Positions 1 through 64,000 of a DNA stretch of 64,000 nt are shown here, piece after piece; within the stretch, counting starts at the first letter, position 1, and every line of letters starts with the position of its first letter. Origin of the DNA: Aurantibacter aestuarii. Its GTDB lineage: Bacteria > Bacteroidota > Bacteroidia > Flavobacteriales > Flavobacteriaceae. Under the pieces are notes generated by a model, which was not told where the DNA came from, did no database searches, and was given only the letters and a program-made list of their open reading frames with translations. The translations under genes were made by a program, and so were the position numbers. The stretch spans positions 7,501-71,500 of the forward strand of contig NZ_PXOQ01000009.1 of the NCBI RefSeq assembly GCF_003008425.1. Reading direction: 5' to 3'.

Positions 1-340
1 TGTTATAAGTAATGTTTAGCATGTAGGTTTCATTAAGAACAGGTATAAAGTTTGAGGTTTTGTAAATACCTGTGTTGTCTGTGTCTATAAAGTTAAAGGT
101 GTTGTTATTAGAATCTGTAATACGTACCACAGCATTTAAAGCAGGAGGCACATTTGTATCAAAATAAGGAGCTGTTCGGGTTAGTATGATTTGCTGTTCG
201 TTTCCAGGAGTGTTATCAAACCAATTAATAGAAGCTTCAATAACAAGTTTTTCAGGTGCTGTAGGCACTTCTAGATCTATAACATTTTCGCAATTACAGA
301 AAACTAAGGTGGTAAGAAGTAGTATAATTATGCGTGTCAT
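1..340 (-). CDS. DUF4249-type lipoprotein, N-terminal part (cut by window edge)
   Basis: An open frame starts at an ATG at 340-338 and runs off the left edge after about 113 codons. It begins MTRIIILLLTTLVFCNC, a hydrophobic signal with cysteines placed for lipidation, followed by ENVIDLEVPTAPEKLVIEAS. This opening is typical of DUF4249 proteins, which sit directly downstream of TonB receptors in Bacteroidota and are thought to be outer-membrane partner lipoproteins. Only 4 bp separate it from the receptor stop, so the two are almost certainly cotranscribed. The substrate is unknown. The family call rests on the N-terminus and the context only. Confidence 0.75.
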   Translation of the reverse strand, partial: MTRIIILLLTTLVFCNCENVIDLEVPTAPEKLVIEASINWFDNTPGNEQQIILTRTAPYFDTNVPPALNAVVRITDSNNNTFNFIDTDNTGIYKTSNFIPVLNETYMLNITYN

Positions 341-344
341 ACAA

Positions 345-2771
345 TTAAAATTTAAAATTATAGCTAACTGAAGGAACAATACCAAAAATGGTTAGTTTAG
401 AGGCTTCATTTTGGCCTGTCATACGATTTTCGCCAAAGCTAATAGATGCGGCATTATACCTATTATAAACATTATAAATTCCAAATACCCAGGAACTTTG
501 CCAACCTTGTTTTTTTTCTGGTTTTGGTGTATAAGTAGCAGATACATCTAACCTGTGATAATTAGGTAATCGATCTTCATTTCTATTACTAAAACTAGGA
601 ATACTTAAGCCATTATATTGGTATTGTCCGTTTGGATAAGTAGTGGGCTGACCCGTTTGAAATACAAAATTAGCATTAAGATTCCATTTTTTATTTAGGT
701 CGTAACTTGTTGTTACGGAAATATCATGAGTTTTATCGTAAGCCGTATTATACCAATTACCATTATTTATACCTGTTTCAAGTGCTGTTCGTCCTGGTGT
801 GCGTTGTTCGCTTTTAGAAAGTGTATAAGCAACCCAACCTTTAAATTGACCTTTATTTTTTTTGAATAACATTTCTAAACCGTAAGCTCGTGCTTCTCCA
901 TTTAATATCACTTGTTCGATAGCATCGTTCGCTATTAAGTCTGCACCATCGATATAGTCTATTCTATTCTGTATTTTTTTATAAAACGTTTCAACTTCTA
1001 AGGAGTATTTAGAATTGCTTATGTTTTTAAAATAGCCAAAAGCAACCTGATCTAAAAGCTGTGGTTTTACAAATTTACCACTAGGTGTCCATATATCCAA
1101 AGGTGTTGGCGAGGTTGTGTTGGACAACAAATGTAAATATTGAGATAAGCGGTTATAACTTGTTTTTAAAGATGTCGTTTCATTTAATTGATAGGATAAT
1201 GAAAAGCGAGGTTCTAAATTTGCAAAAGATTTGATAATATCACTTCTTTTAAACGTTTCTACACCTGTAGGATTTGCCTTTTGATAGATTCCAAAGGTTG
1301 GATTATAATTGACAGGGTTGTTATTGGAATATGTATTTAATTCATTCTGACCTAAGCGTAAAAAAGAGCTTAATCTTAGCCCGTAGGAAAGTGTAAGATT
1401 GTTGTTTATAGAATGCTCGGCATCTATATAAATAGCATTTTCGAAAGCGTATTTTTTAATTAGTTCTCTAGGGTTAATACCAGATGTAGGTGTAGAAGGT
1501 TCAATTTCTCCGGGATTAAAGGTATGGTAGATACTATTAATTCCATATTGAAGTTTAAACTTATCTGTGATATAATGTTTAAAATCGTATTTAAAATTAA
1601 AGTTTGCTATTCCTGAAATATATTCAAACTCTACGAAGTTTAAGTCTAATCCGTAATAGTAATCTGAATAAATTAAAGACATGTTAGAAAATAATTTATC
1701 AGAAAATAAATGATTCCACCTAAAATTTATAACTGCATTACCATAAATGTTTTCAAAACTATCGGAGATATTAAATACATCCCGACCAAAATACCCTGAA
1801 AGGTAAATATTGTTCTTATCGTCTAAATTATAACTTAGTTTGGTGTTTAAATCGTAAAAATAAGCCACATTATTATTATCGAAAAGGGGAAGAAATAAGT
1901 GCGCATAAGACGAACGACCACCAAACAAAAATGATCCTTTTTCTTTTTTTAGTGGACCTTCAATAAGTAAACGACTAGAAATTAAACCAATGCCACCATT
2001 CATAGCTAATTGATTACTGTTTCCTTCTTTTTGATAAATATCTAACACAGAAGACACACGACCACCATAACGCGCAGGAATGCCACCTTTGTAAAGTTTT
2101 ATATCTTTAATTGCATCTGGATTGAAAACAGAGAAGAACCCAAATAAGTGAGACGAATTATAAATAGTTGCTTCATCTAATAAAATTAAATTTTGATCTG
2201 CCGCACCGCCCCGAACATTAAATCCGCTGCTGCCTTCTCCAGCATTAGTTACGCCAGGAAGTAAAGTAATTGCTTTAATAACGTCTGCCTCGCCAAAAAC
2301 CACTGGTATATCTTTTATAGTTGAAGCTGTTAAGGTATTCACGCTCATTTGAGGCGTACGTAAATTAAGTTTTTCTACATCGGAAGTGATAACGACTTCG
2401 TCTAAATCTTCAAAACTTTCTTCTAATTTGAAATTCTGTATAGTGCTTTGCGTTAAGTTTAAATTTTGATTGATGGTTTTAAAACCTAAAAACGATACTT
2501 GTATTTTATAAGATCCTTTAGAAATTGTAATGGAGTAGAAACCATATTCATTAGTAACAGCACCCGTTTGTAGTTCGGGAATAATGACGTTTACACCAAT
2601 TAAACTTTCGTTTGTTTTAAGTTCGGTAATAGTACCACTAAGAGTAATGCTTTCTTGGGCATTGCTAAAACTGCTAATTAAAAGAAAAAAAGATATAAAT
2701 AGATGAGATAATGGTGTTTTCAAGTGATGGGGTATATGATATGTAAAATTACGAAAAACTACTTGAATCAT
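345..2771 (-). CDS. TonB-dependent outer-membrane receptor with carboxypeptidase-like N-terminal domain
   Basis: The 808-residue protein has a signal peptide ending SFSNAQ (about residue 39). A carboxypeptidase-regulatory-like beta domain follows at about 42-120 (SGTITELKTNESLIGVNVII), then a TonB plug at about 135-250 (GFNVRGGAADQNLILLDEA, GGIPARYGGRVSSVLD), then a 22-strand-type barrel ending in aromatic SVSYNFKF. It should import an unknown large substrate using TonB energy. The DUF4249 lipoprotein gene follows after 4 bp, the usual pairing. The annotated ATG gives an unusually long pre-signal stretch; a TTG at 2723 (codon 17) would give a conventional signal peptide starting LKTPLSHLF and may be the true start. 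Confidence 0.9.
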   Translation of the reverse strand: MIQVVFRNFTYHIPHHLKTPLSHLFISFFLLISSFSNAQESITLSGTITELKTNESLIGVNVIIPELQTGAVTNEYGFYSITISKGSYKIQVSFLGFKTINQNLNLTQSTIQNFKLEESFEDLDEVVITSDVEKLNLRTPQMSVNTLTASTIKDIPVVFGEADVIKAITLLPGVTNAGEGSSGFNVRGGAADQNLILLDEATIYNSSHLFGFFSVFNPDAIKDIKLYKGGIPARYGGRVSSVLDIYQKEGNSNQLAMNGGIGLISSRLLIEGPLKKEKGSFLFGGRSSYAHLFLPLFDNNNVAYFYDLNTKLSYNLDDKNNIYLSGYFGRDVFNISDSFENIYGNAVINFRWNHLFSDKLFSNMSLIYSDYYYGLDLNFVEFEYISGIANFNFKYDFKHYITDKFKLQYGINSIYHTFNPGEIEPSTPTSGINPRELIKKYAFENAIYIDAEHSINNNLTLSYGLRLSSFLRLGQNELNTYSNNNPVNYNPTFGIYQKANPTGVETFKRSDIIKSFANLEPRFSLSYQLNETTSLKTSYNRLSQYLHLLSNTTSPTPLDIWTPSGKFVKPQLLDQVAFGYFKNISNSKYSLEVETFYKKIQNRIDYIDGADLIANDAIEQVILNGEARAYGLEMLFKKNKGQFKGWVAYTLSKSEQRTPGRTALETGINNGNWYNTAYDKTHDISVTTSYDLNKKWNLNANFVFQTGQPTTYPNGQYQYNGLSIPSFSNRNEDRLPNYHRLDVSATYTPKPEKKQGWQSSWVFGIYNVYNRYNAASISFGENRMTGQNEASKLTIFGIVPSVSYNFKF

Positions 2772-2891
2772 AGTAGCTTAATCTATATGTTATAGTTAAG
2801 TTTTTAATTTTTCAGCATAAATAAATAACAATTAATAATTTATGAATGTAATTATATATTTATATTGTATTAAATAATCAAATTAGTAAGC

Positions 2892-5800
2892 ATGAAAAGA
2901 GTTTTACTATTAATCTTTTTATTATTTTCTTCATTTATTTATTCACAAGCTCCATTTGTTACAACTTGGGAAATTGAAAATAGTGTAGATAGAACTATTA
3001 TAATTCCAATAACTGGGTCTGGATATAATTTTCAAGTAGATTATGGAGATGGTTATACAGAAAGTTATGTTTCAGGTAACATTCCGGTACATACATATTC
3101 CCAACCTGGAGTTTATACTGTAGAAATTTCTGGCGATTTTCCTAGAATAAACTTTCAAAATTCAACACAACAAAATAGAGAAAAGTTAAAAACTATAGAG
3201 CAATGGGGAGATATAGTTTGGAATAGCTTTGAATATGCTTTTTTTAAATGTAATAATTTAATTATTAATAGTTTGGATGTTCCTAACCTTTCCAATGTTA
3301 ATAATATGAGACATATGTTTGATGGTTGCGGTTCTCTAAACACATCTTTAAATAATTGGGATGTAAGTAATGTTCAAAATACGAGCTATATGTTCGCTAA
3401 TACTATAAATTTTAACCAGCCTCTTAGTAATTGGGATGTGTCTAGTGTAACAGATATGTCTGGTATGTTTTATAATGCCTTAAATTTTAATCAGTCTTTG
3501 AATAATTGGGATGTATCAAATGTTATAAATATGTCAGAAATGTTTTCAAATGCAGAAAACTTTAATAGCAATATTTCGAGTTGGAATACAGGTAATGTGA
3601 CTGATATGAATCAAATGTTTACTTACGCTAAACACTTTAATTCAAATATTTCAAATTGGAATGTATCTAATGTAACAAATATGTATGGATTGTTTTCGAA
3701 TGCAGAATCATTTAATCAAAACTTAAATAATTGGCAGGTTGGAAATGTTATAAATATGAGTTATTTATTTAATCAATCCATCCAATTTAATGGTTTGTTA
3801 GATAATTGGAATGTTTCAAATGTAACAAACATGTCTAATTTGTTCAAAGGAGCAATTAACTTTAATCAACCAATAAACAATTGGGATGTTTCAAATGTTA
3901 TCGATATGACTGAGATGTTTCGTGGAGCGGAAAACTTTAATCAACCGCTTAATAATTGGAATACTTCTAGTGTTACTTCTATGTATGGTATCTTTAGATT
4001 TTGTCTTAGTTTTAATCAAGATATTAATTCATGGTTTACATCAAATGTAACAAACATGTCTTATATGTTTGATGGATGTATTAGTTTTAATAAAGATATA
4101 TCTGTGTTAGATTTTTCAAATGTTACAAACATGTCTTATATGTTTAATGGTTGTAGCAGTTTTGATCAAGATTTTCATTTATGGAATTTTAACGATACTG
4201 TAACCCTTAACTATTTTATTGCAAACACAAATTTATCTATCTTAAATTATGAAAGTTTTCTAGCTACATTAAATAATTCTTCTATTAATCCTCAAACACT
4301 TTTTAATACAAACTTAAAGTATTGTGAAGAATCTGAAAGAGACAGTTTAATAGTAAATGGTTGGACTGTCAATGAAGATATACATGTGTTTGATTGTAAT
4401 AGTACTTTAATTCCTGGAGCATTTGTAACTTCATGGATTGTTGATAATACTAATGGATTAACCATAGAAATACCGACAGATTTTAATGAAACATATAACT
4501 ACACTATAGATTTTGGAGATGGAACCACACAAAATAACGTAGCTACTAATATTTCCCATACTTATTCACAAGCTGGACAATATAATATTTCTATTACTGG
4601 AATTTTTCCACACTTAAATTTTGCATATACTACAAATTCAACTACAAATAATAAAATTAGAAGTGTAGAACAATGGGGCTCTATAAATTGGACATCTATG
4701 GTTAATGCTTTTTTTAATTGTAAGAATATACAAATTAATGCAAGTGATATTCCAAACCTTACAAATGTATCCTCATTGGAAGGTATGTTTTTTGGAGCAA
4801 CTCATATGAATTCTAATATTAATAATTGGGATGTTTCAACAATATCTAATTTTTCAAAAATATTTGTTAATGCAAAAAACTTTAATCAACCTTTAGATAG
4901 TTGGAATATGTCTAATGCAATAGATTTGTCGTCTTTTTTTGCTAGTGCAGAAGCTTTTAATCAACCTTTAAATAATTGGGATGTTTCTAATGTGCAAAAT
5001 ATGTCTGGAACATTTAATTCAGCAATCGCTTTTAATCAACCCTTAGATTCTTGGAATGTTTCAAGTGTTTCAAATATGGAAAGTATGTTTACGGGTTGTT
5101 TATCTTTTAATCAGGATATCAATAACTGGGATGTTTCAAATGTAACAAATATGGCTAGTATGTTTGCTAAAGTTTATATAAATCTATCCTATCCAGACGA
5201 TATGATATTTAACCAACCTTTAAATGATTGGGATGTTTCAAACGTAACAAATATGAATAGTATGTTTGAAGAATCTATAAATTTTAATCAACCTTTAAAT
5301 AATTGGAATGTTGGTAATGTTACAGTTATGAAAGATATGTTTAAGAAAGCATCATTATTTAATCAATCTTTAGCTACTTGGAATGTTTCAAATGTTACAA
5401 ATATGGAAAGTATGTTTGAAGAAGCAGAAGCTTTTAATCAACCCTTAAATAGTTGGGATGTTTCTAACGTAGCTTCTATGAGTTATATGTTTGCTAATGC
5501 TATTTTATTTAATGAACCTATAAATAACTGGAATACTTCATCAGTTCAGAATTTATCCTATGCTTTTTTTGGAGCAGAATCTTTTAATCAACCATTAGAT
5601 AATTGGAATGTATCAAACGTAACAGATATGCAATTTATGTTTCTAGATGCGATTAGTTTTAATGAGAATATTTCAACTTGGGATACTTCTAATGTAACAT
5701 CTATAGAAGGTATGTTTAAAAATGCTCAAGCATTTAATCAACCTCTAAATGCTTGGAACCTAAGTAACGTTATAGACATGACCTTATTATTTGATGATGC

Positions 5801-7856
5801 TATAATGTTTAATCAGCCTTTAGATAATTGGCAATTTCCAAATGTACAAACTTTAACAGGTGTATTTAGGAATGCAAAAGCTTTTAATCAAGATATAAAT
5901 AGTTGGGACACTAGTAATGTACTAAGCATTAATAATTTATTTAATGGAGCAGAATCTTTTAATATGCCCTTAAATAATTGGAACGTGTCAACTGTTTTTA
6001 CTATGCAAAATACTTTTCGTAATGCTAAACAGTTTAATCAAGATATTTCAAATTGGAATACTTCAAGTGTAACCACATTTGCTGGGATGTTTAACAAGGC
6101 AGAAAATTTCAATCAGCCACTAAATTCTTGGAATATTTCTGGAGCAACTAGTTTAAGCAGCATGTTTTCTGAAGCCACTAGTTTTAATCAACCCCTTAAT
6201 AACTGGAACACATCTGGAATACAAGTGTTTAGTAATATGTTTTATTTTGCAAGTGAGTTTAATCAAGCACTAAACACATGGGATTTTTCATCAGCAAACT
6301 CAGGAAACGGAATTTTTTACAACTTTTTAAGTTATTCAAATTTGAACACTTTAAATTATGATTTAATTTTAAATAGATTAGCTAATTTTACATTTCAATC
6401 TTCTTCTATATTTTTTGGTGCACATGGCTTAAAATATTGTAACGAAATAGATCGTAATTATCTAATAAATGATTTAAGCTTTTCTATGAATGGCGATAGT
6501 TTAAGTAGCCAATGTAACCAAATAAATATAATTATAAATTTTGATGAAGATTTGTCTGGTTGTAATCCAACTACAGATATAGAATTACAGAATATTCCCA
6601 TTACCATAACAACGCCACAAAATAGTAGTATATTCAGTTCTAATAACTCAACAATAAATTTAAATATCAATTCATATGATTTTAGTTTAAACAATTTACC
6701 AAATAATATACAAAGTAATCCATTAACGCAAAATGTGACCTTTACAAATTCTGGAAATACTCAAAACATTGAATTTTGTTTATCGAGTTCTTCTCTTTTC
6801 AATGATGTAGCTGTGACTATTGTTCCATTAAATGCGGCTAGACCTGGATTAGTATCCCAGTATAAAATTATAACAGAAAATTTAGGTAGCCAGACGTTAC
6901 AGAATTTAGATATTACTTTCACATATAATCAAACGCAACAAACGTTTATAAACAGTACAATTCCTACTACAAGTCAGACTTTAAATGAGTTAGTTTACCA
7001 AATTTCTTCTTTAGGTCCTTTAGAAATTTCAGAAAACACCCTTAAATTTCAAAATGCAGTGCCTCCTATAATGGATTTAGGTCAAACATTACTGCTTGAG
7101 GTTGAAACAGTTATGGTAAACGATATCAATACATCTAATAATATATTTACTCTAAATCAACCCGTTGTAAATTCTTACGATCCTAATGATAAATTAGTTT
7201 TACAAGGTGACTCGATTTATTATAATGAAATTGATCAATATCTTACATATACTATTAGATTTCAAAATACAGGAAATGCTAATGCATTAAATGTATCTAT
7301 ATTAGACCAACTACCATTTAATAGTCAATTTAGTACATTTAAGGTTTTAAGTTCTAGTCATGCATATACTGTAAAAAATGTGTTTTTTAATTTTCTAGAA
7401 TTTAATTTTGATACTATCAACCTCGTACCACAATCAGTAGATGAAGAACTTAGTAAGGGCTTTATAGTGTATCAAGTTAAACCATTGCAAACTTTAAATG
7501 TTGGAGATTTTATTAGTGGTAGTTCTGCTCAAATATTTTTTGATTTTAATGCTCCAATTACTACAAATGCAGTTCAGACCGAAATTATTGAATCTGTGCT
7601 AAGCACTGTAGACTTTTCAGAAATTGCCTTTAATCTTTATCCAAATCCCACCACTAAAGAGAAAGGGGTTACATTAATTAATTTCAACAATCATAAAATT
7701 AATCTTGTAAAGATATATGATTTAAGAGGTATTCTGTTAGTTACTAAAACAGACGATTTTGATTTTATAGACATGTCAAATTTGAATTCTGGAATTTATT
7801 TAATAGAATTAAGCACTGATTCAAAAAAAGTTATTAAAAAAGTAATAGTTAACTAA
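2892..7856 (+). CDS. Giant BspA-like (DUF285) repeat surface protein with PKD-like domains and T9SS sorting tail
   Basis: The protein has 1654 residues. A signal peptide (about 1-19) precedes two parallel blocks. Each block opens with a PKD-like domain (FQVDYGDGYTESYV near 45; YTIDFGDGTTQNNV near 535) and continues as a ladder of about 25-residue units of the form FNQPLNNWDVSNVTNMSYMF. I count about 12 units in the first block and 20 in the second. A DUF7619-like domain (SYDPNDKLVLQGD, about 1425-1560) and a type A T9SS sorting domain (FNLYPNPTT to the end) follow. BspA/DUF285 repeats form leucine-rich-repeat-like solenoids used in adhesion or protein binding. The gene stands alone between divergent and convergent neighbours and ends at a strong terminator. 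The ligand is unknown. Confidence 0.9.
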   Translation: MKRVLLLIFLLFSSFIYSQAPFVTTWEIENSVDRTIIIPITGSGYNFQVDYGDGYTESYVSGNIPVHTYSQPGVYTVEISGDFPRINFQNSTQQNREKLKTIEQWGDIVWNSFEYAFFKCNNLIINSLDVPNLSNVNNMRHMFDGCGSLNTSLNNWDVSNVQNTSYMFANTINFNQPLSNWDVSSVTDMSGMFYNALNFNQSLNNWDVSNVINMSEMFSNAENFNSNISSWNTGNVTDMNQMFTYAKHFNSNISNWNVSNVTNMYGLFSNAESFNQNLNNWQVGNVINMSYLFNQSIQFNGLLDNWNVSNVTNMSNLFKGAINFNQPINNWDVSNVIDMTEMFRGAENFNQPLNNWNTSSVTSMYGIFRFCLSFNQDINSWFTSNVTNMSYMFDGCISFNKDISVLDFSNVTNMSYMFNGCSSFDQDFHLWNFNDTVTLNYFIANTNLSILNYESFLATLNNSSINPQTLFNTNLKYCEESERDSLIVNGWTVNEDIHVFDCNSTLIPGAFVTSWIVDNTNGLTIEIPTDFNETYNYTIDFGDGTTQNNVATNISHTYSQAGQYNISITGIFPHLNFAYTTNSTTNNKIRSVEQWGSINWTSMVNAFFNCKNIQINASDIPNLTNVSSLEGMFFGATHMNSNINNWDVSTISNFSKIFVNAKNFNQPLDSWNMSNAIDLSSFFASAEAFNQPLNNWDVSNVQNMSGTFNSAIAFNQPLDSWNVSSVSNMESMFTGCLSFNQDINNWDVSNVTNMASMFAKVYINLSYPDDMIFNQPLNDWDVSNVTNMNSMFEESINFNQPLNNWNVGNVTVMKDMFKKASLFNQSLATWNVSNVTNMESMFEEAEAFNQPLNSWDVSNVASMSYMFANAILFNEPINNWNTSSVQNLSYAFFGAESFNQPLDNWNVSNVTDMQFMFLDAISFNENISTWDTSNVTSIEGMFKNAQAFNQPLNAWNLSNVIDMTLLFDDAIMFNQPLDNWQFPNVQTLTGVFRNAKAFNQDINSWDTSNVLSINNLFNGAESFNMPLNNWNVSTVFTMQNTFRNAKQFNQDISNWNTSSVTTFAGMFNKAENFNQPLNSWNISGATSLSSMFSEATSFNQPLNNWNTSGIQVFSNMFYFASEFNQALNTWDFSSANSGNGIFYNFLSYSNLNTLNYDLILNRLANFTFQSSSIFFGAHGLKYCNEIDRNYLINDLSFSMNGDSLSSQCNQINIIINFDEDLSGCNPTTDIELQNIPITITTPQNSSIFSSNNSTINLNINSYDFSLNNLPNNIQSNPLTQNVTFTNSGNTQNIEFCLSSSSLFNDVAVTIVPLNAARPGLVSQYKIITENLGSQTLQNLDITFTYNQTQQTFINSTIPTTSQTLNELVYQISSLGPLEISENTLKFQNAVPPIMDLGQTLLLEVETVMVNDINTSNNIFTLNQPVVNSYDPNDKLVLQGDSIYYNEIDQYLTYTIRFQNTGNANALNVSILDQLPFNSQFSTFKVLSSSHAYTVKNVFFNFLEFNFDTINLVPQSVDEELSKGFIVYQVKPLQTLNVGDFISGSSAQIFFDFNAPITTNAVQTEIIESVLSTVDFSEIAFNLYPNPTTKEKGVTLINFNNHKINLVKIYDLRGILLVTKTDDFDFIDMSNLNSGIYLIELSTDSKKVIKKVIVN

Positions 7857-7861
7857 AAACC

Positions 7862-7891
7862 AAAAAAGCACCCAAAATGGGTGCTTTTTTT
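7862..7891. terminator. Bidirectional intrinsic terminator between the BspA-like gene and icd
   Basis: A 12-bp perfect stem (AAAAAAGCACCC / GGGTGCTTTTTT) has a 5-base loop, with T-runs on either strand. It lies between two convergent stop codons (7856 and 7910) and should serve both genes. Confidence 0.9.
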
Positions 7892-7909
7892 ACTTTATAA
7901 GTTTTAAGC

Positions 7910-10240
<2,331 letters not shown>

Positions 10241-10293
10241 TTATTAAAAGTTTTGACCTTTATTTACTAGAATCTTATTTTTAGTTACTTCTT

Positions 10294-10857
10294 TTATGAA
10301 ATGTCTAATTGAAATGCATCCAGAAGTCCTGAAAGATTCGTATTAAGAAATTTAGCATTTTTAAGCTGATTTTTTTCCGGGTTAATTGAAAAATTTTCGG
10401 CAGTTCTAAAATCTGTAGACATTAAATTGGTTTGCTCAAAAATAGCATGTTTAAGGTTGCAATTATTGAATGTTGAAAAACTTAAATTTGCACCTGTAAA
10501 ATCAGTTTGTTGTAAAGAACAAGATTCAAACGTTGTATGTTTGAGTTGAAGAGAATTAAAAAGTGCTAAATCCAGTTTACAGTGGTTAAATTTTACACTT
10601 AATAAAAATGGATTACACTCAAGCAAAGGGAAACCAACCATTTTGCAATTTTTAAAATCTGTTTCTTTAAAAGTAGCATCTTTTAGTTTGGTCAAACTCA
10701 GGTCACAATCTACAAATTCACATTCTAAAAAACTATATCCAGAGAGGTATGCCTCTTTAAAATTACAATTTACAAACGTACAATTATCGTATTCTGCCTG
10801 TTTTGGTGGTGTCGACAAATTCTTAAATACCTTGTCTGGAATAAACTCTAAACTCAT
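10294..10857 (-). CDS. Pentapeptide-repeat protein
   Basis: The 187-residue protein has A(D/N)LXX-type repeats across its whole length, such as CTFVNCNFKEAYLSG, CEFVDCDLSLTKL and TDFTGANLSFSTF. These predict a right-handed quadrilateral beta-helix. Length and layout resemble the Qnr/MfpA-like group, which can mimic DNA and protect gyrase, but the function here cannot be read from sequence. The gene begins 63 bp after the rplS stop, and the rplS terminator fills that gap. Expression therefore needs read-through or a promoter inside the gap. No signal peptide is seen, so it is cytosolic. Confidence 0.88.
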   Translation of the reverse strand: MSLEFIPDKVFKNLSTPPKQAEYDNCTFVNCNFKEAYLSGYSFLECEFVDCDLSLTKLKDATFKETDFKNCKMVGFPLLECNPFLLSVKFNHCKLDLALFNSLQLKHTTFESCSLQQTDFTGANLSFSTFNNCNLKHAIFEQTNLMSTDFRTAENFSINPEKNQLKNAKFLNTNLSGLLDAFQLDIS

Positions 10858-10865
10858 GGAGTTAA

Positions 10866-10898
10866 AAATAAAAAAAGCCTTGAAAAAATCAAGGCTTT
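10866..10898 (-). terminator. Intrinsic terminator of rplS
   Basis: A 10-bp perfect stem (AAAGCCTTGA / TCAAGGCTTT, at 10874-10883 and 10889-10898) has a 5-base loop. On the minus strand it is followed by a U-rich run to about 10866. It sits between the rplS stop and the pentapeptide gene start. Confidence 0.88.
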
Positions 10899-10920
10899 AA
10901 ATACTATTAAGTAGAAAAAA

Positions 10921-11274
10921 TTATTTTCTTCTAGCTTCTTTAATTCTAGCTTTCTTACCAGTAAGTTCTCTAAAGTAGAAAATACGAGCTCTACGAACTT
11001 TACCTTTTTTGTTTACTTCAATTTTCTGTAAAGCAGGTAAGTTAATTGGGAAGATACGCTCTACACCAACGGTACCAGACATTTTTCTAATTGTAAAAGT
11101 TTCTGAAGCTCCAGAACCTCTTCTTTGCAGTACGACACCTCTAAAAAACTGTGTACGTACTTTTTCACCTTCACGAATTTCGTAAAATACAGTAATTGTA
11201 TCTCCAGCAGAAAATTCAGGTAAATCTTTTTTAGTTACAAATTCGTTTTGTACAAAATTTACTAACGACTCCAT
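10921..11274 (-). CDS. rplS: 50S ribosomal protein L19
   Basis: The 117-residue protein has the family's usual length and contains FSAGDTITVFYEIREGEK, FRGVVLQRRGSG and GVERIFPINLP, all L19 signatures. L19 sits at the 30S-50S interface. The usual trmD/rpsP neighbours are absent, so it is expressed alone, flanked by its own terminator (10866) and a probable structured leader (11275-11344). The leader suggests feedback control by L19, which is inference. Confidence 0.98.
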   Translation of the reverse strand: MESLVNFVQNEFVTKKDLPEFSAGDTITVFYEIREGEKVRTQFFRGVVLQRRGSGASETFTIRKMSGTVGVERIFPINLPALQKIEVNKKGKVRRARIFYFRELTGKKARIKEARRK

Positions 11275-11352
11275 TTTTAATTTATTTATAGTTATTTCAA
11301 GCCAACATTCACGGATCTCGCCAGAGGTTAACTCAAAGTGGCTGCAAATATA
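11275..11352 (-). promoter_or_regulatory. rplS promoter (-7 element) and candidate structured ribosomal-protein leader
   Basis: On the minus strand a -7-like TATATTTG (complement of 11345-11352) is followed by a roughly 70-nt leader that is clearly more GC-rich than its surroundings. AGCCA (complement of 11339-11343) can pair with TGGCT (complement of 11300-11304). This would close a multi-branch structure containing GAG/CTC and other short hairpins, then an A/U-rich stretch leading to the rplS ATG. No clear TTG -33 box is found at the right spacing. The layout resembles autoregulatory ribosomal-protein leaders, but that assignment is inferred. Confidence 0.5.
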
Positions 11353-11402
11353 ACTATTATTATATTATAAAATTATTTTTTACTTATTTTTTTAAAGAAT
11401 TG

Positions 11403-11444
11403 CTCAGTTATTTGAGTTGCTGAATATCAGCTATTTACATAGCT
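11403..11444. other. Cluster of three short hairpins downstream of the 79-aa gene
   Basis: Three stems occur in a row: CTCA/TGAG (11403-11416), GCTGA/TCAGC (11419-11431) and AGCTAT/ATAGCT (11429-11444). The last two share bases, so they are mutually exclusive. The cluster sits between the stop of the 79-aa gene and the rplS promoter. It could be the 3' end or terminator of the small gene; no long U-run follows directly. Confidence 0.4.
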
Positions 11445-11449
11445 TAAAT

Positions 11450-11689
11450 CTAGGTATCTTCAAATAATTGACCTCTGTGTGGTTTTAAAGCGTCTCTAAT
11501 AGGCTTCATTTCATCTTCTAAAACAACCATAAAAGCAATTGCATGTAGGTCGTTTACCAAATTAAAACCAGTAATGTTTAATTGTGTTTTTTTTATCGAG
11601 ATAAATTCTTTTATATGCTTTTCGTGATGTTCTGCAATTTTTAATGCATCTGGACCTTTAAAGTCCCATATTAATTTAAGTTTTCTCAC
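11450..11689 (-). CDS. Conserved-looking small protein of unknown function (79 aa)
   Basis: The protein begins MRKLKLIWDFKGPDALKIAE and ends KPHRGQLFEDT. It is soluble and mixed alpha/beta, rich in charged residues and histidines (AEHHEKHIKEF near 19-29), with no signal peptide or membrane segment. I do not recognise a named domain. The ATG start, regular codon use and position upstream of rplS in the same orientation support a real gene. The EHHEKH cluster could bind metal, but nothing else supports that. Confidence 0.7.
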   Translation of the reverse strand: MRKLKLIWDFKGPDALKIAEHHEKHIKEFISIKKTQLNITGFNLVNDLHAIAFMVVLEDEMKPIRDALKPHRGQLFEDT

Positions 11690-11783
11690 GGTTTATAAAT
11701 TTTTATAAAAATAAAGGTTTAGATATAAAAAAACCTATAATAAATATAAAATTGTGCCGTTTAACTAAGCCTATTCAATAGTA

Positions 11784-11813
11784 TTGTTTAATCGCTTATT
11801 ATTACTATTTTTG
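11784..11813 (+). promoter_or_regulatory. Bacteroidota-type promoter of the parvulin operon
   Basis: TTG at 11784-11786, a 19-nt spacer and TATTTTTG at 11806-11813 match the Bacteroidota consensus TTG-N19-TAnnTTTG exactly. The first ATG of the operon lies 26 nt downstream of the -7 box. Confidence 0.8.
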
Positions 11814-11838
11814 TGTTCCAAATTTTTAATTCTTTATA

Positions 11839-13755
11839 ATGAAACAACTTACGTTAAACGCCTTTTTCTTTCTGGCATTTGCATTTACCATGTTTTCTCA
11901 GCAAAACGACGTTTTATTTTCTGTAAACGACAAACCTATATATACTAAAGAGTTTGAGCGTGTTTATAATAAAAACTTAGATTTGGTTCAAGATGAATCT
12001 CAAAAAAATGTTGAAGGCTATTTAGATCTGTTTATTAACTATAAGCTTAAATTAGAAGAAGCTTACAGTTTAGGTTTAGATGAAAAACCAGCTTATAAGC
12101 GTGAGTTAGAAGGTTATGAAAGACAGTTAATTGATAAATATATTAATGATAATGAAGTAACCGATCAATTGGTTATGGAATCTTATGAGCGTTTAAAAAA
12201 AGAGATTAACGCCGACCATATTTTGGTTAAAATAGACCAAAATGCCTCTCCTGAACAAGAACGTTTAGCTTTAGAGGAAATAAAAAAACTTGGAGCTCGT
12301 GTTTTGCAAGAAGGTTACGAAGCTGTGCAAAAAGATGTTCATAATGGTGCCACAATTTTTGCTGAAAATTTAGGGTATTTTACAGCTTTTAAAATGGTTT
12401 ACGAATTTGAAAATGCAGCTTACGAAACTAAAGTAGGAGAAATTTCAGAGCCTTTTAGAACTCAATTTGGATACCATATTGTAAAGGTTAACGATGTTAG
12501 AGACAACCGTGGAGAGATTACTGTGGCACATATAATGGTTCCAGGACAAGATAAAGCATTAATAGATCAAATATATAAACGTCTAGAGCAAAACGAAGAG
12601 TTTGAGTCTTTAGCAAAACAGTATTCTATAGACAAGAGTTCTGCCAATCGAGGTGGTGTTTTGCCTCCATTTACTGGCGGACAGTTAAGCAGTTCAGAAT
12701 TTGAAGAAGCATCATTTGCTTTAAATACTATAGGTGCATACACCAAGCCTTTTAAAACAGAGTTTGGATGGCATATTTCTAAATTAATAGCTAAAAATAA
12801 GTTAGATACATTTGAAAATGAAAAATTTGGTTTAGAATCTAAAGTGAGAAAAGACTCGAGGTCTAGAATCCTAAACGATAAGCGTATAGAGAAACTAATG
12901 AAGATTTATAATGTTTCTTATAATAATTCAAAACTAAAAACTTTTGAAAAGGCTCTTAATGATGATTATTTTAAAGGTTTATGGTCTGCACCAGAAAACA
13001 TTAAAACTAATGAAACTTTAGTTTTAATTAAAAATAAGGCACTTACGTTTAACGACTTTGCTAATTTTTTAACTAATAGTCAACGTAAAATTCAAAGTAA
13101 GAAGCCATTTAATCTTCTTGTGAGCCAATTGTACAAAGACTTTATAGATCGTAACCTATCATTATATCAGGAAGAAAATTTAGCAAATGAAAATGAGGAA
13201 TTTGCTGCTATATTTAATGAGTATAAGGAAGGTTTACTATTATTTGATTTAATGGGAAGCGAAATTTGGAATGCTGCTACAAACGATTCTTTAGCTTTAA
13301 AAAATTATTTTGAAACTCATAAAAACAACTATAAATTTAAAACTAGAATTGTTGCAACTATAAGTTCTTCAGCTAAAAAAGATATTGCAAAAAAAGTTGC
13401 AAAAGATTTAAAAAACGAAATAGCACAAGATCAATTGGCAAACAAGTATAATACTTCTGAAATTAATGTAACCATCAACTCTGGAACTTATGAATTAGAA
13501 GACCCAGCATTACCGTCAGATTTAAAACTTAAAAAAGGGGTTTCTAAAGTATATTTCCATAATAATGCTTACTTAGTAATAGATGTAAAAGAAATTTTAC
13601 CAGCAGGACAAAAAACTTTTGAAGAGGCTAAAGGTTCGGTAATTAGCGATTTTCAAGATGAAAAAGAGGTAAATTGGGTAAAGTCTCTTAGAGAAAAATA
13701 TAAGGTTACTATAAATGAGTCTGAATTAAATCAATTAAAAAATAAATACAATTAA
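11839..13755 (+). CDS. Periplasmic peptidyl-prolyl isomerase with two parvulin domains
   Basis: The 638-residue protein starts with a signal peptide (MKQLTLNAFFFLAFAFTMFSQ). A SurA-like N-terminal helical part follows, then two PpiC/parvulin domains at about 130-225 (HILVKIDQNASPEQ, FRTQFGYHIVKV) and 230-330 (HIMVPGQDKA, FKTEFGWHISKL), then a long alpha/beta C-terminal region. It should act as a chaperone and prolyl isomerase for outer-membrane or secreted proteins. It is the first of three consecutive parvulin/SurA-type genes (1-bp gap to the next) under the consensus promoter at 11784. Compared with E. coli SurA (about 430 aa) it carries an extra roughly 300-residue C-terminal extension. 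Confidence 0.93.
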   Translation: MKQLTLNAFFFLAFAFTMFSQQNDVLFSVNDKPIYTKEFERVYNKNLDLVQDESQKNVEGYLDLFINYKLKLEEAYSLGLDEKPAYKRELEGYERQLIDKYINDNEVTDQLVMESYERLKKEINADHILVKIDQNASPEQERLALEEIKKLGARVLQEGYEAVQKDVHNGATIFAENLGYFTAFKMVYEFENAAYETKVGEISEPFRTQFGYHIVKVNDVRDNRGEITVAHIMVPGQDKALIDQIYKRLEQNEEFESLAKQYSIDKSSANRGGVLPPFTGGQLSSSEFEEASFALNTIGAYTKPFKTEFGWHISKLIAKNKLDTFENEKFGLESKVRKDSRSRILNDKRIEKLMKIYNVSYNNSKLKTFEKALNDDYFKGLWSAPENIKTNETLVLIKNKALTFNDFANFLTNSQRKIQSKKPFNLLVSQLYKDFIDRNLSLYQEENLANENEEFAAIFNEYKEGLLLFDLMGSEIWNAATNDSLALKNYFETHKNNYKFKTRIVATISSSAKKDIAKKVAKDLKNEIAQDQLANKYNTSEINVTINSGTYELEDPALPSDLKLKKGVSKVYFHNNAYLVIDVKEILPAGQKTFEEAKGSVISDFQDEKEVNWVKSLREKYKVTINESELNQLKNKYN

Positions 13756-13756
13756 A

Positions 13757-14608
13757 TTGATTAAAAACGCCACTTATATCGTATTGCTAATTTTGCTGTC
13801 TTCTTGTGAGTATTTCAAAAAAGAAGAAGCAGACAATGCAATTGCTAGAGTAAATGACGAATATTTATTTAAAAGTGATCTTATAGAAAAAACACCAAAA
13901 GATTTAAAAGGGAATGATAGTATTGCGTTTGTTCAAAATTATATTAACGAATGGGCAAAACAGCAGCTGCTTTTAAATGGAGCAAAACAAAATTTAAGTG
14001 ATGAACGACTTGAAGAGTTTGATATTTTGGTAGAACAATATAAAAAAGACCTATACAGTAATGCTTATTTAGAGGCATTAGTGAGTAGAAATTTAGATAC
14101 TATAGTTAAAGATGAAGTCGCTAAAATTTATTATACCAATAATTCTGAAGCATTTAAGCTCAATGAAGATTTGGTGAAGCTGAAATATATAACCGTAAAT
14201 AAAGACATTAACAGTTTAGAGCAAATTAAAACAAAATTTAGACGTTATAATAAAAAGGATAAAGCCGATTTGGAGCGTCTAAAAATTCAATTTAAGTCCT
14301 ATGCTTTAAATGATTCTGTTTGGGTACGCTCCAGTCAAGTTTTAAATAAGCTTCCTGTTATTACAATAGACAATCAAAATGAATTGTTAAAAAAGTCTAA
14401 CTTTATTGAGCTTACAGATTCAATAGACTTATATTTGGTGCAAATTAAAGACGTTTTATTACGCGGTGAGATTGCACCATTAAAATATGTAAGACCAACC
14501 ATAAATCAGATTGTAATAAACAAACGTAAAGTAGATTTATTAAAAAAAATAGAAACAGATATTACCAAAGATGCAATTAAAAATAAAAAATTTGAAATTT
14601 TCAATTAA
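13757..14608 (+). CDS. SurA-like periplasmic lipoprotein, second gene of the parvulin operon
   Basis: The 283-residue protein probably starts at TTG, 1 bp after the preceding stop; no in-frame ATG exists before the lipoprotein signal. LLILLSSCEYFKKEE gives a clear lipobox (LSSC), so it should be membrane-anchored. The next part, AIARVNDEYLFKSDLIEKTP, resembles the SurA N-terminal chaperone domain, but I see no intact parvulin domain. It may therefore be a chaperone without isomerase activity. Its 3' end overlaps the next gene by 38 bp, indicating translational coupling. The three genes probably work together on outer-membrane protein folding. Confidence 0.85.
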   Translation: MIKNATYIVLLILLSSCEYFKKEEADNAIARVNDEYLFKSDLIEKTPKDLKGNDSIAFVQNYINEWAKQQLLLNGAKQNLSDERLEEFDILVEQYKKDLYSNAYLEALVSRNLDTIVKDEVAKIYYTNNSEAFKLNEDLVKLKYITVNKDINSLEQIKTKFRRYNKKDKADLERLKIQFKSYALNDSVWVRSSQVLNKLPVITIDNQNELLKKSNFIELTDSIDLYLVQIKDVLLRGEIAPLKYVRPTINQIVINKRKVDLLKKIETDITKDAIKNKKFEIFN

Positions 14609-16010
14609 ATATAGCCTCATAGCATTAAGCTTACTAGCAAGTGTTCAAACCATTTTTGCACAAGAAATTATTTTAGAAGAAGAAACGGAAACTGTAAAAG
14701 ATACTGTTATACCAAATCAAGCCATAAAAGTAGATGGCGTTGCTGCAGTGGTTGGTGACTATATTGTTTTAGATAGTGATATTGATAAAAATATTTTACA
14801 ATTAAAGGCAGCGGGAGTTTCTACTAAGGAGTTTTCGAGATGTCAGATATTTGGAAAGTTATTGGAAGATAAGCTATATGCTCATCATGCTATACAGGAT
14901 AGTATTTCTATTTCAGATTTAGAAATCCGTTCTTATGTAGATCAACAAATACAGCAGTTTTTAGCTCAGACCAATGGTTCTATGGAAGAGCTGTTAAAGT
15001 TCTATAATCAGGACAATGAAAAGGAATTTAGAGAGGAAATGTTCGAGATTAACAAGTCACAACGTTTAGCCTCAGAAATGCAAAAGAAGATTGTAGATGA
15101 AGTTGAAATTACACCAGAAGAAGTAAGAGAGTTTTTTAATAAAATCCCGAAAGACGAGCGTCCAACATTTGGAACAGAACTTAAAGTATTACAAATTGTT
15201 TTAGAGCCCAAGGTGACTGAAGAAGAGGAGCAAAGAATTATAAATCAGTTAAAAGAATACCGAAAAGATGTTTTAGAAAATGGAGCAAGTTTTAGTTCTA
15301 AAGCAGTATTCTATTCTCAAGATCCAGGTTCCGCATCAAAAGGTGGTAAATATACCTTAAACAGAAAAAAACCTAGAATGGTAAAAGAGTTTCGTGAAAC
15401 AGCTTTTTCAATGGAAGAAGGAGAAATTTCAGAACCTTTTAAAACAGATTTTGGTTACCATATTATTTACTTAGAAAAAATTAGAGGTCAGGAATACGAT
15501 GTTAGACACATTTTACTATTGCCTAAAATAGCAAATAGCTCTGTAGCTGAAGCTAAAGAGAAATTAGAAGAGGTACGTGTAAAAATAGAAGCTGGAGAAA
15601 TTTCCTTTGAAGATGCTGCTAAAGAAATTAGTGAAGATGAAGAATCTGGAAAATTAGGAGGATTACTTAGGAACCCAGTTACTCAAGATTTTAGTTTTGA
15701 ATTAACCAAAATGGACCCTGAATTATATAGCCAGATTCAGAATTTAAAAGAAGGTGATGTCAGTGAAGTAATTTCGGAACAAGATAGAAAAGGTGCTTTA
15801 AAATATAAGTTATTAATGGTAAAAGATAGAACAGACGAGCATATTGCAGATTACGCCAAAGATTACTTGAAAATTAAAGAATTAGCTTTAAACGAAAAGC
15901 GTTTTAAAGCTATAGACAAATGGCAGGATGAAAAAATAATGGATACTTATATTAAAGTAAGTGAATCTCATAGAAGCTGTGACTTTAATAGTAATTGGTT
16001 AAAGCAATAG
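14571..16010 (+). CDS. SurA-type periplasmic peptidyl-prolyl isomerase
   Basis: The protein has 479 residues from the ATG. A TTG at 14592 would give a cleaner signal peptide (LKFSIKYSLIALSLLASVQT...FAQ), so the start is uncertain. After the signal come a SurA-like N-domain (VAAVVGDYIVLDSDIDKNI, about 52-70) and two parvulin domains at about 200-300 (LKVLQIVLEPK, FKTDFGYHIIYLEK) and 310-410 (DVRHILLLPKIANSS). It is predicted to escort unfolded outer-membrane proteins across the periplasm. It is last in the three-gene operon and followed by a terminator at 16036. Its size and architecture match SurA better than the first gene does. Confidence 0.92.
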   Translation: MQLKIKNLKFSIKYSLIALSLLASVQTIFAQEIILEEETETVKDTVIPNQAIKVDGVAAVVGDYIVLDSDIDKNILQLKAAGVSTKEFSRCQIFGKLLEDKLYAHHAIQDSISISDLEIRSYVDQQIQQFLAQTNGSMEELLKFYNQDNEKEFREEMFEINKSQRLASEMQKKIVDEVEITPEEVREFFNKIPKDERPTFGTELKVLQIVLEPKVTEEEEQRIINQLKEYRKDVLENGASFSSKAVFYSQDPGSASKGGKYTLNRKKPRMVKEFRETAFSMEEGEISEPFKTDFGYHIIYLEKIRGQEYDVRHILLLPKIANSSVAEAKEKLEEVRVKIEAGEISFEDAAKEISEDEESGKLGGLLRNPVTQDFSFELTKMDPELYSQIQNLKEGDVSEVISEQDRKGALKYKLLMVKDRTDEHIADYAKDYLKIKELALNEKRFKAIDKWQDEKIMDTYIKVSESHRSCDFNSNWLKQ

Positions 16011-16035
16011 TTATAACTTTTTAAATAATCTAATT

Positions 16036-16067
16036 AAAAACCTTTGATGTATTTCAAAGGTTTTTTT
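16036..16067 (+). terminator. Intrinsic terminator of the parvulin operon
   Basis: A 12-bp stem (AAAAACCTTTGA / TCAAAGGTTTTT, at 16036-16047 and 16054-16065) has a 6-base loop and continues into a T-run. It lies 26 bp after the stop codon. Confidence 0.88.
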
Positions 16068-16073
16068 ATACTT

Positions 16074-16090
16074 TTTACTATTTTAGTAAA
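16074..16090 (+). promoter_or_regulatory. Inverted repeat just upstream of moxR
   Basis: TTTACTA, a TTT spacer and TAGTAAA form a perfect 7-bp inverted repeat ending 15 bp before the moxR ATG. It could be an operator or a leader hairpin. No other copy was noticed in the window, so the role is open. Confidence 0.35.
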
Positions 16091-16105
16091 CCTAAACATA
16101 TATAG

Positions 16106-17059
16106 ATGTCAGACGTTAAAGCGATAGAAAATTTAGTTGAAAAATATACCCAATTAAAACAAGAGGTAGCAAAAGTTATCATTGGTCAAGATAAAGTAGT
16201 CGAGGAGATTTTAATTAGTGTATTTTCTGGCGGACATGCTTTGCTAGTTGGAGTTCCTGGTCTAGCTAAAACATTAATGGTTAATACAATTTCTAAGGCT
16301 TTAGGATTACATTTTAAGCGTATACAGTTTACCCCAGATTTAATGCCGAGTGATATTCTTGGAAGTGAGATTTTAGATGAAAATAGAACCTTTAAATTTT
16401 TAAAAGGTCCTATTTTTTCTAATATAATTCTTGCAGACGAGATTAACCGTACACCTCCAAAAACACAAGCTGCACTGTTAGAGGCTATGCAGGAAAGATC
16501 TGTAACTGTCGCTGGACACCACTATAATCTAGACTTGCCTTATTTTGTTTTGGCTACTCAAAACCCTATAGAGCAAGAAGGAACTTATCCTTTACCAGAA
16601 GCACAGTTAGATCGTTTTATGTTTTCTATTAATTTAGAATATCCTTCTTTTCAAGAAGAAGTAGATGTGGTTAAAGCTACAACGTCAAACAAAAAACCTG
16701 TAGTAAATGCTTTATTTACAGCACAAGAAATTATAGATTTTCAGGATTTAATTCGTAGGATTCCAGTAGCAGATAATGTTATTGAATATGCAGTTCGTAT
16801 GGTTGGAAAAACCAGACCCTTAAGTAATGAAGCTACACACTTGGTTAAAAGTTATGTCGATTGGGGTGCAGGTCCAAGAGCATCACAAAATCTTATTCTA
16901 GCAGCTAAAACTCATGCAGCCGTAAATGGTAAATTTTCTCCGGATATTGAAGATGTTCAAGCGGTAGCCACAGGAATTTTACGTCATAGAATGATTAAAA
17001 ATTATAAAGCCGAAGCAGAAGGAATTACAATTGAGCATATTATAAAAAGCTTATTTTAA
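16106..17059 (+). CDS. moxR: MoxR-family AAA+ ATPase
   Basis: The 317-residue protein has Walker A GVPGLAKT (about 52-59), Walker B IILADEINRTPPKTQAALLE and sensor motif LATQNPIEQEGTYPLPEAQ. It belongs to the AAA_3/MoxR group of chaperone-like ATPases. These usually act with DUF58 and von Willebrand factor A proteins encoded immediately downstream. Here no such partner follows; the next gene is an acyltransferase and then aconitase. The partners may be elsewhere on the chromosome. A 43-bp gap to the next gene allows cotranscription. Confidence 0.95.
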   Translation: MSDVKAIENLVEKYTQLKQEVAKVIIGQDKVVEEILISVFSGGHALLVGVPGLAKTLMVNTISKALGLHFKRIQFTPDLMPSDILGSEILDENRTFKFLKGPIFSNIILADEINRTPPKTQAALLEAMQERSVTVAGHHYNLDLPYFVLATQNPIEQEGTYPLPEAQLDRFMFSINLEYPSFQEEVDVVKATTSNKKPVVNALFTAQEIIDFQDLIRRIPVADNVIEYAVRMVGKTRPLSNEATHLVKSYVDWGAGPRASQNLILAAKTHAAVNGKFSPDIEDVQAVATGILRHRMIKNYKAEAEGITIEHIIKSLF

Positions 17060-17102
17060 ACTAAAAAGATTATAATTTAGATTTATAACTTTAACTAAAC
17101 TT

Positions 17103-18230
17103 TTGAAATTTACTAAAAAACGTGTTTTTGGATTAGATGTCATTAGAGCAATAGCTATTTTATTAGTCCTTTGTTCACATTCTACGCTCTTAATTGCTCC
17201 AAATTCAAGTTCTTCAATAGTTTTTGCAATTAAATTTTTTGGTACAATAGGCGTCGATGTTTTTTTTGTTTTAAGTGGGTTTTTAATTGGAGCTATAATT
17301 TTAAAACAAATAGAATTAGAACAAACAACGTTTAAAAATATATTTCATTTTTGGGTAAGGCGTTGGTTTAGAACATTACCAAACTATTATTTAATTTTAA
17401 TTATTAATATTGGTTTAGTTTATTTTCTTTTTAAAAGTACAAACATTAATTTTTTAAATTATTTCTTATTTCTTCAAAATTTTAAAACTGCTCAACCTGA
17501 TTTTTTTACGGAATCTTGGAGTTTGTCAATAGAAGAGTTTGCGTATGTCTTTATGCCAGCTCTATTGCTGTTATTTGTTGTTTTAAAAAGAAAAATTACG
17601 GCTAAACTTTTTTTACAACTTAGTTTGGTTTGCATTTTAATAATTACTTTAAACCGTATATATTTCGATTTAAATTTATCTGAAACCACTGCGGAATGGT
17701 CAGCGTCATTAAGAAAGGTTGTAATATTTAGATTGGATAGTATTTACTATGGGTTTATAGCAGCTTATATTTTTAAATACATGCCGTCTAATTGGGAAAA
17801 GTACCGCTATATGAGTGCTTTTGCAGGCGGTTTACTGTTCTTGTTAATGCATTTTTATATTTTTTATACAGGAATAAAACCTAATATAGAATATACTTTT
17901 TTTAATGTGTTTTACTTGCCGTTACTTTCGTTAAGTATTTTATTATTGTTTCCAGTACTATATCAAATTAAAATTAATGGTTTTTTAAATACTATTATCA
18001 CTAAAATAAGCCTATGGTCTTACAGCTTATATCTTGTAAATTACAGTATTGTACTTTTAACTATGCAATACTTCATCAAGATTGATGATTTATCGTTGAT
18101 AACTAATGTCTTTTGTCTTTTAGTCTTTTGGATTATATCATTTATTTTGGCATTTCTGCTATATATTTTTTATGAAATTCCTTTTACAAAACTTAGAGAT
18201 TCAAAATTTATAAGAAAGAGATTTGAATAA
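17103..18230 (+). CDS. Acyltransferase family 3 (OafA/YrhL-type) integral membrane protein
   Basis: The 375-residue protein has about ten hydrophobic segments. It opens FGLDVIRAIAILLVLCSHST, the acyltransferase-3 signature with the conserved R and H, followed by IGVDVFFVLSGFLIG and RRWFRTLPNYYL. The family O-acetylates or O-acylates surface sugars, lipids or antibiotics at the inner membrane. The start is TTG at 17103, because no in-frame ATG precedes the conserved motif. Placed between moxR and aconitase, it has no obvious functional link to either and may be a local insertion. Its base composition is even more AT-rich than its neighbours. Confidence 0.92.
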   Translation: MKFTKKRVFGLDVIRAIAILLVLCSHSTLLIAPNSSSSIVFAIKFFGTIGVDVFFVLSGFLIGAIILKQIELEQTTFKNIFHFWVRRWFRTLPNYYLILIINIGLVYFLFKSTNINFLNYFLFLQNFKTAQPDFFTESWSLSIEEFAYVFMPALLLLFVVLKRKITAKLFLQLSLVCILIITLNRIYFDLNLSETTAEWSASLRKVVIFRLDSIYYGFIAAYIFKYMPSNWEKYRYMSAFAGGLLFLLMHFYIFYTGIKPNIEYTFFNVFYLPLLSLSILLLFPVLYQIKINGFLNTIITKISLWSYSLYLVNYSIVLLTMQYFIKIDDLSLITNVFCLLVFWIISFILAFLLYIFYEIPFTKLRDSKFIRKRFE

Positions 18231-18369
18231 AATTTTAACAATTTCATAATTTAGGAGTTTCAAAACTAGTGTTTTAATAAAAAAAGTCTTAATAAATTAA
18301 TATTTTTTAAAGAAAACCCACTTCTTATGAAAGCTTAATAAGGAATTTTTAAAATTCTTAGATTTTTCG

Positions 18370-18377
18370 TAATTTCG
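18370..18377 (+). promoter_or_regulatory. Possible -7 element of the aconitase promoter
   Basis: TAATTTCG differs by one base from TAnnTTTG and lies 43 bp before the aconitase ATG. No good TTG box is found 19-21 bp upstream, so this is tentative. Confidence 0.35.
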
Positions 18378-18419
18378 CAGGGCAAAAAATTAATTAACTA
18401 AATAATAAAAACAAACTAT

Positions 18420-20690
18420 ATGGCATTCGATATTGATATGATTAAAAAGGTGTATAGTAATATGACAGAGCGTGTAGATGCTGCACGTAATGTTGTAGGA
18501 AAACCTCTTACACTTTCTGAGAAAATTTTATATTCTCACCTTTGGGATGGAACACCAAACAAAGCGTTTACTCGCGGTAAAGATTATGTAGATTTTGCTC
18601 CAGATCGTATTGCTTGTCAAGATGCAACTGCACAGATGGCTTTATTGCAATTTATGCAAGCAGGAAAAGATAAAGTTGCTGTTCCAACTACTGTACATTG
18701 TGATCACTTAATACAAGCCAAAAGTGGTGCTGCAACAGACTTAAAACACGCTAACGATGTTAGTAGTGAGGTATTTGACTTTTTAGAGTCTGTATCTAAT
18801 AAATATGGGATTGGTTTCTGGAAACCAGGTGCAGGTATTATTCATCAAGTAGTTTTAGAAAATTATGCATTTCCAGGAGGAATGATGATTGGAACCGATT
18901 CTCACACTGTAAATGCAGGTGGTTTAGGAATGGTTGCTATTGGTGTTGGTGGAGCAGATGCTGTAGATGTTATGGCAGGAATGGCTTGGGAATTAAAATT
19001 TCCAAAACTTATTGGTGTTAAATTAACCGGTAAATTATCTGGTTGGACTGCGCCTAAAGATGTGATTTTAAAAGTAGCAGACATTTTAACTGTAAAAGGT
19101 GGAACTGGTGCTATTGTAGAATATTTTGGTGAAGGTGCAACCTCCATGTCATGTACTGGTAAAGGTACTATTTGTAACATGGGAGCAGAGATAGGCGCAA
19201 CAACATCTACCTTTGGATATGATGAGTCTATGGAGCGTTATTTACGTGCTACAGACCGTGAAGATGTTGCAGATGCAGCAAATGAAGTGAAGTCGTACTT
19301 AACTGCAGATGCTGAAGTATATGCTAATCCGGAACAATACTTTGACCAAGTTATAGAAATTAACTTATCAGAATTATCTCCATTATTAAATGGTCCTTTT
19401 ACTCCAGATTTATCTACTCCAGCAGGAAGTGAGATGACGGAGAAAGCTAATGCTAACGATTGGCCACTAACTGTAGAGTGGGGATTAATAGGTTCTTGTA
19501 CTAACTCTTCTTATGAAGATTTATCTCGTGCCTCTTCAATTGCACAACAGGCATTAGATAAAGGTTTAGAAACTAAAGCAGAATTTGGTATTAATCCTGG
19601 TTCTGAGAAAGTACGTTACACAGCAGATCGTGATGGCATTCTTTCAATTTTCGAAAAATTAGACGCTAAAATATTTACAAATGCTTGTGGACCATGTATT
19701 GGACAATGGGCAAGATATAGCGATCCTAAAAATGCACCTAAAAACTCTATTATACATTCGTTTAACCGAAACTTTGCTAAACGTGCCGATGGGAACCCGA
19801 ATACACACGCATTTGTTGCATCTCCAGAGATGGTTGCAGCAATAGCAATTGCAGGACGTTTGGATTTTAATCCTATGACGGATACCTTAACAAATAAAAA
19901 TGGAGAGGAAGTAAAATTTGATGAGCCAACAGGATGGGAATTACCACCTAAAGGTTTTGAAGTTAAAGATAATGGTTACTTAGCACCAATGGAAGATGGA
20001 AGCGGTGTAAGTGTTGTGGTAAGTGAAGATTCAGAACGTTTGCAATTACTAACACCTTTCGAGCCAATTGGTAATGAAATTAAAGGTGCTAAATTATTAA
20101 TAAAAGCGCATGGTAAATGTACTACAGACCATATCTCTATGGCAGGACCATGGTTACGTTTCCGTGGACATTTAGATAATATTTCTAACAACTGTTTAAT
20201 TGGTGCGGTTAACGCTTATAACCAAAAAACAAACTTTGTTAAAAATCAATTAAATGGAGAATATGCTGGTGTACCAGATACAGCACGTGCTTATAAAGCT
20301 GCTGGTGTAAAATCTATAGTAGTGGGAGATCATAACTATGGAGAAGGTTCTTCTCGTGAGCATGCGGCTATGGAACCTCGTCATTTAGGTGTTGCTGCTG
20401 TTATCGTAAAATCTTTTGCGCGTATCCACGAAACAAACCTTAAAAAGCAAGGTATGTTAGGTTTAACTTTTGTTAACGAAGCAGATTATGATAAAATCCA
20501 AGAAGATGATACTATCAATTTCTTAGATTTAAATGAATTTGCTCCTGGAAAAACTTTAAATGTAGAGTTTGTACACGCAGATGGATCTAAAGATGTGATT
20601 GAATTAAATCATACTTATAACGAGTCTCAAATCGCTTGGTATAACGAAGGTTCTGCTTTAAATTTAATTAAAAGAGAAAATAATGCCTAA
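18420..20690 (+). CDS. acn: Aconitate hydratase (mitochondrial-type)
   Basis: The 756-residue protein is close in length to mitochondrial aconitase (about 754 mature residues), not the 890-residue AcnA. The three 4Fe-4S ligands are visible as Cys360 ([10 protein letters not shown]), Cys423 and Cys426 ([10 protein letters not shown]). Other signatures are [15 protein letters not shown] and [20 protein letters not shown] (the swivel domain). It interconverts citrate and isocitrate in the TCA cycle and feeds the IDH encoded at 7910. A terminator at 20714 closes the gene. Confidence 0.97.
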
Positions 20691-20713
20691 TACAAATTAG
20701 GTCCTTTAATACT

Positions 20714-20747
20714 AAAGCTCTTGGATTATTATTCAGGAGCTTTTTTT
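20714..20747 (+). terminator. Intrinsic terminator after aconitase
   Basis: AAAGCTCTTG pairs with CAGGAGCTTT (one G-U) around a 10-base loop, followed by seven Ts (to 20747). The next gene starts 12 bp later. Confidence 0.83.
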
Positions 20748-20758
20748 ATGTTAATAAG

Positions 20759-21343
20759 ATGAGAATCAAAAAGCCGAAAGCCAATTTTTCAAATATATTA
20801 AGTGTAATTATTATTCTAATTTTAATAATACCACAAACTAGACGACAACTTCAGTTAGCTCTAAACACGTTAATAGCTCAATTTCCGCCTTATATAGAAT
20901 CCAGGTCTGAGCGTAGAGATATAGATTCCTTCGAGTTCGAGCTAAAACATATTAATGGTGAAGATTTTAACTTATATCAGGCAAAATATAAAGTAACCAT
21001 AGTGAGTTTTTGGGCTACTTGGTGTCCACCTTGTATTGCAGAATTACCTTCTTTAAATGCATTATATAAAGATTATAAGAATAATGTTGAATTTGTTTTT
21101 ATTTCCAATGAAGATCCGTCTGTATTAAAAAAATTCTTAAAGGAGAATTCGTATAGTATTCCTGTTTATACTCCTAAAAGTGAAGCAGAAGATATTTATT
21201 TTAAACCTAGAACACTTCCAAGGACGCTTTTAATAGATAGACATTCTAGAATTGTTGTTATTGAAGAAGGTGCACGAAACTGGAATAGCGAAAAAATACG
21301 CGGTGTAATTGATAAATTAATTGTAGGTGATATTGTCTATTAA
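20759..21343 (+). CDS. TlpA-like membrane-anchored thioredoxin
   Basis: The 194-residue protein has one N-terminal membrane segment (ILSVIIILILIIPQ, about 13-26) and a periplasmic thioredoxin fold. The active site is FWATWCPPCIAELP, with cysteines at 89 and 92, and the cis-Pro loop is RTLPRTLLIDR. TlpA/ResA proteins reduce periplasmic disulfides, for example in cytochrome c maturation or in thiol enzymes. The gene is isolated behind the aconitase terminator and converges on the carotenoid operon, so its specific partner is unknown. Confidence 0.92.
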   Translation: MRIKKPKANFSNILSVIIILILIIPQTRRQLQLALNTLIAQFPPYIESRSERRDIDSFEFELKHINGEDFNLYQAKYKVTIVSFWATWCPPCIAELPSLNALYKDYKNNVEFVFISNEDPSVLKKFLKENSYSIPVYTPKSEAEDIYFKPRTLPRTLLIDRHSRIVVIEEGARNWNSEKIRGVIDKLIVGDIVY

Positions 21344-21351
21344 CAGTAACA

Positions 21352-22491
21352 TTAAAGAGTCTTAAAAAATGCTTTTATGAAAGACCAAGAAAATAAACTC
21401 ATCATAATTTTTAAGTCTTCTGTAAATGAAGACTCTTCATCTAAGAAGGAAAACATGGTCTGTATACCGTTTTTAGTATAAAATTGACTAAATATCCATT
21501 CGCCTTTCTCATTACTGTCGCTTAACACTTTTAAAAACACTTTGTCGTAAAATTTATATTTTGAAATAAATAAATTTTTAGAGGGTTTTTGATTTGATTT
21601 TAGATTTTCTAAAATTTGACTCACTTTTTTTTCAGTGTGTTTAAAACTGTAACCTGTAGAACCTTTAACCCAGCTTCCTGCAGTACCAATTTTAGTAATG
21701 TTTTTGGTGTTATATTTCTCAAAAGGGAAATTCGTCATGGGAATTTGACCTTTTTCAACTTCTGTAATAGTGTAATTTGAGATATTTAGTTGTTCAGAAA
21801 TATAACGCTTTAGGTAAGAATCGTAAACAGCATCTTCAACCAAATCTTTTGTAAAAAAAGTAAACTCTATAAGCGCCTCAGTTTCAGAAAAAGGTAACAC
21901 GTAGGTAAAAGTGGTTTGATTGCCATCTTTCAGTCTAAAATCCATCATCGTAATCGCTTCAGGATTAAAAATTGCTTCATCGGTCTTTATAGTCCAGCCT
22001 TTAAAATGCTGAACTATGGATATAGCCTTATTGTTGTCATTAAAAAAATCATCAGGAATACGACTATCAAAAACATGCGATGCGGTATAGGTTTCATTTT
22101 TCGTATTCACAGAAATTATATTTGAGTCTACAGAAATAACTTCATCTAAAATAAATTGAAAATTAGACTTAGTTTTTAAAACATTAAAAGCATGTGTGTA
22201 AAAATCTATAGACTGTATAGATTTATATGTATATGGTGTTAGGTTTAATTCCTTTTTTGATTGGTTACCGTAAAAAAGAGCTTTTTGCCAGCTTTTATAA
22301 ACTAAATGATTAAATTTTGTAGGTGTTTTTTCCCAGAAAGACCAAGTTTTATCGTTTACTTGTTTTTTATCTGGATCTATTAACGCTACTTTTTTGTCAT
22401 GAAAAAAGGAATCCTCTGCAAAAGCTAAGGCTAACTGTAAACCAGCTAAACCATTTCCAATAATGATATAATCGAAATGCTTAGCAGACAT
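21352..22491 (-). CDS. crtY: Lycopene beta-cyclase (CrtY type)
   Basis: The 379-residue protein has an N-terminal FAD-binding motif IIIGNGLAGLQLALAFAE, the family motif KTWSFWE (about 47-53), IPMTNFPFEKYN and GTAGSWVKGSTGYSFKHTEK. It closes both ends of lycopene into beta rings to give beta-carotene. It is the last gene of the merR-crtI-crtB-crtZ-crtY operon, starting 8 bp after crtZ, and converges on the TlpA gene. Confidence 0.96.
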   Translation of the reverse strand: MSAKHFDYIIIGNGLAGLQLALAFAEDSFFHDKKVALIDPDKKQVNDKTWSFWEKTPTKFNHLVYKSWQKALFYGNQSKKELNLTPYTYKSIQSIDFYTHAFNVLKTKSNFQFILDEVISVDSNIISVNTKNETYTASHVFDSRIPDDFFNDNNKAISIVQHFKGWTIKTDEAIFNPEAITMMDFRLKDGNQTTFTYVLPFSETEALIEFTFFTKDLVEDAVYDSYLKRYISEQLNISNYTITEVEKGQIPMTNFPFEKYNTKNITKIGTAGSWVKGSTGYSFKHTEKKVSQILENLKSNQKPSKNLFISKYKFYDKVFLKVLSDSNEKGEWIFSQFYTKNGIQTMFSFLDEESSFTEDLKIMMSLFSWSFIKAFFKTL

Positions 22492-22499
22492 AAAATATA

Positions 22500-22949
22500 T
22501 TATTTTTTAAAGTATTTAAACGGCACAAATAACATCCCAAAACACTCTCCATCTCCTTTTCCTAAATGTTTGTGGTGCATTTTATGTGCACGTCTTACAC
22601 CTTTAGCGTACCAATTATTAGCATTTCTAAACAACTTAAATCTTTGATGTATAAAAATATCATGAACAATAAAATAAGTAGCTCCATAAGCCATAATACC
22701 TAAGCCAATTGGTAAACAATACCATACACTTTTATAACTCCATAAATAAAAACAGATCATGCTTACAATAGCATAAAATATAAAAAAGGCATCATTACGC
22801 TCAAACCAGCTGTCATGCTTCTTATGATGATGGTCTTGGTGAAGTGACCACAAAAAACCATGCATAACATACTTATGTGTAAACCATGCCATAAACTCCA
22901 TGCCAAAAAAAACGCCTAAAAAAACTAATATCCAGTAAACTGTAAACAT
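22500..22949 (-). CDS. crtZ: Beta-carotene 3-hydroxylase (CrtZ)
   Basis: The 149-residue membrane protein has four hydrophobic segments and the histidine boxes of the fatty-acid-hydroxylase superfamily: HKYVMH, HQDHHHKKH and HKMHHKH. It hydroxylates both beta rings of beta-carotene to give zeaxanthin, the usual yellow pigment of marine flavobacteria. It lies between crtB (7 bp) and crtY (8 bp). The presence of crtZ and absence of any ketolase (crtW) in the operon predict zeaxanthin as the end product. Confidence 0.95.
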   Translation of the reverse strand: MFTVYWILVFLGVFFGMEFMAWFTHKYVMHGFLWSLHQDHHHKKHDSWFERNDAFFIFYAIVSMICFYLWSYKSVWYCLPIGLGIMAYGATYFIVHDIFIHQRFKLFRNANNWYAKGVRRAHKMHHKHLGKGDGECFGMLFVPFKYFKK

Positions 22950-22956
22950 TATGCTA

Positions 22957-23796
22957 TTACATTAAATTAAGTTGATATTTTACATAGCTTCGTGTTAGAA
23001 GCTCTATTTTTTTATAATTAGGGACTCTAATTCTGGTCGACTTTATCTCTAAAGCTGGAGTTTTCTTTAATTTTTTTAATAGCTGACTATAATATCTATA
23101 TGCCATAAAAACACCAAATTTTGCTTCGATAGGTAACTGTTTGATACCTTCAAGTCCTTTGGCAAAGTCAGATTCTATATCTTTTATTATGAATTGTTTA
23201 TCTTCTTCATTTAAATTATTTAAATCTGTATTAGGAAAATAAGTACGTTCTAAAGTATCAAAATCCGCCTTCAAATCCCTTAAAAAATTCACCTTTTGAA
23301 ACGCAGAACCCAAGGACATTGCTGTGTCCTTTAGTTCGTCGTATTTTTTGTTGTCACCTTTCACAAACACTTTTAAACACATAAGACCAACCACATCTGC
23401 AGAACCATAAATATAATTTTTGTACTCTTCGTCTGTCAAATAATTTTGTTTTGTAAGATCTAGTTTCATGCTGGACATAAACGCGTCCACCATATGTTTT
23501 TCTATATTACATTTATGGTAAGTATATTGAAAGGCATTAAGAATCGGATTTAAACTTATTTTATTCTGAAGTGCTTTTTCCAGTTCCAATTCAAAATCTT
23601 CAAATAATGACGGTTTATCGTAATCATGAAAACTATCTACAATTTCATCTGCAAAACGAACAAAACCATAAATATTATAGATGTCTTGCCGAATTGTATT
23701 AGACAACATTTTTGTTGCCATAGAAAATGACGTGCTGTAAGAAGTTGTAACAACCTTACTGCATTTATATGAAACCGAATCGAATAAACTCTTCAT
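22957..23796 (-). CDS. crtB: Phytoene synthase (CrtB)
   Basis: The 279-residue protein of the squalene/phytoene synthase family has its first aspartate-rich motif in FVRFADEIVD (about 45-54) and its second in FQKVNFLRDLKADFD. It condenses two geranylgeranyl diphosphates into phytoene, the entry step of the pathway. It begins 2 bp after the crtI stop, so translation is coupled. No GGPP synthase or IPP isomerase gene is in the operon; the precursors must come from elsewhere. Confidence 0.97.
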   Translation of the reverse strand: MKSLFDSVSYKCSKVVTTSYSTSFSMATKMLSNTIRQDIYNIYGFVRFADEIVDSFHDYDKPSLFEDFELELEKALQNKISLNPILNAFQYTYHKCNIEKHMVDAFMSSMKLDLTKQNYLTDEEYKNYIYGSADVVGLMCLKVFVKGDNKKYDELKDTAMSLGSAFQKVNFLRDLKADFDTLERTYFPNTDLNNLNEEDKQFIIKDIESDFAKGLEGIKQLPIEAKFGVFMAYRYYSQLLKKLKKTPALEIKSTRIRVPNYKKIELLTRSYVKYQLNLM

Positions 23797-23798
23797 TT

Positions 23799-25259
23799 TT
23801 AATTGTGATGTTTGTTAATTAAATCTGCCACCAATTTACCCGAAATTAATGCTGGCGGGACACCTGGACCCGGAACTGTTAATTGTCCAGTAAAATATAA
23901 ATTATCTATTTTTTTACTCTTTAAATTTGGACGTAAAAAAGCTGTTTGTAATAAAGTATTTGCCATTCCATAGGCATTACCTTTATAAGAATTATACTCG
24001 CTTATAAAGTCATTTACACAAAAACTCTCTTTAAAGATAATATTATTTCTAACTTTTTGACCAATTCTTAGCTCGAGACGTGATAAAATAATGTTAAAAT
24101 AATCTTCTCTTAGTGCTTCTGTATCTTCTAATCCAGGTGCAATTGGTATTAGGAAGAAGCCAGCTTCGCAACCTTTAGGAGCCATAGTTAAATCTGTCTC
24201 TGAAGGAAAGTTAGCATAAAACAATGGTTCTGATGGCCATTTTGGATGGTCATAGATGTCTTGCGCATGTTTTTCGAAATTGGTATCAAAAAACAAATTA
24301 TGGTGTTCTACGTTTTTAATTTTAGTGTCAAAACCAACATAAAAGAGTAGAGAAGAAGGAGCGAATGTTTTTTTGCTCCAATATTTTTCTGAATATTGTC
24401 TGTACGTTTGGTCTAAAAGTGTTTCAGAGTGGTGATAATCTGCACCACTTAATACAACATCAAAGTATTTTGTTTGACCATTTACTACAATGCTTTTAGC
24501 AGATTTATCTTCAACATTAATTTTTGAAACAGTGCTTTCAGTAAAGAAAATAACACCTAAACTTTTTGCCAAGCTTTCCATAGCCAATACAATTTGATAC
24601 ATGCCACCTTTTGGATGCCAAGTGCCTAGCCCGAAATCGGCAAAATTCATAAAACTGTAAAAAGAAGGTGTTTTATTGGGCTTGGCTCCTAAAAATAAAA
24701 CAGGAAATTCTAGTGTTGATATTAATTTAGGGTTTTTAAATCGTTTTCTAACTTCACTACTTATCGTTTTAAAAAACTGATCTAATCGCGTGACTGTTTC
24801 TGGTGTTATAAGTTCCAACGGAGACAAACCAGGCTTTAAAACAACTTTATTTATAGCAATATCATAATTTTCTTGAGCCGTTTTTATAAACTTTTTTAAA
24901 GGTATCGAGCTTCCTGGTTCAATGCGTTCAAATTCCACACAAATTTTATCCATACAATCACCAATGGTTATGGTGTCATCTTCAAAAAATATTTTATAGG
25001 CAGGACTTAATTTGTCTAACTGATAATAATCTGAGGTTTTTTTACCAAATTCGGCAAAAAATTTATCAAATATATCTGGCATCCAGTACCAACTTGGTCC
25101 CATGTCGAATGTAAAACCATCTTTTACAAACTGTCTGCATCTTCCACCTACAGTGCTGTTTTTTTCAAAAACACTTACTTTGTATCCTGATTTTGCGAGA
25201 TGACATGCTGCGGATAGTGATGAAAACCCTGAACCAATGATGGCAATTTCTTTATTCAT
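23799..25259 (-). CDS. crtI: Phytoene desaturase (CrtI)
   Basis: The 486-residue flavoprotein has an N-terminal dinucleotide-binding motif IAIIGSGFSSLSAACHLAKS and GGRCRQF. The C-terminal carotenoid-desaturase signature is NLYFTGQLTVPGPGVPPALI. It carries phytoene through successive desaturations to lycopene. Its ATG overlaps the regulator gene's stop by 4 bp (ATGA), tying its expression to the regulator. Confidence 0.97.
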   Translation of the reverse strand: MNKEIAIIGSGFSSLSAACHLAKSGYKVSVFEKNSTVGGRCRQFVKDGFTFDMGPSWYWMPDIFDKFFAEFGKKTSDYYQLDKLSPAYKIFFEDDTITIGDCMDKICVEFERIEPGSSIPLKKFIKTAQENYDIAINKVVLKPGLSPLELITPETVTRLDQFFKTISSEVRKRFKNPKLISTLEFPVLFLGAKPNKTPSFYSFMNFADFGLGTWHPKGGMYQIVLAMESLAKSLGVIFFTESTVSKINVEDKSAKSIVVNGQTKYFDVVLSGADYHHSETLLDQTYRQYSEKYWSKKTFAPSSLLFYVGFDTKIKNVEHHNLFFDTNFEKHAQDIYDHPKWPSEPLFYANFPSETDLTMAPKGCEAGFFLIPIAPGLEDTEALREDYFNIILSRLELRIGQKVRNNIIFKESFCVNDFISEYNSYKGNAYGMANTLLQTAFLRPNLKSKKIDNLYFTGQLTVPGPGVPPALISGKLVADLINKHHN

Positions 25260-26170
25260 TTAGTGGTTTGAATTATGTAGTTTAAAGCCTCTTTTGTTGT
25301 TTTAAAACTTTTAATTTGATCACAATCTTCTTTTTCTATAAAAGCTGTTAAACGTCCGGATATTAGTAATTGGTTAGAAGTGTCTTTAAGAAGTTTATTT
25401 TGAAATTCATTTAGATAACTTTCCAATAAATCCTTTTCCGGATGAACTGTAAAACAGGTTATAAACGTAATTTCATTATACAAATTTAAAAACGGCAACA
25501 TACTATTAATGGGTACACTTTGTCCTAAATATAAAGTATGGTGGCCTTGTTTCAAAATTTCATAATTTGAATATAAAACCCCTAATTCATGAACTTCATT
25601 ATCTGGTAAAAAAATAACATAAGCTTTAGATAATTTAGAATCCTCTTTATTTTCTAAAATACGTTCTATATTAAGTAATATTTTTTGCTTTATAAGCTCT
25701 ACAATAAAGTGTTCGTGAGCAGGTGTAATTGTATTGGTTTGCCACAATAAGCCAATTTCATCTAAAAATGGAACTATAATATGGTAAAAAAGATACTCAA
25801 AAGGATGTTTTGAGGCTATTTCTCTATATATTTTAGTGAATAAACTTTGATCAAAGTTTAACATTGATAGTTTAAATAAATCCACATAATGATTATTACT
25901 ATTTGCCTCTTGAGCAAGTTCAGATACTTTAGTAGAAATTGTGACTTCGTCTAATTTAGCAATCTTAGAGATTTTGTACCCGTTATTATTTAAATAAGCG
26001 ATATTTAAAATCTTTTGTAAACTCTCAACACTATAGTATCTTATATTTGTATCTGTTCTATTCGGGTTAAATAAACCATAACGTTTTTCCCAAATTCTAA
26101 TAGTATGTGCTTTTATACCGGAAAGATTTTCCAGGTCTTTAATGCTAAATTTACTTTTTATACTGTTCAT
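25256..26170 (-). CDS. MerR-family regulator with cobalamin-binding domain, CarH/LitR-like
   Basis: The 304-residue protein has a MerR helix-turn-helix at about 8-75 (FSIKDLENLSGIKAHTIRIW, EKRYGLF). A four-helix cap and B12-binding Rossmann domain follow. Key CarH residues are present: Trp143 with x9 then Glu153-His154 (the W-x9-EH motif), and His194 in EVHELG (the ExHxxG lower-ligand motif). In CarH proteins, adenosylcobalamin drives a DNA-bound tetramer that represses carotenoid genes in the dark, and light breaks it. This gene heads the crt operon and probably regulates it and itself. That it senses light is inference from motif conservation and context. Confidence 0.88.
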   Translation of the reverse strand: MNSIKSKFSIKDLENLSGIKAHTIRIWEKRYGLFNPNRTDTNIRYYSVESLQKILNIAYLNNNGYKISKIAKLDEVTISTKVSELAQEANSNNHYVDLFKLSMLNFDQSLFTKIYREIASKHPFEYLFYHIIVPFLDEIGLLWQTNTITPAHEHFIVELIKQKILLNIERILENKEDSKLSKAYVIFLPDNEVHELGVLYSNYEILKQGHHTLYLGQSVPINSMLPFLNLYNEITFITCFTVHPEKDLLESYLNEFQNKLLKDTSNQLLISGRLTAFIEKEDCDQIKSFKTTKEALNYIIQTTK

Positions 26171-26220
26171 TGTTTAGTAAAAATACTTAAACAAAATCAA
26201 TTTAAATGAAATTGTTTATA
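26170..26220. promoter_or_regulatory. Candidate operator of the carotenoid operon
   Basis: TTGTTTAGTA (26170-26179) and TACTTAAACAA (26184-26194) form an inverted repeat, imperfect by one base, around a 4-base centre. It reaches into the regulator's ATG. A third half-site, TTGTTTATA, lies at 26212-26220. On the coding strand a TGATTTTG sequence, similar to a -7 box, lies between the repeats. The spacing suits several MerR dimers at the promoter. No binding is proven. Confidence 0.5.
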
Positions 26221-26268
26221 TAATTTTTGAATATATTAACATTTAGAATATGTAAAGTGAAGAGCAAA

Positions 26269-26298
26269 AAAAAAGCTAAGTATAAACTTAGCTTTTTT
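26269..26298. terminator. Intrinsic terminator of tRNA-Lys
   Basis: A 13-bp perfect stem (AAAAAAGCTAAGT / ACTTAGCTTTTTT) has a 4-base loop and lies 4 bp from the tRNA 3' end. The minus-strand product ends in a long U-run. It separates the tRNA transcript from the crt operon. Confidence 0.88.
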
Positions 26299-26301
26299 AA
26301 G

Positions 26302-26374
26302 TGACCAGTCTGGGGCTCGAACCCAGGACCATCTCCTTAAAAGGGAGATGCTCTACCAACTGAGCTAACTGGTC
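26302..26374 (-). tRNA. tRNA-Lys (anticodon UUU)
   Basis: The minus strand folds as a 73-nt cloverleaf. The acceptor GACCAGT/ACTGGTC is a perfect 7-bp stem. The D-arm contains AGCTCAGTTGGTAGAGC, the anticodon stem is TCTCC/GGAGA with loop CTTTTAA, and the T-arm has GGTTCGAGCC. Discriminator A is followed by CTT, so CCA is not encoded and must be added enzymatically. The gene has its own promoter and terminator. Together with the operator region it fills the 26171-26493 gap between protein genes. Confidence 0.97.
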
Positions 26375-26391
26375 GTGCATCATTGCGGGTG

Positions 26392-26421
26392 CAAAGATAG
26401 TACCTTTAATTAGTTGTACAA
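26392..26421 (-). promoter_or_regulatory. Consensus promoter of tRNA-Lys
   Basis: On the minus strand TTG (complement of 26419-26421), exactly 19 nt, then TATCTTTG (complement of 26392-26399) match the Bacteroidota consensus. The tRNA 5' end is 18 nt downstream of the -7 box. Confidence 0.82.
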
Positions 26422-26493
26422 GTTTTTTTTAAATTTTTTTTCGTTTTTTTGCAGCCTAAGGATATAACATTTTAAAAATCAATAATTAACAAT

Positions 26494-27009
26494 ATGAAAA
26501 TAATTTTGCTAGGTTATATGGGTAGTGGTAAATCGACTATTGGTTACTCATTATCTAAATCATTAAATATGCCTTGCATTGATTTAGATGAATATATTGA
26601 AGACAAAGAAAATAAAACTATAAAAATGATTTTTTCTGAACAAGGAGAAATTTATTTTAGAAAAAAGGAACGTTTTTATTTAGAAGAATTAATAAATAAA
26701 AAAGACTCTTTTATTTTAGCTTTAGGTGGTGGGACACCATGTTATTACGACAATATGGATTTAATAAACAACAGTCCCCTAACAATAAGTATTTATCTTA
26801 AAACAGATATTGATACTTTAGTAATTCGATTATCTAACGAGAAAAGTAAAAGACCAATTATAGCAGGATTTACTAGCGATGAACTTTTAAAAGAATTTAT
26901 TGCTAAACATATTTTTGAACGTTCTTATTTTTATACTAAAGCACAACACATCGTAAACAATGTTACTTTAGAAAAGTCCATAAAGCAAATTGAAAACCTT
27001 TTAAAGTAA
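26494..27009 (+). CDS. aroK: Shikimate kinase
   Basis: The 171-residue P-loop kinase has Walker A LGYMGSGKST (4-13), the shikimate-binding DLDEYIE and FRKKE region, and the lid-side LALGGGTPC. It phosphorylates shikimate using ATP in aromatic amino-acid synthesis. Length and motif order are normal for AroK. The last 9 bases overlap the 3' end of the convergent phosphoribosyltransferase gene. Confidence 0.96.
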   Translation: MKIILLGYMGSGKSTIGYSLSKSLNMPCIDLDEYIEDKENKTIKMIFSEQGEIYFRKKERFYLEELINKKDSFILALGGGTPCYYDNMDLINNSPLTISIYLKTDIDTLVIRLSNEKSKRPIIAGFTSDELLKEFIAKHIFERSYFYTKAQHIVNNVTLEKSIKQIENLLK

Positions 27010-27504
27010 AAAGACTTTAAATTGGTTTGGAGTAAAATCTACCTTAACATGTTCATTTAAGGATGTAGATAACGAAATACCTTTAAAATCTGCTTTTACA
27101 GGATATTTTTTATGATTTCGGTTTACTAAAACTGCGGTTTTAAACTGTTTTAAAGGTACATTTAAAAAGTGTTTTACACCGTAAATTAAAGTAGCGCCAG
27201 AGTTTAAAACATCGTCAATAAGAATTACAGATTTGTTCTCATAATCACTAGCACTAATAGAAGTTTTCACTTCGTTTAGAGGTGTTTTTTTATCAACAAA
27301 AACTTTACAAATCGTTACTTCTAATGGAGATATATTCTTTAAAGTTTCTGTTAATAATAAAGCAAATTCATAGCCTCTATCTGCAATTCCAGCAAGTACA
27401 ATTTCGGTCTCTGTAGCATTGCTTTCGTATATTTGATATGCAATTCGTTTAATTTTATGAGAAATTTCTGTGTGGTCTAAAATAATGTGTGCTGCTTCTG
27501 TCAT
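27001..27504 (-). CDS. Phosphoribosyltransferase, PyrR-like
   Basis: I start this protein at the ATG at 27504 (167 residues). The frame opens 12 codons earlier, but that would overlap the upstream stop, and homology-like sequence begins MTEAAHIILDHTEI. The PRPP-binding loop VILIDDVLNSGAT and the LAGIADRGYEFA region match PyrR-type uracil phosphoribosyltransferases. Such proteins salvage uracil, and in some phyla regulate pyr mRNA. No pyrimidine genes are nearby, so only the PRTase activity is safe to infer. It lies 10 bp downstream of the Hsp15 gene. Confidence 0.87.
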   Translation of the reverse strand: MTEAAHIILDHTEISHKIKRIAYQIYESNATETEIVLAGIADRGYEFALLLTETLKNISPLEVTICKVFVDKKTPLNEVKTSISASDYENKSVILIDDVLNSGATLIYGVKHFLNVPLKQFKTAVLVNRNHKKYPVKADFKGISLSTSLNEHVKVDFTPNQFKVFLL

Positions 27505-27514
27505 ATTAAATACT

Positions 27515-27892
27515 TTATTCTTCTTCGTCGTAAAATTCAATACTGTCTAAATCTCTTCGATCTTTTTTTGTTGGTCTTCCTACACCTTTTTTACGATAGT
27601 AATCTTTAGCTAATTTTAAAAGTTCCTGTGCTTCAAATTCCGACTTTGGCGTAGTGTCAACCCTATAAATGTCTACCAGTTTTGCGCCAACTCTATTTGG
27701 AGGTAAATCTAGCACTTTTAAACTGTAATTTACTTGATTTTTTCTTAGATTTATTGTGTCGGTTGGATAAACTTCCCGACTAGGTTTAACCACTTGGTCA
27801 TTTATTTTAATGTGTCCTTTTTTACAAGCTGTAGTAGCAATGCTTCTGGTCTTGTAATATCTAACACACCATAAAAATTTATCTATTCGCAT
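27515..27892 (-). CDS. hslR: S4-domain RNA-binding protein, Hsp15 family
   Basis: The 125-residue protein has an N-terminal S4 domain (RIDKFLWCVRYYKTRSIA, GHIKINDQVVKPSREV) and a basic C-terminal tail (KKGVGRPTKKDRRDLD) ending in acidic residues. This is the Hsp15 architecture. Hsp15 binds 50S subunits carrying stalled nascent chains after heat shock. It is cotranscribed with the PRTase, and its promoter region is shared with the divergent FKBP lipoprotein. Confidence 0.92.
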   Translation of the reverse strand: MRIDKFLWCVRYYKTRSIATTACKKGHIKINDQVVKPSREVYPTDTINLRKNQVNYSLKVLDLPPNRVGAKLVDIYRVDTTPKSEFEAQELLKLAKDYYRKKGVGRPTKKDRRDLDSIEFYDEEE

Positions 27893-27970
27893 ATAATTTT
27901 TATAAAATCTACGTTTACTAGTTTTAGAACATTATTTTAAAATGTATCTTGCGACACAAAAATACTAATT

Positions 27971-29026
27971 ATGAAATTAAGTAAAATAACAATTTTAGGT
28001 CTAGTGCTTTTTACCTTTTTTACTGCTTGTAAAAAGGATGATGATACTGCAGAACCTATACCAGACAGGGATCGCTCAGAAGTTTATGCAGAAGACTTGG
28101 TAGAAATAGAAAATTTTCTTGAAACACACTATTATAATTATGAAGAGTTTCAGAATAACTCCACCTACAGTGACACGTCTACATCGCCAGTTTCGAACAC
28201 AGAGAATGATACTTTTGAAATTGAATATTTTGAAATCACAGATACAACTCCACCAGGAACTTTATCACTTATGGATATGTTAAATAATGATCCATCGGTT
28301 ACATCAAACGTTCTGAAATTTAAAATGGTTACAGATAATCAAGGTATTGAATATAAATTATATTATTTGGTTGTTAGAGAAGGTTTAGGAAGTGCTTTGC
28401 ATCAATTAGATAGAGCAATTGTTAGTTATAAAGGAATACTATCAGATGAAACCTCTTTTGATAGTTCACCATTACCATTTTCATTTAATTTAACTGCCTT
28501 AGGAGCTGCTCCAGGTGTTGTCCCAGGCTTTAGAGAAGGTTTGATTAGTTTTAAAACAGCAGAAACATTCACAGAAGATACTTCAGATGGAACTGTGGTA
28601 TACCATAATCATGGCATAGGAGCTGTATTTATTCCTTCTGGTTTAGGTTACTTTTCTGCACCTGTAGGTAATATTCCTCCTTATTCTCCTATTTTCTTTA
28701 ATTTTAATTTAATCGACAGAAATGATACAGATTATGATGTTGATAATATTCCATCTCACTTAGAAGATTTAAATGGAAACGGTAACGGTTTTGATGAAGA
28801 TACAGATGGTGACAACTTGAGTAACTTTTTTGATAATGATGATGATGGTGATGGTGTTTTGACTCGAGATGAAGATTTAGAAGATACCGACTTAAATGTG
28901 GATAGTGATGGAGATGGAGATCCTACAAATGATAGAAATGGTGATGGTAATCCTTTAAACGATGATACTGATGGAGACGGAATACCAAACTATTTAGATG
29001 CAGATACGGTGATATCAAGATTATAA
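27971..29026 (+). CDS. FKBP-type prolyl isomerase lipoprotein with acidic Ca-binding-like tail
   Basis: The 351-residue protein has a lipobox FFTAC followed by KKDDD. A divergent FKBP domain occupies about 130-245 (LDRAIVSYKGILSDETSFDS, VVPGFREGLISFK, GLGYF). A C-terminal tail (about 250-345) is built from DxDxDG units such as DTDGDNLSN and DNDDDGDGV, like thrombospondin type 3 calcium-binding repeats. It should sit on a membrane facing the periplasm or outside and catalyse proline isomerisation. The catalytic aromatic pocket is only partly recognisable, so activity is not certain. The gene is single, with its own terminator. Confidence 0.88.
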   Translation: MKLSKITILGLVLFTFFTACKKDDDTAEPIPDRDRSEVYAEDLVEIENFLETHYYNYEEFQNNSTYSDTSTSPVSNTENDTFEIEYFEITDTTPPGTLSLMDMLNNDPSVTSNVLKFKMVTDNQGIEYKLYYLVVREGLGSALHQLDRAIVSYKGILSDETSFDSSPLPFSFNLTALGAAPGVVPGFREGLISFKTAETFTEDTSDGTVVYHNHGIGAVFIPSGLGYFSAPVGNIPPYSPIFFNFNLIDRNDTDYDVDNIPSHLEDLNGNGNGFDEDTDGDNLSNFFDNDDDGDGVLTRDEDLEDTDLNVDSDGDGDPTNDRNGDGNPLNDDTDGDGIPNYLDADTVISRL

Positions 29027-29046
29027 ACTATCTAATTACTTAAAGT

Positions 29047-29075
29047 AAGCCAAAACTAATGTTTTGGCTTTTTTT
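29047..29075. terminator. Intrinsic terminator between the FKBP and PrsW genes
   Basis: A 10-bp perfect stem AAGCCAAAAC / GTTTTGGCTT has a TAAT loop and a T-run reaching the stop codon of the convergent PrsW gene at 29074. Confidence 0.87.
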
Positions 29076-29748
29076 ATTTAAAATAGGAATTAAATTGATG
29101 TTTTTTTATAGCAATTCTGGATAAAACGATAGCAACTATTAAAGAAATAAAAGCTCCTGCAGCTATACCTGGGATAAAATCTAAAAATAGAAATACATCA
29201 TATAAGCCATGAAACAGTACAGCAAAAAATAAGCCTAAAAAGTTATAAAGTATTCTATTGGAAGAAAACTTAGCTAAGCCCATATAATAGCCCATGATGA
29301 TTCCGAAAGTGGCGTGAGCAGGAATAGCTGTAAATGCTCTAAGCATGGCTACTTCAAATCCACCTTGAGTAACGTATATAATATTTTCGGTTGCTGCAAA
29401 ACCCATGGAAACCATTACTGCATAAACAATCCCATCAAAAGGTTCGTTAAAGGCCTTTTTAGGTTGGGCATAATATTTTACAATAATATATTTGCTAAAT
29501 TCTTCAGTAAAACCAACGACTAAAAAAGCTTTAATAATTTGTTGCTGAATGCTAAAATCGTCCTTAAGTGGTAAAATGATATCAAAACCAAAGTACATAA
29601 TGAGTGCTAAAACAACACTTAATACAGCTCCCAATACAAATGAGACTATAAGAAGTTTTTTAGGCTCTTTCTCGTGCTTATCGCTATAATTAATATAAAG
29701 CAGCACTAAAAGTACCGGTAATAATGCAGAAAGTATTAAGATAGTCAT
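29074..29748 (-). CDS. PrsW-family intramembrane metalloprotease
   Basis: The 224-residue protein has about seven membrane segments. The PrsW signature EExxK is seen as Glu82-Glu83-x-x-Lys86 in FTEEFSKYIIVKYY, with later conserved GFAATENIIYV and PAHATFG. PrsW performs site-1 cleavage of anti-sigma factors in Bacillus and belongs to the CAAX-protease superfamily. No anti-sigma gene is adjacent, so the substrate is unknown. Its start overlaps the Nudix stop by 4 bp. Confidence 0.9.
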   Translation of the reverse strand: MTILILSALLPVLLVLLYINYSDKHEKEPKKLLIVSFVLGAVLSVVLALIMYFGFDIILPLKDDFSIQQQIIKAFLVVGFTEEFSKYIIVKYYAQPKKAFNEPFDGIVYAVMVSMGFAATENIIYVTQGGFEVAMLRAFTAIPAHATFGIIMGYYMGLAKFSSNRILYNFLGLFFAVLFHGLYDVFLFLDFIPGIAAGAFISLIVAIVLSRIAIKKHQFNSYFK

Positions 29749-30302
29749 AATGCTAATTGTTGTTTAATTGTTTTTAAAACCGTTAAGTAGTAAGCTTTGT
29801 TGCTTTCTATAAAATGTAGATTAGTTTTACTTTGACTTAATAAGTTTTCAAAGGTTTTAAAATTAACCAACTTGATAGCTTCTACTTCAGTTTTACAAGG
29901 TGTGAGTTGTGAAATAGGAACTTTTAATTCAGCTATATACGTATTATGAAATTCATTATCTATTATTCCGAAATCGTAACTTTTAAAACAATCAAACACC
30001 CCAATTTTAATAAGGTCACTTTCTTCTAAGTCGTAACCTAGTTCTTCTTTCATTTCTCGCAAAGCACCTTGTTTTATCGTTTCTCCAGAATCTACATGTC
30101 CAGCAACCGAAACGTCCCATAGTAAAGGATGAATTGCTTTGGTTTTAGCGCGCTGCTGTAAAAGAATTTCACCTTCTAAAGTATAGAGCCAAACATGTGC
30201 AGTGTGATGGTATAATCCTTTTTTATGAACCTCGGACTTAAGAGCAACGTCGCCTGTAAATTGCCCCTTTTTGTTTGCAATATCGATTAATTCATCTGCC
30301 AT
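29745..30302 (-). CDS. Nudix hydrolase
   Basis: The 185-residue protein has a complete Nudix box, GHVDSGETIKQGALREMKEE followed by LGYD. The N-terminal part (HHTAHVWLYTLEGEILLQQR) resembles the YfcD/IDI-like subgroup. It hydrolyses an unknown nucleoside-diphosphate-linked compound, and an isopentenyl-diphosphate isomerase role cannot be excluded on fold alone. The start lies 35 bp downstream of the M42 peptidase gene. The peptidase terminator occupies this gap, so its U-tract runs into the Nudix ATG. Confidence 0.9.
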   Translation of the reverse strand: MADELIDIANKKGQFTGDVALKSEVHKKGLYHHTAHVWLYTLEGEILLQQRAKTKAIHPLLWDVSVAGHVDSGETIKQGALREMKEELGYDLEESDLIKIGVFDCFKSYDFGIIDNEFHNTYIAELKVPISQLTPCKTEVEAIKLVNFKTFENLLSQSKTNLHFIESNKAYYLTVLKTIKQQLAL

Positions 30303-30305
30303 AAT

Positions 30306-30330
30306 AAAAAAGCCTCCTTTTTGGAGGCTT
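30306..30330 (-). terminator. Intrinsic terminator of the M42 peptidase gene
   Basis: AAGCCTCC / GGAGGCTT is a perfect 8-bp stem with a 5-base loop. It is followed on the minus strand by TTTTTATTAT, which includes the Nudix start region, so expression of the downstream genes depends on read-through or a nearby promoter. Confidence 0.82.
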
Positions 30331-30337
30331 AAATTTT

Positions 30338-31429
30338 TTATTTGTTGAAATAACTAAATGTTTCTCCGTCTTTAATGTTTAGAAGTGTTTCATAAATTAA
30401 TTTAATAACATTTTCCACATCATCTTTATGAACCATTTCTACAGTGGTATGCATATAACGTAGCGGTAAAGAAATTAAAGCACTTGCAACACCACCATTG
30501 CTGTAAGCAAATGCATCAGTATCAGTTCCTGTAGCTCTAGAGCATGCGGCACGTTGGAAAGGAATTTTTTTAGCTTCGGCAGTATCTGTTATTAAATCTC
30601 TAAGTTTTTGCTGCACAGCAGGTGCATAAGCAATTACGGGACCTTTACCGTTTTCTACATGACCTTGTTTTTTCTGCTCAATCATTGGAGTAGTGGTGTC
30701 ATGAGTTACATCGGTTACAATTGCTACATTCGGTTTAATACGGTCTGTAATCATCTGTGCGCCTCGTAAACCAATTTCTTCTTGTACTGCGTTAGTAATA
30801 TATAGACCAAAAGGTAATTCTTTTTTATTCTCCTTTAATAAACGAGCGACTTCAGCAATCATAAATCCACCCATACGGTTATCTAAAGCACGACACACAA
30901 AATTTGTTTCATTTAAAATATGAAATTGGTCCGGATAAGTAATGACACAACCCACATGAACTCCTAAAGCTTCAACTTCTTCTTTAGTAGTACAACCACA
31001 ATCTATAAATATGTTATCTGGTTTTGGAGCTTCTTCTTTAGATTTATCTCTGGTATGAATAGCTGGCCATCCAAAAACACCTTTAACTATTCCTTTTTTG
31101 GTATGAATGTTTACAATTTTACTTGTGGCAATCTGATGGTCACTACCACCATTTCTTATCACATATATAAGTCCGTTATCTGTAATATAATTTACATACC
31201 ATGAAATTTCGTCTGCATGTCCTTCTATTACAACTTTGTATTTAGCATCTGGATTAATCACTCCAACAGCAGTACCGTAAGTGTCGGTAATAAACTCGTC
31301 CACATAAGGCTTTAAATAATCCATCCAGATTTTTTGTCCGTCCCATTCGTATCCTGTAGGAGCAGCATTATTTAAATACTTTTCTAAAAAGTCCATCGAC
31401 TTTTTGTTTAGTATACTTTTTTTAGACAT
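30338..31429 (-). CDS. M42-family metallopeptidase
   Basis: The 363-residue protein has the dinuclear-zinc ligands of the M42/M28 clan in GHADEISWYV, ALDNRMGGFM, VQEEIGLRGAQ and TDVTHDTTT, with a late histidine in MHTTVEMVH. M42 enzymes are cytosolic, often dodecameric aminopeptidases that trim peptides. ATG at 31429 is used; a second ATG at codon 12 (MDFLEKYL) is possible. It is divergent from the DUF4294 gene. Confidence 0.95.
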   Translation of the reverse strand: MSKKSILNKKSMDFLEKYLNNAAPTGYEWDGQKIWMDYLKPYVDEFITDTYGTAVGVINPDAKYKVVIEGHADEISWYVNYITDNGLIYVIRNGGSDHQIATSKIVNIHTKKGIVKGVFGWPAIHTRDKSKEEAPKPDNIFIDCGCTTKEEVEALGVHVGCVITYPDQFHILNETNFVCRALDNRMGGFMIAEVARLLKENKKELPFGLYITNAVQEEIGLRGAQMITDRIKPNVAIVTDVTHDTTTPMIEQKKQGHVENGKGPVIAYAPAVQQKLRDLITDTAEAKKIPFQRAACSRATGTDTDAFAYSNGGVASALISLPLRYMHTTVEMVHKDDVENVIKLIYETLLNIKDGETFSYFNK

Positions 31430-31551
31430 TTTTTATTTAATTTTTCACTAAAATAATAATATTCACGTTTATTTAAGCTTAAGGAAATGTTTAATTCTTA
31501 ATTTTACTGTAGAAACTATTTATTTGGAACGATTTTGGTTCATTTATAACT

Positions 31552-32247
31552 ATGAAATTAATTTGTTTACTTTTTTTAGGATTTACCTTCTTTGGATTTG
31601 CTCAAGAACCTGATAGTTTACAGGTAGATTTTGAAAATGAATCTTATATCTATATAGAAGGCGATTCTATCCCTAAGTCAAGTATTGTTTTAGATGAAGT
31701 CACCGTGCTTCCAAAACTGAAATTTGAGAATTATTGGGCTAACAAACGTTATCTTATTTTAAGGCGAAAAACTTTAAAGGTTTATCCTTATGCTAAATTA
31801 GCAGCCGATAGATTGGAGAGTTTAAATAAACGGTTAGAAACCTTAGACCGAAAAAGTGATAGAAAAGCCTATGCTAAAAAAATTCAGAAATATATAGAGG
31901 AAGAATTTTCAGAAGAATTAAAAAAATTAACCCGTACAGAAGGACAAATACTTGTTAAGTTAATTTACAGACAAACAGGCAAAACGACATTCGATTTAAT
32001 TAAACAATTACGAAGTGGCTGGAGAGCATTTTGGTTTAATACCACTGCAAGTTTATTTAATATTTCTCTTAAAGAAACGTATGACCCCATAGAAGTGGAA
32101 GAAGATTATTTAATTGAAGATATTTTACTAAGGAACTTACAGTCTAAAGATATTGAAGGTTTAGAAACAGCTTTAGATTTTAATTATTTTGAAGCTCATA
32201 AAAAATGGTCAAGCCAAAAAACAAATGCGCCAACAAACAAAAACTGA
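31552..32247 (+). CDS. DUF4294-domain exported protein
   Basis: The 231-residue protein has a signal peptide (MKLICLLFLGFTFFGFAQ). A DUF4294 domain fills most of the rest (VLPKLKFENYWANKRYLILR, QILVKLIYRQTGKTTFDLI). The domain is typical of Bacteroidota and has no established function. The conserved YRQTG and RSGWRAFWFN stretches lie in the predicted core. Its 3' end overlaps the TrhA start by 23 bp, so the two are translationally coupled. Confidence 0.9.
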   Translation: MKLICLLFLGFTFFGFAQEPDSLQVDFENESYIYIEGDSIPKSSIVLDEVTVLPKLKFENYWANKRYLILRRKTLKVYPYAKLAADRLESLNKRLETLDRKSDRKAYAKKIQKYIEEEFSEELKKLTRTEGQILVKLIYRQTGKTTFDLIKQLRSGWRAFWFNTTASLFNISLKETYDPIEVEEDYLIEDILLRNLQSKDIEGLETALDFNYFEAHKKWSSQKTNAPTNKN

Positions 32248-32851
32248 AGAACGTTTAAATAGTATCACTCATGCTCTTGGTGCTGTTTTAGGCATTTTTG
32301 GACTTGTGTTTTTGCTTGTAAAACATACAGTAATTTCAGATTACAGCCAATTAAGTTTAGTGGTTTACGGCTTATCTATAATCATTTTATTTACCGCATC
32401 TACCTGTTATCATTTTGTTGAAAATGAGCGCTTAAAACATCGATTTCGGATTTTAGACCATGTGAGTATTTATTTACTTATTGCAGGAACTTATACACCT
32501 GTTTTAGTGATTAGTTTATGGTTTAGTAAGGGGTTGTTATTATTAGCTGTAGTATGGATTATAGCCTTATTAGGTACTATTATGAAGCTTTTTTTTACTG
32601 GTAAATTTGAAAAATTATCTACGTTACTCTATTTAGCCATGGGTTGGCTTATTGTATTTGATTTTAGTGCCTTAAAATCGGTTTTAGATTATAATGGGAT
32701 ACTATTACTATTTGCTGGTGGATTTTTTTATACCGTAGGAATTATTTTTTATGCGGTAGAAAAATTACCGTATAACCACGTTATCTGGCATTTCTTTGTA
32801 TTAGCAGGAGCTATTAGTCACTTTTTTATGATTTTTAACTATGTCATCTAG
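32225..32851 (+). CDS. trhA: Hemolysin III/PAQR-family membrane protein (TrhA type)
   Basis: I start at ATG 32225 (208 residues, MRQQTKTEERLNSITHALGA), because the longer frame lies inside the preceding gene. Seven membrane segments carry the family residues SITHALGA, STCYHFVENE and HVIWHFFVLAGAISHFF (the histidines). In E. coli TrhA is linked to membrane-fluidity homeostasis; the hemolysin name is historical. It is coupled to the DUF4294 gene. Confidence 0.93.
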   Translation: MRQQTKTEERLNSITHALGAVLGIFGLVFLLVKHTVISDYSQLSLVVYGLSIIILFTASTCYHFVENERLKHRFRILDHVSIYLLIAGTYTPVLVISLWFSKGLLLLAVVWIIALLGTIMKLFFTGKFEKLSTLLYLAMGWLIVFDFSALKSVLDYNGILLLFAGGFFYTVGIIFYAVEKLPYNHVIWHFFVLAGAISHFFMIFNYVI

Positions 32852-32944
32852 AATTTAGAGTTCTGAGTTCAAGGTTCAATTATTCGTTTTTATTTAGAAA
32901 AATGGTAGTCTAAGTCTCAAAACTTTAAATTTTGAATTTAGAAC
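32852..32944. repeat. Degenerate short-motif intergenic spacer
   Basis: The convergent spacer between trhA and rsmI holds imperfect copies of GAATTTAGA/GAGTTC-type words (GAATTTAGAGTTCTGAGTTC near 32851, TTGAATTTAGAACTT near 32933). No clear terminator or gene is seen. Confidence 0.4.
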
Positions 32945-33664
32945 TTAAAAAAGCGGCTTATGGATTATAAAAAGCGTTGGACGTTTATGCAGGTCAATCT
33001 TTGTTTTTTTCCATGCACTAACCGATTGTGTTTTTATGTATTCTGTATCCAAAGTTAAATCACATGCCACACAGATGTCAGTAGCATCATTCAAATTTTG
33101 ACACAAATCTTCCAACAAATTATTATTTCGATATGGGGTTTCTATAAAACTTTGAGATTGGTTGTAATCATGAGATAAACGTTCTAATTTTTTTATCGTT
33201 GCTTTTTTCTCCGCTTTATCAATTGGTAAGTAGCCATTAAACGCAAAGCTTTGACCATTCATACCAGAAGCCATCATAGCCAGTAGGATAGAAGATGGAC
33301 CAACTAAAGGTACAACTTGAATGTTTTTTTCGTGCGCTAGCTTGACCATTTCTGCACCAGGATCTGCTACTCCTGGACAACCAGCTTCAGATAATAATCC
33401 CATGTCTATGCCTTGCTCGCAAGGGTTTAAATAGCTTAACAATTCAATAGGTTCTGTAAACTTATTTAAAGGAAATAATTTTAAAGCCGACTGTTTTTTT
33501 TCAGGATTAATTAATTTGATATGTTTACGAGCCGTTTTTTCATTTTCCACAATAAAATAATCGGTATGCGTAATAATATCTTTTATAGTTGCGGGTAAGA
33601 CTTTGAAAGGATCCGATTCTCCTAAAGTAGTAGGTATTAAATAAAGTTTTCCTTTAGGAGTCAT
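32945..33664 (-). CDS. rsmI: RsmI-like SAM-dependent methyltransferase
   Basis: The 239-residue protein belongs to the tetrapyrrole-methylase fold. The N-terminal GKLYLIPTTLGESDPF and the SAM-site motifs LLSEAGCPGVADPGAEMV and VPLVGPSSILLAMMASG match RsmI. E. coli RsmI 2'-O-methylates C1402 of 16S rRNA. The protein is shorter than E. coli RsmI (286 aa), lacking the extra C-terminal domain. This short form is common in Bacteroidota, and its substrate is assumed rather than shown. It has its own promoter-like box at 33739. Confidence 0.85.
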   Translation of the reverse strand: MTPKGKLYLIPTTLGESDPFKVLPATIKDIITHTDYFIVENEKTARKHIKLINPEKKQSALKLFPLNKFTEPIELLSYLNPCEQGIDMGLLSEAGCPGVADPGAEMVKLAHEKNIQVVPLVGPSSILLAMMASGMNGQSFAFNGYLPIDKAEKKATIKKLERLSHDYNQSQSFIETPYRNNNLLEDLCQNLNDATDICVACDLTLDTEYIKTQSVSAWKKTKIDLHKRPTLFIIHKPLF

Positions 33665-33738
33665 TTTACGTATTAACTTTTTATAGTTGTAATTTATTAT
33701 TAGCTTTTTGTTATAATTTTCTATAGTCGAAAATCATG

Positions 33739-33768
33739 CAAAGTTACAAATGGAATTTTTAAAATTAA
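33739..33768 (-). promoter_or_regulatory. Probable rsmI promoter
   Basis: On the minus strand TAACTTTG (complement of 33739-33746) matches TAnnTTTG. Nineteen nt upstream there is TTA instead of TTG. The site lies between the phosphatase and rsmI genes. Confidence 0.45.
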
Positions 33769-33779
33769 GTTCTTAAAAA

Positions 33780-34232
33780 TTATGCTAATCGTTTTGCAAT
33801 AACCTCGCAAGCTTCATTTAGCATATTAAAAACAGTTTCAAATCCTTTCTGGGTATCATGATAAGGATCTGGGACATCTTTGTTTTCTCCGGGAGAAGTT
33901 TCATTTAAAATAAGTTTCACCTTATTTTTTTCATCTTCCGTAGTAGCTAAAGCGGTAATATCTCTATAGTTGGAATTGTCCATTGCATAGATAATATCAA
34001 AATCCTTAAAATCTTGTTTAGTAAATTGTCGAGCTTTTTGAAGACATATATCAATATCGTTATGCCTTGCTATATTTACAGAGCGATTATCTGGAGAAGC
34101 GCCTATATGATAATTACTGGTTCCAGCAGAATCTATAAAAAATTGGTCTTGAGGTAATTTTGATTTTAAAATGCCTTCAGCTAAAGGCGAGCGACAAATA
34201 TTACCTAAGCACACCATTAGTATTTTAGTCAT
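33780..34232 (-). CDS. Low-molecular-weight protein-tyrosine phosphatase
   Basis: The 150-residue protein has the N-terminal CX5R phosphate loop CLGNICRS (about 8-15) and the general-acid DP motif in VPDPYHD near residue 120. These are the hallmarks of the LMW-PTP family. Such enzymes dephosphorylate tyrosine kinases of capsule synthesis, or arginine phosphate. No tyrosine kinase is nearby. It lies 12 bp downstream of dnaA and is probably cotranscribed with it. Confidence 0.95.
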   Translation of the reverse strand: MTKILMVCLGNICRSPLAEGILKSKLPQDQFFIDSAGTSNYHIGASPDNRSVNIARHNDIDICLQKARQFTKQDFKDFDIIYAMDNSNYRDITALATTEDEKNKVKLILNETSPGENKDVPDPYHDTQKGFETVFNMLNEACEVIAKRLA

Positions 34233-34244
34233 AGTAATAAACTT

Positions 34245-35672
34245 TTAAACCGAAAGTTTTTTGGTTAAATCTTCTACGTATTTTCTAAATTGTTTATCCG
34301 TTGTCGATAAATTATCTACAGTTTTACAAGCATGAAGTACTGTAGCATGATCACGCTTTCCAATTTGAGAACCAATACTGGCTAAAGAAGCTTTTGTAAA
34401 TTTCTTAGCAAAAAACATAGCGAGTTGTCTAGCTTGTACAATGTGACGCTTACGGGTTTTAGATTGAAGTGTATCTACATCCATTTGGAAGTAATCCGAT
34501 ACAATTTTTTGTATATAATCTATAGAAACCTCACGCTTCGTGTTTTTAACAAACTTCTCTACAATTTGTCTAGCTAATTCAATAGTAACTTCTTTACGGT
34601 TAAAAGAAGATTGTGCAATTAATGAGATAATGGCACCTTCTAATTCACGTATATTAGATTTTATATGTTTTGCAATGTAGTTAATGATGTCTTCTTCCAT
34701 CTCTACACCATCACGATACAGTTTGTTTTTTAAGATGGCAATACGTGTTTCAAAGTCTGGTGTTTGCAACTCGGCAGAAAGACCCCATTTAAATCGAGAT
34801 AATAAACGTTGCTCGATATCTTGCATATCAACCGGTGCTTTATCACTGGTTAAAATAACCTGTTTCCCGTTTTGGTGTAAATGATTAAAGATATGAAAGA
34901 ATACATCTTGTGTTCCTGCTTTACCAGAAAGGAATTGTACATCATCAATAATCAACACATCAATTAACTGGTAGAAATGAATAAAATCATTTCGGTTATT
35001 CTTACGAACCGATTCTACATATTGCTGCTGAAATTTTTCCGCAGAAATATATAAAACCGTTTTTTCAGGATATTTATCTTTAATGTCAACACCAATAGCA
35101 TGCGCTAAATGTGTTTTTCCTAAACCAACCCCACCAAAAATTAATAAGGGATTAAAAGACGTGCCTCCCGGTTTTGCCGAAACTGCTAAACCAGCATTTC
35201 TTGCTAAACGGTTAGAGTCACCTTCTAAAAAATTATCGAAATTATAATTAGGGTTTAATTGAGATTCTATTTTTACGTTTCTAATTCCAGGAATTACAAA
35301 AGGATTTTTTAATTCCGGACTTTTATTTTTAAAAGAAACGTCTATAGCTTGAGATTTTACAGCACTTCTATTAGAACTTGGGATTTTCTCTGTAAACGGT
35401 TGTTTATTCCCGTAAGTATTTTCCATTCTAATAATATAAACCAATTTTGCGGTTGCTCCAAGTTCTTTTGTTAGTGCGACCTTTAAAATTTTTACGTAAT
35501 GCTCTTCTAGCCATTCGTAAAAAAATTTGCTCGGTACTTGAATACTTAAAGCTTTATCTGCTAACTTTACCGCTACTATAGGTTCAAACCAGGTTTTGTA
35601 AGCTTGAGGTTGTATATTATCCTTTATGAATAGTAGACAATTATCCCATACCGATTGCGCAGTTAAAGCCAT
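34245..35672 (-). CDS. dnaA: Chromosomal replication initiator DnaA
   Basis: The 475-residue protein shows all four domains: an N-terminal oligomerisation domain (about 1-85), a linker, an AAA+ domain with Walker A GGVGLGKTH and Walker B LIIDDVQFL, and a C-terminal DNA-binding domain with KRDHATVLHACKTV. It binds DnaA boxes and opens oriC. The usual dnaN/gyrB neighbours are absent, as is common in Flavobacteriaceae. The upstream spacer shows no cluster of good DnaA boxes, so the gene alone does not place the origin here. Confidence 0.98.
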   Translation of the reverse strand: MALTAQSVWDNCLLFIKDNIQPQAYKTWFEPIVAVKLADKALSIQVPSKFFYEWLEEHYVKILKVALTKELGATAKLVYIIRMENTYGNKQPFTEKIPSSNRSAVKSQAIDVSFKNKSPELKNPFVIPGIRNVKIESQLNPNYNFDNFLEGDSNRLARNAGLAVSAKPGGTSFNPLLIFGGVGLGKTHLAHAIGVDIKDKYPEKTVLYISAEKFQQQYVESVRKNNRNDFIHFYQLIDVLIIDDVQFLSGKAGTQDVFFHIFNHLHQNGKQVILTSDKAPVDMQDIEQRLLSRFKWGLSAELQTPDFETRIAILKNKLYRDGVEMEEDIINYIAKHIKSNIRELEGAIISLIAQSSFNRKEVTIELARQIVEKFVKNTKREVSIDYIQKIVSDYFQMDVDTLQSKTRKRHIVQARQLAMFFAKKFTKASLASIGSQIGKRDHATVLHACKTVDNLSTTDKQFRKYVEDLTKKLSV

Positions 35673-35708
35673 AGTTTATATAAGGTGTTTTTTTAGTTAG
35701 TTATAAAT

Positions 35709-35730
35709 AGAAGCTATGGAAAAAGCTTCT
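35709..35730. other. Perfect hairpin in the dnaA leader/divergent spacer
   Basis: AGAAGCT and AGCTTCT form a 7-bp perfect stem with an 8-base loop, 37 bp upstream of the dnaA ATG. It could act as a leader hairpin or operator. The rest of the 35673-35844 spacer holds poly-A/T runs and one weak DnaA-box-like TGTGAACAA (35751-35759, two mismatches). Confidence 0.4.
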
Positions 35731-35844
35731 GTTTTAATTCCTGACAAATATGTGAACAAAAAACTGAAAAAAAAAACCAAATAGTATTGAATTTTTAGTT
35801 TTTTTTCCTCATACTAGATCACTTTTCAAAAGTAACATAAATTT

Positions 35845-36273
35845 ATGTATAAAGATAAAAAAATTCACAGTCATTCTATTAGAGTTCGTTATGCTGAAAC
35901 CGACCAGATGGGTGTTGTACATCACGGGAATTACCCGACATTCCTAGAAGAAGCACGAACAGCCTGGTTAAGAGAGATGGGAATTTCTTATAAAAAAATG
36001 GAAGCTAGTGGTATTGGTTTACCAATAACTTCAGTATCGGTAAAATACAAAAAATCGGCGTTATATGATGATGTTTTAACGATTAAAACCATATTGTCTA
36101 AAATACCGAATGTTCGTTTAGAATTTGATTATGAAATCTATAATGAAGCCGAAGAATTATTAGTTACTGCAAAAACCGAATTGGTATTTATAAATATGCA
36201 AACCAAAAGACCAATGAAAGCGCCAGACTATTTTTTAGAGGTTTTGGAAAACTGGAAAAATAAAGAATTCTAA
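35845..36273 (+). CDS. Acyl-CoA thioesterase, YbgC/4-hydroxybenzoyl-CoA type
   Basis: The 142-residue single hot-dog domain has RYAETDQMGVVHHGNYPTFL, containing the catalytic aspartate and HxNY of the YbgC group. It hydrolyses acyl-CoA or acyl-ACP thioesters in the cytosol; the exact chain is unknown. It is divergent from dnaA. Confidence 0.92.
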   Translation: MYKDKKIHSHSIRVRYAETDQMGVVHHGNYPTFLEEARTAWLREMGISYKKMEASGIGLPITSVSVKYKKSALYDDVLTIKTILSKIPNVRLEFDYEIYNEAEELLVTAKTELVFINMQTKRPMKAPDYFLEVLENWKNKEF

Positions 36274-36296
36274 ATATCAAACGGGTAATTTATGAG

Positions 36297-37407
36297 CTAC
36301 AACTGATCTGTTTCTGTAGTTTGTTGTCCCATCATCATTAAGTAAGCCTTTAAAAATGGTTGAATATTTCCATCTAAAACGGCTTCAACATTTCCAGTTT
36401 CATGAGCTGTTCTTACATCCTTTATAAGTTTATATGGATGTAACACATAATTCCTAATCTGGCTTCCCCACTCAATTTTCATTTTATCGGCTTCAATATC
36501 TTGACGTTGAGCTAATTGTTTTTGAAGTTCGATTTCATACAACTGAGATTTTAACATTTGCAAGGCTCGAGAACGGTTATCGTGCTGCGATCGGGTTTCT
36601 GAACATGAAATTTGAATACCCGTAGGCTTATGTGTTAATTGTACTTTAGTTTCTACTTTATTTACATTTTGTCCACCAGCACCACTGGATCTTGCGGTAG
36701 TAATTTCAATGTCAGCCGGATTGATGTCAATTTCAATAGTATCATCAACCAGAGGATACACATAAACCGAAGCAAAACTGGTATGTCGTTTCGCATTACT
36801 GTCAAAAGGTGAAATTCTAACTAAGCGATGTACGCCATTTTCACCCTTTAGCCAACCAAATGCAAAATCGCCCTCAATTTCTAAGGTTACTGTTTTAATT
36901 CCAGCCACATCACCTTCCTGAAAGTTAAGTTCTTTAACTTTAAAATTATTTTTTTCAGCATACATTAAATACATCCGCATTAACATTTGTGCCCAGTCGC
37001 AACTTTCAGTTCCACCTGCACCAGCGGTAATTTGCAGTACTGCACTTAAACTATCGCCATCTTCAGAAAGCATATTTTTGAACTCCAGATTTTCAATAGC
37101 GTCTTCGGCAAGTTCGTAACGATTGGTAACATCTTCAGCAGTTGCTTCCTCTTCTTTAAAAAACTCGTATATCACTTCCAAGTCTTCAACCAGAGCTTGA
37201 GCAGTATCGTAATCTTTAATCCATTGCTTTTTTTCACGAAGCGATTTCATAACGACTTCTGCAGCTTTAGAATCGTTCCAAAAATTAGGGTCGAAGGTTT
37301 GTTCTTCTTCGTTTTGAATTTGAATTTTTTTATTATCTAAGTCAAAGATAGTGTCGTAGCTTAACTAGACGTGTATTTAAGGTTTTTACCTGATCTGAAG
37401 TAATCAT
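36297..37407 (-). CDS. prfB: Peptide chain release factor 2, with +1 programmed frameshift
   Basis: The second reading frame ends at 36297. Its usual first ATG at 37250 would lack the N-terminal helix. Upstream, an ATG at 37407 opens [20 protein letters not shown], then CTT-TGA-C at 37347-37341. Shifting +1 at CTT (skipping 37344) continues [21 protein letters not shown] in frame with the rest, giving 21 + 348 = 369 residues (E. coli 365). Domains include the stop-codon motif region and GGQ in [16 protein letters not shown]2 reads UAA/UGA, and low RF2 favours the shift, the classical autoregulation. No strong AGGGGG-like stimulator is visible upstream of the slip site. Confidence 0.95.
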
Positions 37408-37422
37408 AACTTGAATTTTAAA

Positions 37423-37430
37423 CAAAAATA
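37423..37430 (-). promoter_or_regulatory. Possible -7 element of prfB
   Basis: The minus strand reads TATTTTTG (complement of 37423-37430), matching TAnnTTTG, 15 nt before the prfB ATG at 37407. A TTG lies 23 nt further upstream, longer than the usual spacer. Confidence 0.4.
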
Positions 37431-37497
37431 GAATTTAACACAGCAAATAAAAACAAAACCTCTTATTTTTATAGCTCTAAATGAAGAATTCATAAAA

Positions 37498-38517
37498 ATG
37501 ATTATAGATTTAAGAAGCGATACGGTTACCAAACCGACAAAAGGTATGTTGGATGCTATGATGACGGCTAAGGTGGGAGACGATGTATATAAAGAAGATG
37601 AAACTATAAATGCCTTAGAAGAAAAACTCGCAAAACAATTTGGTAAAACGCACGCCTTGTTCTTTCCTACGGGAACTATGGCAAACCAGGCAGCTATAAA
37701 ATTGCATACACAACCAGGAGATCAGGTTATTTGCGATAAATATGCTCATATTTTTAATTATGAAGGTGGCGGAGCTTCTTTTAATAGTGGTGTGTCATGC
37801 CGATTGTTAGACGGAAATCGTGGCATGTTTACCGCACAACAAGTGGTTGAAGCTATTAATCCGCCCGATTTTTACCACAGTCCGTTAACGACCTTGGTAG
37901 AAGTTGAAAACACCACCAATAAAGGTGGCGGTGCATGCTGGGATTTTGAAGAAATTAAAAAAATTAGAACGGTTTGCGATGAGCATCAATTAGGGTTTCA
38001 TTTAGATGGTGCTCGATTATGGAATGCTTTAATTGCAAAAAACGAAACTGCTTTGGATTATGGGAAACAATTTGATACCATTTCTGTGTGTTTAAGTAAA
38101 GGTTTAGGTTGTCCAGTTGGTTCTGTTTTAGTTGGAAATGAAGCGTTTATGGAAAAAGCCATTAGAATACGTAAAATATTTGGTGGTGGGATGCGACAAG
38201 CTGGTTTCTTAGCAGCAGCAGGTATTTATGCGTTAGACCATCAATTTGAACGTTTGGCTGAAGACCACGCAAAAGCTAAAGCGTTGGAAACAGTTTTAAA
38301 CACCTTAGATTATATTAAAAAAGTAGAACCTGTAGAAACCAACATTATCATTTTTGAATTAAACGGTAAATTTACAGATGCCGATTTTAATGCTAAAATG
38401 AGTGCACATCATATTCGTTTAAGTGATATGGGACAAGGAAAAAAACGAATCGTTACCCATCACGATTATACAAACGCCATGCATGAGAAATTTTGTGAGG
38501 TGTTGATGAGTTTATAG
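37498..38517 (+). CDS. ltaE: Low-specificity L-threonine aldolase
   Basis: The 339-residue PLP enzyme of fold type I has the internal-aldimine lysine in SVCLSKGLGCPVGSVLVG (about residue 200) and the PLP-aspartate in LGFHLDGARLWNA. It opens IDLRSDTVTKPTKGML, typical for LtaE. It cleaves L-threonine or L-allo-threonine to glycine and acetaldehyde. It is monocistronic and divergent from prfB. Confidence 0.95.
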   Translation: MIIDLRSDTVTKPTKGMLDAMMTAKVGDDVYKEDETINALEEKLAKQFGKTHALFFPTGTMANQAAIKLHTQPGDQVICDKYAHIFNYEGGGASFNSGVSCRLLDGNRGMFTAQQVVEAINPPDFYHSPLTTLVEVENTTNKGGGACWDFEEIKKIRTVCDEHQLGFHLDGARLWNALIAKNETALDYGKQFDTISVCLSKGLGCPVGSVLVGNEAFMEKAIRIRKIFGGGMRQAGFLAAAGIYALDHQFERLAEDHAKAKALETVLNTLDYIKKVEPVETNIIIFELNGKFTDADFNAKMSAHHIRLSDMGQGKKRIVTHHDYTNAMHEKFCEVLMSL

Positions 38518-38584
38518 GATTTTTGAATATAGATCTTAAGAGCCATGAGCCAAGAGCTATAAATTAAATGATGAATATTAAGTA

Positions 38585-38610
38585 TGTCACCTCGAGCGGA
38601 GTCGAGAGGT
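38585..38610. repeat. Intergenic palindromic repeat, REP-like
   Basis: TGTCACCTCGAGCGGAGTCG followed by AGAGGT is a short imperfect palindrome (CTCGA/TCGAG core inside ACCT/AGGT arms). It is GC-rich in an AT-rich spacer. Very similar words occur as dispersed intergenic repeats in many flavobacterial genomes. Just before it, 38538-38560 carries GAGCCATGAGCCAAGAGCT, a short internal repeat. Only one copy is present in this window. Confidence 0.55.
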
Positions 38611-38627
38611 AATTAATTTAATCTAAA

Positions 38628-38954
38628 ATGAGAAGAAGTAAAGGAAGACGTTTAAAAGCTACTTCAGGTTATATAGGTTTTGGAAACCAATCTTCCGTAT
38701 TTACCAGAACGGCTAAACTACCTTTTTCGAAAATGAAGACTATTTATGGTGAGGAGTTAGAGCGTTTAAACTCTAAAAAAACGAATTCTAAACAATTACA
38801 AAATCAACTTACAAAAGCAGAAAAATTAGAGATTAAAAATCGATTAAATAAAGAATTTGCTACACTTCGCAAAAAACAACTAATCGCAGTATGTATTGCT
38901 ATTATATTATTGAGTCTTCTACTATTTTGGATTAATAGCCTATATTTTAAATAA
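38628..38954 (+). CDS. Small basic membrane protein of unknown function
   Basis: The 108-residue protein has a strongly basic N-terminus (MRRSKGRRLKATSGYIGFGN), a charged helical middle rich in K, N and Q (about 45-85) and a C-terminal membrane anchor (AVCIAIILLSLLLFWIN, about 88-104). It is predicted to be tail-anchored with its soluble part in the cytosol. I do not recognise a family. It is followed by a terminator-like hairpin and faces ybaB. Confidence 0.7.
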   Translation: MRRSKGRRLKATSGYIGFGNQSSVFTRTAKLPFSKMKTIYGEELERLNSKKTNSKQLQNQLTKAEKLEIKNRLNKEFATLRKKQLIAVCIAIILLSLLLFWINSLYFK

Positions 38955-38956
38955 AA

Positions 38957-38990
38957 AAAGACTGCAAATCTTTTATGATAAGCAGTCTTT
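38957..38990. terminator. Hairpin terminator between the small membrane protein gene and ybaB
   Basis: AAAGACTGC / GCAGTCTTT is a perfect 9-bp stem with a 16-base loop. T-rich or A-rich flanks on both sides suggest use by both convergent genes. The long loop makes it less typical. Confidence 0.65.
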
Positions 38991-39022
38991 ATTCTTTGTT
39001 CTAAAATCTTGATTCTAACAAA

Positions 39023-39340
39023 TTAGAAATTCATCCCAGGAATATTAGGCATACCATCTTTTGCAGCAGCAGCTAATTCTGCCTCATTAATATTGGTTGC
39101 TTTTTCTAGAGCTTTATTTAAGGTTAAAATTAAATAATCTTCTAACTGCTCTTTATCCTGAAGCAATTCATCGTCAATATCAATAGATTTTATAGTTCTA
39201 TTAGCGGTAAGAGTAATTTTTAGTAAATCGTCACTACTTTTTTCATCTACCAAAACTGTATCTAATCGTTTTTTAGTTTCTTCAACTTTTGCCTGAGCTT
39301 CTTTTAGTTTACTCATCATTCCCATCATATCTCCAAACAT
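39023..39340 (-). CDS. ybaB: YbaB/EbfC nucleoid-associated protein
   Basis: The 105-residue protein starts [20 protein letters not shown] and contains [17 protein letters not shown] and the C-terminal PNIPGMNF, all usual for YbaB. It forms a tweezer-shaped dimer that binds DNA. The recR/dnaX neighbours seen in proteobacteria are absent. A TAnnTTTG box (TATCTTTG, complement of 39369-39376) lies upstream. Confidence 0.93.
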
Positions 39341-39368
39341 AATATTATAATTTTAAATGTTTCAGCTA

Positions 39369-39376
39369 CAAAGATA
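39369..39376 (-). promoter_or_regulatory. -7 element of ybaB
   Basis: The minus strand reads TATCTTTG, identical to the -7 box of the tRNA-Lys promoter, 28 nt before the ybaB ATG. No TTG was found at the expected distance upstream. Confidence 0.45.
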
Positions 39377-39455
39377 TTATTCAATTTCATAAAAGAAAAG
39401 AATAGGAGCGAAGTGTTTAAAATTAATTGAATAAAAAGTACTTTTACACTTTAGA

Positions 39456-41534
39456 ATGAACATACAAATGACAAAACTTATAGCAGACTTAGTAGCACCA
39501 AAAGCAAAAAAACAACCTAAAAAATTAGAAATACATGGCGATGTGCGTGTAGATAATTACTATTGGTTAAATGAACGTGAAAATGGAGAAGTCATTGCGT
39601 ATTTAAATGAGGAAAATGCGTATACCAAAACGGTTATGTCTCATACAGAGGAATTTCAGAAGTCTTTATTTGAAGAAATGAAAGCCCGAATAAAGGAAGA
39701 CGATTCTTCGGTGCCATACAAGTTTAACGGTTATTGGTATATAACACGATTCGAAAAAGGACAGGATTACCCTATTTATACTCGTAAAAAAGAAAGTTTA
39801 GACGCCGAAGAAGAAGTGTTGTTTGACTGTAACGAGATGGCTAAAGGTTACACCTATTTTAAATTAGGAAGTTTTAGTGTTAGTCCAGATAATACCAAAG
39901 TGGCTTTTACAGTAGATAAAATAAGTAGACGCCAGTACACTTTACAAATAAAGGATTTAAAAACACACGAAGTCTTTAGCGATAAAATTGAAAATACAAC
40001 CGGAAGCTCTGTATGGGCAAACGATAATAAAACTTTATTTTACACTAAAAAAGATGCAGTCACTTTAAGATCCGATAAAATTTATAAACATAAATTATAC
40101 ACAAAAGAGGAAGAGGATGTGTTGGTGTATTTTGAAGAGGACGAGACGTTTAACACCTTTGTTTATAAAAGTAAGTCTCGTAAATATGTAATTATTGGTT
40201 CAAGTTCTACGACAACAAGCGAGTACCAATATGTCAATGCAGATACGCCAGACCATAATTTTGAGATGTTTCAAAAACGTGTTCGAGATTTAGAATATTC
40301 TATCGCTCATTTTGGAGACTATTTTTACATCATTACCAATAAAGATGGCGCGACTAATTTCAAACTTCAAAAAACCCCAGAACATCAGACTGAAAAAGAA
40401 CATTGGAAAGATGTGTTGCCTTATCGTGAGGATGTCTTAATAGAAGATATAGAAATTTTTTCAGAGTACTTAGTTATTAACGAGCGTATGCAAGGTTTAA
40501 ATAAACTACGCATTATGGCATGGAATAATACCGAAGACTATTATTTACCTTTCGATGGTGAAACTTACACCGCATATATGGGCAATAATCCGGATTTTGA
40601 TAGTGATACCTTACGTTACGGATTTAATTCGCTAACACAACCTAGCGCTGTAATAGATTATAATTTTAAGACTAAAACTAAAACGATTCAAAAAGAACAG
40701 GCAGTTTTAGGTAGTTTTAATAAAGAAAATTACGATTCCAAACGACTTTGGGCAACCGCAAGAGATGGAAAGAAAATTCCGATGTCTATGGTGTTTAAAA
40801 AAGGATTGGAGTTAAACGGAAAAAATCCCGTATTACAATATGCTTATGGAAGTTATGGTTCTACAATAGATCCTTATTTTTCTTCAGTACGGTTAAGTTT
40901 ACTAGATCGCGGCTTTGTGTATGTAATTTGTCATATTCGAGGTGGAGAATATTTGGGACGTGACTGGTATGAAGATGGAAAAATGCTTCGTAAAATGAAT
41001 ACATTTACCGACTTTATAGACTGTTCTCAATTTTTAATTAAAGAACACTATACATCACCAAAGCATTTGTATGCTATGGGCGGTTCTGCAGGAGGATTAT
41101 TAATGGGTACAGTAATGAATTTAAATCCTGAATTATATCATGGGGTTATTGCTGCAGTGCCTTTTGTAGATGTGGTAACTACTATGTTAGATGATACCAT
41201 TCCACTTACAACTGGTGAGTATGACGAGTGGGGAAATCCTAATGAGAAAATCTATTACGATTATATGAAATCTTATAGTCCTTATGATAATGTGGTGGCT
41301 CAAAACTATCCAAATACTTTAATAACTACAGGATTGCACGATTCGCAAGTGCAATATTGGGAACCTGCCAAATGGATAGCAAAATTAAGAGAATTAAAAA
41401 CTGACCAGAACATCTTATTAATGCAAACCGATATGACTGCGGGACATGGCGGGGCTTCCGGACGTTTTGAAGCTTTAAAAGAAGTGGCATTAGAATATGC
41501 CTTTTTATTAGATTTGGAAAACATTAACAGCTAA
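39456..41534 (+). CDS. ptrB: Oligopeptidase B (S9A prolyl-oligopeptidase family)
   Basis: The 692-residue protein has an N-terminal beta-propeller part and a C-terminal alpha/beta-hydrolase domain. The nucleophile is Ser544 in GGSAGGLL and the catalytic histidine is His664 in TAGHGGASGR. The substrate-side GSYGSTIDPYFSSVRLSLL and HIRGGEYLGRDWYEDGK are typical of oligopeptidase B. It cuts short peptides after basic residues. No convincing signal peptide is seen, so it is cytosolic as read here. A -7-like box for the next gene begins 15 bp after its stop. Confidence 0.94.
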   Translation: MNIQMTKLIADLVAPKAKKQPKKLEIHGDVRVDNYYWLNERENGEVIAYLNEENAYTKTVMSHTEEFQKSLFEEMKARIKEDDSSVPYKFNGYWYITRFEKGQDYPIYTRKKESLDAEEEVLFDCNEMAKGYTYFKLGSFSVSPDNTKVAFTVDKISRRQYTLQIKDLKTHEVFSDKIENTTGSSVWANDNKTLFYTKKDAVTLRSDKIYKHKLYTKEEEDVLVYFEEDETFNTFVYKSKSRKYVIIGSSSTTTSEYQYVNADTPDHNFEMFQKRVRDLEYSIAHFGDYFYIITNKDGATNFKLQKTPEHQTEKEHWKDVLPYREDVLIEDIEIFSEYLVINERMQGLNKLRIMAWNNTEDYYLPFDGETYTAYMGNNPDFDSDTLRYGFNSLTQPSAVIDYNFKTKTKTIQKEQAVLGSFNKENYDSKRLWATARDGKKIPMSMVFKKGLELNGKNPVLQYAYGSYGSTIDPYFSSVRLSLLDRGFVYVICHIRGGEYLGRDWYEDGKMLRKMNTFTDFIDCSQFLIKEHYTSPKHLYAMGGSAGGLLMGTVMNLNPELYHGVIAAVPFVDVVTTMLDDTIPLTTGEYDEWGNPNEKIYYDYMKSYSPYDNVVAQNYPNTLITTGLHDSQVQYWEPAKWIAKLRELKTDQNILLMQTDMTAGHGGASGRFEALKEVALEYAFLLDLENINS

Positions 41535-41549
41535 TCGGTTTTTTTTCAC

Positions 41550-41557
41550 TATTTTTG
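41550..41557 (+). promoter_or_regulatory. -7 element upstream of the cysteine-synthase-like gene
   Basis: TATTTTTG at 41550-41557 matches TAnnTTTG and is followed by CAAGGTT, giving the 12-mer TTTTGCAAGGTT that also precedes the next gene (42750 region). No TTG box was found at N19-21. Confidence 0.5.
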
Positions 41558-41599
41558 CAAGGTTTGGATTAGCAATTTTGATTGCTTTAAACATAATTT

Positions 41600-42640
41600 A
41601 TGGATAAAAGTAAACTAGTTTTTGATAGCGTTTTAGATTTAATAGGGAATACACCACTAATTCGACTGCAAAAAATAACCAAAGGATTTAAAGGGAATTA
41701 CTTAGCAAAAGTAGAATCTTTTAATCCAGGTCAATCTTCTAAAGACCGAATTGCATTACATATTATTGAAGAAGCAGAACGTCAAGGCATTCTAAAACCT
41801 GGCGATACTATTATAGAAACGACCTCTGGAAACACAGGTTTTAGTATTGCAATGGTAAGTGTTATAAAAGGTTACGAGTGTATTTTGGCAGTAAGTTCAA
41901 AATCTTCTGCCGATAAAATTGATATGCTTAAAAACATGGGCGCAAAAGTATATGTGTGTCCAGCCAATGTAAAAGCAGACGATCCGCGTTCTTATTATGA
42001 AGTTGCTAAAAGACTTCATAACGAAATTAAAGGCTCTGTTTACATCAACCAATATTTCAACAAATTAAACACTGCGGCACATTACCATACAACCGGACCA
42101 GAAATCTGGAACCAGACTGAAGGTAAAATCACACATTTAGTTGCTTGTAGCGGAACTGGAGGAACTATATCTGGAACAGCTCAATACTTAAAAGAACAAA
42201 ATCCTAACGTTAAAGTGATTGGGGTTGATGCTTTTGGGTCGGTGATTAAAAAATACCACGAAACAAGAGAATTCGACGAAAAAGAAATTTATCCATACCG
42301 TATTGAAGGTTTAGGTAAAAACTTAATTCCTACAGCTACCGATTTTGATGCGATAGATGAATTTGTAAAAGTGTCCGATGAAGAAAGTGCACATTCAGCC
42401 AGAGAGTTAGCTAAAACAGAAGGTTTGTTTTCAGGATACACTTCTGGAGCAGCTGTACAAGCTTTAAAACAGCTGAATGAAATGGATTATTTTAAGCCGA
42501 CAGATAATGTCGTGGTAATTTTCCCAGATCATGGGTCACGTTATATGAGTAAGATTTATAGCGATAAATGGATGAATGACCAAGGCTTTTTCGATACTCA
42601 AAATGAAGAGGCAGCACAAAGTATTCAGTACATAAAGTAA
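41600..42640 (+). CDS. capA: Cysteine-synthase-like PLP enzyme, probable cysteate synthase (CapA)
   Basis: The 346-residue protein is a fold-type II PLP enzyme. The PLP lysine is Lys48 in NPGQSSKDR, the substrate loop is [10 protein letters not shown] and the phosphate loop is [12 protein letters not shown]. By sequence alone it is a cysteine synthase/cystathionine beta-synthase relative. The adjacent downstream gene is an acyl-transferring AONS-family enzyme. In the known capnine (sulfonolipid) pathway of Bacteroidota, CapA makes L-cysteate from phosphoserine and sulfite, and CapB acylates it. I favour that role from context. Ordinary cysteine synthesis is the alternative. Confidence 0.65.
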
Positions 42641-42660
42641 AACTTTTCAAAAATTTAATA

Positions 42661-42699
42661 AAAAGTTAATCTAAAATTCACATTTAGGTTAACTTTTTT
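42661..42699 (+). terminator. Intrinsic terminator between capA and capB
   Basis: AAAAGTTAATCTAAA pairs with TTTAGGTTAACTTTT (15 bp, one G-U) around a 7-base loop and ends in a T-run. The downstream gene has its own promoter-like sequence. Confidence 0.82.
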
Positions 42700-42721
42700 G
42701 TTAATAATCATTGCGTAATAA

Positions 42722-42753
42722 TTGTGTCTGCAAAGTTTAATTTCTTAATTTTG
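42722..42753 (+). promoter_or_regulatory. Promoter of the AONS-family (CapB-like) gene
   Basis: TTG (42722-42724), a 21-nt spacer and TAATTTTG (42746-42753) fit the Bacteroidota promoter pattern. The -7 box is followed by CAAGGTT as at capA. The real ATG at 42805 lies 51 nt downstream. Confidence 0.6.
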
Positions 42754-42804
42754 CAAGGTTATAATTATTGGAGATATTGCATCTCAGAATTAATGTTATC
42801 TTTT

Positions 42805-44064
42805 ATGAAAGATTTATTTGAAAAAATATATAAAGACAAAGGTCCACTAGGAAAATGGGCAGAACAAGCTGAAGGCTATTTTGTGTTTCCAAAGTTAGAA
42901 GGAGAAATTTCTAACCGCATGAAATTTCAGGGTAAGGACGTTATTACTTGGAGTATAAATGATTACTTAGGTTTAGCAAATCACCCAGAAGTTCGTAAAG
43001 TAGATGCAGAAGCTGCAGCGCAATATGGGTCTGCTTATCCTATGGGAGCCCGTATGATGTCTGGTCACACAGATTTACACGAGAAATTACAAAATGAATT
43101 AGCAGAATTTGTAAATAAAGAAGCAGCTTATTTATTAAATTTTGGCTACCAAGGAATGGTATCTACAGTTGATGCTTTAGTAGCAAAAGACGATATTATT
43201 GTTTATGATGTTGATGCACATGCGTGTATTATTGATGGCGTTCGTTTACATCACGGTAAGCGTTTTACCTACAAGCATAACGATATTGAAAGTTTAGAAA
43301 AAAACTTGGAGCGTGCTACTAAAATGGCTGAAACTACCGGAGGAGGAATTTTAGTAATTTCTGAAGGTGTTTTTGGAATGCGTGGTGAGCAAGGTCGTTT
43401 AAAAGAAATTGTAGAGCTTAAGAAGAAATTTAATTTTAGACTATTTGTAGATGATGCTCATGGTTTTGGAACTTTAGGTAAAACTGGAGCAGGAGCAGGA
43501 GAGGAGCAAGGTGTACAGGAAGATATTGATGTGTATTTTGCTACTTTTGCAAAATCTTTAGCGAGTACTGGAGCATTTATTGCAGCAGACAAAGAAATTA
43601 TAGATTATCTTAAATACAACTTACGTTCACAAATGTTTGCTAAGTCGCTACAAATGCAATTAGTAGTTGGCGCATTAAAACGTTTAGATATGTTACGTAC
43701 TATGCCAGAACTTAAAAATAAGTTATGGGAAAACGTAAACGCATTACAATCTGGTTTAAAAGCTAAAGGATTTGATATTGGAACAACACAAAGTTGTGTT
43801 ACACCAGTGTATTTAAATGGTAGTATTCCTGAGGCTATGGCTTTGGTAAAAGACTTAAGAGAAAATCATGGTATTTTCTGTTCTATAGTCGTTTATCCTG
43901 TTATTCCTAAAGGATTAATTCTATTACGTTTAATACCAACAGCAACTCATACTTTAGAAGACGTAGAAGAAACTTTAACTGCTTTTGAAGCGATTAGAGA
44001 GCGTTTAGAAAACGGAACTTACAAACGTATGTCTGCAGCTCTAATGGCTGCAATGGGAGAATAA
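42805..44064 (+). CDS. capB: AONS/serine-palmitoyltransferase-family enzyme, probable cysteate acyltransferase (CapB)
   Basis: I start at ATG 42805 (419 residues, MKDLFEKIYKDKGPLGKW), because earlier codons overlap the promoter. It is a fold-type I PLP enzyme of the alpha-oxoamine synthase family: WSINDYLGLANHPEV, the histidine in YDVDAHACIIDG, the aspartate in LFVDDAHGFGTLG and the PLP lysine in FATFAKSLASTGAF. Family members condense an amino acid with an acyl thioester. Beside a cysteine-synthase-like gene, the best fit is cysteate + acyl-CoA/ACP to 3-ketocapnine, the first committed step to sulfonolipids. Serine palmitoyltransferase or glycine C-acetyltransferase are the alternatives. Confidence 0.7.
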   Translation: MKDLFEKIYKDKGPLGKWAEQAEGYFVFPKLEGEISNRMKFQGKDVITWSINDYLGLANHPEVRKVDAEAAAQYGSAYPMGARMMSGHTDLHEKLQNELAEFVNKEAAYLLNFGYQGMVSTVDALVAKDDIIVYDVDAHACIIDGVRLHHGKRFTYKHNDIESLEKNLERATKMAETTGGGILVISEGVFGMRGEQGRLKEIVELKKKFNFRLFVDDAHGFGTLGKTGAGAGEEQGVQEDIDVYFATFAKSLASTGAFIAADKEIIDYLKYNLRSQMFAKSLQMQLVVGALKRLDMLRTMPELKNKLWENVNALQSGLKAKGFDIGTTQSCVTPVYLNGSIPEAMALVKDLRENHGIFCSIVVYPVIPKGLILLRLIPTATHTLEDVEETLTAFEAIRERLENGTYKRMSAALMAAMGE

Positions 44065-44084
44065 TCACTCAATAAAACCCATAA

Positions 44085-44119
44085 AAAAAAACCGGATTCA
44101 TTTTGAATCCGGTTTTTTT
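44085..44119. terminator. Bidirectional terminator after capB
   Basis: A perfect stem of about 16 bp (core ACCGGATTCA / TGAATCCGGT plus A/T arms) has a 3-base loop and lies between the capB stop and the convergent surface-protein gene. Confidence 0.92.
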
Positions 44120-44157
44120 ATGACTAATCTAAAAAACATTTAAGTACTTTATTTTTA

Positions 44158-45777
44158 TTAACGTATTCTTTCAATATTAAAGCAAGTCCTTGTATTGTTA
44201 TTTAATACACTAGTACCAGCACCAGTTCCAGTGGTTATAACTTCTATATGTACTATATCTGTGGCAGATAATTGAGCGATTGCAGAAATTTGCCTCGTAA
44301 TTCTTCCGCTACCACTATGATTTTGTTCAACCCTTTGATAGATAGAACCATTGATATAAATTACAAGAGTATATGTTGTGGTATTAGTTTGTGCATCTGT
44401 ACTAAATTGTGCACTAAAATTATAAAACCCGTCAGATCCAGCTACAAATTGATTGTTTACAGTGTCAAATTCACTATTTAAATCAAAATCTGTTGTGTCG
44501 AATAATAATTTTTGAGAACCAGAAACTAAAGTTTGAGCACTTGTCATTCTTGCTCTTACTAAAGATAGGGTTGAAGTGTTTGCATTTTGCCAACTTACAG
44601 CACCAGAGCCGTCTGTTACTAAAATTTGATTTGCAGTACCATCGGTTGTAGGAAACGCATAACCTGATGTTGCAGGGTTACCAATTTGAAATTCACTATT
44701 TGTTCTTAAAATATTGTTATCAAATTCTCCGTAGATTAATGCATTGTCAGCATCATTTGCAGTATTTTCTATATAAAGTTTATTACTTCCACTCTCATCA
44801 TAACCAGCCTGATTTCCTATAAAAACATTTCCAACCTTATCTTCTAATGTACCAGTATTACCAGTCAAATCATAATCTCCAGCACCAGCATCATATCCTA
44901 TATATACATTTCTTGAGGAATTTCGATCTGAATTTCCAGCACCGCTACCAACAAAGACATTAAAGTTATTGTCAATATCCACTGCGTTACCAAAATCTAG
45001 GACTCTTCCAGCATAATCTCCAATAGCTACATTTCCCTCTCCAAAAATATTTGATCTAAGTGTTTGATTTCCTAAACCAATATTATTTCTACCATCAGTA
45101 TTATTTGATAATGAAAATGCTCCTACAGCAATGTTAGAGTCACCACTTATATTTGAGGTTAAAGCCAAGCCACCAATTGCCGTGTTATTTCTGCCAGAGA
45201 TATTAGAACTTAATGTATTAACTCCTAAGGCAGTGTTTCTAAGCCCATCTGTGTTAGACATTCCTGAATTATAACCAATAAATGTATTTATATTATCTGT
45301 TAAATCATCATTAGCTCCAGCGCCTTCACCAATAAAAACTGATCTACCAGTATTTAGTGTAGAAATTGTACCATTAGTTTCAACTCTAACTTTTTCAATA
45401 TCATTAGTTCTTATGGTTAAAGCTTGATTATCTGTAGTTCCTAAAAAATTTGTAGTACTGTTTGTACCAGTATTTCCATTTAAAAGCCAGCCTCTTGCAG
45501 CAGAATTTAACCGTCTCCAACTTATACCGTCGTTATAATATACACCTTGGCTAACGTTTCCAGAGGTTGTTGTATTATAAACAAACATACCCGCTACGTG
45601 TGCTGTTAATGGAGCTGCTGAGGTTGAATCGGTTAAAATTACTCTTGGAAGTAGTAACCCTTGGTCTGTTGTAGTTAAATCTAAAAGAGCATCTGGGTTT
45701 GGATTTGTAGTTCCAATCCCAACTTGTGCTAAAGAAATCGATGTAGTAAGTAAAAATAAAAATAAAATTGTTCTCAT
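44158..45777 (-). CDS. 'VGIGT' surface protein with hep_Hag-like repeats and C1q-like C-terminal domain
   Basis: The 539-residue protein has a signal peptide (MRTILFLFLLTTSISLAQ), then the conserved QVGIGTTNPNPDALLDLTTT module. A long repeat region has 14-16-residue units such as GRNNTAIGGLALTSNISG, like YadA-head (hep_Hag) repeats. The linker GTANQILVTDGSGAVSWQ is followed by a C-terminal domain (about 402-539) that resembles a C1q/TNF jelly roll (GFYNFSAQFSTD, YTLVIYINGSIYQRV). It is probably a trimeric, secreted fibre-like protein. No T9SS tail is seen, so the export and anchoring route is unclear. The 233-bp upstream spacer suggests its own promoter. Confidence 0.78.
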   Translation of the reverse strand: MRTILFLFLLTTSISLAQVGIGTTNPNPDALLDLTTTDQGLLLPRVILTDSTSAAPLTAHVAGMFVYNTTTSGNVSQGVYYNDGISWRRLNSAARGWLLNGNTGTNSTTNFLGTTDNQALTIRTNDIEKVRVETNGTISTLNTGRSVFIGEGAGANDDLTDNINTFIGYNSGMSNTDGLRNTALGVNTLSSNISGRNNTAIGGLALTSNISGDSNIAVGAFSLSNNTDGRNNIGLGNQTLRSNIFGEGNVAIGDYAGRVLDFGNAVDIDNNFNVFVGSGAGNSDRNSSRNVYIGYDAGAGDYDLTGNTGTLEDKVGNVFIGNQAGYDESGSNKLYIENTANDADNALIYGEFDNNILRTNSEFQIGNPATSGYAFPTTDGTANQILVTDGSGAVSWQNANTSTLSLVRARMTSAQTLVSGSQKLLFDTTDFDLNSEFDTVNNQFVAGSDGFYNFSAQFSTDAQTNTTTYTLVIYINGSIYQRVEQNHSGSGRITRQISAIAQLSATDIVHIEVITTGTGAGTSVLNNNTRTCFNIERIR

Positions 45778-45945
45778 GGTCTAAATGGTTACTTAATTGT
45801 TTGTCTGAAAGTAAACATAGACCACTATAAACATGGTTTGTTAATTGTCAATAAAGGTTAATCTATTGTTTTTTAGGATAAACGGTATATTTTTTCAGAT
45901 AAAGAACAGCTAATGATGTACAATTCTGATTCATTATGAATTAAT

Positions 45946-45979
45946 GTTTGTATGAGGTTCTAGTTGTATTAGTACAAAC
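45946..45979. repeat. Inverted repeat in the spacer between surface-protein genes
   Basis: GTTTGTA (45946-45952) and TACAAAC (45973-45979) are perfect inverted arms, flanked by AATTA/TAATT. The loop contains TAGTTGTATTAGTA, reminiscent of the TAGTAGTAT tandem repeat before the related gene at 61960. No U-run follows, so an operator is more likely than a terminator. Confidence 0.4.
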
Positions 45980-46010
45980 TAATTCTTCCACTTTGTAAAT
46001 TAGATTAAAA

Positions 46011-47405
46011 CTATTTTTCTTTATTATTTTTTTTAATAGTTGCAATTTCCCTTTCAATTTCTTCAATCATTTTTTGTTGTTCTTGAACAGCTTTAACTAA
46101 TGGTACAACAAATTCGGCATAAGTTAAAGCATATAGCGGATCATTTTCGGTTGGCGTTTTAACACCACTAAAATTATAATTAGAATCTTTTGCTGCAGCA
46201 TCAACCTCTTGAGCAATAAATCCAGAAATTTTTATTTTTTCAATGTCGTATTTTGAATCATAATCTGGCGATTCATTTACTCCTAAAAGCTTATTTTGAG
46301 TACTAATATCTAAATTATATGTTACAGGTCTTAATTTCATTATGAAATCTAGACCAGCCACATTTTCCTTTATATTTTTTTTAATTCTTCGGTCTGAATA
46401 GGTTGTAAAATTAACTTGACCGCTAATTCTTGTAATTGATGTATTACCAAGATTAACTCTATTATCTCCACCTGCATCTGCATTATAACCAATAACAGTT
46501 GTGTTGTTGTGACTTCCATTATCATACGCTTGATTACCTATAGCGGTATTGAAACTTCCATTAGTATTATTCTGGAGTGCAGAACTACCGATAGCGACGT
46601 TATTTGTGCCGCCCCTATTTTCTCTACCAGCCCAATAACCAACACCAACATTATTTGTACCTGTTGTGGTATATCTAAAAGATTGATTACCAATTGCTAC
46701 ATTAAAATTATTAGAACTACCGTTTTCTAAAGTTAAGTCTCCTATTGCAATATTATCGTTACCAGTTGTATTATTTCTTAAACTATTTAATCCAAAAGAT
46801 ATATTTCTAGAACCCGAAACATTGTTTTCAAAAGCATTTGTTCCAATTGCAGTATTTAATTCCCCTGTTGTATTTGCATTACCAGCATTATTACCGATAA
46901 AAATATTTTCATTATTACTTAAATCATCATTTATTCCTGCACCATCACCAATAAAAATTGAATTTCCAGTATTTAGTGTAGCAATTGTACCATTGGTTTC
47001 TAATCTTAATTTAGGTATATTATTTACTCTAAAAGTTAGTGCCTGGTTATCTAGTGTGCCCAAAAAATCGTTAGAACTATTGGTTCCTGCATTACCATCT
47101 AAATTCCAACCAGTACCAGCAGCCACACTTGTAGCCACTCTTTGCCAAGCGGTACCATTATTATAATAAAAACCAGGAGAAACATCACCAATGCTAGCTA
47201 AATTATAGACTAGCATACCAGAAACATGTGCAGTTAAAGGAGCAGCACTAGTTGTATTTGATAAATTTAATCTTGGTAATAATAAACCTTTATCTGTTGT
47301 AGCTATTTCTAACGCAGCATTAATATTAGGGTTTGTGGTTCCAATACCAACTTGTGCTAAACTAAAAAAAGGGAGAATAATTAAAATATATATAATGTTT
47401 TTCAT
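46011..47405 (-). CDS. 'VGIGT' surface protein with S74 autoproteolytic chaperone domain
   Basis: The 464-residue protein has a signal peptide, QVGIGTTNPNINAALEIATT, and hep_Hag-like repeats (NTAIGTNAFENNVSGSRNIS). A C-terminal intramolecular chaperone follows, of the peptidase S74 type known from phage tail fibres (TTYSDRRIKKNIKENV from 334, cleavage-site serine at 337; SGFIAQEVDAAAKDS). It ends in a coiled coil (QEQQKMIEEIEREIATIKK). S74 domains trimerise the fibre and then cut themselves off. The gene lies 4 bp downstream of the paralog at 47410 and is cotranscribed with it. Confidence 0.82.
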   Translation of the reverse strand: MKNIIYILIILPFFSLAQVGIGTTNPNINAALEIATTDKGLLLPRLNLSNTTSAAPLTAHVSGMLVYNLASIGDVSPGFYYNNGTAWQRVATSVAAGTGWNLDGNAGTNSSNDFLGTLDNQALTFRVNNIPKLRLETNGTIATLNTGNSIFIGDGAGINDDLSNNENIFIGNNAGNANTTGELNTAIGTNAFENNVSGSRNISFGLNSLRNNTTGNDNIAIGDLTLENGSSNNFNVAIGNQSFRYTTTGTNNVGVGYWAGRENRGGTNNVAIGSSALQNNTNGSFNTAIGNQAYDNGSHNNTTVIGYNADAGGDNRVNLGNTSITRISGQVNFTTYSDRRIKKNIKENVAGLDFIMKLRPVTYNLDISTQNKLLGVNESPDYDSKYDIEKIKISGFIAQEVDAAAKDSNYNFSGVKTPTENDPLYALTYAEFVVPLVKAVQEQQKMIEEIEREIATIKKNNKEK

Positions 47406-47409
47406 AATG

Positions 47410-48783
47410 CTATTTTTTATTTTTTAGTAATTGAAGTTCTTTCTTTATTTCTTTAAGTCTTTCTTGTTGTTCTTTTATTGTTTTTACTAAGGGTACAACA
47501 AATTGTGAATAGGTAACCATATATAATGCTTGATCTTTTTCAGGTTTTGACAAACCGTTAAAATTATAATGACTTTTTATTGCGGCAGCTTCAATTTCTT
47601 GAGCTATAAAACCTGAAAATTCAATGTTTTCAATATCATATTTAGAAGGGTAAATTGGACTTTCTTTTACTTTTAAATATTCATTTTGTTTATCAATATC
47701 AAAATTATAAGTTACTGGTCTTAGTTGAGTAATAAATTCTGTTCCAACAACATCTTCTTTAATGTTAGTCTTTATTCTTTTGTCTGAATAGGTTGTAAAA
47801 TTTACTTGGCCACTAATTTGAACGATTGAAGTATTCCCTAAATGCAAAATATTGTCTGCATCTACTACAGTATTATAACCTATAGCATTAGCATTTCTGT
47901 AACTTCCATTAAAATATGCATTAGCTCCAACTGCTGTACTAAAATCTTCACTTGTAAAAGAAAACATGCTGTTATAACCAACACTAGTATTATCATTACC
48001 AGAGACATTTGTGTTTTGGGCAAAAACACCTAAAGAAAAATTTCTTGCACCATTTACAAGACTTCTTGAAGCATAATTTCCAACAGCCACATTTCTATCT
48101 GCGTTAGCATTTTCTAAAGATTTATAACCAACAGCAATACTATGGTCTCTACCTGTATTACTTTCCATAGCTCTGGCACCTATAACATTATTATTGGCAC
48201 CACTAGTATTGCTTGAATATGTATTTGCACCAACCGCTGTACTTCTATCGCCAGCACCATTATTAATAGCTGTATTTGAGCCAATAAAAACGTTTACATT
48301 ACCGTTTCCTGAAGATCCGACATTTTCTCCTATATGAACTGAATTTGGTCTAAAAACAGATAGTGTACCGTTTGTTTCTAAAGTATGATTTAGTCTATTG
48401 TCTGTTCTAAAGCTAAAGGCTTGATTATCTGTAGTACCAATAAAATTTGTATTTGCATTAGTACCTGTATTACCTGTAATAAACCAGTCGCCACCAACTG
48501 AATTTAAAATTCTTTGCCAAGTAGAACCATTGTTGTAATAAAAACCAGGACTAACATCATTAATTGTAGTTGTATTATAAACTATAATTCCTTCTACATG
48601 AGCATTCATTGGTGCAAAAGATGTTGTAGAAGACAAACTTAGACTATTTATAAGTAAACCACTATCTAAAGATTCTATATCTAGCATGGCATTTGCATTT
48701 GGTGTTATCGTGCCAATACCTACTTGAGCAAACGAAATCGATGTAGTTACATAAAAAAAGATTAAAATAATTTGTTTTAGCAT
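47410..48783 (-). CDS. 'VGIGT' surface protein with S74 chaperone domain (paralog)
   Basis: The 457-residue protein has the same plan as the gene at 46011: signal peptide, QVGIGTITPNANAMLDIESL, hep_Hag-like repeats (GANNNVIGARAMESNTG) and the S74 domain (TTYSDKRIKTNIKEDV, serine 333; SGFIAQEIEAAA), with a C-terminal coiled coil (EQQERLKEIKKELQLLKN). The two S74 domains are close in sequence while the repeat regions differ, consistent with tandem duplication and diversification of the exposed shaft. It is first in the operon. Confidence 0.82.
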   Translation of the reverse strand: MLKQIILIFFYVTTSISFAQVGIGTITPNANAMLDIESLDSGLLINSLSLSSTTSFAPMNAHVEGIIVYNTTTINDVSPGFYYNNGSTWQRILNSVGGDWFITGNTGTNANTNFIGTTDNQAFSFRTDNRLNHTLETNGTLSVFRPNSVHIGENVGSSGNGNVNVFIGSNTAINNGAGDRSTAVGANTYSSNTSGANNNVIGARAMESNTGRDHSIAVGYKSLENANADRNVAVGNYASRSLVNGARNFSLGVFAQNTNVSGNDNTSVGYNSMFSFTSEDFSTAVGANAYFNGSYRNANAIGYNTVVDADNILHLGNTSIVQISGQVNFTTYSDKRIKTNIKEDVVGTEFITQLRPVTYNFDIDKQNEYLKVKESPIYPSKYDIENIEFSGFIAQEIEAAAIKSHYNFNGLSKPEKDQALYMVTYSQFVVPLVKTIKEQQERLKEIKKELQLLKNKK

Positions 48784-48938
48784 ACTAATCAGATTAAAAT
48801 ATGCTTCAATATACTGTCTAAATAGGTTTTTTACCGTTTGATAATAGTCAGAAAAGGTTTTATAATTATCAATTACGCCAAGACGCGTTTTTTGTCGTTA
48901 AACTGCAATTAGTATCTAAGGATTTAAATTATTTAATT

Positions 48939-50060
48939 TTAGTGTAATGATTTTCTTAACGTTTCCCTTGTTATATAAACTTTAGGATCAAAATGTTTCC
49001 ATATTTTCTTTATGGCTTCATTATCGGCTAATTCTGCAGTTCTGTAACACATTTGAATATCTTTTTCAGAAAAGGTGTTAAAATACTCGTTAAATATAAC
49101 AGCGGTTACTCCTTTATTTTGATAATCTTTATGTACGCCAATTAAGTAAAACATAACATCTTTACTATTTTTCTTAGCTTTTAAAATTTTTAAAAACCCG
49201 AATGGAAACAATCTGCCTCTCATTTTTTGTAAAGCTTCTGCAAACCTTGGCATTACAATAGCAAATGCAATTAAATCATCGTTTTTATCGACAACAAATT
49301 TAATGTACTCAGGATTAATAAAGGATAGAAATTTTTTCTTGAAATATGCTTTCTGAATTTCTGTTATTTGCACAAAAGAGGACAAATCCTTATATGTTTC
49401 ATTAAATAAATCAAACATTTTATCGGCATAGGGCATAACTTCTTCTGTTTTTGTAAACTTTAAAGCTTTAAGCTGATAGCGTTTTTTTATAAGGTCCTGA
49501 ATTTTTAAAAATAAATTCGGATCTACATTAGAAAATGGAAATTTATTTTCTTCGTACTTTTTTTCGGTAATAAAACCATAAGATTTATAATGTTTAATAT
49601 AATATTCGTGATTATACCAAGCGACCATATTTCCTACTTGATTAAAGCCAGAAGTCATAACACCTACTTTATCTAAATTTGAAAAACCAACAGGGCCTTC
49701 CATAAACTCTAGATTATTTTGAGCTCCAATTTTATATACTTCGTTTAAAAGTGCTTTAGAAACTTCTTCATTATCTATAAAATCAAACCAACCAAAACGC
49801 ATTTTATTAACCTTTTGGTCATTAACTTCTAGCCAATTTATAATGGCGGCAATACGCCCAACCGGTTTTTTATTGATGTATGCAATAAATAAAGTGGCTT
49901 CTGCATTTTTAAAAATAGGGTTTTCATTAACATCAAAAGTTTTCATCTCCTGAGAAATAATTGGAGGCACCCAGTATTTAGAGTTTTTATATATTCCGAA
50001 AGGAACTTTTACAAATGTTTTTAATAAAGCCTTATTAGTAACTTTTTGAATTTGAATCAT
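48939..50060 (-). CDS. GNAT-fold acyltransferase-like protein
   Basis: The 373-residue protein begins MIQIQKVTNKALLKTFVKVP, with YWVPPIISQEMKTFD, NPIFKNAEATLFIAY and GRIAAIINWLEVND. A second half includes VMFYLIGVHKDYQNKGVTA, the acyl-CoA pyrophosphate-loop region of GNAT folds. Two GNAT-like halves are likely. Proteins of this general plan are often annotated only as GNAT/hypothetical. The bacterial ceramide synthase described in Caulobacter is a GNAT-like protein of comparable size and opening, so N-acylation of a sphingoid or capnine base is possible here. That is inference. No signal peptide or membrane segment is seen. Confidence 0.7.
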   Translation of the reverse strand: MIQIQKVTNKALLKTFVKVPFGIYKNSKYWVPPIISQEMKTFDVNENPIFKNAEATLFIAYINKKPVGRIAAIINWLEVNDQKVNKMRFGWFDFIDNEEVSKALLNEVYKIGAQNNLEFMEGPVGFSNLDKVGVMTSGFNQVGNMVAWYNHEYYIKHYKSYGFITEKKYEENKFPFSNVDPNLFLKIQDLIKKRYQLKALKFTKTEEVMPYADKMFDLFNETYKDLSSFVQITEIQKAYFKKKFLSFINPEYIKFVVDKNDDLIAFAIVMPRFAEALQKMRGRLFPFGFLKILKAKKNSKDVMFYLIGVHKDYQNKGVTAVIFNEYFNTFSEKDIQMCYRTAELADNEAIKKIWKHFDPKVYITRETLRKSLH

Positions 50061-50075
50061 TGTGTGGCTTAATTT

Positions 50076-51092
50076 TTATTCGAAATCTATTAGTTTAGTT
50101 TCTTTTTTACGGGTTGGCTCTCCTTCACCTTTCTCTTTGTCTTTTTTGCTTTTTCTGCCGCGCTTTTTATTTTCTTTACGCTCATATTCATCAATAACAT
50201 CTGTACCATTATCCTTTTGTTCTGGGTCGACATGCATATCTAATCGGTAAGAAACACCTAAATTCATGTTAAACACAGAAGGTGTGTCTTTTGTATTAAA
50301 AGTAATTCCGGCATCCAACTGAAAATCTTTACTCCATAAGTAAGCGCCACCAACTCTAAATAGATTATCGGCATAAAAGTCACTATAAATCCCTTGAGCT
50401 TCACCAAATCCAACCCATTTTTCGTTTATAGCTTTTGTAAAGGTGATAATGTATTGAAAATCTGAAAAATCTGTTCCAATGCGGTCTTTGGTTAAATTAA
50501 TAACCATAACCCAACCACTCGCAAAATTATTTTGAGACATTATCGTTACTTTAGGGCTAAATCCTTCTATACCTGGAGCTACATAAGGGTTATCTTTAGT
50601 ATCAAAATTAGCTCCTACATATACCGCAACTGCAGGAATTAAAGAACTCCATTTAAAACGTTTGTTTGCATGATAGCTAAATAAATTTGGCTTTTCCTCT
50701 TCCTTATTCTTATACGGGTCATAAACCAAGTACTTGGCACCTAACACTAAATTTTTAAAGTTTGATCGTTTAGTTTCGAACGGAATCGTACTTCTGTTGT
50801 CTGTAAAATTTGCGCTTTGGTAGATGCCTTCAATATTTAGTTCTAGCTCTTCAAACAATAAACCATATCTAGCAGCAAAATCAACTCCAAAGCCCGATAG
50901 TTCAGATTCTAATAAGGCATGTTTTTCTTTAACATAGTAAGGTCCTGCTTCTACTTGAGCAACATTTTTACCTACTGCCCAAGCACTACGTGAGACTCCA
51001 GGACGATTTGAATTAATTAAATCGGTGTATTGAGCTTGTACGGTAAATGAAAATAGGAGTAATATGAAAAATAGTTTTTGGGTAGTTGTCAT
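50076..51092 (-). CDS. Outer-membrane beta-barrel protein (transporter-like)
   Basis: I use ATG 51092 (338 residues, MTTTQKLFFILLLFSFTVQAQ signal peptide). The extension to 51113 needs a TTG and gives a poor signal. The mature part alternates amphipathic strands (FKNLVLGAKYLVYDP, SLIPAVAVYVGANFDT, FQYIITFTKAINEKW), consistent with a 10-14-strand barrel of the MetA-pathway/transporter-like family. Unusually, the last 45 residues are highly charged (RKENKKRGRKSKKDKEKGEG) and not a strand, so the barrel is not C-terminal. It lies 15 bp upstream of the GNAT gene. The substrate is unknown. Confidence 0.75.
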   Translation of the reverse strand: MTTTQKLFFILLLFSFTVQAQYTDLINSNRPGVSRSAWAVGKNVAQVEAGPYYVKEKHALLESELSGFGVDFAARYGLLFEELELNIEGIYQSANFTDNRSTIPFETKRSNFKNLVLGAKYLVYDPYKNKEEEKPNLFSYHANKRFKWSSLIPAVAVYVGANFDTKDNPYVAPGIEGFSPKVTIMSQNNFASGWVMVINLTKDRIGTDFSDFQYIITFTKAINEKWVGFGEAQGIYSDFYADNLFRVGGAYLWSKDFQLDAGITFNTKDTPSVFNMNLGVSYRLDMHVDPEQKDNGTDVIDEYERKENKKRGRKSKKDKEKGEGEPTRKKETKLIDFE

Positions 51093-51171
51093 AACACAAT
51101 GGTTTAAATTCAAATATAATATATTATATATTTTTTAAGGCTTTAGATACCAAATAAAATATCGATAATTG

Positions 51172-51179
51172 TATTTTTG
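51172..51179 (+). promoter_or_regulatory. -7 element of the DUF4834 gene
   Basis: TATTTTTG matches TAnnTTTG. It covers the TTG at 51177, showing that this TTG is promoter rather than start codon and favouring ATG 51195. Confidence 0.55.
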
Positions 51180-51194
51180 TCTAAAATTAGATTT

Positions 51195-51461
51195 ATGATA
51201 CAGGAAGCATCACTAACTGGCTTTTTTAAAATTATTTTATATATCGCTTTATTTTATTATTTATTTAAAATATTAAGCCGCATTTTCGCACCAATTTTAT
51301 TAAAAACATTAATAAAAAAAGCAGAAACTAAATTTGGTCAAAACCAACAGCAGCAAACAGAGCATAAAAAAGAAGGAGAAATAACCATAGATAAAATGCC
51401 ACAACAAAAATCTTCAAACAAAGACGTTGGGGAATATGTGGATTATGAAGAAATTGATTAA
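51195..51461 (+). CDS. DUF4834-family small membrane protein
   Basis: The 88-residue protein starts at ATG 51195 (MIQEASLTGFFKIILYIALF). It has one membrane segment (about 11-26) and then a hydrophilic tail rich in Q and K ending VDYEEID. Length and layout match DUF4834, found in Flavobacteriia and of unknown function. It directly precedes the YfhO gene (54-bp gap) and may belong to the same transcript. Confidence 0.85.
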   Translation: MIQEASLTGFFKIILYIALFYYLFKILSRIFAPILLKTLIKKAETKFGQNQQQQTEHKKEGEITIDKMPQQKSSNKDVGEYVDYEEID

Positions 51462-51515
51462 GCAGTTAATATAATAAAAAATAGCTGTATTTTGGAGCTT
51501 TACTACTAATACGAT

Positions 51516-53939
51516 ATGAGTCTAAATTTTAAAAAAATCTTACCACATATATTAATTGTTATAGGATTTGTTCTTGCAGCATTACTTTACTTTAGTCCTG
51601 TTTTAAAAGGTAAAGAAATTTATCAGAGTGATATTGTGCACTACATTGGTATGGCACAACAACAAAAGGAATTTAAAACATCTTCTGGTGAAGAGACATA
51701 TTGGACTAATAGTGCTTTTGGAGGTATGCCTACCTATCAATTAGGCGCAAAATACCCTCACAATTATATTAAATCTTTAGACTTAACTTTACGTTTTCTT
51801 CCAAGACCTGCAGATTATTTATTCCTATATTTTATTGGTTTTTATATCTTATTACTCAGCTTAAAATTAGATTTCAAAATGGCAGCGTTAGGAGCTCTAG
51901 CGTTTGGCTTTTCTACCTATTTAATCATAATTATTGGAGTAGGTCATAATAGTAAAGCGCATGCTATAGCTTATATGCCTTTAGTTCTGGCAGGAATAAT
52001 TTATACTTTTAGGCGTAAATACATTTTAGGATTTTTATTAACTACGATAGCATTGGGTTTAGAACTAGTAGCTAATCATTTCCAAATGACCTATTACTTA
52101 ATGCTATTAATTTTAGTTTTAGGTATCGTCTATTTAATAGACGCCTACAAGAAAAAACTTTTACCGCATTATTTCAAATCTGTAGGAATTTTATGTGTTG
52201 CTCTTGTTTTAGCAATAGGTCTTAATGCGACTAATTTCATGGCGACTCAAGAATACGTTAAAGAAAGTACTCGTGGTAAAAGTGAGCTGACCATAAATCC
52301 AGATGGTTCTAAAAAAGAGATTACGACAGGTCTATCTAAGGAATATATTACTGAATATAGTTATGGGCTTTTAGAATCATTCAACCTCTTTATACCGAGG
52401 TTTTTAGGTGGTGGAAGTGGAGAAGATGTTGGTAAGGATTCTGAAACCTATAAATTTTATCAAACTTTAGGAGCTTCTCCAGTAGAAGCTAAAAAAGAAG
52501 TGGAGAATACCCCAACGTATTGGGGCGATCAAACTATAGTTGAAGCACCTGCTTATATTGGAGCGGTAATTTTATTTCTGTTTGTTTTAGCTTTATTTTT
52601 GGTTAAAGGAAGATTAAAGTGGTGGCTTTTGGCTGGTAGTATTCTTTCTTTATTGCTTTCTTATGGAAAAAACTTAGAGTTTCTTACAAACTTTTTTATT
52701 GACTATGTGCCATTCTATAATAAGTTTAGAGCCGTAAGTTCCATACAAGTCATTTTAGAACTATGTATTCCTGTTTTAGCTGTTTTTGGATTACATAAAT
52801 TAATAACAGATTTTGGCAAACCAGAACAAAAACAAAAAGCATTAGTATATAGTTTGTCTATAACGGGTGGTTTATGTGTGTTGTTTCTAGTGTTTAGTGG
52901 TAGCTTGTTTGATTTTGTTGGAGCGAATGATGGTTATTACAGAAATGCCTATGGAGAATATGGACAGGCATTTGTAGACGCGCTAAGAGCAGACAGAAAA
53001 ACATTTTTTGTTAATGATACATTTAGAACATTAATTTTAATACTTATCTCTTCTGCGGTTATTTTTGGGTTTCTTAAACAAAAAATTTCAGAAAACATTC
53101 TAATTATTGCTTTTGCTTGTTTAATTGTATTCGATTTAGTTGGTGTAGATCGACGTTATGTTAATAATGATAGTTTTGTGAGTTCTAGAGCCATGACTAA
53201 ACCTTATCAGGCAAATAAAGCAGATTTGGCTATTTTAAAGGATGAAGAATCATTTCGTGTACTAGATGTAGAGTCCAGATTACCTGCTAAGTCGGCTTAT
53301 TTTCACAACTCCTTAAATGGTTATCACGCCGCAAAATTAAGCAGGTTTGATGATGTTTATAGTTTTTATATTTCAAAAAACAATCCTAATATTTTAAATT
53401 TATTTAATGTAAAATATGTAATTGCTTCAGATGAAGAACAAGGTGCTTATCCTTTTGTAAATCCAGACGCCAATGGAAATGCGTGGTTTGTAAAACGTGT
53501 AAAGACTTTAGCAAATGCAAATGAAGAACTTTTAGCTTTAGAACAATTAGAATCTAAAGAACTTGCTGTAACTACAGATAAACATTTAAAATCTGAAAAT
53601 TTCCTAGTAGACTCTACAGCAACCATCACTTTAAAAACAGTTCAGCCAAATAAATTAGAATATACTTCAAATAATAAAAATGAAGGTTTTGCGGTTTTTT
53701 CTGAAATGTATTATAGTAAAGGATGGAAAGCTACTATTAATGGAAAAGAGCAGCCTATTTACAGGGTAGATTACACTTTAAGAGGCTTAAAAATACCTGC
53801 AGGAAACCATACTATACTATTTACTTTTGAACCAGAAGTGGTTAAGACCGGAAGCACAATTGCTTTAATAAGTTCCATTTTGGTGGGATTATTATTAATT
53901 TTAGGCGTGTTTTTTATATACCGTAAAAAGAATGCCTAA
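51516..53939 (+). CDS. YfhO-family multi-pass membrane protein
   Basis: The 807-residue protein has about 13 membrane segments, mostly within residues 10-540, and an extracytoplasmic C-terminal beta-rich domain (about 590-775) before a last membrane helix. YfhO proteins have a GT-C glycosyltransferase-like plan; in Gram-positives they glycosylate lipoteichoic acid. Early conserved YQSDIVHYIG carries the aspartate expected in GT-C enzymes, followed by TYWTNSAFGGMPTYQ. It overlaps the next glycosyltransferase gene by 8 bp, so a glycan-modifying role is likely. Confidence 0.9.
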   Translation: MSLNFKKILPHILIVIGFVLAALLYFSPVLKGKEIYQSDIVHYIGMAQQQKEFKTSSGEETYWTNSAFGGMPTYQLGAKYPHNYIKSLDLTLRFLPRPADYLFLYFIGFYILLLSLKLDFKMAALGALAFGFSTYLIIIIGVGHNSKAHAIAYMPLVLAGIIYTFRRKYILGFLLTTIALGLELVANHFQMTYYLMLLILVLGIVYLIDAYKKKLLPHYFKSVGILCVALVLAIGLNATNFMATQEYVKESTRGKSELTINPDGSKKEITTGLSKEYITEYSYGLLESFNLFIPRFLGGGSGEDVGKDSETYKFYQTLGASPVEAKKEVENTPTYWGDQTIVEAPAYIGAVILFLFVLALFLVKGRLKWWLLAGSILSLLLSYGKNLEFLTNFFIDYVPFYNKFRAVSSIQVILELCIPVLAVFGLHKLITDFGKPEQKQKALVYSLSITGGLCVLFLVFSGSLFDFVGANDGYYRNAYGEYGQAFVDALRADRKTFFVNDTFRTLILILISSAVIFGFLKQKISENILIIAFACLIVFDLVGVDRRYVNNDSFVSSRAMTKPYQANKADLAILKDEESFRVLDVESRLPAKSAYFHNSLNGYHAAKLSRFDDVYSFYISKNNPNILNLFNVKYVIASDEEQGAYPFVNPDANGNAWFVKRVKTLANANEELLALEQLESKELAVTTDKHLKSENFLVDSTATITLKTVQPNKLEYTSNNKNEGFAVFSEMYYSKGWKATINGKEQPIYRVDYTLRGLKIPAGNHTILFTFEPEVVKTGSTIALISSILVGLLLILGVFFIYRKKNA

Positions 53940-55206
53940 AAAGGTTTTAATTATCACATATTACTGGCCACCTGCAGGTGGACCAGGCGTACAGCGTTGG
54001 TTAAAATTTGTAAAGTATTTACCAGAATATGATATTGAACCTATAGTATTCTGTCCGGAAAATGCTAATTATCCGTTACTGGATAAGTCTTTAGAAGAAG
54101 ATGTTTCAAAAGAAACAACCATTTTAAAATTACCAATAAACGAACCTTATAAATTTGCTAAGTTATTTTCATCTAAAACGAAAACTATAAGTAAAGGCAT
54201 TATTTCTTCTAAGGAAAATCAGTCGTTTATTGAAAAAATCTTGTTATTTATAAGAGGGAATTTTTTTATACCCGATGCCAGAAAAAACTGGGTAAAACCA
54301 TCGGTTAATTTTCTTAAAAATTATATCAAGCAAGAACAAATTGATACTATTATCACAACTGGACCACCACATAGTTTACATTTAATTGGTTTAGAACTTG
54401 AGGAAGCACTAGCTGTAAAATGGATTGCCGATTTTAGAGATCCGTGGACTACTATAGGTTATCATAAAAAATTAAAGCTCACTAAAAAAGCTTCAAAAAA
54501 ACATAAAGAACTTGAGAAAACAGTTTTAAACACTGCAGATTCTATTGTAGTCACCAGTTATAATACCAAAAGAGAATTTTCACAAATAACACAACAACCC
54601 ATTAAAGTTATTACAAATGGTTATGATGTTGAGCACGTAGAGAATTCTGTATTAGATCAAAAATTTTCAATAGCGCATATTGGGTCTTTACTTTCTGAAA
54701 GAAATCCGCAAATTTTATGGCAGGTTTTAAGTGAGCTTGTTTCTGAAAATCCATCGTTTAAAACTCATTTTGAACTTAAGCTCATTGGCGCAGTAGGATC
54801 AGATATTTTAAAAGCAATTAAAGCAAATAATTTAGAAACCTATACCAACTGTTTAGGCTATGTAAGTCATAAAGAAGCTATTCTTCATCAGCAAAAATCG
54901 CAAGTATTGTTACTTATTGAAATAGATTCAGAAGATACTAAAGCCATAATTCCAGGAAAATTATTTGAATATTTTAATGCCAAACGCCCAATACTAGCTA
55001 TTGGACCCGATGGAAGTGATGTAGAAGGATTAATTCATCAAACCCAAACTGGGTTTTATTATTTATACAATGAAAAAGAAGCTTTAAAGCAGCGTATTTT
55101 AAATTGTTTTGAATTATTTTTAAACGGTGAATTAAATGTTACCTCTAATGCTATTTCTGGGTTTAGCCGTAAAGCACTAACTAAAGAGTTAGCCGATATT
55201 ATTTAA
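53932..55206 (+). CDS. Glycosyltransferase (GT4-like, GT-B fold)
   Basis: The 424-residue protein opens KKVLIITYYWPPAGGPGVQR, the nucleotide-sugar/acceptor loop of GT-B enzymes. The later half has FSIAHIGSLLSERNPQILW and KLFEYFNAKRPILAIGPDGS, which contain the GT4 donor-site features. It is a cytosolic or membrane-peripheral sugar transferase. It overlaps YfhO by 8 bp and is followed 9 bp later by the flippase, forming a compact glycan operon. Confidence 0.9.
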   Translation: MPKKVLIITYYWPPAGGPGVQRWLKFVKYLPEYDIEPIVFCPENANYPLLDKSLEEDVSKETTILKLPINEPYKFAKLFSSKTKTISKGIISSKENQSFIEKILLFIRGNFFIPDARKNWVKPSVNFLKNYIKQEQIDTIITTGPPHSLHLIGLELEEALAVKWIADFRDPWTTIGYHKKLKLTKKASKKHKELEKTVLNTADSIVVTSYNTKREFSQITQQPIKVITNGYDVEHVENSVLDQKFSIAHIGSLLSERNPQILWQVLSELVSENPSFKTHFELKLIGAVGSDILKAIKANNLETYTNCLGYVSHKEAILHQQKSQVLLLIEIDSEDTKAIIPGKLFEYFNAKRPILAIGPDGSDVEGLIHQTQTGFYYLYNEKEALKQRILNCFELFLNGELNVTSNAISGFSRKALTKELADII

Positions 55207-55215
55207 ACATAATCT

Positions 55216-56697
55216 ATGGGAATTGTTATTAAACAATCTATACATAATACCTTAATTACTTATTTGGGGTTTTTAGTTGGTGCAGTTAATATCTTATTTT
55301 TATATACAAATTTCTTATCCGAAACCTATTTTGGTTTGGTGTCTTATATTTTATCTACAGCCAATATTTTAATGCCTCTTATGGCATTTGGTGTTCATAA
55401 TACTATAGTAAAATTTTTCACAAAGTATAAAACCAGAGTCCAGCAGCAGCGTTTTTTGGGCTTTAGTTTATTGTTGCCATTAATTGTAGTGATTCCTTTT
55501 GGATTAATTGGTCAATTGGCTTACGAAAGTATTTCGACTTGGTTATCTAAAGAAAACGCGATTATAAAAGATTATGTGTGGTTAATTTACTTAACGGCTA
55601 TTGCATTTGCTTATTTTGAAATTTTTTATGCCTGGAGCAAAGTTCATTTGCACTCTGTATTTGGTAATTTTATAAAAGAAGTGTTTCATAGAGTTGCCAT
55701 AATGCTCTTGCTATTTGTGCTTCACTTTAATTATATCACTATAGACCAGTTTATCTATACTACGGTCTTAATTTATTTTTTGCGTCTAATCATTATGGCG
55801 TTTTATGCGTTTAGTTTGAAAAAACCATCTTTTCAAATTAAAAGTTTGACCGATAAATTTACCATGGTGAAGTATTCAGGATTAATAATTATTGCAGGTT
55901 CTGTAGCTTTAATTATTCTTGAACTTGATAAATTCATGATTGGGCAATTAGTACCTTCATTAAGCAATGTTGCTTATTATAGCGTTGCAATTTTTATAGC
56001 TACAGTAATAGATGTGCCATTAAGGTCCATGCAGCAAATTACAAATTCCTTAACTGCTCAATACTTAAATGATAAAAACAAAAAGGAGCTGGATTTGTTA
56101 TATAAAAAGTCGTCCATTACTTTATTAATTGTTAGTGGATTAATCTTTCTTTTAATATTAATAAATATAAAATCACTTTATGCAATTATGCCTAATAATT
56201 ATTCTGAAGGGCTTTTTGTTGTTTTTATTATTAGTGTAGCAAAACTGTTTAATAGTGTTTTAGGAAATAATAATTCTATATTATTTTATAGTGATTATTA
56301 CAGAATGGTTTTATTTTTCGGGGTTATTATTGCTATTTGTACCGTAGTCATGAATTTGGTTTTTATTCCCGCTTTTGGACTAGAAGGTGCTGCTTTAGCA
56401 AGCTGCATTACTATTTTTATTTACAATAGTATTAAATTGTGGTTTGTCTGGTTAAAATTTAAAATCTCACCGTTTACAAAACAAACAGGGCAAACTATAA
56501 GTGTTATTGTTTTACTTCTAGTCGCTTTTTATTTCTGGGATGTAATGGAATATCCATTTTTAAGTATTGTGATTAAAACGGCACTTTGTAGTTTGTTTTA
56601 CGCTTATTTGGTATTTAAATTTAAACTCTCTACCGATATATATTTTATCATGAACCAATGGTTGTTAAAAATAAAAAGTCCTTTAAATAGAGGTTAA
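55216..56697 (+). CDS. Oligosaccharide flippase (Wzx/MATE-like polysaccharide biosynthesis protein)
   Basis: The 493-residue protein has 12-14 membrane segments and the pattern of the polysaccharide_synt/MVF group (start GIVIKQSIHNTLITYLGFLV, middle YYSVAIFIATVIDVPLRSMQ). It should flip lipid-linked glycans from the inner to the outer leaflet of the cytoplasmic membrane. It is last of the YfhO-GT-flippase operon. The terminator stem starts inside its last codons. Confidence 0.9.
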   Translation: MGIVIKQSIHNTLITYLGFLVGAVNILFLYTNFLSETYFGLVSYILSTANILMPLMAFGVHNTIVKFFTKYKTRVQQQRFLGFSLLLPLIVVIPFGLIGQLAYESISTWLSKENAIIKDYVWLIYLTAIAFAYFEIFYAWSKVHLHSVFGNFIKEVFHRVAIMLLLFVLHFNYITIDQFIYTTVLIYFLRLIIMAFYAFSLKKPSFQIKSLTDKFTMVKYSGLIIIAGSVALIILELDKFMIGQLVPSLSNVAYYSVAIFIATVIDVPLRSMQQITNSLTAQYLNDKNKKELDLLYKKSSITLLIVSGLIFLLILINIKSLYAIMPNNYSEGLFVVFIISVAKLFNSVLGNNNSILFYSDYYRMVLFFGVIIAICTVVMNLVFIPAFGLEGAALASCITIFIYNSIKLWFVWLKFKISPFTKQTGQTISVIVLLLVAFYFWDVMEYPFLSIVIKTALCSLFYAYLVFKFKLSTDIYFIMNQWLLKIKSPLNRG

Positions 56698-56716
56698 ACT
56701 ATTTAAAAGACTTTTT
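56673..56716. terminator. Terminator overlapping the end of the flippase gene
   Basis: AAAAAGTCCTTTAAATAG and CTATTTAAAAGACTTTTT form an 18-bp stem with one mismatch. The stop codon (56695-56697) is in the loop, so a ribosome finishing translation would cover the hairpin. Its A/T arms allow use from both sides. Confidence 0.78.
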
Positions 56717-56739
56717 GAACTAAATTAACAAACTAAATA

Positions 56740-57906
56740 TTATCCTTTTTTATTTCTTGATCCTGAACTTCTACTTGAAGATCTTGTATTTGTAGATCTG
56801 CTTTGTGTTCTTGTAGATCTTGATTTCACCGATGTATTTCTTGAAGGTGAACTTATAGTTTTAGAATTTCTACTTGTTCTAGATTGACTATTACTAACTC
56901 TTGGAGTACTTGTTCTCGTAGAACTTTTTCTTGGAGAAGATACTCTTGAACTTGTGTTTCCTCTTTTAATAGTAGAAGAATTTGATGTTCGTGTTCTTGA
57001 GCCTGAACGATTCCCGTTGTTAGATGTATTGTTTCCAATAGTCGATCTAGTACGTGTTCGGGTCGTTGTATTATTTGTAGAAGTTGATGCTCTTGAATTT
57101 CTCGTTGCATTCGATGTTCTAGGAGTTCTAGAAGTTGCGTTTGAACGTGTTCTGGTTGAGTTATTAGTTGCCACAGAGTTTCTTCTATAGTTAGAGTAGT
57201 CGGCTCTTTTTAAACCTCTACCATTAGTTGCTAAACTTCTGTTTCTAGAAATTGTATGTCCGCGTCTCGTTGCAACTGCAGTGGTTCTTCTGTAGTTATT
57301 AGCAAAAGGTCTATGATAAGCATATCTTACTGGAACATAGTTTACACGATAAGGTCTGTTGTAAACCACACAATAATTTCTAGGTGGAATTCTGTAATAT
57401 CTATGCCAAGGTCTATGGATATAAACTCTATTATAAACATTAATAAATCCTGTACAGTGAGAGAACACATTGTAATTGTTATAATGTATATATAAACCTC
57501 CAACATTGCGAATAAAACCTCTGTTGTTATAATTAATAAAAATTGATCCAATCTGATTTACTCGACCATAATAATCATAAAAAACAGGCGTGTTTTCTAT
57601 TTGAATTATAGCTCCAAATTCATCATACTGTACATATGGATTATAATCGTAACCAGAATTAAAACTAAAGCTTCCTGCATTAGTATTAACCGAAATTGAA
57701 ATATTTGGATTCTGATTAGGAATTACAAAATCAAATTGTCCATCTGGAAAAACTGAAAATTCAATATTATTTTCTACAAATATGAAAGAATTTCCATAGC
57801 CTAAACCATATGATGTATTTATAGCTGAAGTTTCCGCAGGCGTTGTAGCGTTTACATTTACTAATCCAATTAGTAAACCTGTAAGTAACATGATTAATTT
57901 TTTCAT
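56740..57906 (-). CDS. Secreted protein with paralogous N-domain and long basic S/T/R/N-rich tail
   Basis: The 388-residue protein has a signal peptide (MKKLIMLLTGLLIGLVNVNA). A beta-rich N-domain (about 40-160) has IEFSVFPDGQFDFV and YGRVNQIGSIFINYN. A middle part is rich in aromatic residues, R and P (HRPWHRYYRIPPRNYCVVYN). The tail (about 215-388) is almost only S, T, R and N (SNATSRTPRTSNATRNSR). The tail should be disordered and very basic, and may bind nucleic acid or anionic surface polymers. It shares the N-domain with the gene at 58034. No named family is recognised. An unusual high density of CDS-like open frames on other strands is a by-product of its repetitive codons. Confidence 0.8.
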   Translation of the reverse strand: MKKLIMLLTGLLIGLVNVNATTPAETSAINTSYGLGYGNSFIFVENNIEFSVFPDGQFDFVIPNQNPNISISVNTNAGSFSFNSGYDYNPYVQYDEFGAIIQIENTPVFYDYYGRVNQIGSIFINYNNRGFIRNVGGLYIHYNNYNVFSHCTGFINVYNRVYIHRPWHRYYRIPPRNYCVVYNRPYRVNYVPVRYAYHRPFANNYRRTTAVATRRGHTISRNRSLATNGRGLKRADYSNYRRNSVATNNSTRTRSNATSRTPRTSNATRNSRASTSTNNTTTRTRTRSTIGNNTSNNGNRSGSRTRTSNSSTIKRGNTSSRVSSPRKSSTRTSTPRVSNSQSRTSRNSKTISSPSRNTSVKSRSTRTQSRSTNTRSSSRSSGSRNKKG

Positions 57907-57996
57907 AAGTGTAAAATTTAAGTTAAACTATTTATCTATTTTCAATCATCGTGCCAAAATTAAAATTTTAAGTTAACCTATTGATTATCAAAAAGT

Positions 57997-58026
57997 AAAA
58001 GCCCAAGTGTAATGACTTGAGCTTTT
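57997..58026 (-). terminator. Terminator of the 226-aa secreted protein gene
   Basis: AAAAGCCCAAGT pairs with ACTTGAGCTTTT (12 bp, one G-U) around a 6-base loop. On the minus strand it is followed by a T-rich tract. Confidence 0.8.
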
Positions 58027-58033
58027 GGTTTAT

Positions 58034-58714
58034 TTAAGATTTAAGGCGTTTAAGCTTCTTAACCTTTTTAGTTTTATTTCCTTTTTTATAATAATAGTAA
58101 TCATCATTAGGATTGTTTCCATTATTGTAAGGTTGTGAAAAATGATTTACGCCACAATTAATTGTACTACAAACTCCGCAATGTCTATTATATCTGTTTA
58201 CGAAACCAGAGGTATGCGAGATTTGTTGCGTATTTCTATGATAATGAATACGTAAGCCACCAATTTGAGAAACTAAACCAAATCTGTTATATCTTAAATA
58301 TACAGAGCCAACTCTTTTTAATTGACCGTAATAGTTGTAATTTAAAAATACATTTCCTATTCGTCTTACTCGGCCCTCACTATCATGTGTAATAATAACA
58401 CCACTAGAAAAGTTGTTTCCTTGTATATAATTTACCCTAGGTGCTCCGTAAGTTACATTAGTGTTAAACGATACTCTAGTTGCTGAGTTGCGTCTATAGT
58501 ATACATCTCCAGGAGTCGTATTCAATTCGGTATTAAAATCAAAACTTCCGTCTGGAAATACTAAAAATTCTACACCACGCTCTATAAAAGAGATAGGTTG
58601 ATCAAAATAAAAATTAGATCTTAAATCTTCACCTTGCGATGCAGATTTTTGTTCTGCTGCAACAGGTGCTATTCCAAATAACAAACCTGTTAATAAAAGT
58701 ACTATTGTTTTCAT
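58034..58714 (-). CDS. Secreted protein, paralog of the 56740 product without the long tail
   Basis: The 226-residue protein has a signal peptide (MKTIVLLLTGLLFGIAPVAA) and the same N-domain (VEFLVFPDGSFDFNTE, YYGQLKRVGSVYLRYN, GLVSQIGGLRIHYH). A Cys/His/Asn-rich stretch (RHCGVCSTINCGVNHF) follows, and the protein ends in a short lysine tail (KKGNKTKKVKKLKRLKS). Repeats of the form 'G.v..IG...i.YN..G.' suggest a small beta solenoid. No known domain is recognised. It is followed by its own terminator, so it is a separate transcript from its paralog. Confidence 0.8.
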   Translation of the reverse strand: MKTIVLLLTGLLFGIAPVAAEQKSASQGEDLRSNFYFDQPISFIERGVEFLVFPDGSFDFNTELNTTPGDVYYRRNSATRVSFNTNVTYGAPRVNYIQGNNFSSGVIITHDSEGRVRRIGNVFLNYNYYGQLKRVGSVYLRYNRFGLVSQIGGLRIHYHRNTQQISHTSGFVNRYNRHCGVCSTINCGVNHFSQPYNNGNNPNDDYYYYKKGNKTKKVKKLKRLKS

Positions 58715-58863
58715 AGTAAAGGGTTTTAGATTTTGCCTACTGTTAAGCGTTTCGGCTATCGCTATTTAATAGGTTAAATTCAATTCGCGTGCCAAAAAAA
58801 GAAAGATTCTATAATTTATAAATAAAACACCTAAATTTATAGCGGTAAAACTGCTAACAAATT

Positions 58864-59925
58864 ATGGCTTATCATTCTTGTAAAAATTGCAATCAACCTT
58901 TTGGTACATCATACAAATTTTGTCCTAATTGTGGCCAAATACAGGAAGATACATTAACTTTAAAAGAATTATTTAATAATACCATTCAAAATTATTTAGC
59001 TTTTGATGCTCGTTTTTTTAAAAGTTTTATTCCACTTATTACAAAACCAGGTTTTTTGCCATCAGAATTTGTTAAAGGTAAACGATTAACTTATTTACAT
59101 CCAGCACAATTATACTTATTTAGCACTTTATTATTTTTCTTTTTATTTTCTTTCCAAGTAAAAAAAAGTGCAGATTATTTAGACTCTAGCTTATCTGAAA
59201 TATTTCAAGAAAATAAAAAAGCACAATCAATTGAGGCTATAGAAAAGCAAAGAATTGAAGATTCTTTACATAAGGTACAGGTAAAGCAAACATTAAATAA
59301 TTCTAAGGCGCTTTTGGGACTTTCCGAGAAAGAAATTGATTCTATTGCTAACAAATCGGAAAAAAACAATGAAAATGTTAATCATTTAAACTTTGATGAA
59401 AAAAAAGTAGATTCTTTAATAGCTATAAATGCTGATGAATCTATAATTTTAAGAGAAATGGGGCTGAAAAAAGACGCAGGTTTTTTTGGTAAATTACTCT
59501 ATAAACAAACACTTAAATTTTATAAAAATCCAAAAGCAGGCTCTATTTACAAACGGTTTATGGATAGCATTCCAATAACATTATTTTTTCTTTTACCTAT
59601 TTTCGCATTATTGTTAAGACTGTTTTATTTCAAACGTAAAATTTATGCCAATCATTTGGTATTTAGCTTTTACTATTTTGCTTTTATCTTTTTCGTGTTT
59701 TCTGGAATTATGACCACAAATTACATTTATGATATTCCAGACTACTTAGATGTTTTGGCTATACTTTCTTGCTTTGTATATTTGGTTATTGCTGTGAAAA
59801 ACTATTATAAAAAGCAATGGATAGGAACCTTATTAAAAACTTCTTTATTAACTCTAACTTATTTCACCTTTGTAATACCTTTTGCAACAATAATTACACT
59901 TTTAATATCTTTTTTATATTTTTAG
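58864..59925 (+). CDS. DUF3667-family zinc-ribbon membrane protein
   Basis: The 353-residue protein has an N-terminal zinc ribbon (CKNCNQPFGTSYKFCPNCG, cysteines 6, 9, 20 and 23). The DUF3667 core (KGKRLTYLHPAQLYLFSTLL) follows, then a charged coiled-coil-like insert (about 100-215) and four to five membrane helices. The family is widespread in Bacteroidota with no established function. It is monocistronic and converges on the LuxR gene. Confidence 0.9.
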   Translation: MAYHSCKNCNQPFGTSYKFCPNCGQIQEDTLTLKELFNNTIQNYLAFDARFFKSFIPLITKPGFLPSEFVKGKRLTYLHPAQLYLFSTLLFFFLFSFQVKKSADYLDSSLSEIFQENKKAQSIEAIEKQRIEDSLHKVQVKQTLNNSKALLGLSEKEIDSIANKSEKNNENVNHLNFDEKKVDSLIAINADESIILREMGLKKDAGFFGKLLYKQTLKFYKNPKAGSIYKRFMDSIPITLFFLLPIFALLLRLFYFKRKIYANHLVFSFYYFAFIFFVFSGIMTTNYIYDIPDYLDVLAILSCFVYLVIAVKNYYKKQWIGTLLKTSLLTLTYFTFVIPFATIITLLISFLYF

Positions 59926-59945
59926 TATCACTAAATTTATTTTTT

Positions 59946-61823
59946 TTAATTTAAATCTCTTAAATATTCATCAATTGATTTGTTCTTTGGGATATTTAAT
60001 TTTTTCCTAATGGTAAATCTATAATTGTTAACAGATTGTATGCTTATTCCCATTTGATTTGAAATTGTTTTAGAACTCATTTTTAGTAAAGCATAAGTAG
60101 CGACCTTAATTTCTTTAGGAGTAAGGTTGGGGTATTTTTCTTTTAATTTTGAAATAAAAGACTGTTCTGTATTCTTTATATTACTGTTATATATAATTTT
60201 TTCTCTATTTATATCTAGATTTTCTTCAGCGTAGAATTGTAAATTTTGTAATTGAGATTTTACTTCAGTATTATCAGACTGAGCTTTAATTTTTTTTATT
60301 TCATTCGTAAAATACTCCAGCATTCTATTTCTTTCACTTATATGAATAGCATATTCTGTAATCTCAGTGTTTTTTACTGCCATTTCACTACTTAATTTCT
60401 CTTCTTTTAAAGTAATAACTTTTTTTTCAGCAATAAGAGCGAACTCTTTAGCTTTATTTAATTTGCGCTGTCTGTAAATAAATGTTACTAGACCGCAAGC
60501 GAGTAAAAAAAGCAAGGTGTTTCTATAATTACTTGCTTTTTTTGCTTCGTTAAGTAAATTAAGTTCTTGTTCTTTAGTTTTTAAATCTTGTTGATATTCT
60601 GATATGTCAAATTGTAATTTTAAACGTTCTATCTTCTGTTTATTTTGACTGTTCCTTATACTATCTTTAAATTGAGTATAGTTTTTATATGCCTTATAGG
60701 CATTATTAACATCTCCAATTTTATCATAAAAATTGGCTAACAGCAGTTTGTTCTTTTCTGCAATTTCTATATCATCAATATGTTTTATACTATTGGCTTG
60801 TTTTAAATAATCAATAGCTTTATAATGGTCTCCTTTAAAACCTTCAATCTTAGCCTTAATATTTAATATTGAAGGCTTAGTACTAGAATTGTTAATTTCA
60901 TTAAAGAGATTTTCAGATTTAAGTATATAATCTTCAGCTCCTGAAATATTACCAAGTTCAGCAATAACTTCCGAATAATACATATATATTGAAGCCATCA
61001 TATATGTGTTTGATATTTTATTGAAAATGCTTATCCCATTTTCGAAAGTAACCTTTGCTTCCCTAAAGTTTTTTAAATTTTTTTGTAAGTAGCCTATATT
61101 ATGGTAGCAAACAACCTGAGCTAAATATCTATTATTTTTCTTAGTTTCGGTTAGTGCCTTTTCTAGCGACTCTAATGCTTTTTCATAATCTCCACTATTG
61201 TTGTAAACGGCAGATAAACCATTATAAATGTCAAATTTATATTCCTCAAGATTTAATGTGGTAGAAAGTTTGTAGGCTTCATTATAATAATTTAATGCGG
61301 CCTCTAAGTTGTTAATCTGTCCATGAACAGCAGCTAAGCCTAGTAGTCCAGAAATTTTATCTTTATTTTTTAAGTAGGGTAGCGCTTCTGTAAAATTTTG
61401 TAATGCACTTTTATTATTATCTTGAATTTGATATATATTACCTAGAATGAGTTGTGTATTCGCGACGTCCTCAACTAAATTATTATTTCGATAAATTTTT
61501 ATTGCTTTTAAAGCAAATTTTTCTGTATTAATATAGTCTGAATTTAAATAATATGTTTTTGCTTTTAATGTATAATATTTAGCATGAACTAAACTGTCAT
61601 TATTTTTATCTGCAATATATTTTAATTTTTCAGCATAAAAGAATGTGCTGTCACTTAAATTTCGATTCTGGTAATAGTTAATTATCTCTGTAATTAATTT
61701 AACTCTTTCACTAGAATTTGAAGTTTTTTTTAGCTTAAGCTTTATGTTTCTTAAATCTATTTGTCCATTAACACTCAAACAAATGATGAATATAAAGCTA
61801 AATGAAATATAATATTTTGACAT
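59946..61823 (-). CDS. TPR-containing membrane regulator with LuxR-type DNA-binding domain
   Basis: The 625-residue protein has a signal peptide or N-terminal anchor (FSFIFIICLSVNG). Tetratricopeptide repeats occupy about 40-390 (YEKALESLEKALTETKK). A membrane helix (TLLFLLACGLVTFIY, about 434-448) precedes a cytoplasmic coiled coil and a C-terminal LuxR/GerE helix-turn-helix (LTPKEIKVATYALLKMSSKT, SIQSVNNYRFTIRKKLN). Periplasmic TPRs would sense a protein or peptide, and the HTH would act on DNA from the membrane. It is divergent from the partial surface-protein gene at 61960, a likely target by context. Confidence 0.9.
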   Translation of the reverse strand: MSKYYISFSFIFIICLSVNGQIDLRNIKLKLKKTSNSSERVKLITEIINYYQNRNLSDSTFFYAEKLKYIADKNNDSLVHAKYYTLKAKTYYLNSDYINTEKFALKAIKIYRNNNLVEDVANTQLILGNIYQIQDNNKSALQNFTEALPYLKNKDKISGLLGLAAVHGQINNLEAALNYYNEAYKLSTTLNLEEYKFDIYNGLSAVYNNSGDYEKALESLEKALTETKKNNRYLAQVVCYHNIGYLQKNLKNFREAKVTFENGISIFNKISNTYMMASIYMYYSEVIAELGNISGAEDYILKSENLFNEINNSSTKPSILNIKAKIEGFKGDHYKAIDYLKQANSIKHIDDIEIAEKNKLLLANFYDKIGDVNNAYKAYKNYTQFKDSIRNSQNKQKIERLKLQFDISEYQQDLKTKEQELNLLNEAKKASNYRNTLLFLLACGLVTFIYRQRKLNKAKEFALIAEKKVITLKEEKLSSEMAVKNTEITEYAIHISERNRMLEYFTNEIKKIKAQSDNTEVKSQLQNLQFYAEENLDINREKIIYNSNIKNTEQSFISKLKEKYPNLTPKEIKVATYALLKMSSKTISNQMGISIQSVNNYRFTIRKKLNIPKNKSIDEYLRDLN

Positions 61824-61878
61824 AAAAATTGAATAGAAAATAATTTGCTGTTGCTAATATACACTAATATAATGTTAC

Positions 61879-61900
61879 TATAGTAGTATTATAGTAGTAT
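61879..61900. repeat. 11-bp tandem repeat in the divergent promoter region
   Basis: TATAGTAGTAT occurs twice in direct, head-to-tail copies (61879-61889, 61890-61900). It lies 55 bp upstream of the LuxR gene start and 59 bp upstream of the surface-protein ATG. The 11-bp period puts both copies on the same DNA face, as expected for an operator bound by a dimer such as a LuxR-type protein. Confidence 0.5.
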
Positions 61901-61959
61901 CTTAAATTGACAATTTTGACTTGTAGGATTAAGTTTGTTTCAATTAATACCATTATATT

Positions 61960-64000
61960 ATGAAATATCTTTTTTCAAGTTTTTTAATACTACTTACAAC
62001 CACATTAATTGCTCAAGTAGGTATTGGAACAGTTAATCCAAATGCAACAATAGATATCGTTGCATCTAATCAAGCAACTCCAACAAATAATGATGGTATT
62101 TTAATACCTAGAATAGATGTTTTTCCATCTACTAATCCAACACTTGCACAAGACTCCATGATTGTTTATTTAACCACAACAGATGGTACAGATGCTCCTG
62201 GGTTTTATTATTGGAATAATGCCACTACATCATGGTTACCATTTGGAGGTGCTTCAACAACAGGTTGGGATTTAACAGGTAATGCAGGTACTGTAAATGG
62301 AACTAATTTTTTAGGAACAACAGATAATCAAAATTTAGATATTAGAACAAATAATATTGTTAGAGCAAGATTTACAAGCCAAGGACAATTAGAGTTTTTG
62401 AATAATGGAAGCTCGGTTTTTATTGGTGAAGGAGCTGGTGCAGCAGACGATTTGACAACCAATAGAAATGTTTTTATTGGTTATGAAGCAGGTAATGATG
62501 TTACTTCTGGATTTAATAATATTGCTTTAGGGCTTGGATCATTTGATAGAGCTACTACTGGTAGTAGAAATATAGCAATTGGTGTAGGTTCTTTGGATGC
62601 AGATTTAGATCCTGAAAGTACTGTTGCTATAGGAAGTGGTACTTTGGGTGGTGCTAGTGGGAATGTAACAAATACTGTTGCAATTGGAGCTAGCGCGTTA
62701 TCTAATTCTACAGACGCTGTAGATAATTTAGCTTTAGGTTATAGAGCAGGAGCAAATGTAGATGGACCAGATAATGTTTTTTTAGGGGCTAATGCTGATT
62801 GGTTAAATGCTAATTCTGGAGCAACACAAAATGTAATTATAGGTTCTGGAGCTGGACAAGCAGGTTCTGGTGGAGGAATTGCGTATAATGGTCGAATTTT
62901 AATAGGTTATCAAGCAGGAAGAGATAATGGAATAAATAATTCTTTATTTATTGAAAACTCTTCTAGTGTAACGCCATTATTATATGGTGAGTTTGATAAT
63001 AATATTTTAAGAATTGGTGGACAATTACAAATTGGGTCTAGTGATGATACTACTGCAGGTGTAGTATACGGTTTTCCTACAGTAGATGGTACATCTGGAC
63101 AGGCATTAGTAACGGATGGTTTAGGTAATGTAACTTGGCAAACTATAGCAGGTGGAGGATTAGATACACAAGATTTATCTATTAATAATGTAACAGCCGA
63201 TTTATCTTTAGTTGATGGAGGAACGGTTGAAATAAAAACTATTGCAGATTCTGATGATGATACAAAAATTCAAACAGAAGAAGGAATAGACGACGACACG
63301 ATACGATTTGACATTGCTGGAACGGAACATTTTACTATGTTAACAAATGGTAAATTAGAAGTTTTAAATACTGGAAACTCTATCTATATTGGAGATAATG
63401 CAGGGCAAGCAGATTTAAACACAGCAGATAAAGAAAATGTAATGATTGGGACTAATGCAGGACAAAATATAACCACAAGTGCAACTTCCGCTTTTCATGG
63501 GCGTTACAATGTTGGTATAGGATTTAATGCATTGCAAGACCAAACTAGAGGTCATAGAAATACCGCTGTAGGTCATGGAGCTGCTGAAAGTTTAACTACA
63601 GGTACTTTTAATACGGCTATTGGTCACGATGCTTTAAAAAATGCAACTTTTGTAGAATATAATACTATCATGGGAAATGATGCTGCTGAAAACATCAATG
63701 GAAATGGCAATACAGCAATAGGTTATAGAGCATTAATGGGATTTAGTGGAGGAACTGGTGCAAACAATACTGCTATGGGAGATGGCGTTGGTTCAAGAAT
63801 TAGAAATGGTTCAAATAACGTTTGGATAGGTCAAGATACCGAAGAGTTTAATGAGAACGGAAATAATAACACCATTATAGGTACTGATGCAGGTGCATCT
63901 ATAGGTTCTTCTAGATCTTTAAGTGGTCGTGTGTTAATTGGTTATAATGCGGGTAGAAGTACAGGTGGAGTTGATAATACATTGTATATTGAAAACTCAA
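61960..64000 (+). CDS. 'VGIGT' surface protein, N-terminal part (cut by window edge)
   Basis: An open frame starts at ATG 61960 and runs off the right edge after 680 codons. It has a signal peptide (MKYLFSSFLILLTTTLIAQ), the VGIGTVNPNATIDIVASNQ module and hep_Hag-like repeats (NRNVFIGYEAGNDVTSG, NNIALGLGSFDRATTG). A GTSGQALVTDGLGNVTWQ linker near residue 385 is followed by a second repeat block with the same IFIGD/AGQ pattern. So this gene carries two shaft modules, where the genes at 44158-48783 have one. The C-terminal head is beyond the window. It is probably a large trimeric fibre-like surface protein. Confidence 0.8.
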   Translation, partial: MKYLFSSFLILLTTTLIAQVGIGTVNPNATIDIVASNQATPTNNDGILIPRIDVFPSTNPTLAQDSMIVYLTTTDGTDAPGFYYWNNATTSWLPFGGASTTGWDLTGNAGTVNGTNFLGTTDNQNLDIRTNNIVRARFTSQGQLEFLNNGSSVFIGEGAGAADDLTTNRNVFIGYEAGNDVTSGFNNIALGLGSFDRATTGSRNIAIGVGSLDADLDPESTVAIGSGTLGGASGNVTNTVAIGASALSNSTDAVDNLALGYRAGANVDGPDNVFLGANADWLNANSGATQNVIIGSGAGQAGSGGGIAYNGRILIGYQAGRDNGINNSLFIENSSSVTPLLYGEFDNNILRIGGQLQIGSSDDTTAGVVYGFPTVDGTSGQALVTDGLGNVTWQTIAGGGLDTQDLSINNVTADLSLVDGGTVEIKTIADSDDDTKIQTEEGIDDDTIRFDIAGTEHFTMLTNGKLEVLNTGNSIYIGDNAGQADLNTADKENVMIGTNAGQNITTSATSAFHGRYNVGIGFNALQDQTRGHRNTAVGHGAAESLTTGTFNTAIGHDALKNATFVEYNTIMGNDAAENINGNGNTAIGYRALMGFSGGTGANNTAMGDGVGSRIRNGSNNVWIGQDTEEFNENGNNNTIIGTDAGASIGSSRSLSGRVLIGYNAGRSTGGVDNTLYIENS

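Follow-up and report, generated by a model that had tools for sequence, protein, structure and literature searches.

In the window (the whole stretch of 64,000 nucleotides of Aurantibacter aestuarii DNA that was analysed), four genes flanked by housekeeping genes encode proteins that begin alike and end in different heads, two of them a self-cutting chaperone domain of phage fibres, and the question is what such proteins build and where the cell puts it. We favor, at a probability of roughly 0.65, a reading in which these and their paralogues, 23 proteins in all, are Sec-exported trimeric fibres that have the build of phage fibres and are used as cell-envelope proteins by means of an N-terminal module of the Bacteroidota (the N-module). 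The genes and their parts lie as follows.

44158-45777, minus strand: fibre gene with a C1q end, 539 aa (open reading frame; structure model)
44218-44541, minus strand: C1q domain, aa 413-520 (PF00386, 29.3 bits; TM about 0.84 to solved C1q domains)
44899-45339, minus strand: shaft of the C1q protein, about aa 147-293, 17-residue repeats (repeat period and model)
46011-47405, minus strand: fibre gene S74a, 464 aa (open reading frame; PF13884, 39.7 bits; structure model)
46017-46121, minus strand: C-terminal helix of S74a, aa 429-463 (structure model; a coiled coil for trimerisation by analogy with MyRF, PMC8326128)
46188-46397, minus strand: S74 domain of S74a, aa 337-406 (predicted dyad Ser337 and Lys342; match to MyRF ICA)
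46446-46964, minus strand: shaft of S74a, about aa 148-320 (period 17; pLDDT mostly 80-94; YadA-like in the model by Foldseek)
47016-47354, minus strand: N-module of S74a, about aa 18-130 (common to the 23 proteins of the genome)
47355-47405, minus strand: signal peptide of S74a, aa 1-17, followed by QVGIGT (hydrophobic stretch and SLA|Q site, read from the sequence)
47410-48783, minus strand: fibre gene S74b, 457 aa, with signal peptide, QVGIGT N-module, shaft of 17-residue repeats and S74 end (open reading frame; PF13884, 37.2 bits; 4 bp from the next gene)
47584-47787, minus strand: S74 domain of S74b, aa 333-400 (predicted cleavage dyad Ser333 and Lys338)
59946-61823, minus strand: regulator with TPR, transmembrane and LuxR parts, divergent from the long fibre gene (Pfam TPR and GerE; gap 136 bp)
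61824-61959, no strand: intergenic region between the divergent regulator and long fibre gene, 136 bp
61960-64000, plus strand: long fibre gene with a coiled-coil type end, 837 aa in full (open reading frame; runs past the window and ends near 64473)

An earlier, sequence-only reading had placed three neighbours at 44158-48783 and a fourth at 61960, all sharing a QVGIGT..PN start. The three neighbours are minus-strand open reading frames at exactly these coordinates, and in all four proteins that start follows a signal peptide. Over the N-terminal ~125 aa, the C1q protein shares 48-59% identity with the other three window proteins. S74b and S74a, at least, are likely co-transcribed, since only 4 bp lie between them; the C1q gene comes 233 bp further on, and a promoter and terminator scan of the three-gene cluster gave no signal exceeding shuffled sequence. 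The full 837-aa form of the fourth protein was read from the adjoining locus (L008:1960-4473), and a Pfam search gives it no known end domain; its tail is of coiled-coil type ('YPDYVF..GHLPNVKS..NLEKIEENFIYI'). The window also encodes other secreted proteins, several of which begin with Gln once mature, and we therefore dropped the mature-start Gln as a special feature of the fibres. Two neighbours (56740-57906 and 58034-58714, minus strand) share a 'FSVFPDGQFDF'-like start and differ in their C-terminal parts, and a 1,654-aa protein (2892-7856, plus strand) has repeated 'WDVSNVTNM' units and a T9SS tail (PF18962 at G000:C6:15135-15350).

The ends of the three neighbouring proteins were correctly named as C1q, S74 and S74, with all three Pfam matches above their cut-offs. 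Peptidase_S74 (PF13884) lies at the C-terminus of S74a and S74b (cut-off 22 bits), and six of the seven S74 ends of the genome pass the same cut-off; the C1q end exceeds the PF00386 cut-off of 23.7 bits, and the model of that protein matches C1q trimers in Foldseek (E 6e-8, TMt 0.84). The putative cleavage motifs are S337-DRRI-K342 in S74a and S333-DKRI-K338 in S74b. Ser and Lys stand five residues apart in 6/7 S74 ends of the genome and in about 35/39 of the wider set (our script gave 36, but one of them, L051:5980, appears to fit the pattern by chance). In MyRF, S587 and K592 are both required for cleavage, as are S911 and K916 in endoNF, and cleavage needs the trimer (PMC8326128); conservation of the Ser-Lys pair has been described (PMC3742443). 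Self-cleavage of the S74 members is therefore likely, because they keep the pair that MyRF and endoNF need. S74-like ends that are related to these but have no Ser-Lys motif (L125:7497-9248, L114:6001-8091) suggest that a probably non-cleaving branch exists.

The shafts have a sequence period of 17 residues in the window proteins. AlphaFold2 models of S74a (464 aa; mean pLDDT 76.7, 29 sequences) and of the C1q protein (mean pLDDT 73.9) are monomers built from 22-29 sequences and of modest confidence. S74a has a confidently predicted shaft with one short strand per 17 residues, in step with the sequence period, and strands are spaced alike in the C1q protein's shaft. The N-module is less well predicted and could be assigned no fold, and the linker after it has low confidence. 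Among the best PDB matches of the S74a model in Foldseek were YadA-type heads (CbpF, probability 0.94-0.97; YadA 1p9h, 0.99; BoaA), MyRF ICA (7dc3, probability 1.00, TMt 0.62-0.64) and endosialidase chaperones; E-values were weak (0.003 or worse), though probabilities were high, and it is our own reading that the YadA matches belong to the shaft and the MyRF match to the C-terminus, as the Foldseek table gives no query positions. Searching the PDB by sequence with S74a returned no match, and the YadA and hep_Hag Pfam models gave none in the window proteins at E<=1. The description of the shafts as hep_Hag-like thus holds for the fold, by Foldseek, and fails for the sequence family, with no Pfam match and a 17-residue repeat. 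Models and Foldseek do bear out the idea of a fibre-like shaft carrying heads of kinds that are trimeric in solved relatives.

Phages share the C-terminal part of these proteins. When 50,697 phage records were searched by tblastn, 45 phages matched the S74 protein over about aa 187-460 at about 30% identity, the first 186 aa being uncovered in all 30 of the phage matches listed; viral models matched phage S74 fibres with E down to about 1e-16. Since the phage matches listed cover aa 187-460 and leave out the N-terminal part, the protein joins a Bacteroidota N-part to a phage-shared C-part. A search of IMG/VR confirmed no relative of the N-module, and no Pfam or NCBIfam model covers the region. 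We found no paper on the N-module family in a literature search whose coverage excluded most subscription journals.

A profile built from the four window N-modules and run against the genome (2.9 Mb, 99.97% complete) matched 26 stretches. These fall within 23 proteins, whose genes occupy 17 places on three contigs; the best matches, at E about 1e-64, are far past chance. All 23 have a hydrophobic, signal-peptide-like start and then QVGIGT or a close variant, and they appear to carry a Sec-type signal peptide that would take the chain to the periplasm. We grouped their C-termini ourselves into about 11 classes: seven S74 ends, three of a beta-rich type, two of a 'VFIQLEGDCNGVYV' type, two KIEEN coiled coils, two more types that occur as pairs, one C1q, one collar-like and two others, and one further end whose cluster weakly matches H-type lectin. 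Among 154 complete proteins that begin with the module (fetched Bacteroidota loci and our own genome), the ends form 43 clusters, a number that overcounts folds, as distant beta-sandwich ends split at E<1e-4; S74 is the largest, with 39. The genome-wide tally that the sequence-only reading proposed therefore agrees with its claim of one N-terminal module with many ends. The module was found in 17/40 genomes at E<=1e-6 and in 44/198 sampled Bacteroidota genomes, our own counted in each case; it is absent from the one congener examined, one genome has up to about 40 matches, and the distribution across the phylum is patchy. The outside sample was partly picked by the peptide pattern [SL][LFI]AQVGIGT and is unfit for measuring conservation of that start.

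Judged by identity, the window proteins are modular. Between the C1q protein and S74a, identity is 52-70% within aa 1-160 and falls to 12-23% in the head; S74a and S74b agree best in the S74 domain (70-75%), less in the N-module (50-62%) and least in the shaft (22-48%). Like N-modules stand beside unlike heads in the window cluster and in two L080 genes (N-modules 76% identical, S74 versus another end). On a tree of the N-module (127 model columns), head labels change at least 55 times, a count that tree error inflates, against 80-92 times when shuffled; by this measure heads are partly inherited and often different. The first 400 nt of neighbouring window N-modules are 63-64% identical, and this divergence, with the non-random head labels, argues against a recent or active cassette switch. 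The pattern reads as old duplication and domain exchange among paralogues, so that the proposed cassette system stands as old modular exchange and falls as active swapping. Runs of three or four adjoining module genes occur in other Bacteroidota (L071:1794-8013, L054:4760-9389, L055:5992-11180, L100:4861-7870), and some such neighbours have N-modules 77-89% identical.

Together, the likenesses to trimeric relatives suggest trimers and head-led folding. In the mechanism that we propose, the C-terminal head would gather three chains and initiate folding of the shaft after Sec export, as trimeric relatives suggest; two of the window proteins would use an S74 chaperone as this head, the third a C1q jelly roll and the fourth a coiled-coil end. 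The 17-residue repeats would form a YadA-like beta-roll shaft, a fold taken from the monomer models. A folded S74 trimer would then cut before Ser337 or Ser333 by its Ser-Lys dyad, shed the chaperone and expose the shaft tip, and uncut heads such as C1q would remain as the tip of the fibre and be its likely binding ends. The N-module is the sole part common to all members, which is what suggests that it stands where a phage fibre has its virion-attachment end and holds the fibre at the envelope, probably at the outer membrane. We infer that the fibres are exported across the outer membrane, by a crossing route that is unexplained, and this unexplained export is the interesting part of the family.

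An unlikely alternative is that the proteins are periplasmic or secreted soluble trimers, their heads binding various soluble ligands or envelope components. It would account for a Sec signal that comes with no known outer-membrane export signal or anchor that we could find, but sits poorly with rod-like shafts of proteins up to 1,008 aa, with phage-fibre and adhesin-type folds, and with a patchy, expanded and diverse family, which better fits surface exposure. Less probable still is export by the type IX secretion system (T9SS), directed by a signal, C-terminal or internal, that current models fail to recognise. The T9SS is the usual route in the phylum, and the genome has a large cargo set (46 matches to the tail model PF18962); described T9SS signals, however, are C-terminal, whereas the fibres have about 11 unrelated C-termini, that of S74 members would be cut off, and none of the 23 members matched a T9SS tail model, as the earlier reading had noted of the proteins it saw. 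A type Vc autotransporter is ruled out, as YadA_anchor (PF03895) was not found in the genome at E<=0.01 or in the fibre proteins. Among recurrent neighbours of the fibre genes, no conserved export gene was found. Hardly credible, finally, is that the proteins are parts of a phage-derived particle, from a prophage or an extracellular contractile injection system (eCIS): phage tail spikes match the shaft plus S74 end, and eCIS operons carry S74 as a shell domain (PMC8213781), but this origin is contradicted by the housekeeping neighbours in a window with no phage genes, by the contractile sheath (PF04984) not being found in the genome and by signal peptides on all members, which cytoplasm-assembled particle proteins do not carry, and the N-module, in 23 copies at 17 places, was not found in phage records.

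The reading as Sec-exported envelope fibres thus keeps the S74 device on secreted bacterial proteins, with the dyad, the Sec signal peptides and the housekeeping surroundings all in place. A cytoplasmic location and prophage encoding, either of which would have refuted the sequence-only reading, are contradicted by the signal peptides and the neighbours, respectively. Its observation was right and understated, and its interpretation is right in outline and partly supported.

Regulators of two types, TPR-LuxR and LytTR, are recurrent neighbours of fibre genes; other recurrent groups look as if they come from orthologous loci that have kept their gene order, or from common gene families. The TPR-LuxR neighbour has Pfam TPR and GerE domains, and we read its sequence as starting like a signal peptide and containing a single membrane helix. 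Three full-length copies occur in the genome; two match the window copy at 28% identity, and each of the three stands in divergent orientation to a long fibre gene (837, 1008 and 1000 aa; gaps 136, 152 and 138 bp). The pairs outside the window are L118:8145-9926 with 4966-7992 and L116:1649-3454 with 3593-6595. Given a rough figure of about 2,600 genes, the chance of a 3/3 pairing is of order 1e-7, a figure computed after the pattern was noticed. The close relatives fetched from other genomes are often at fibre loci (L184, L185, L051, L055, L056, L103); the 26 more distant TPR-LuxR loci that were checked had no module within 1.5 kb, and many of these adjoin other secreted or lipoprotein-like genes. 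TPR-LuxR proteins are likely local regulators of surface genes, some of them serving fibres. The three regulator-fibre intergenic regions, searched for a common operator, had AT-rich similarity only. In three genomes, a TPR protein and a LytTR response regulator lie near fibre genes (L124:8388-11326, L080:9191-11958, L092:215-2977); the TPR protein at L124, in our own genome, has histidine-kinase domains.

More tentatively, and as a wider proposal that we hold to be possible rather than probable, trimeric surface fibres across the Bacteroidota, with shafts of phage-fibre type and self-cutting chaperones, may share an outer-membrane route that is borne by the N-module and needs neither T9SS nor type V secretion; the route would also hold them at that membrane, and the long members would be under a dedicated TPR-LuxR regulator that spans the membrane and detects the fibre in the periplasm. 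If the N-module is a surface anchor, it would imply that a major phylum exports proteins across the outer membrane in a way yet to be described, and would provide a natural N-terminal handle for many kinds of trimeric head. The fibres would be a clear case of phage-fibre parts adopted by ordinary cell-envelope biology, and dedicated regulators make their expression directly testable.

Several known systems resemble the fibres in part. The T9SS adhesins of Flavobacteriia, such as SprB, come from related bacteria and are likewise large, exported and likely adhesive, whereas the fibres are without the T9SS C-terminal domain. Type Vc adhesins (YadA, BoaA, CbpF) have the YadA-type head fold that is predicted for the shaft, but the fibres have a 17-residue repeat, no YadA Pfam match and no C-terminal YadA_anchor. 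The C1q/TNF superfamily has the C1q fold of the head of the 44158 protein, which is mounted on a beta-roll shaft instead of a collagen stem. The S74/ICA end with the same Ser-Lys spacing is found in MyRF and MrfA, which differ in being eukaryotic membrane transcription factors that put the cut to a different use. Phage tail spikes and fibres, among them SPO1-like tail spikes, the L-shaped fibre of T5 and the endosialidase endoNF, have a repeat shaft followed by S74 with dyad and helix; in the proteins described here, which are chromosomal and lie outside any phage, a Sec signal peptide and a Bacteroidota N-module would replace the virion-attachment part.
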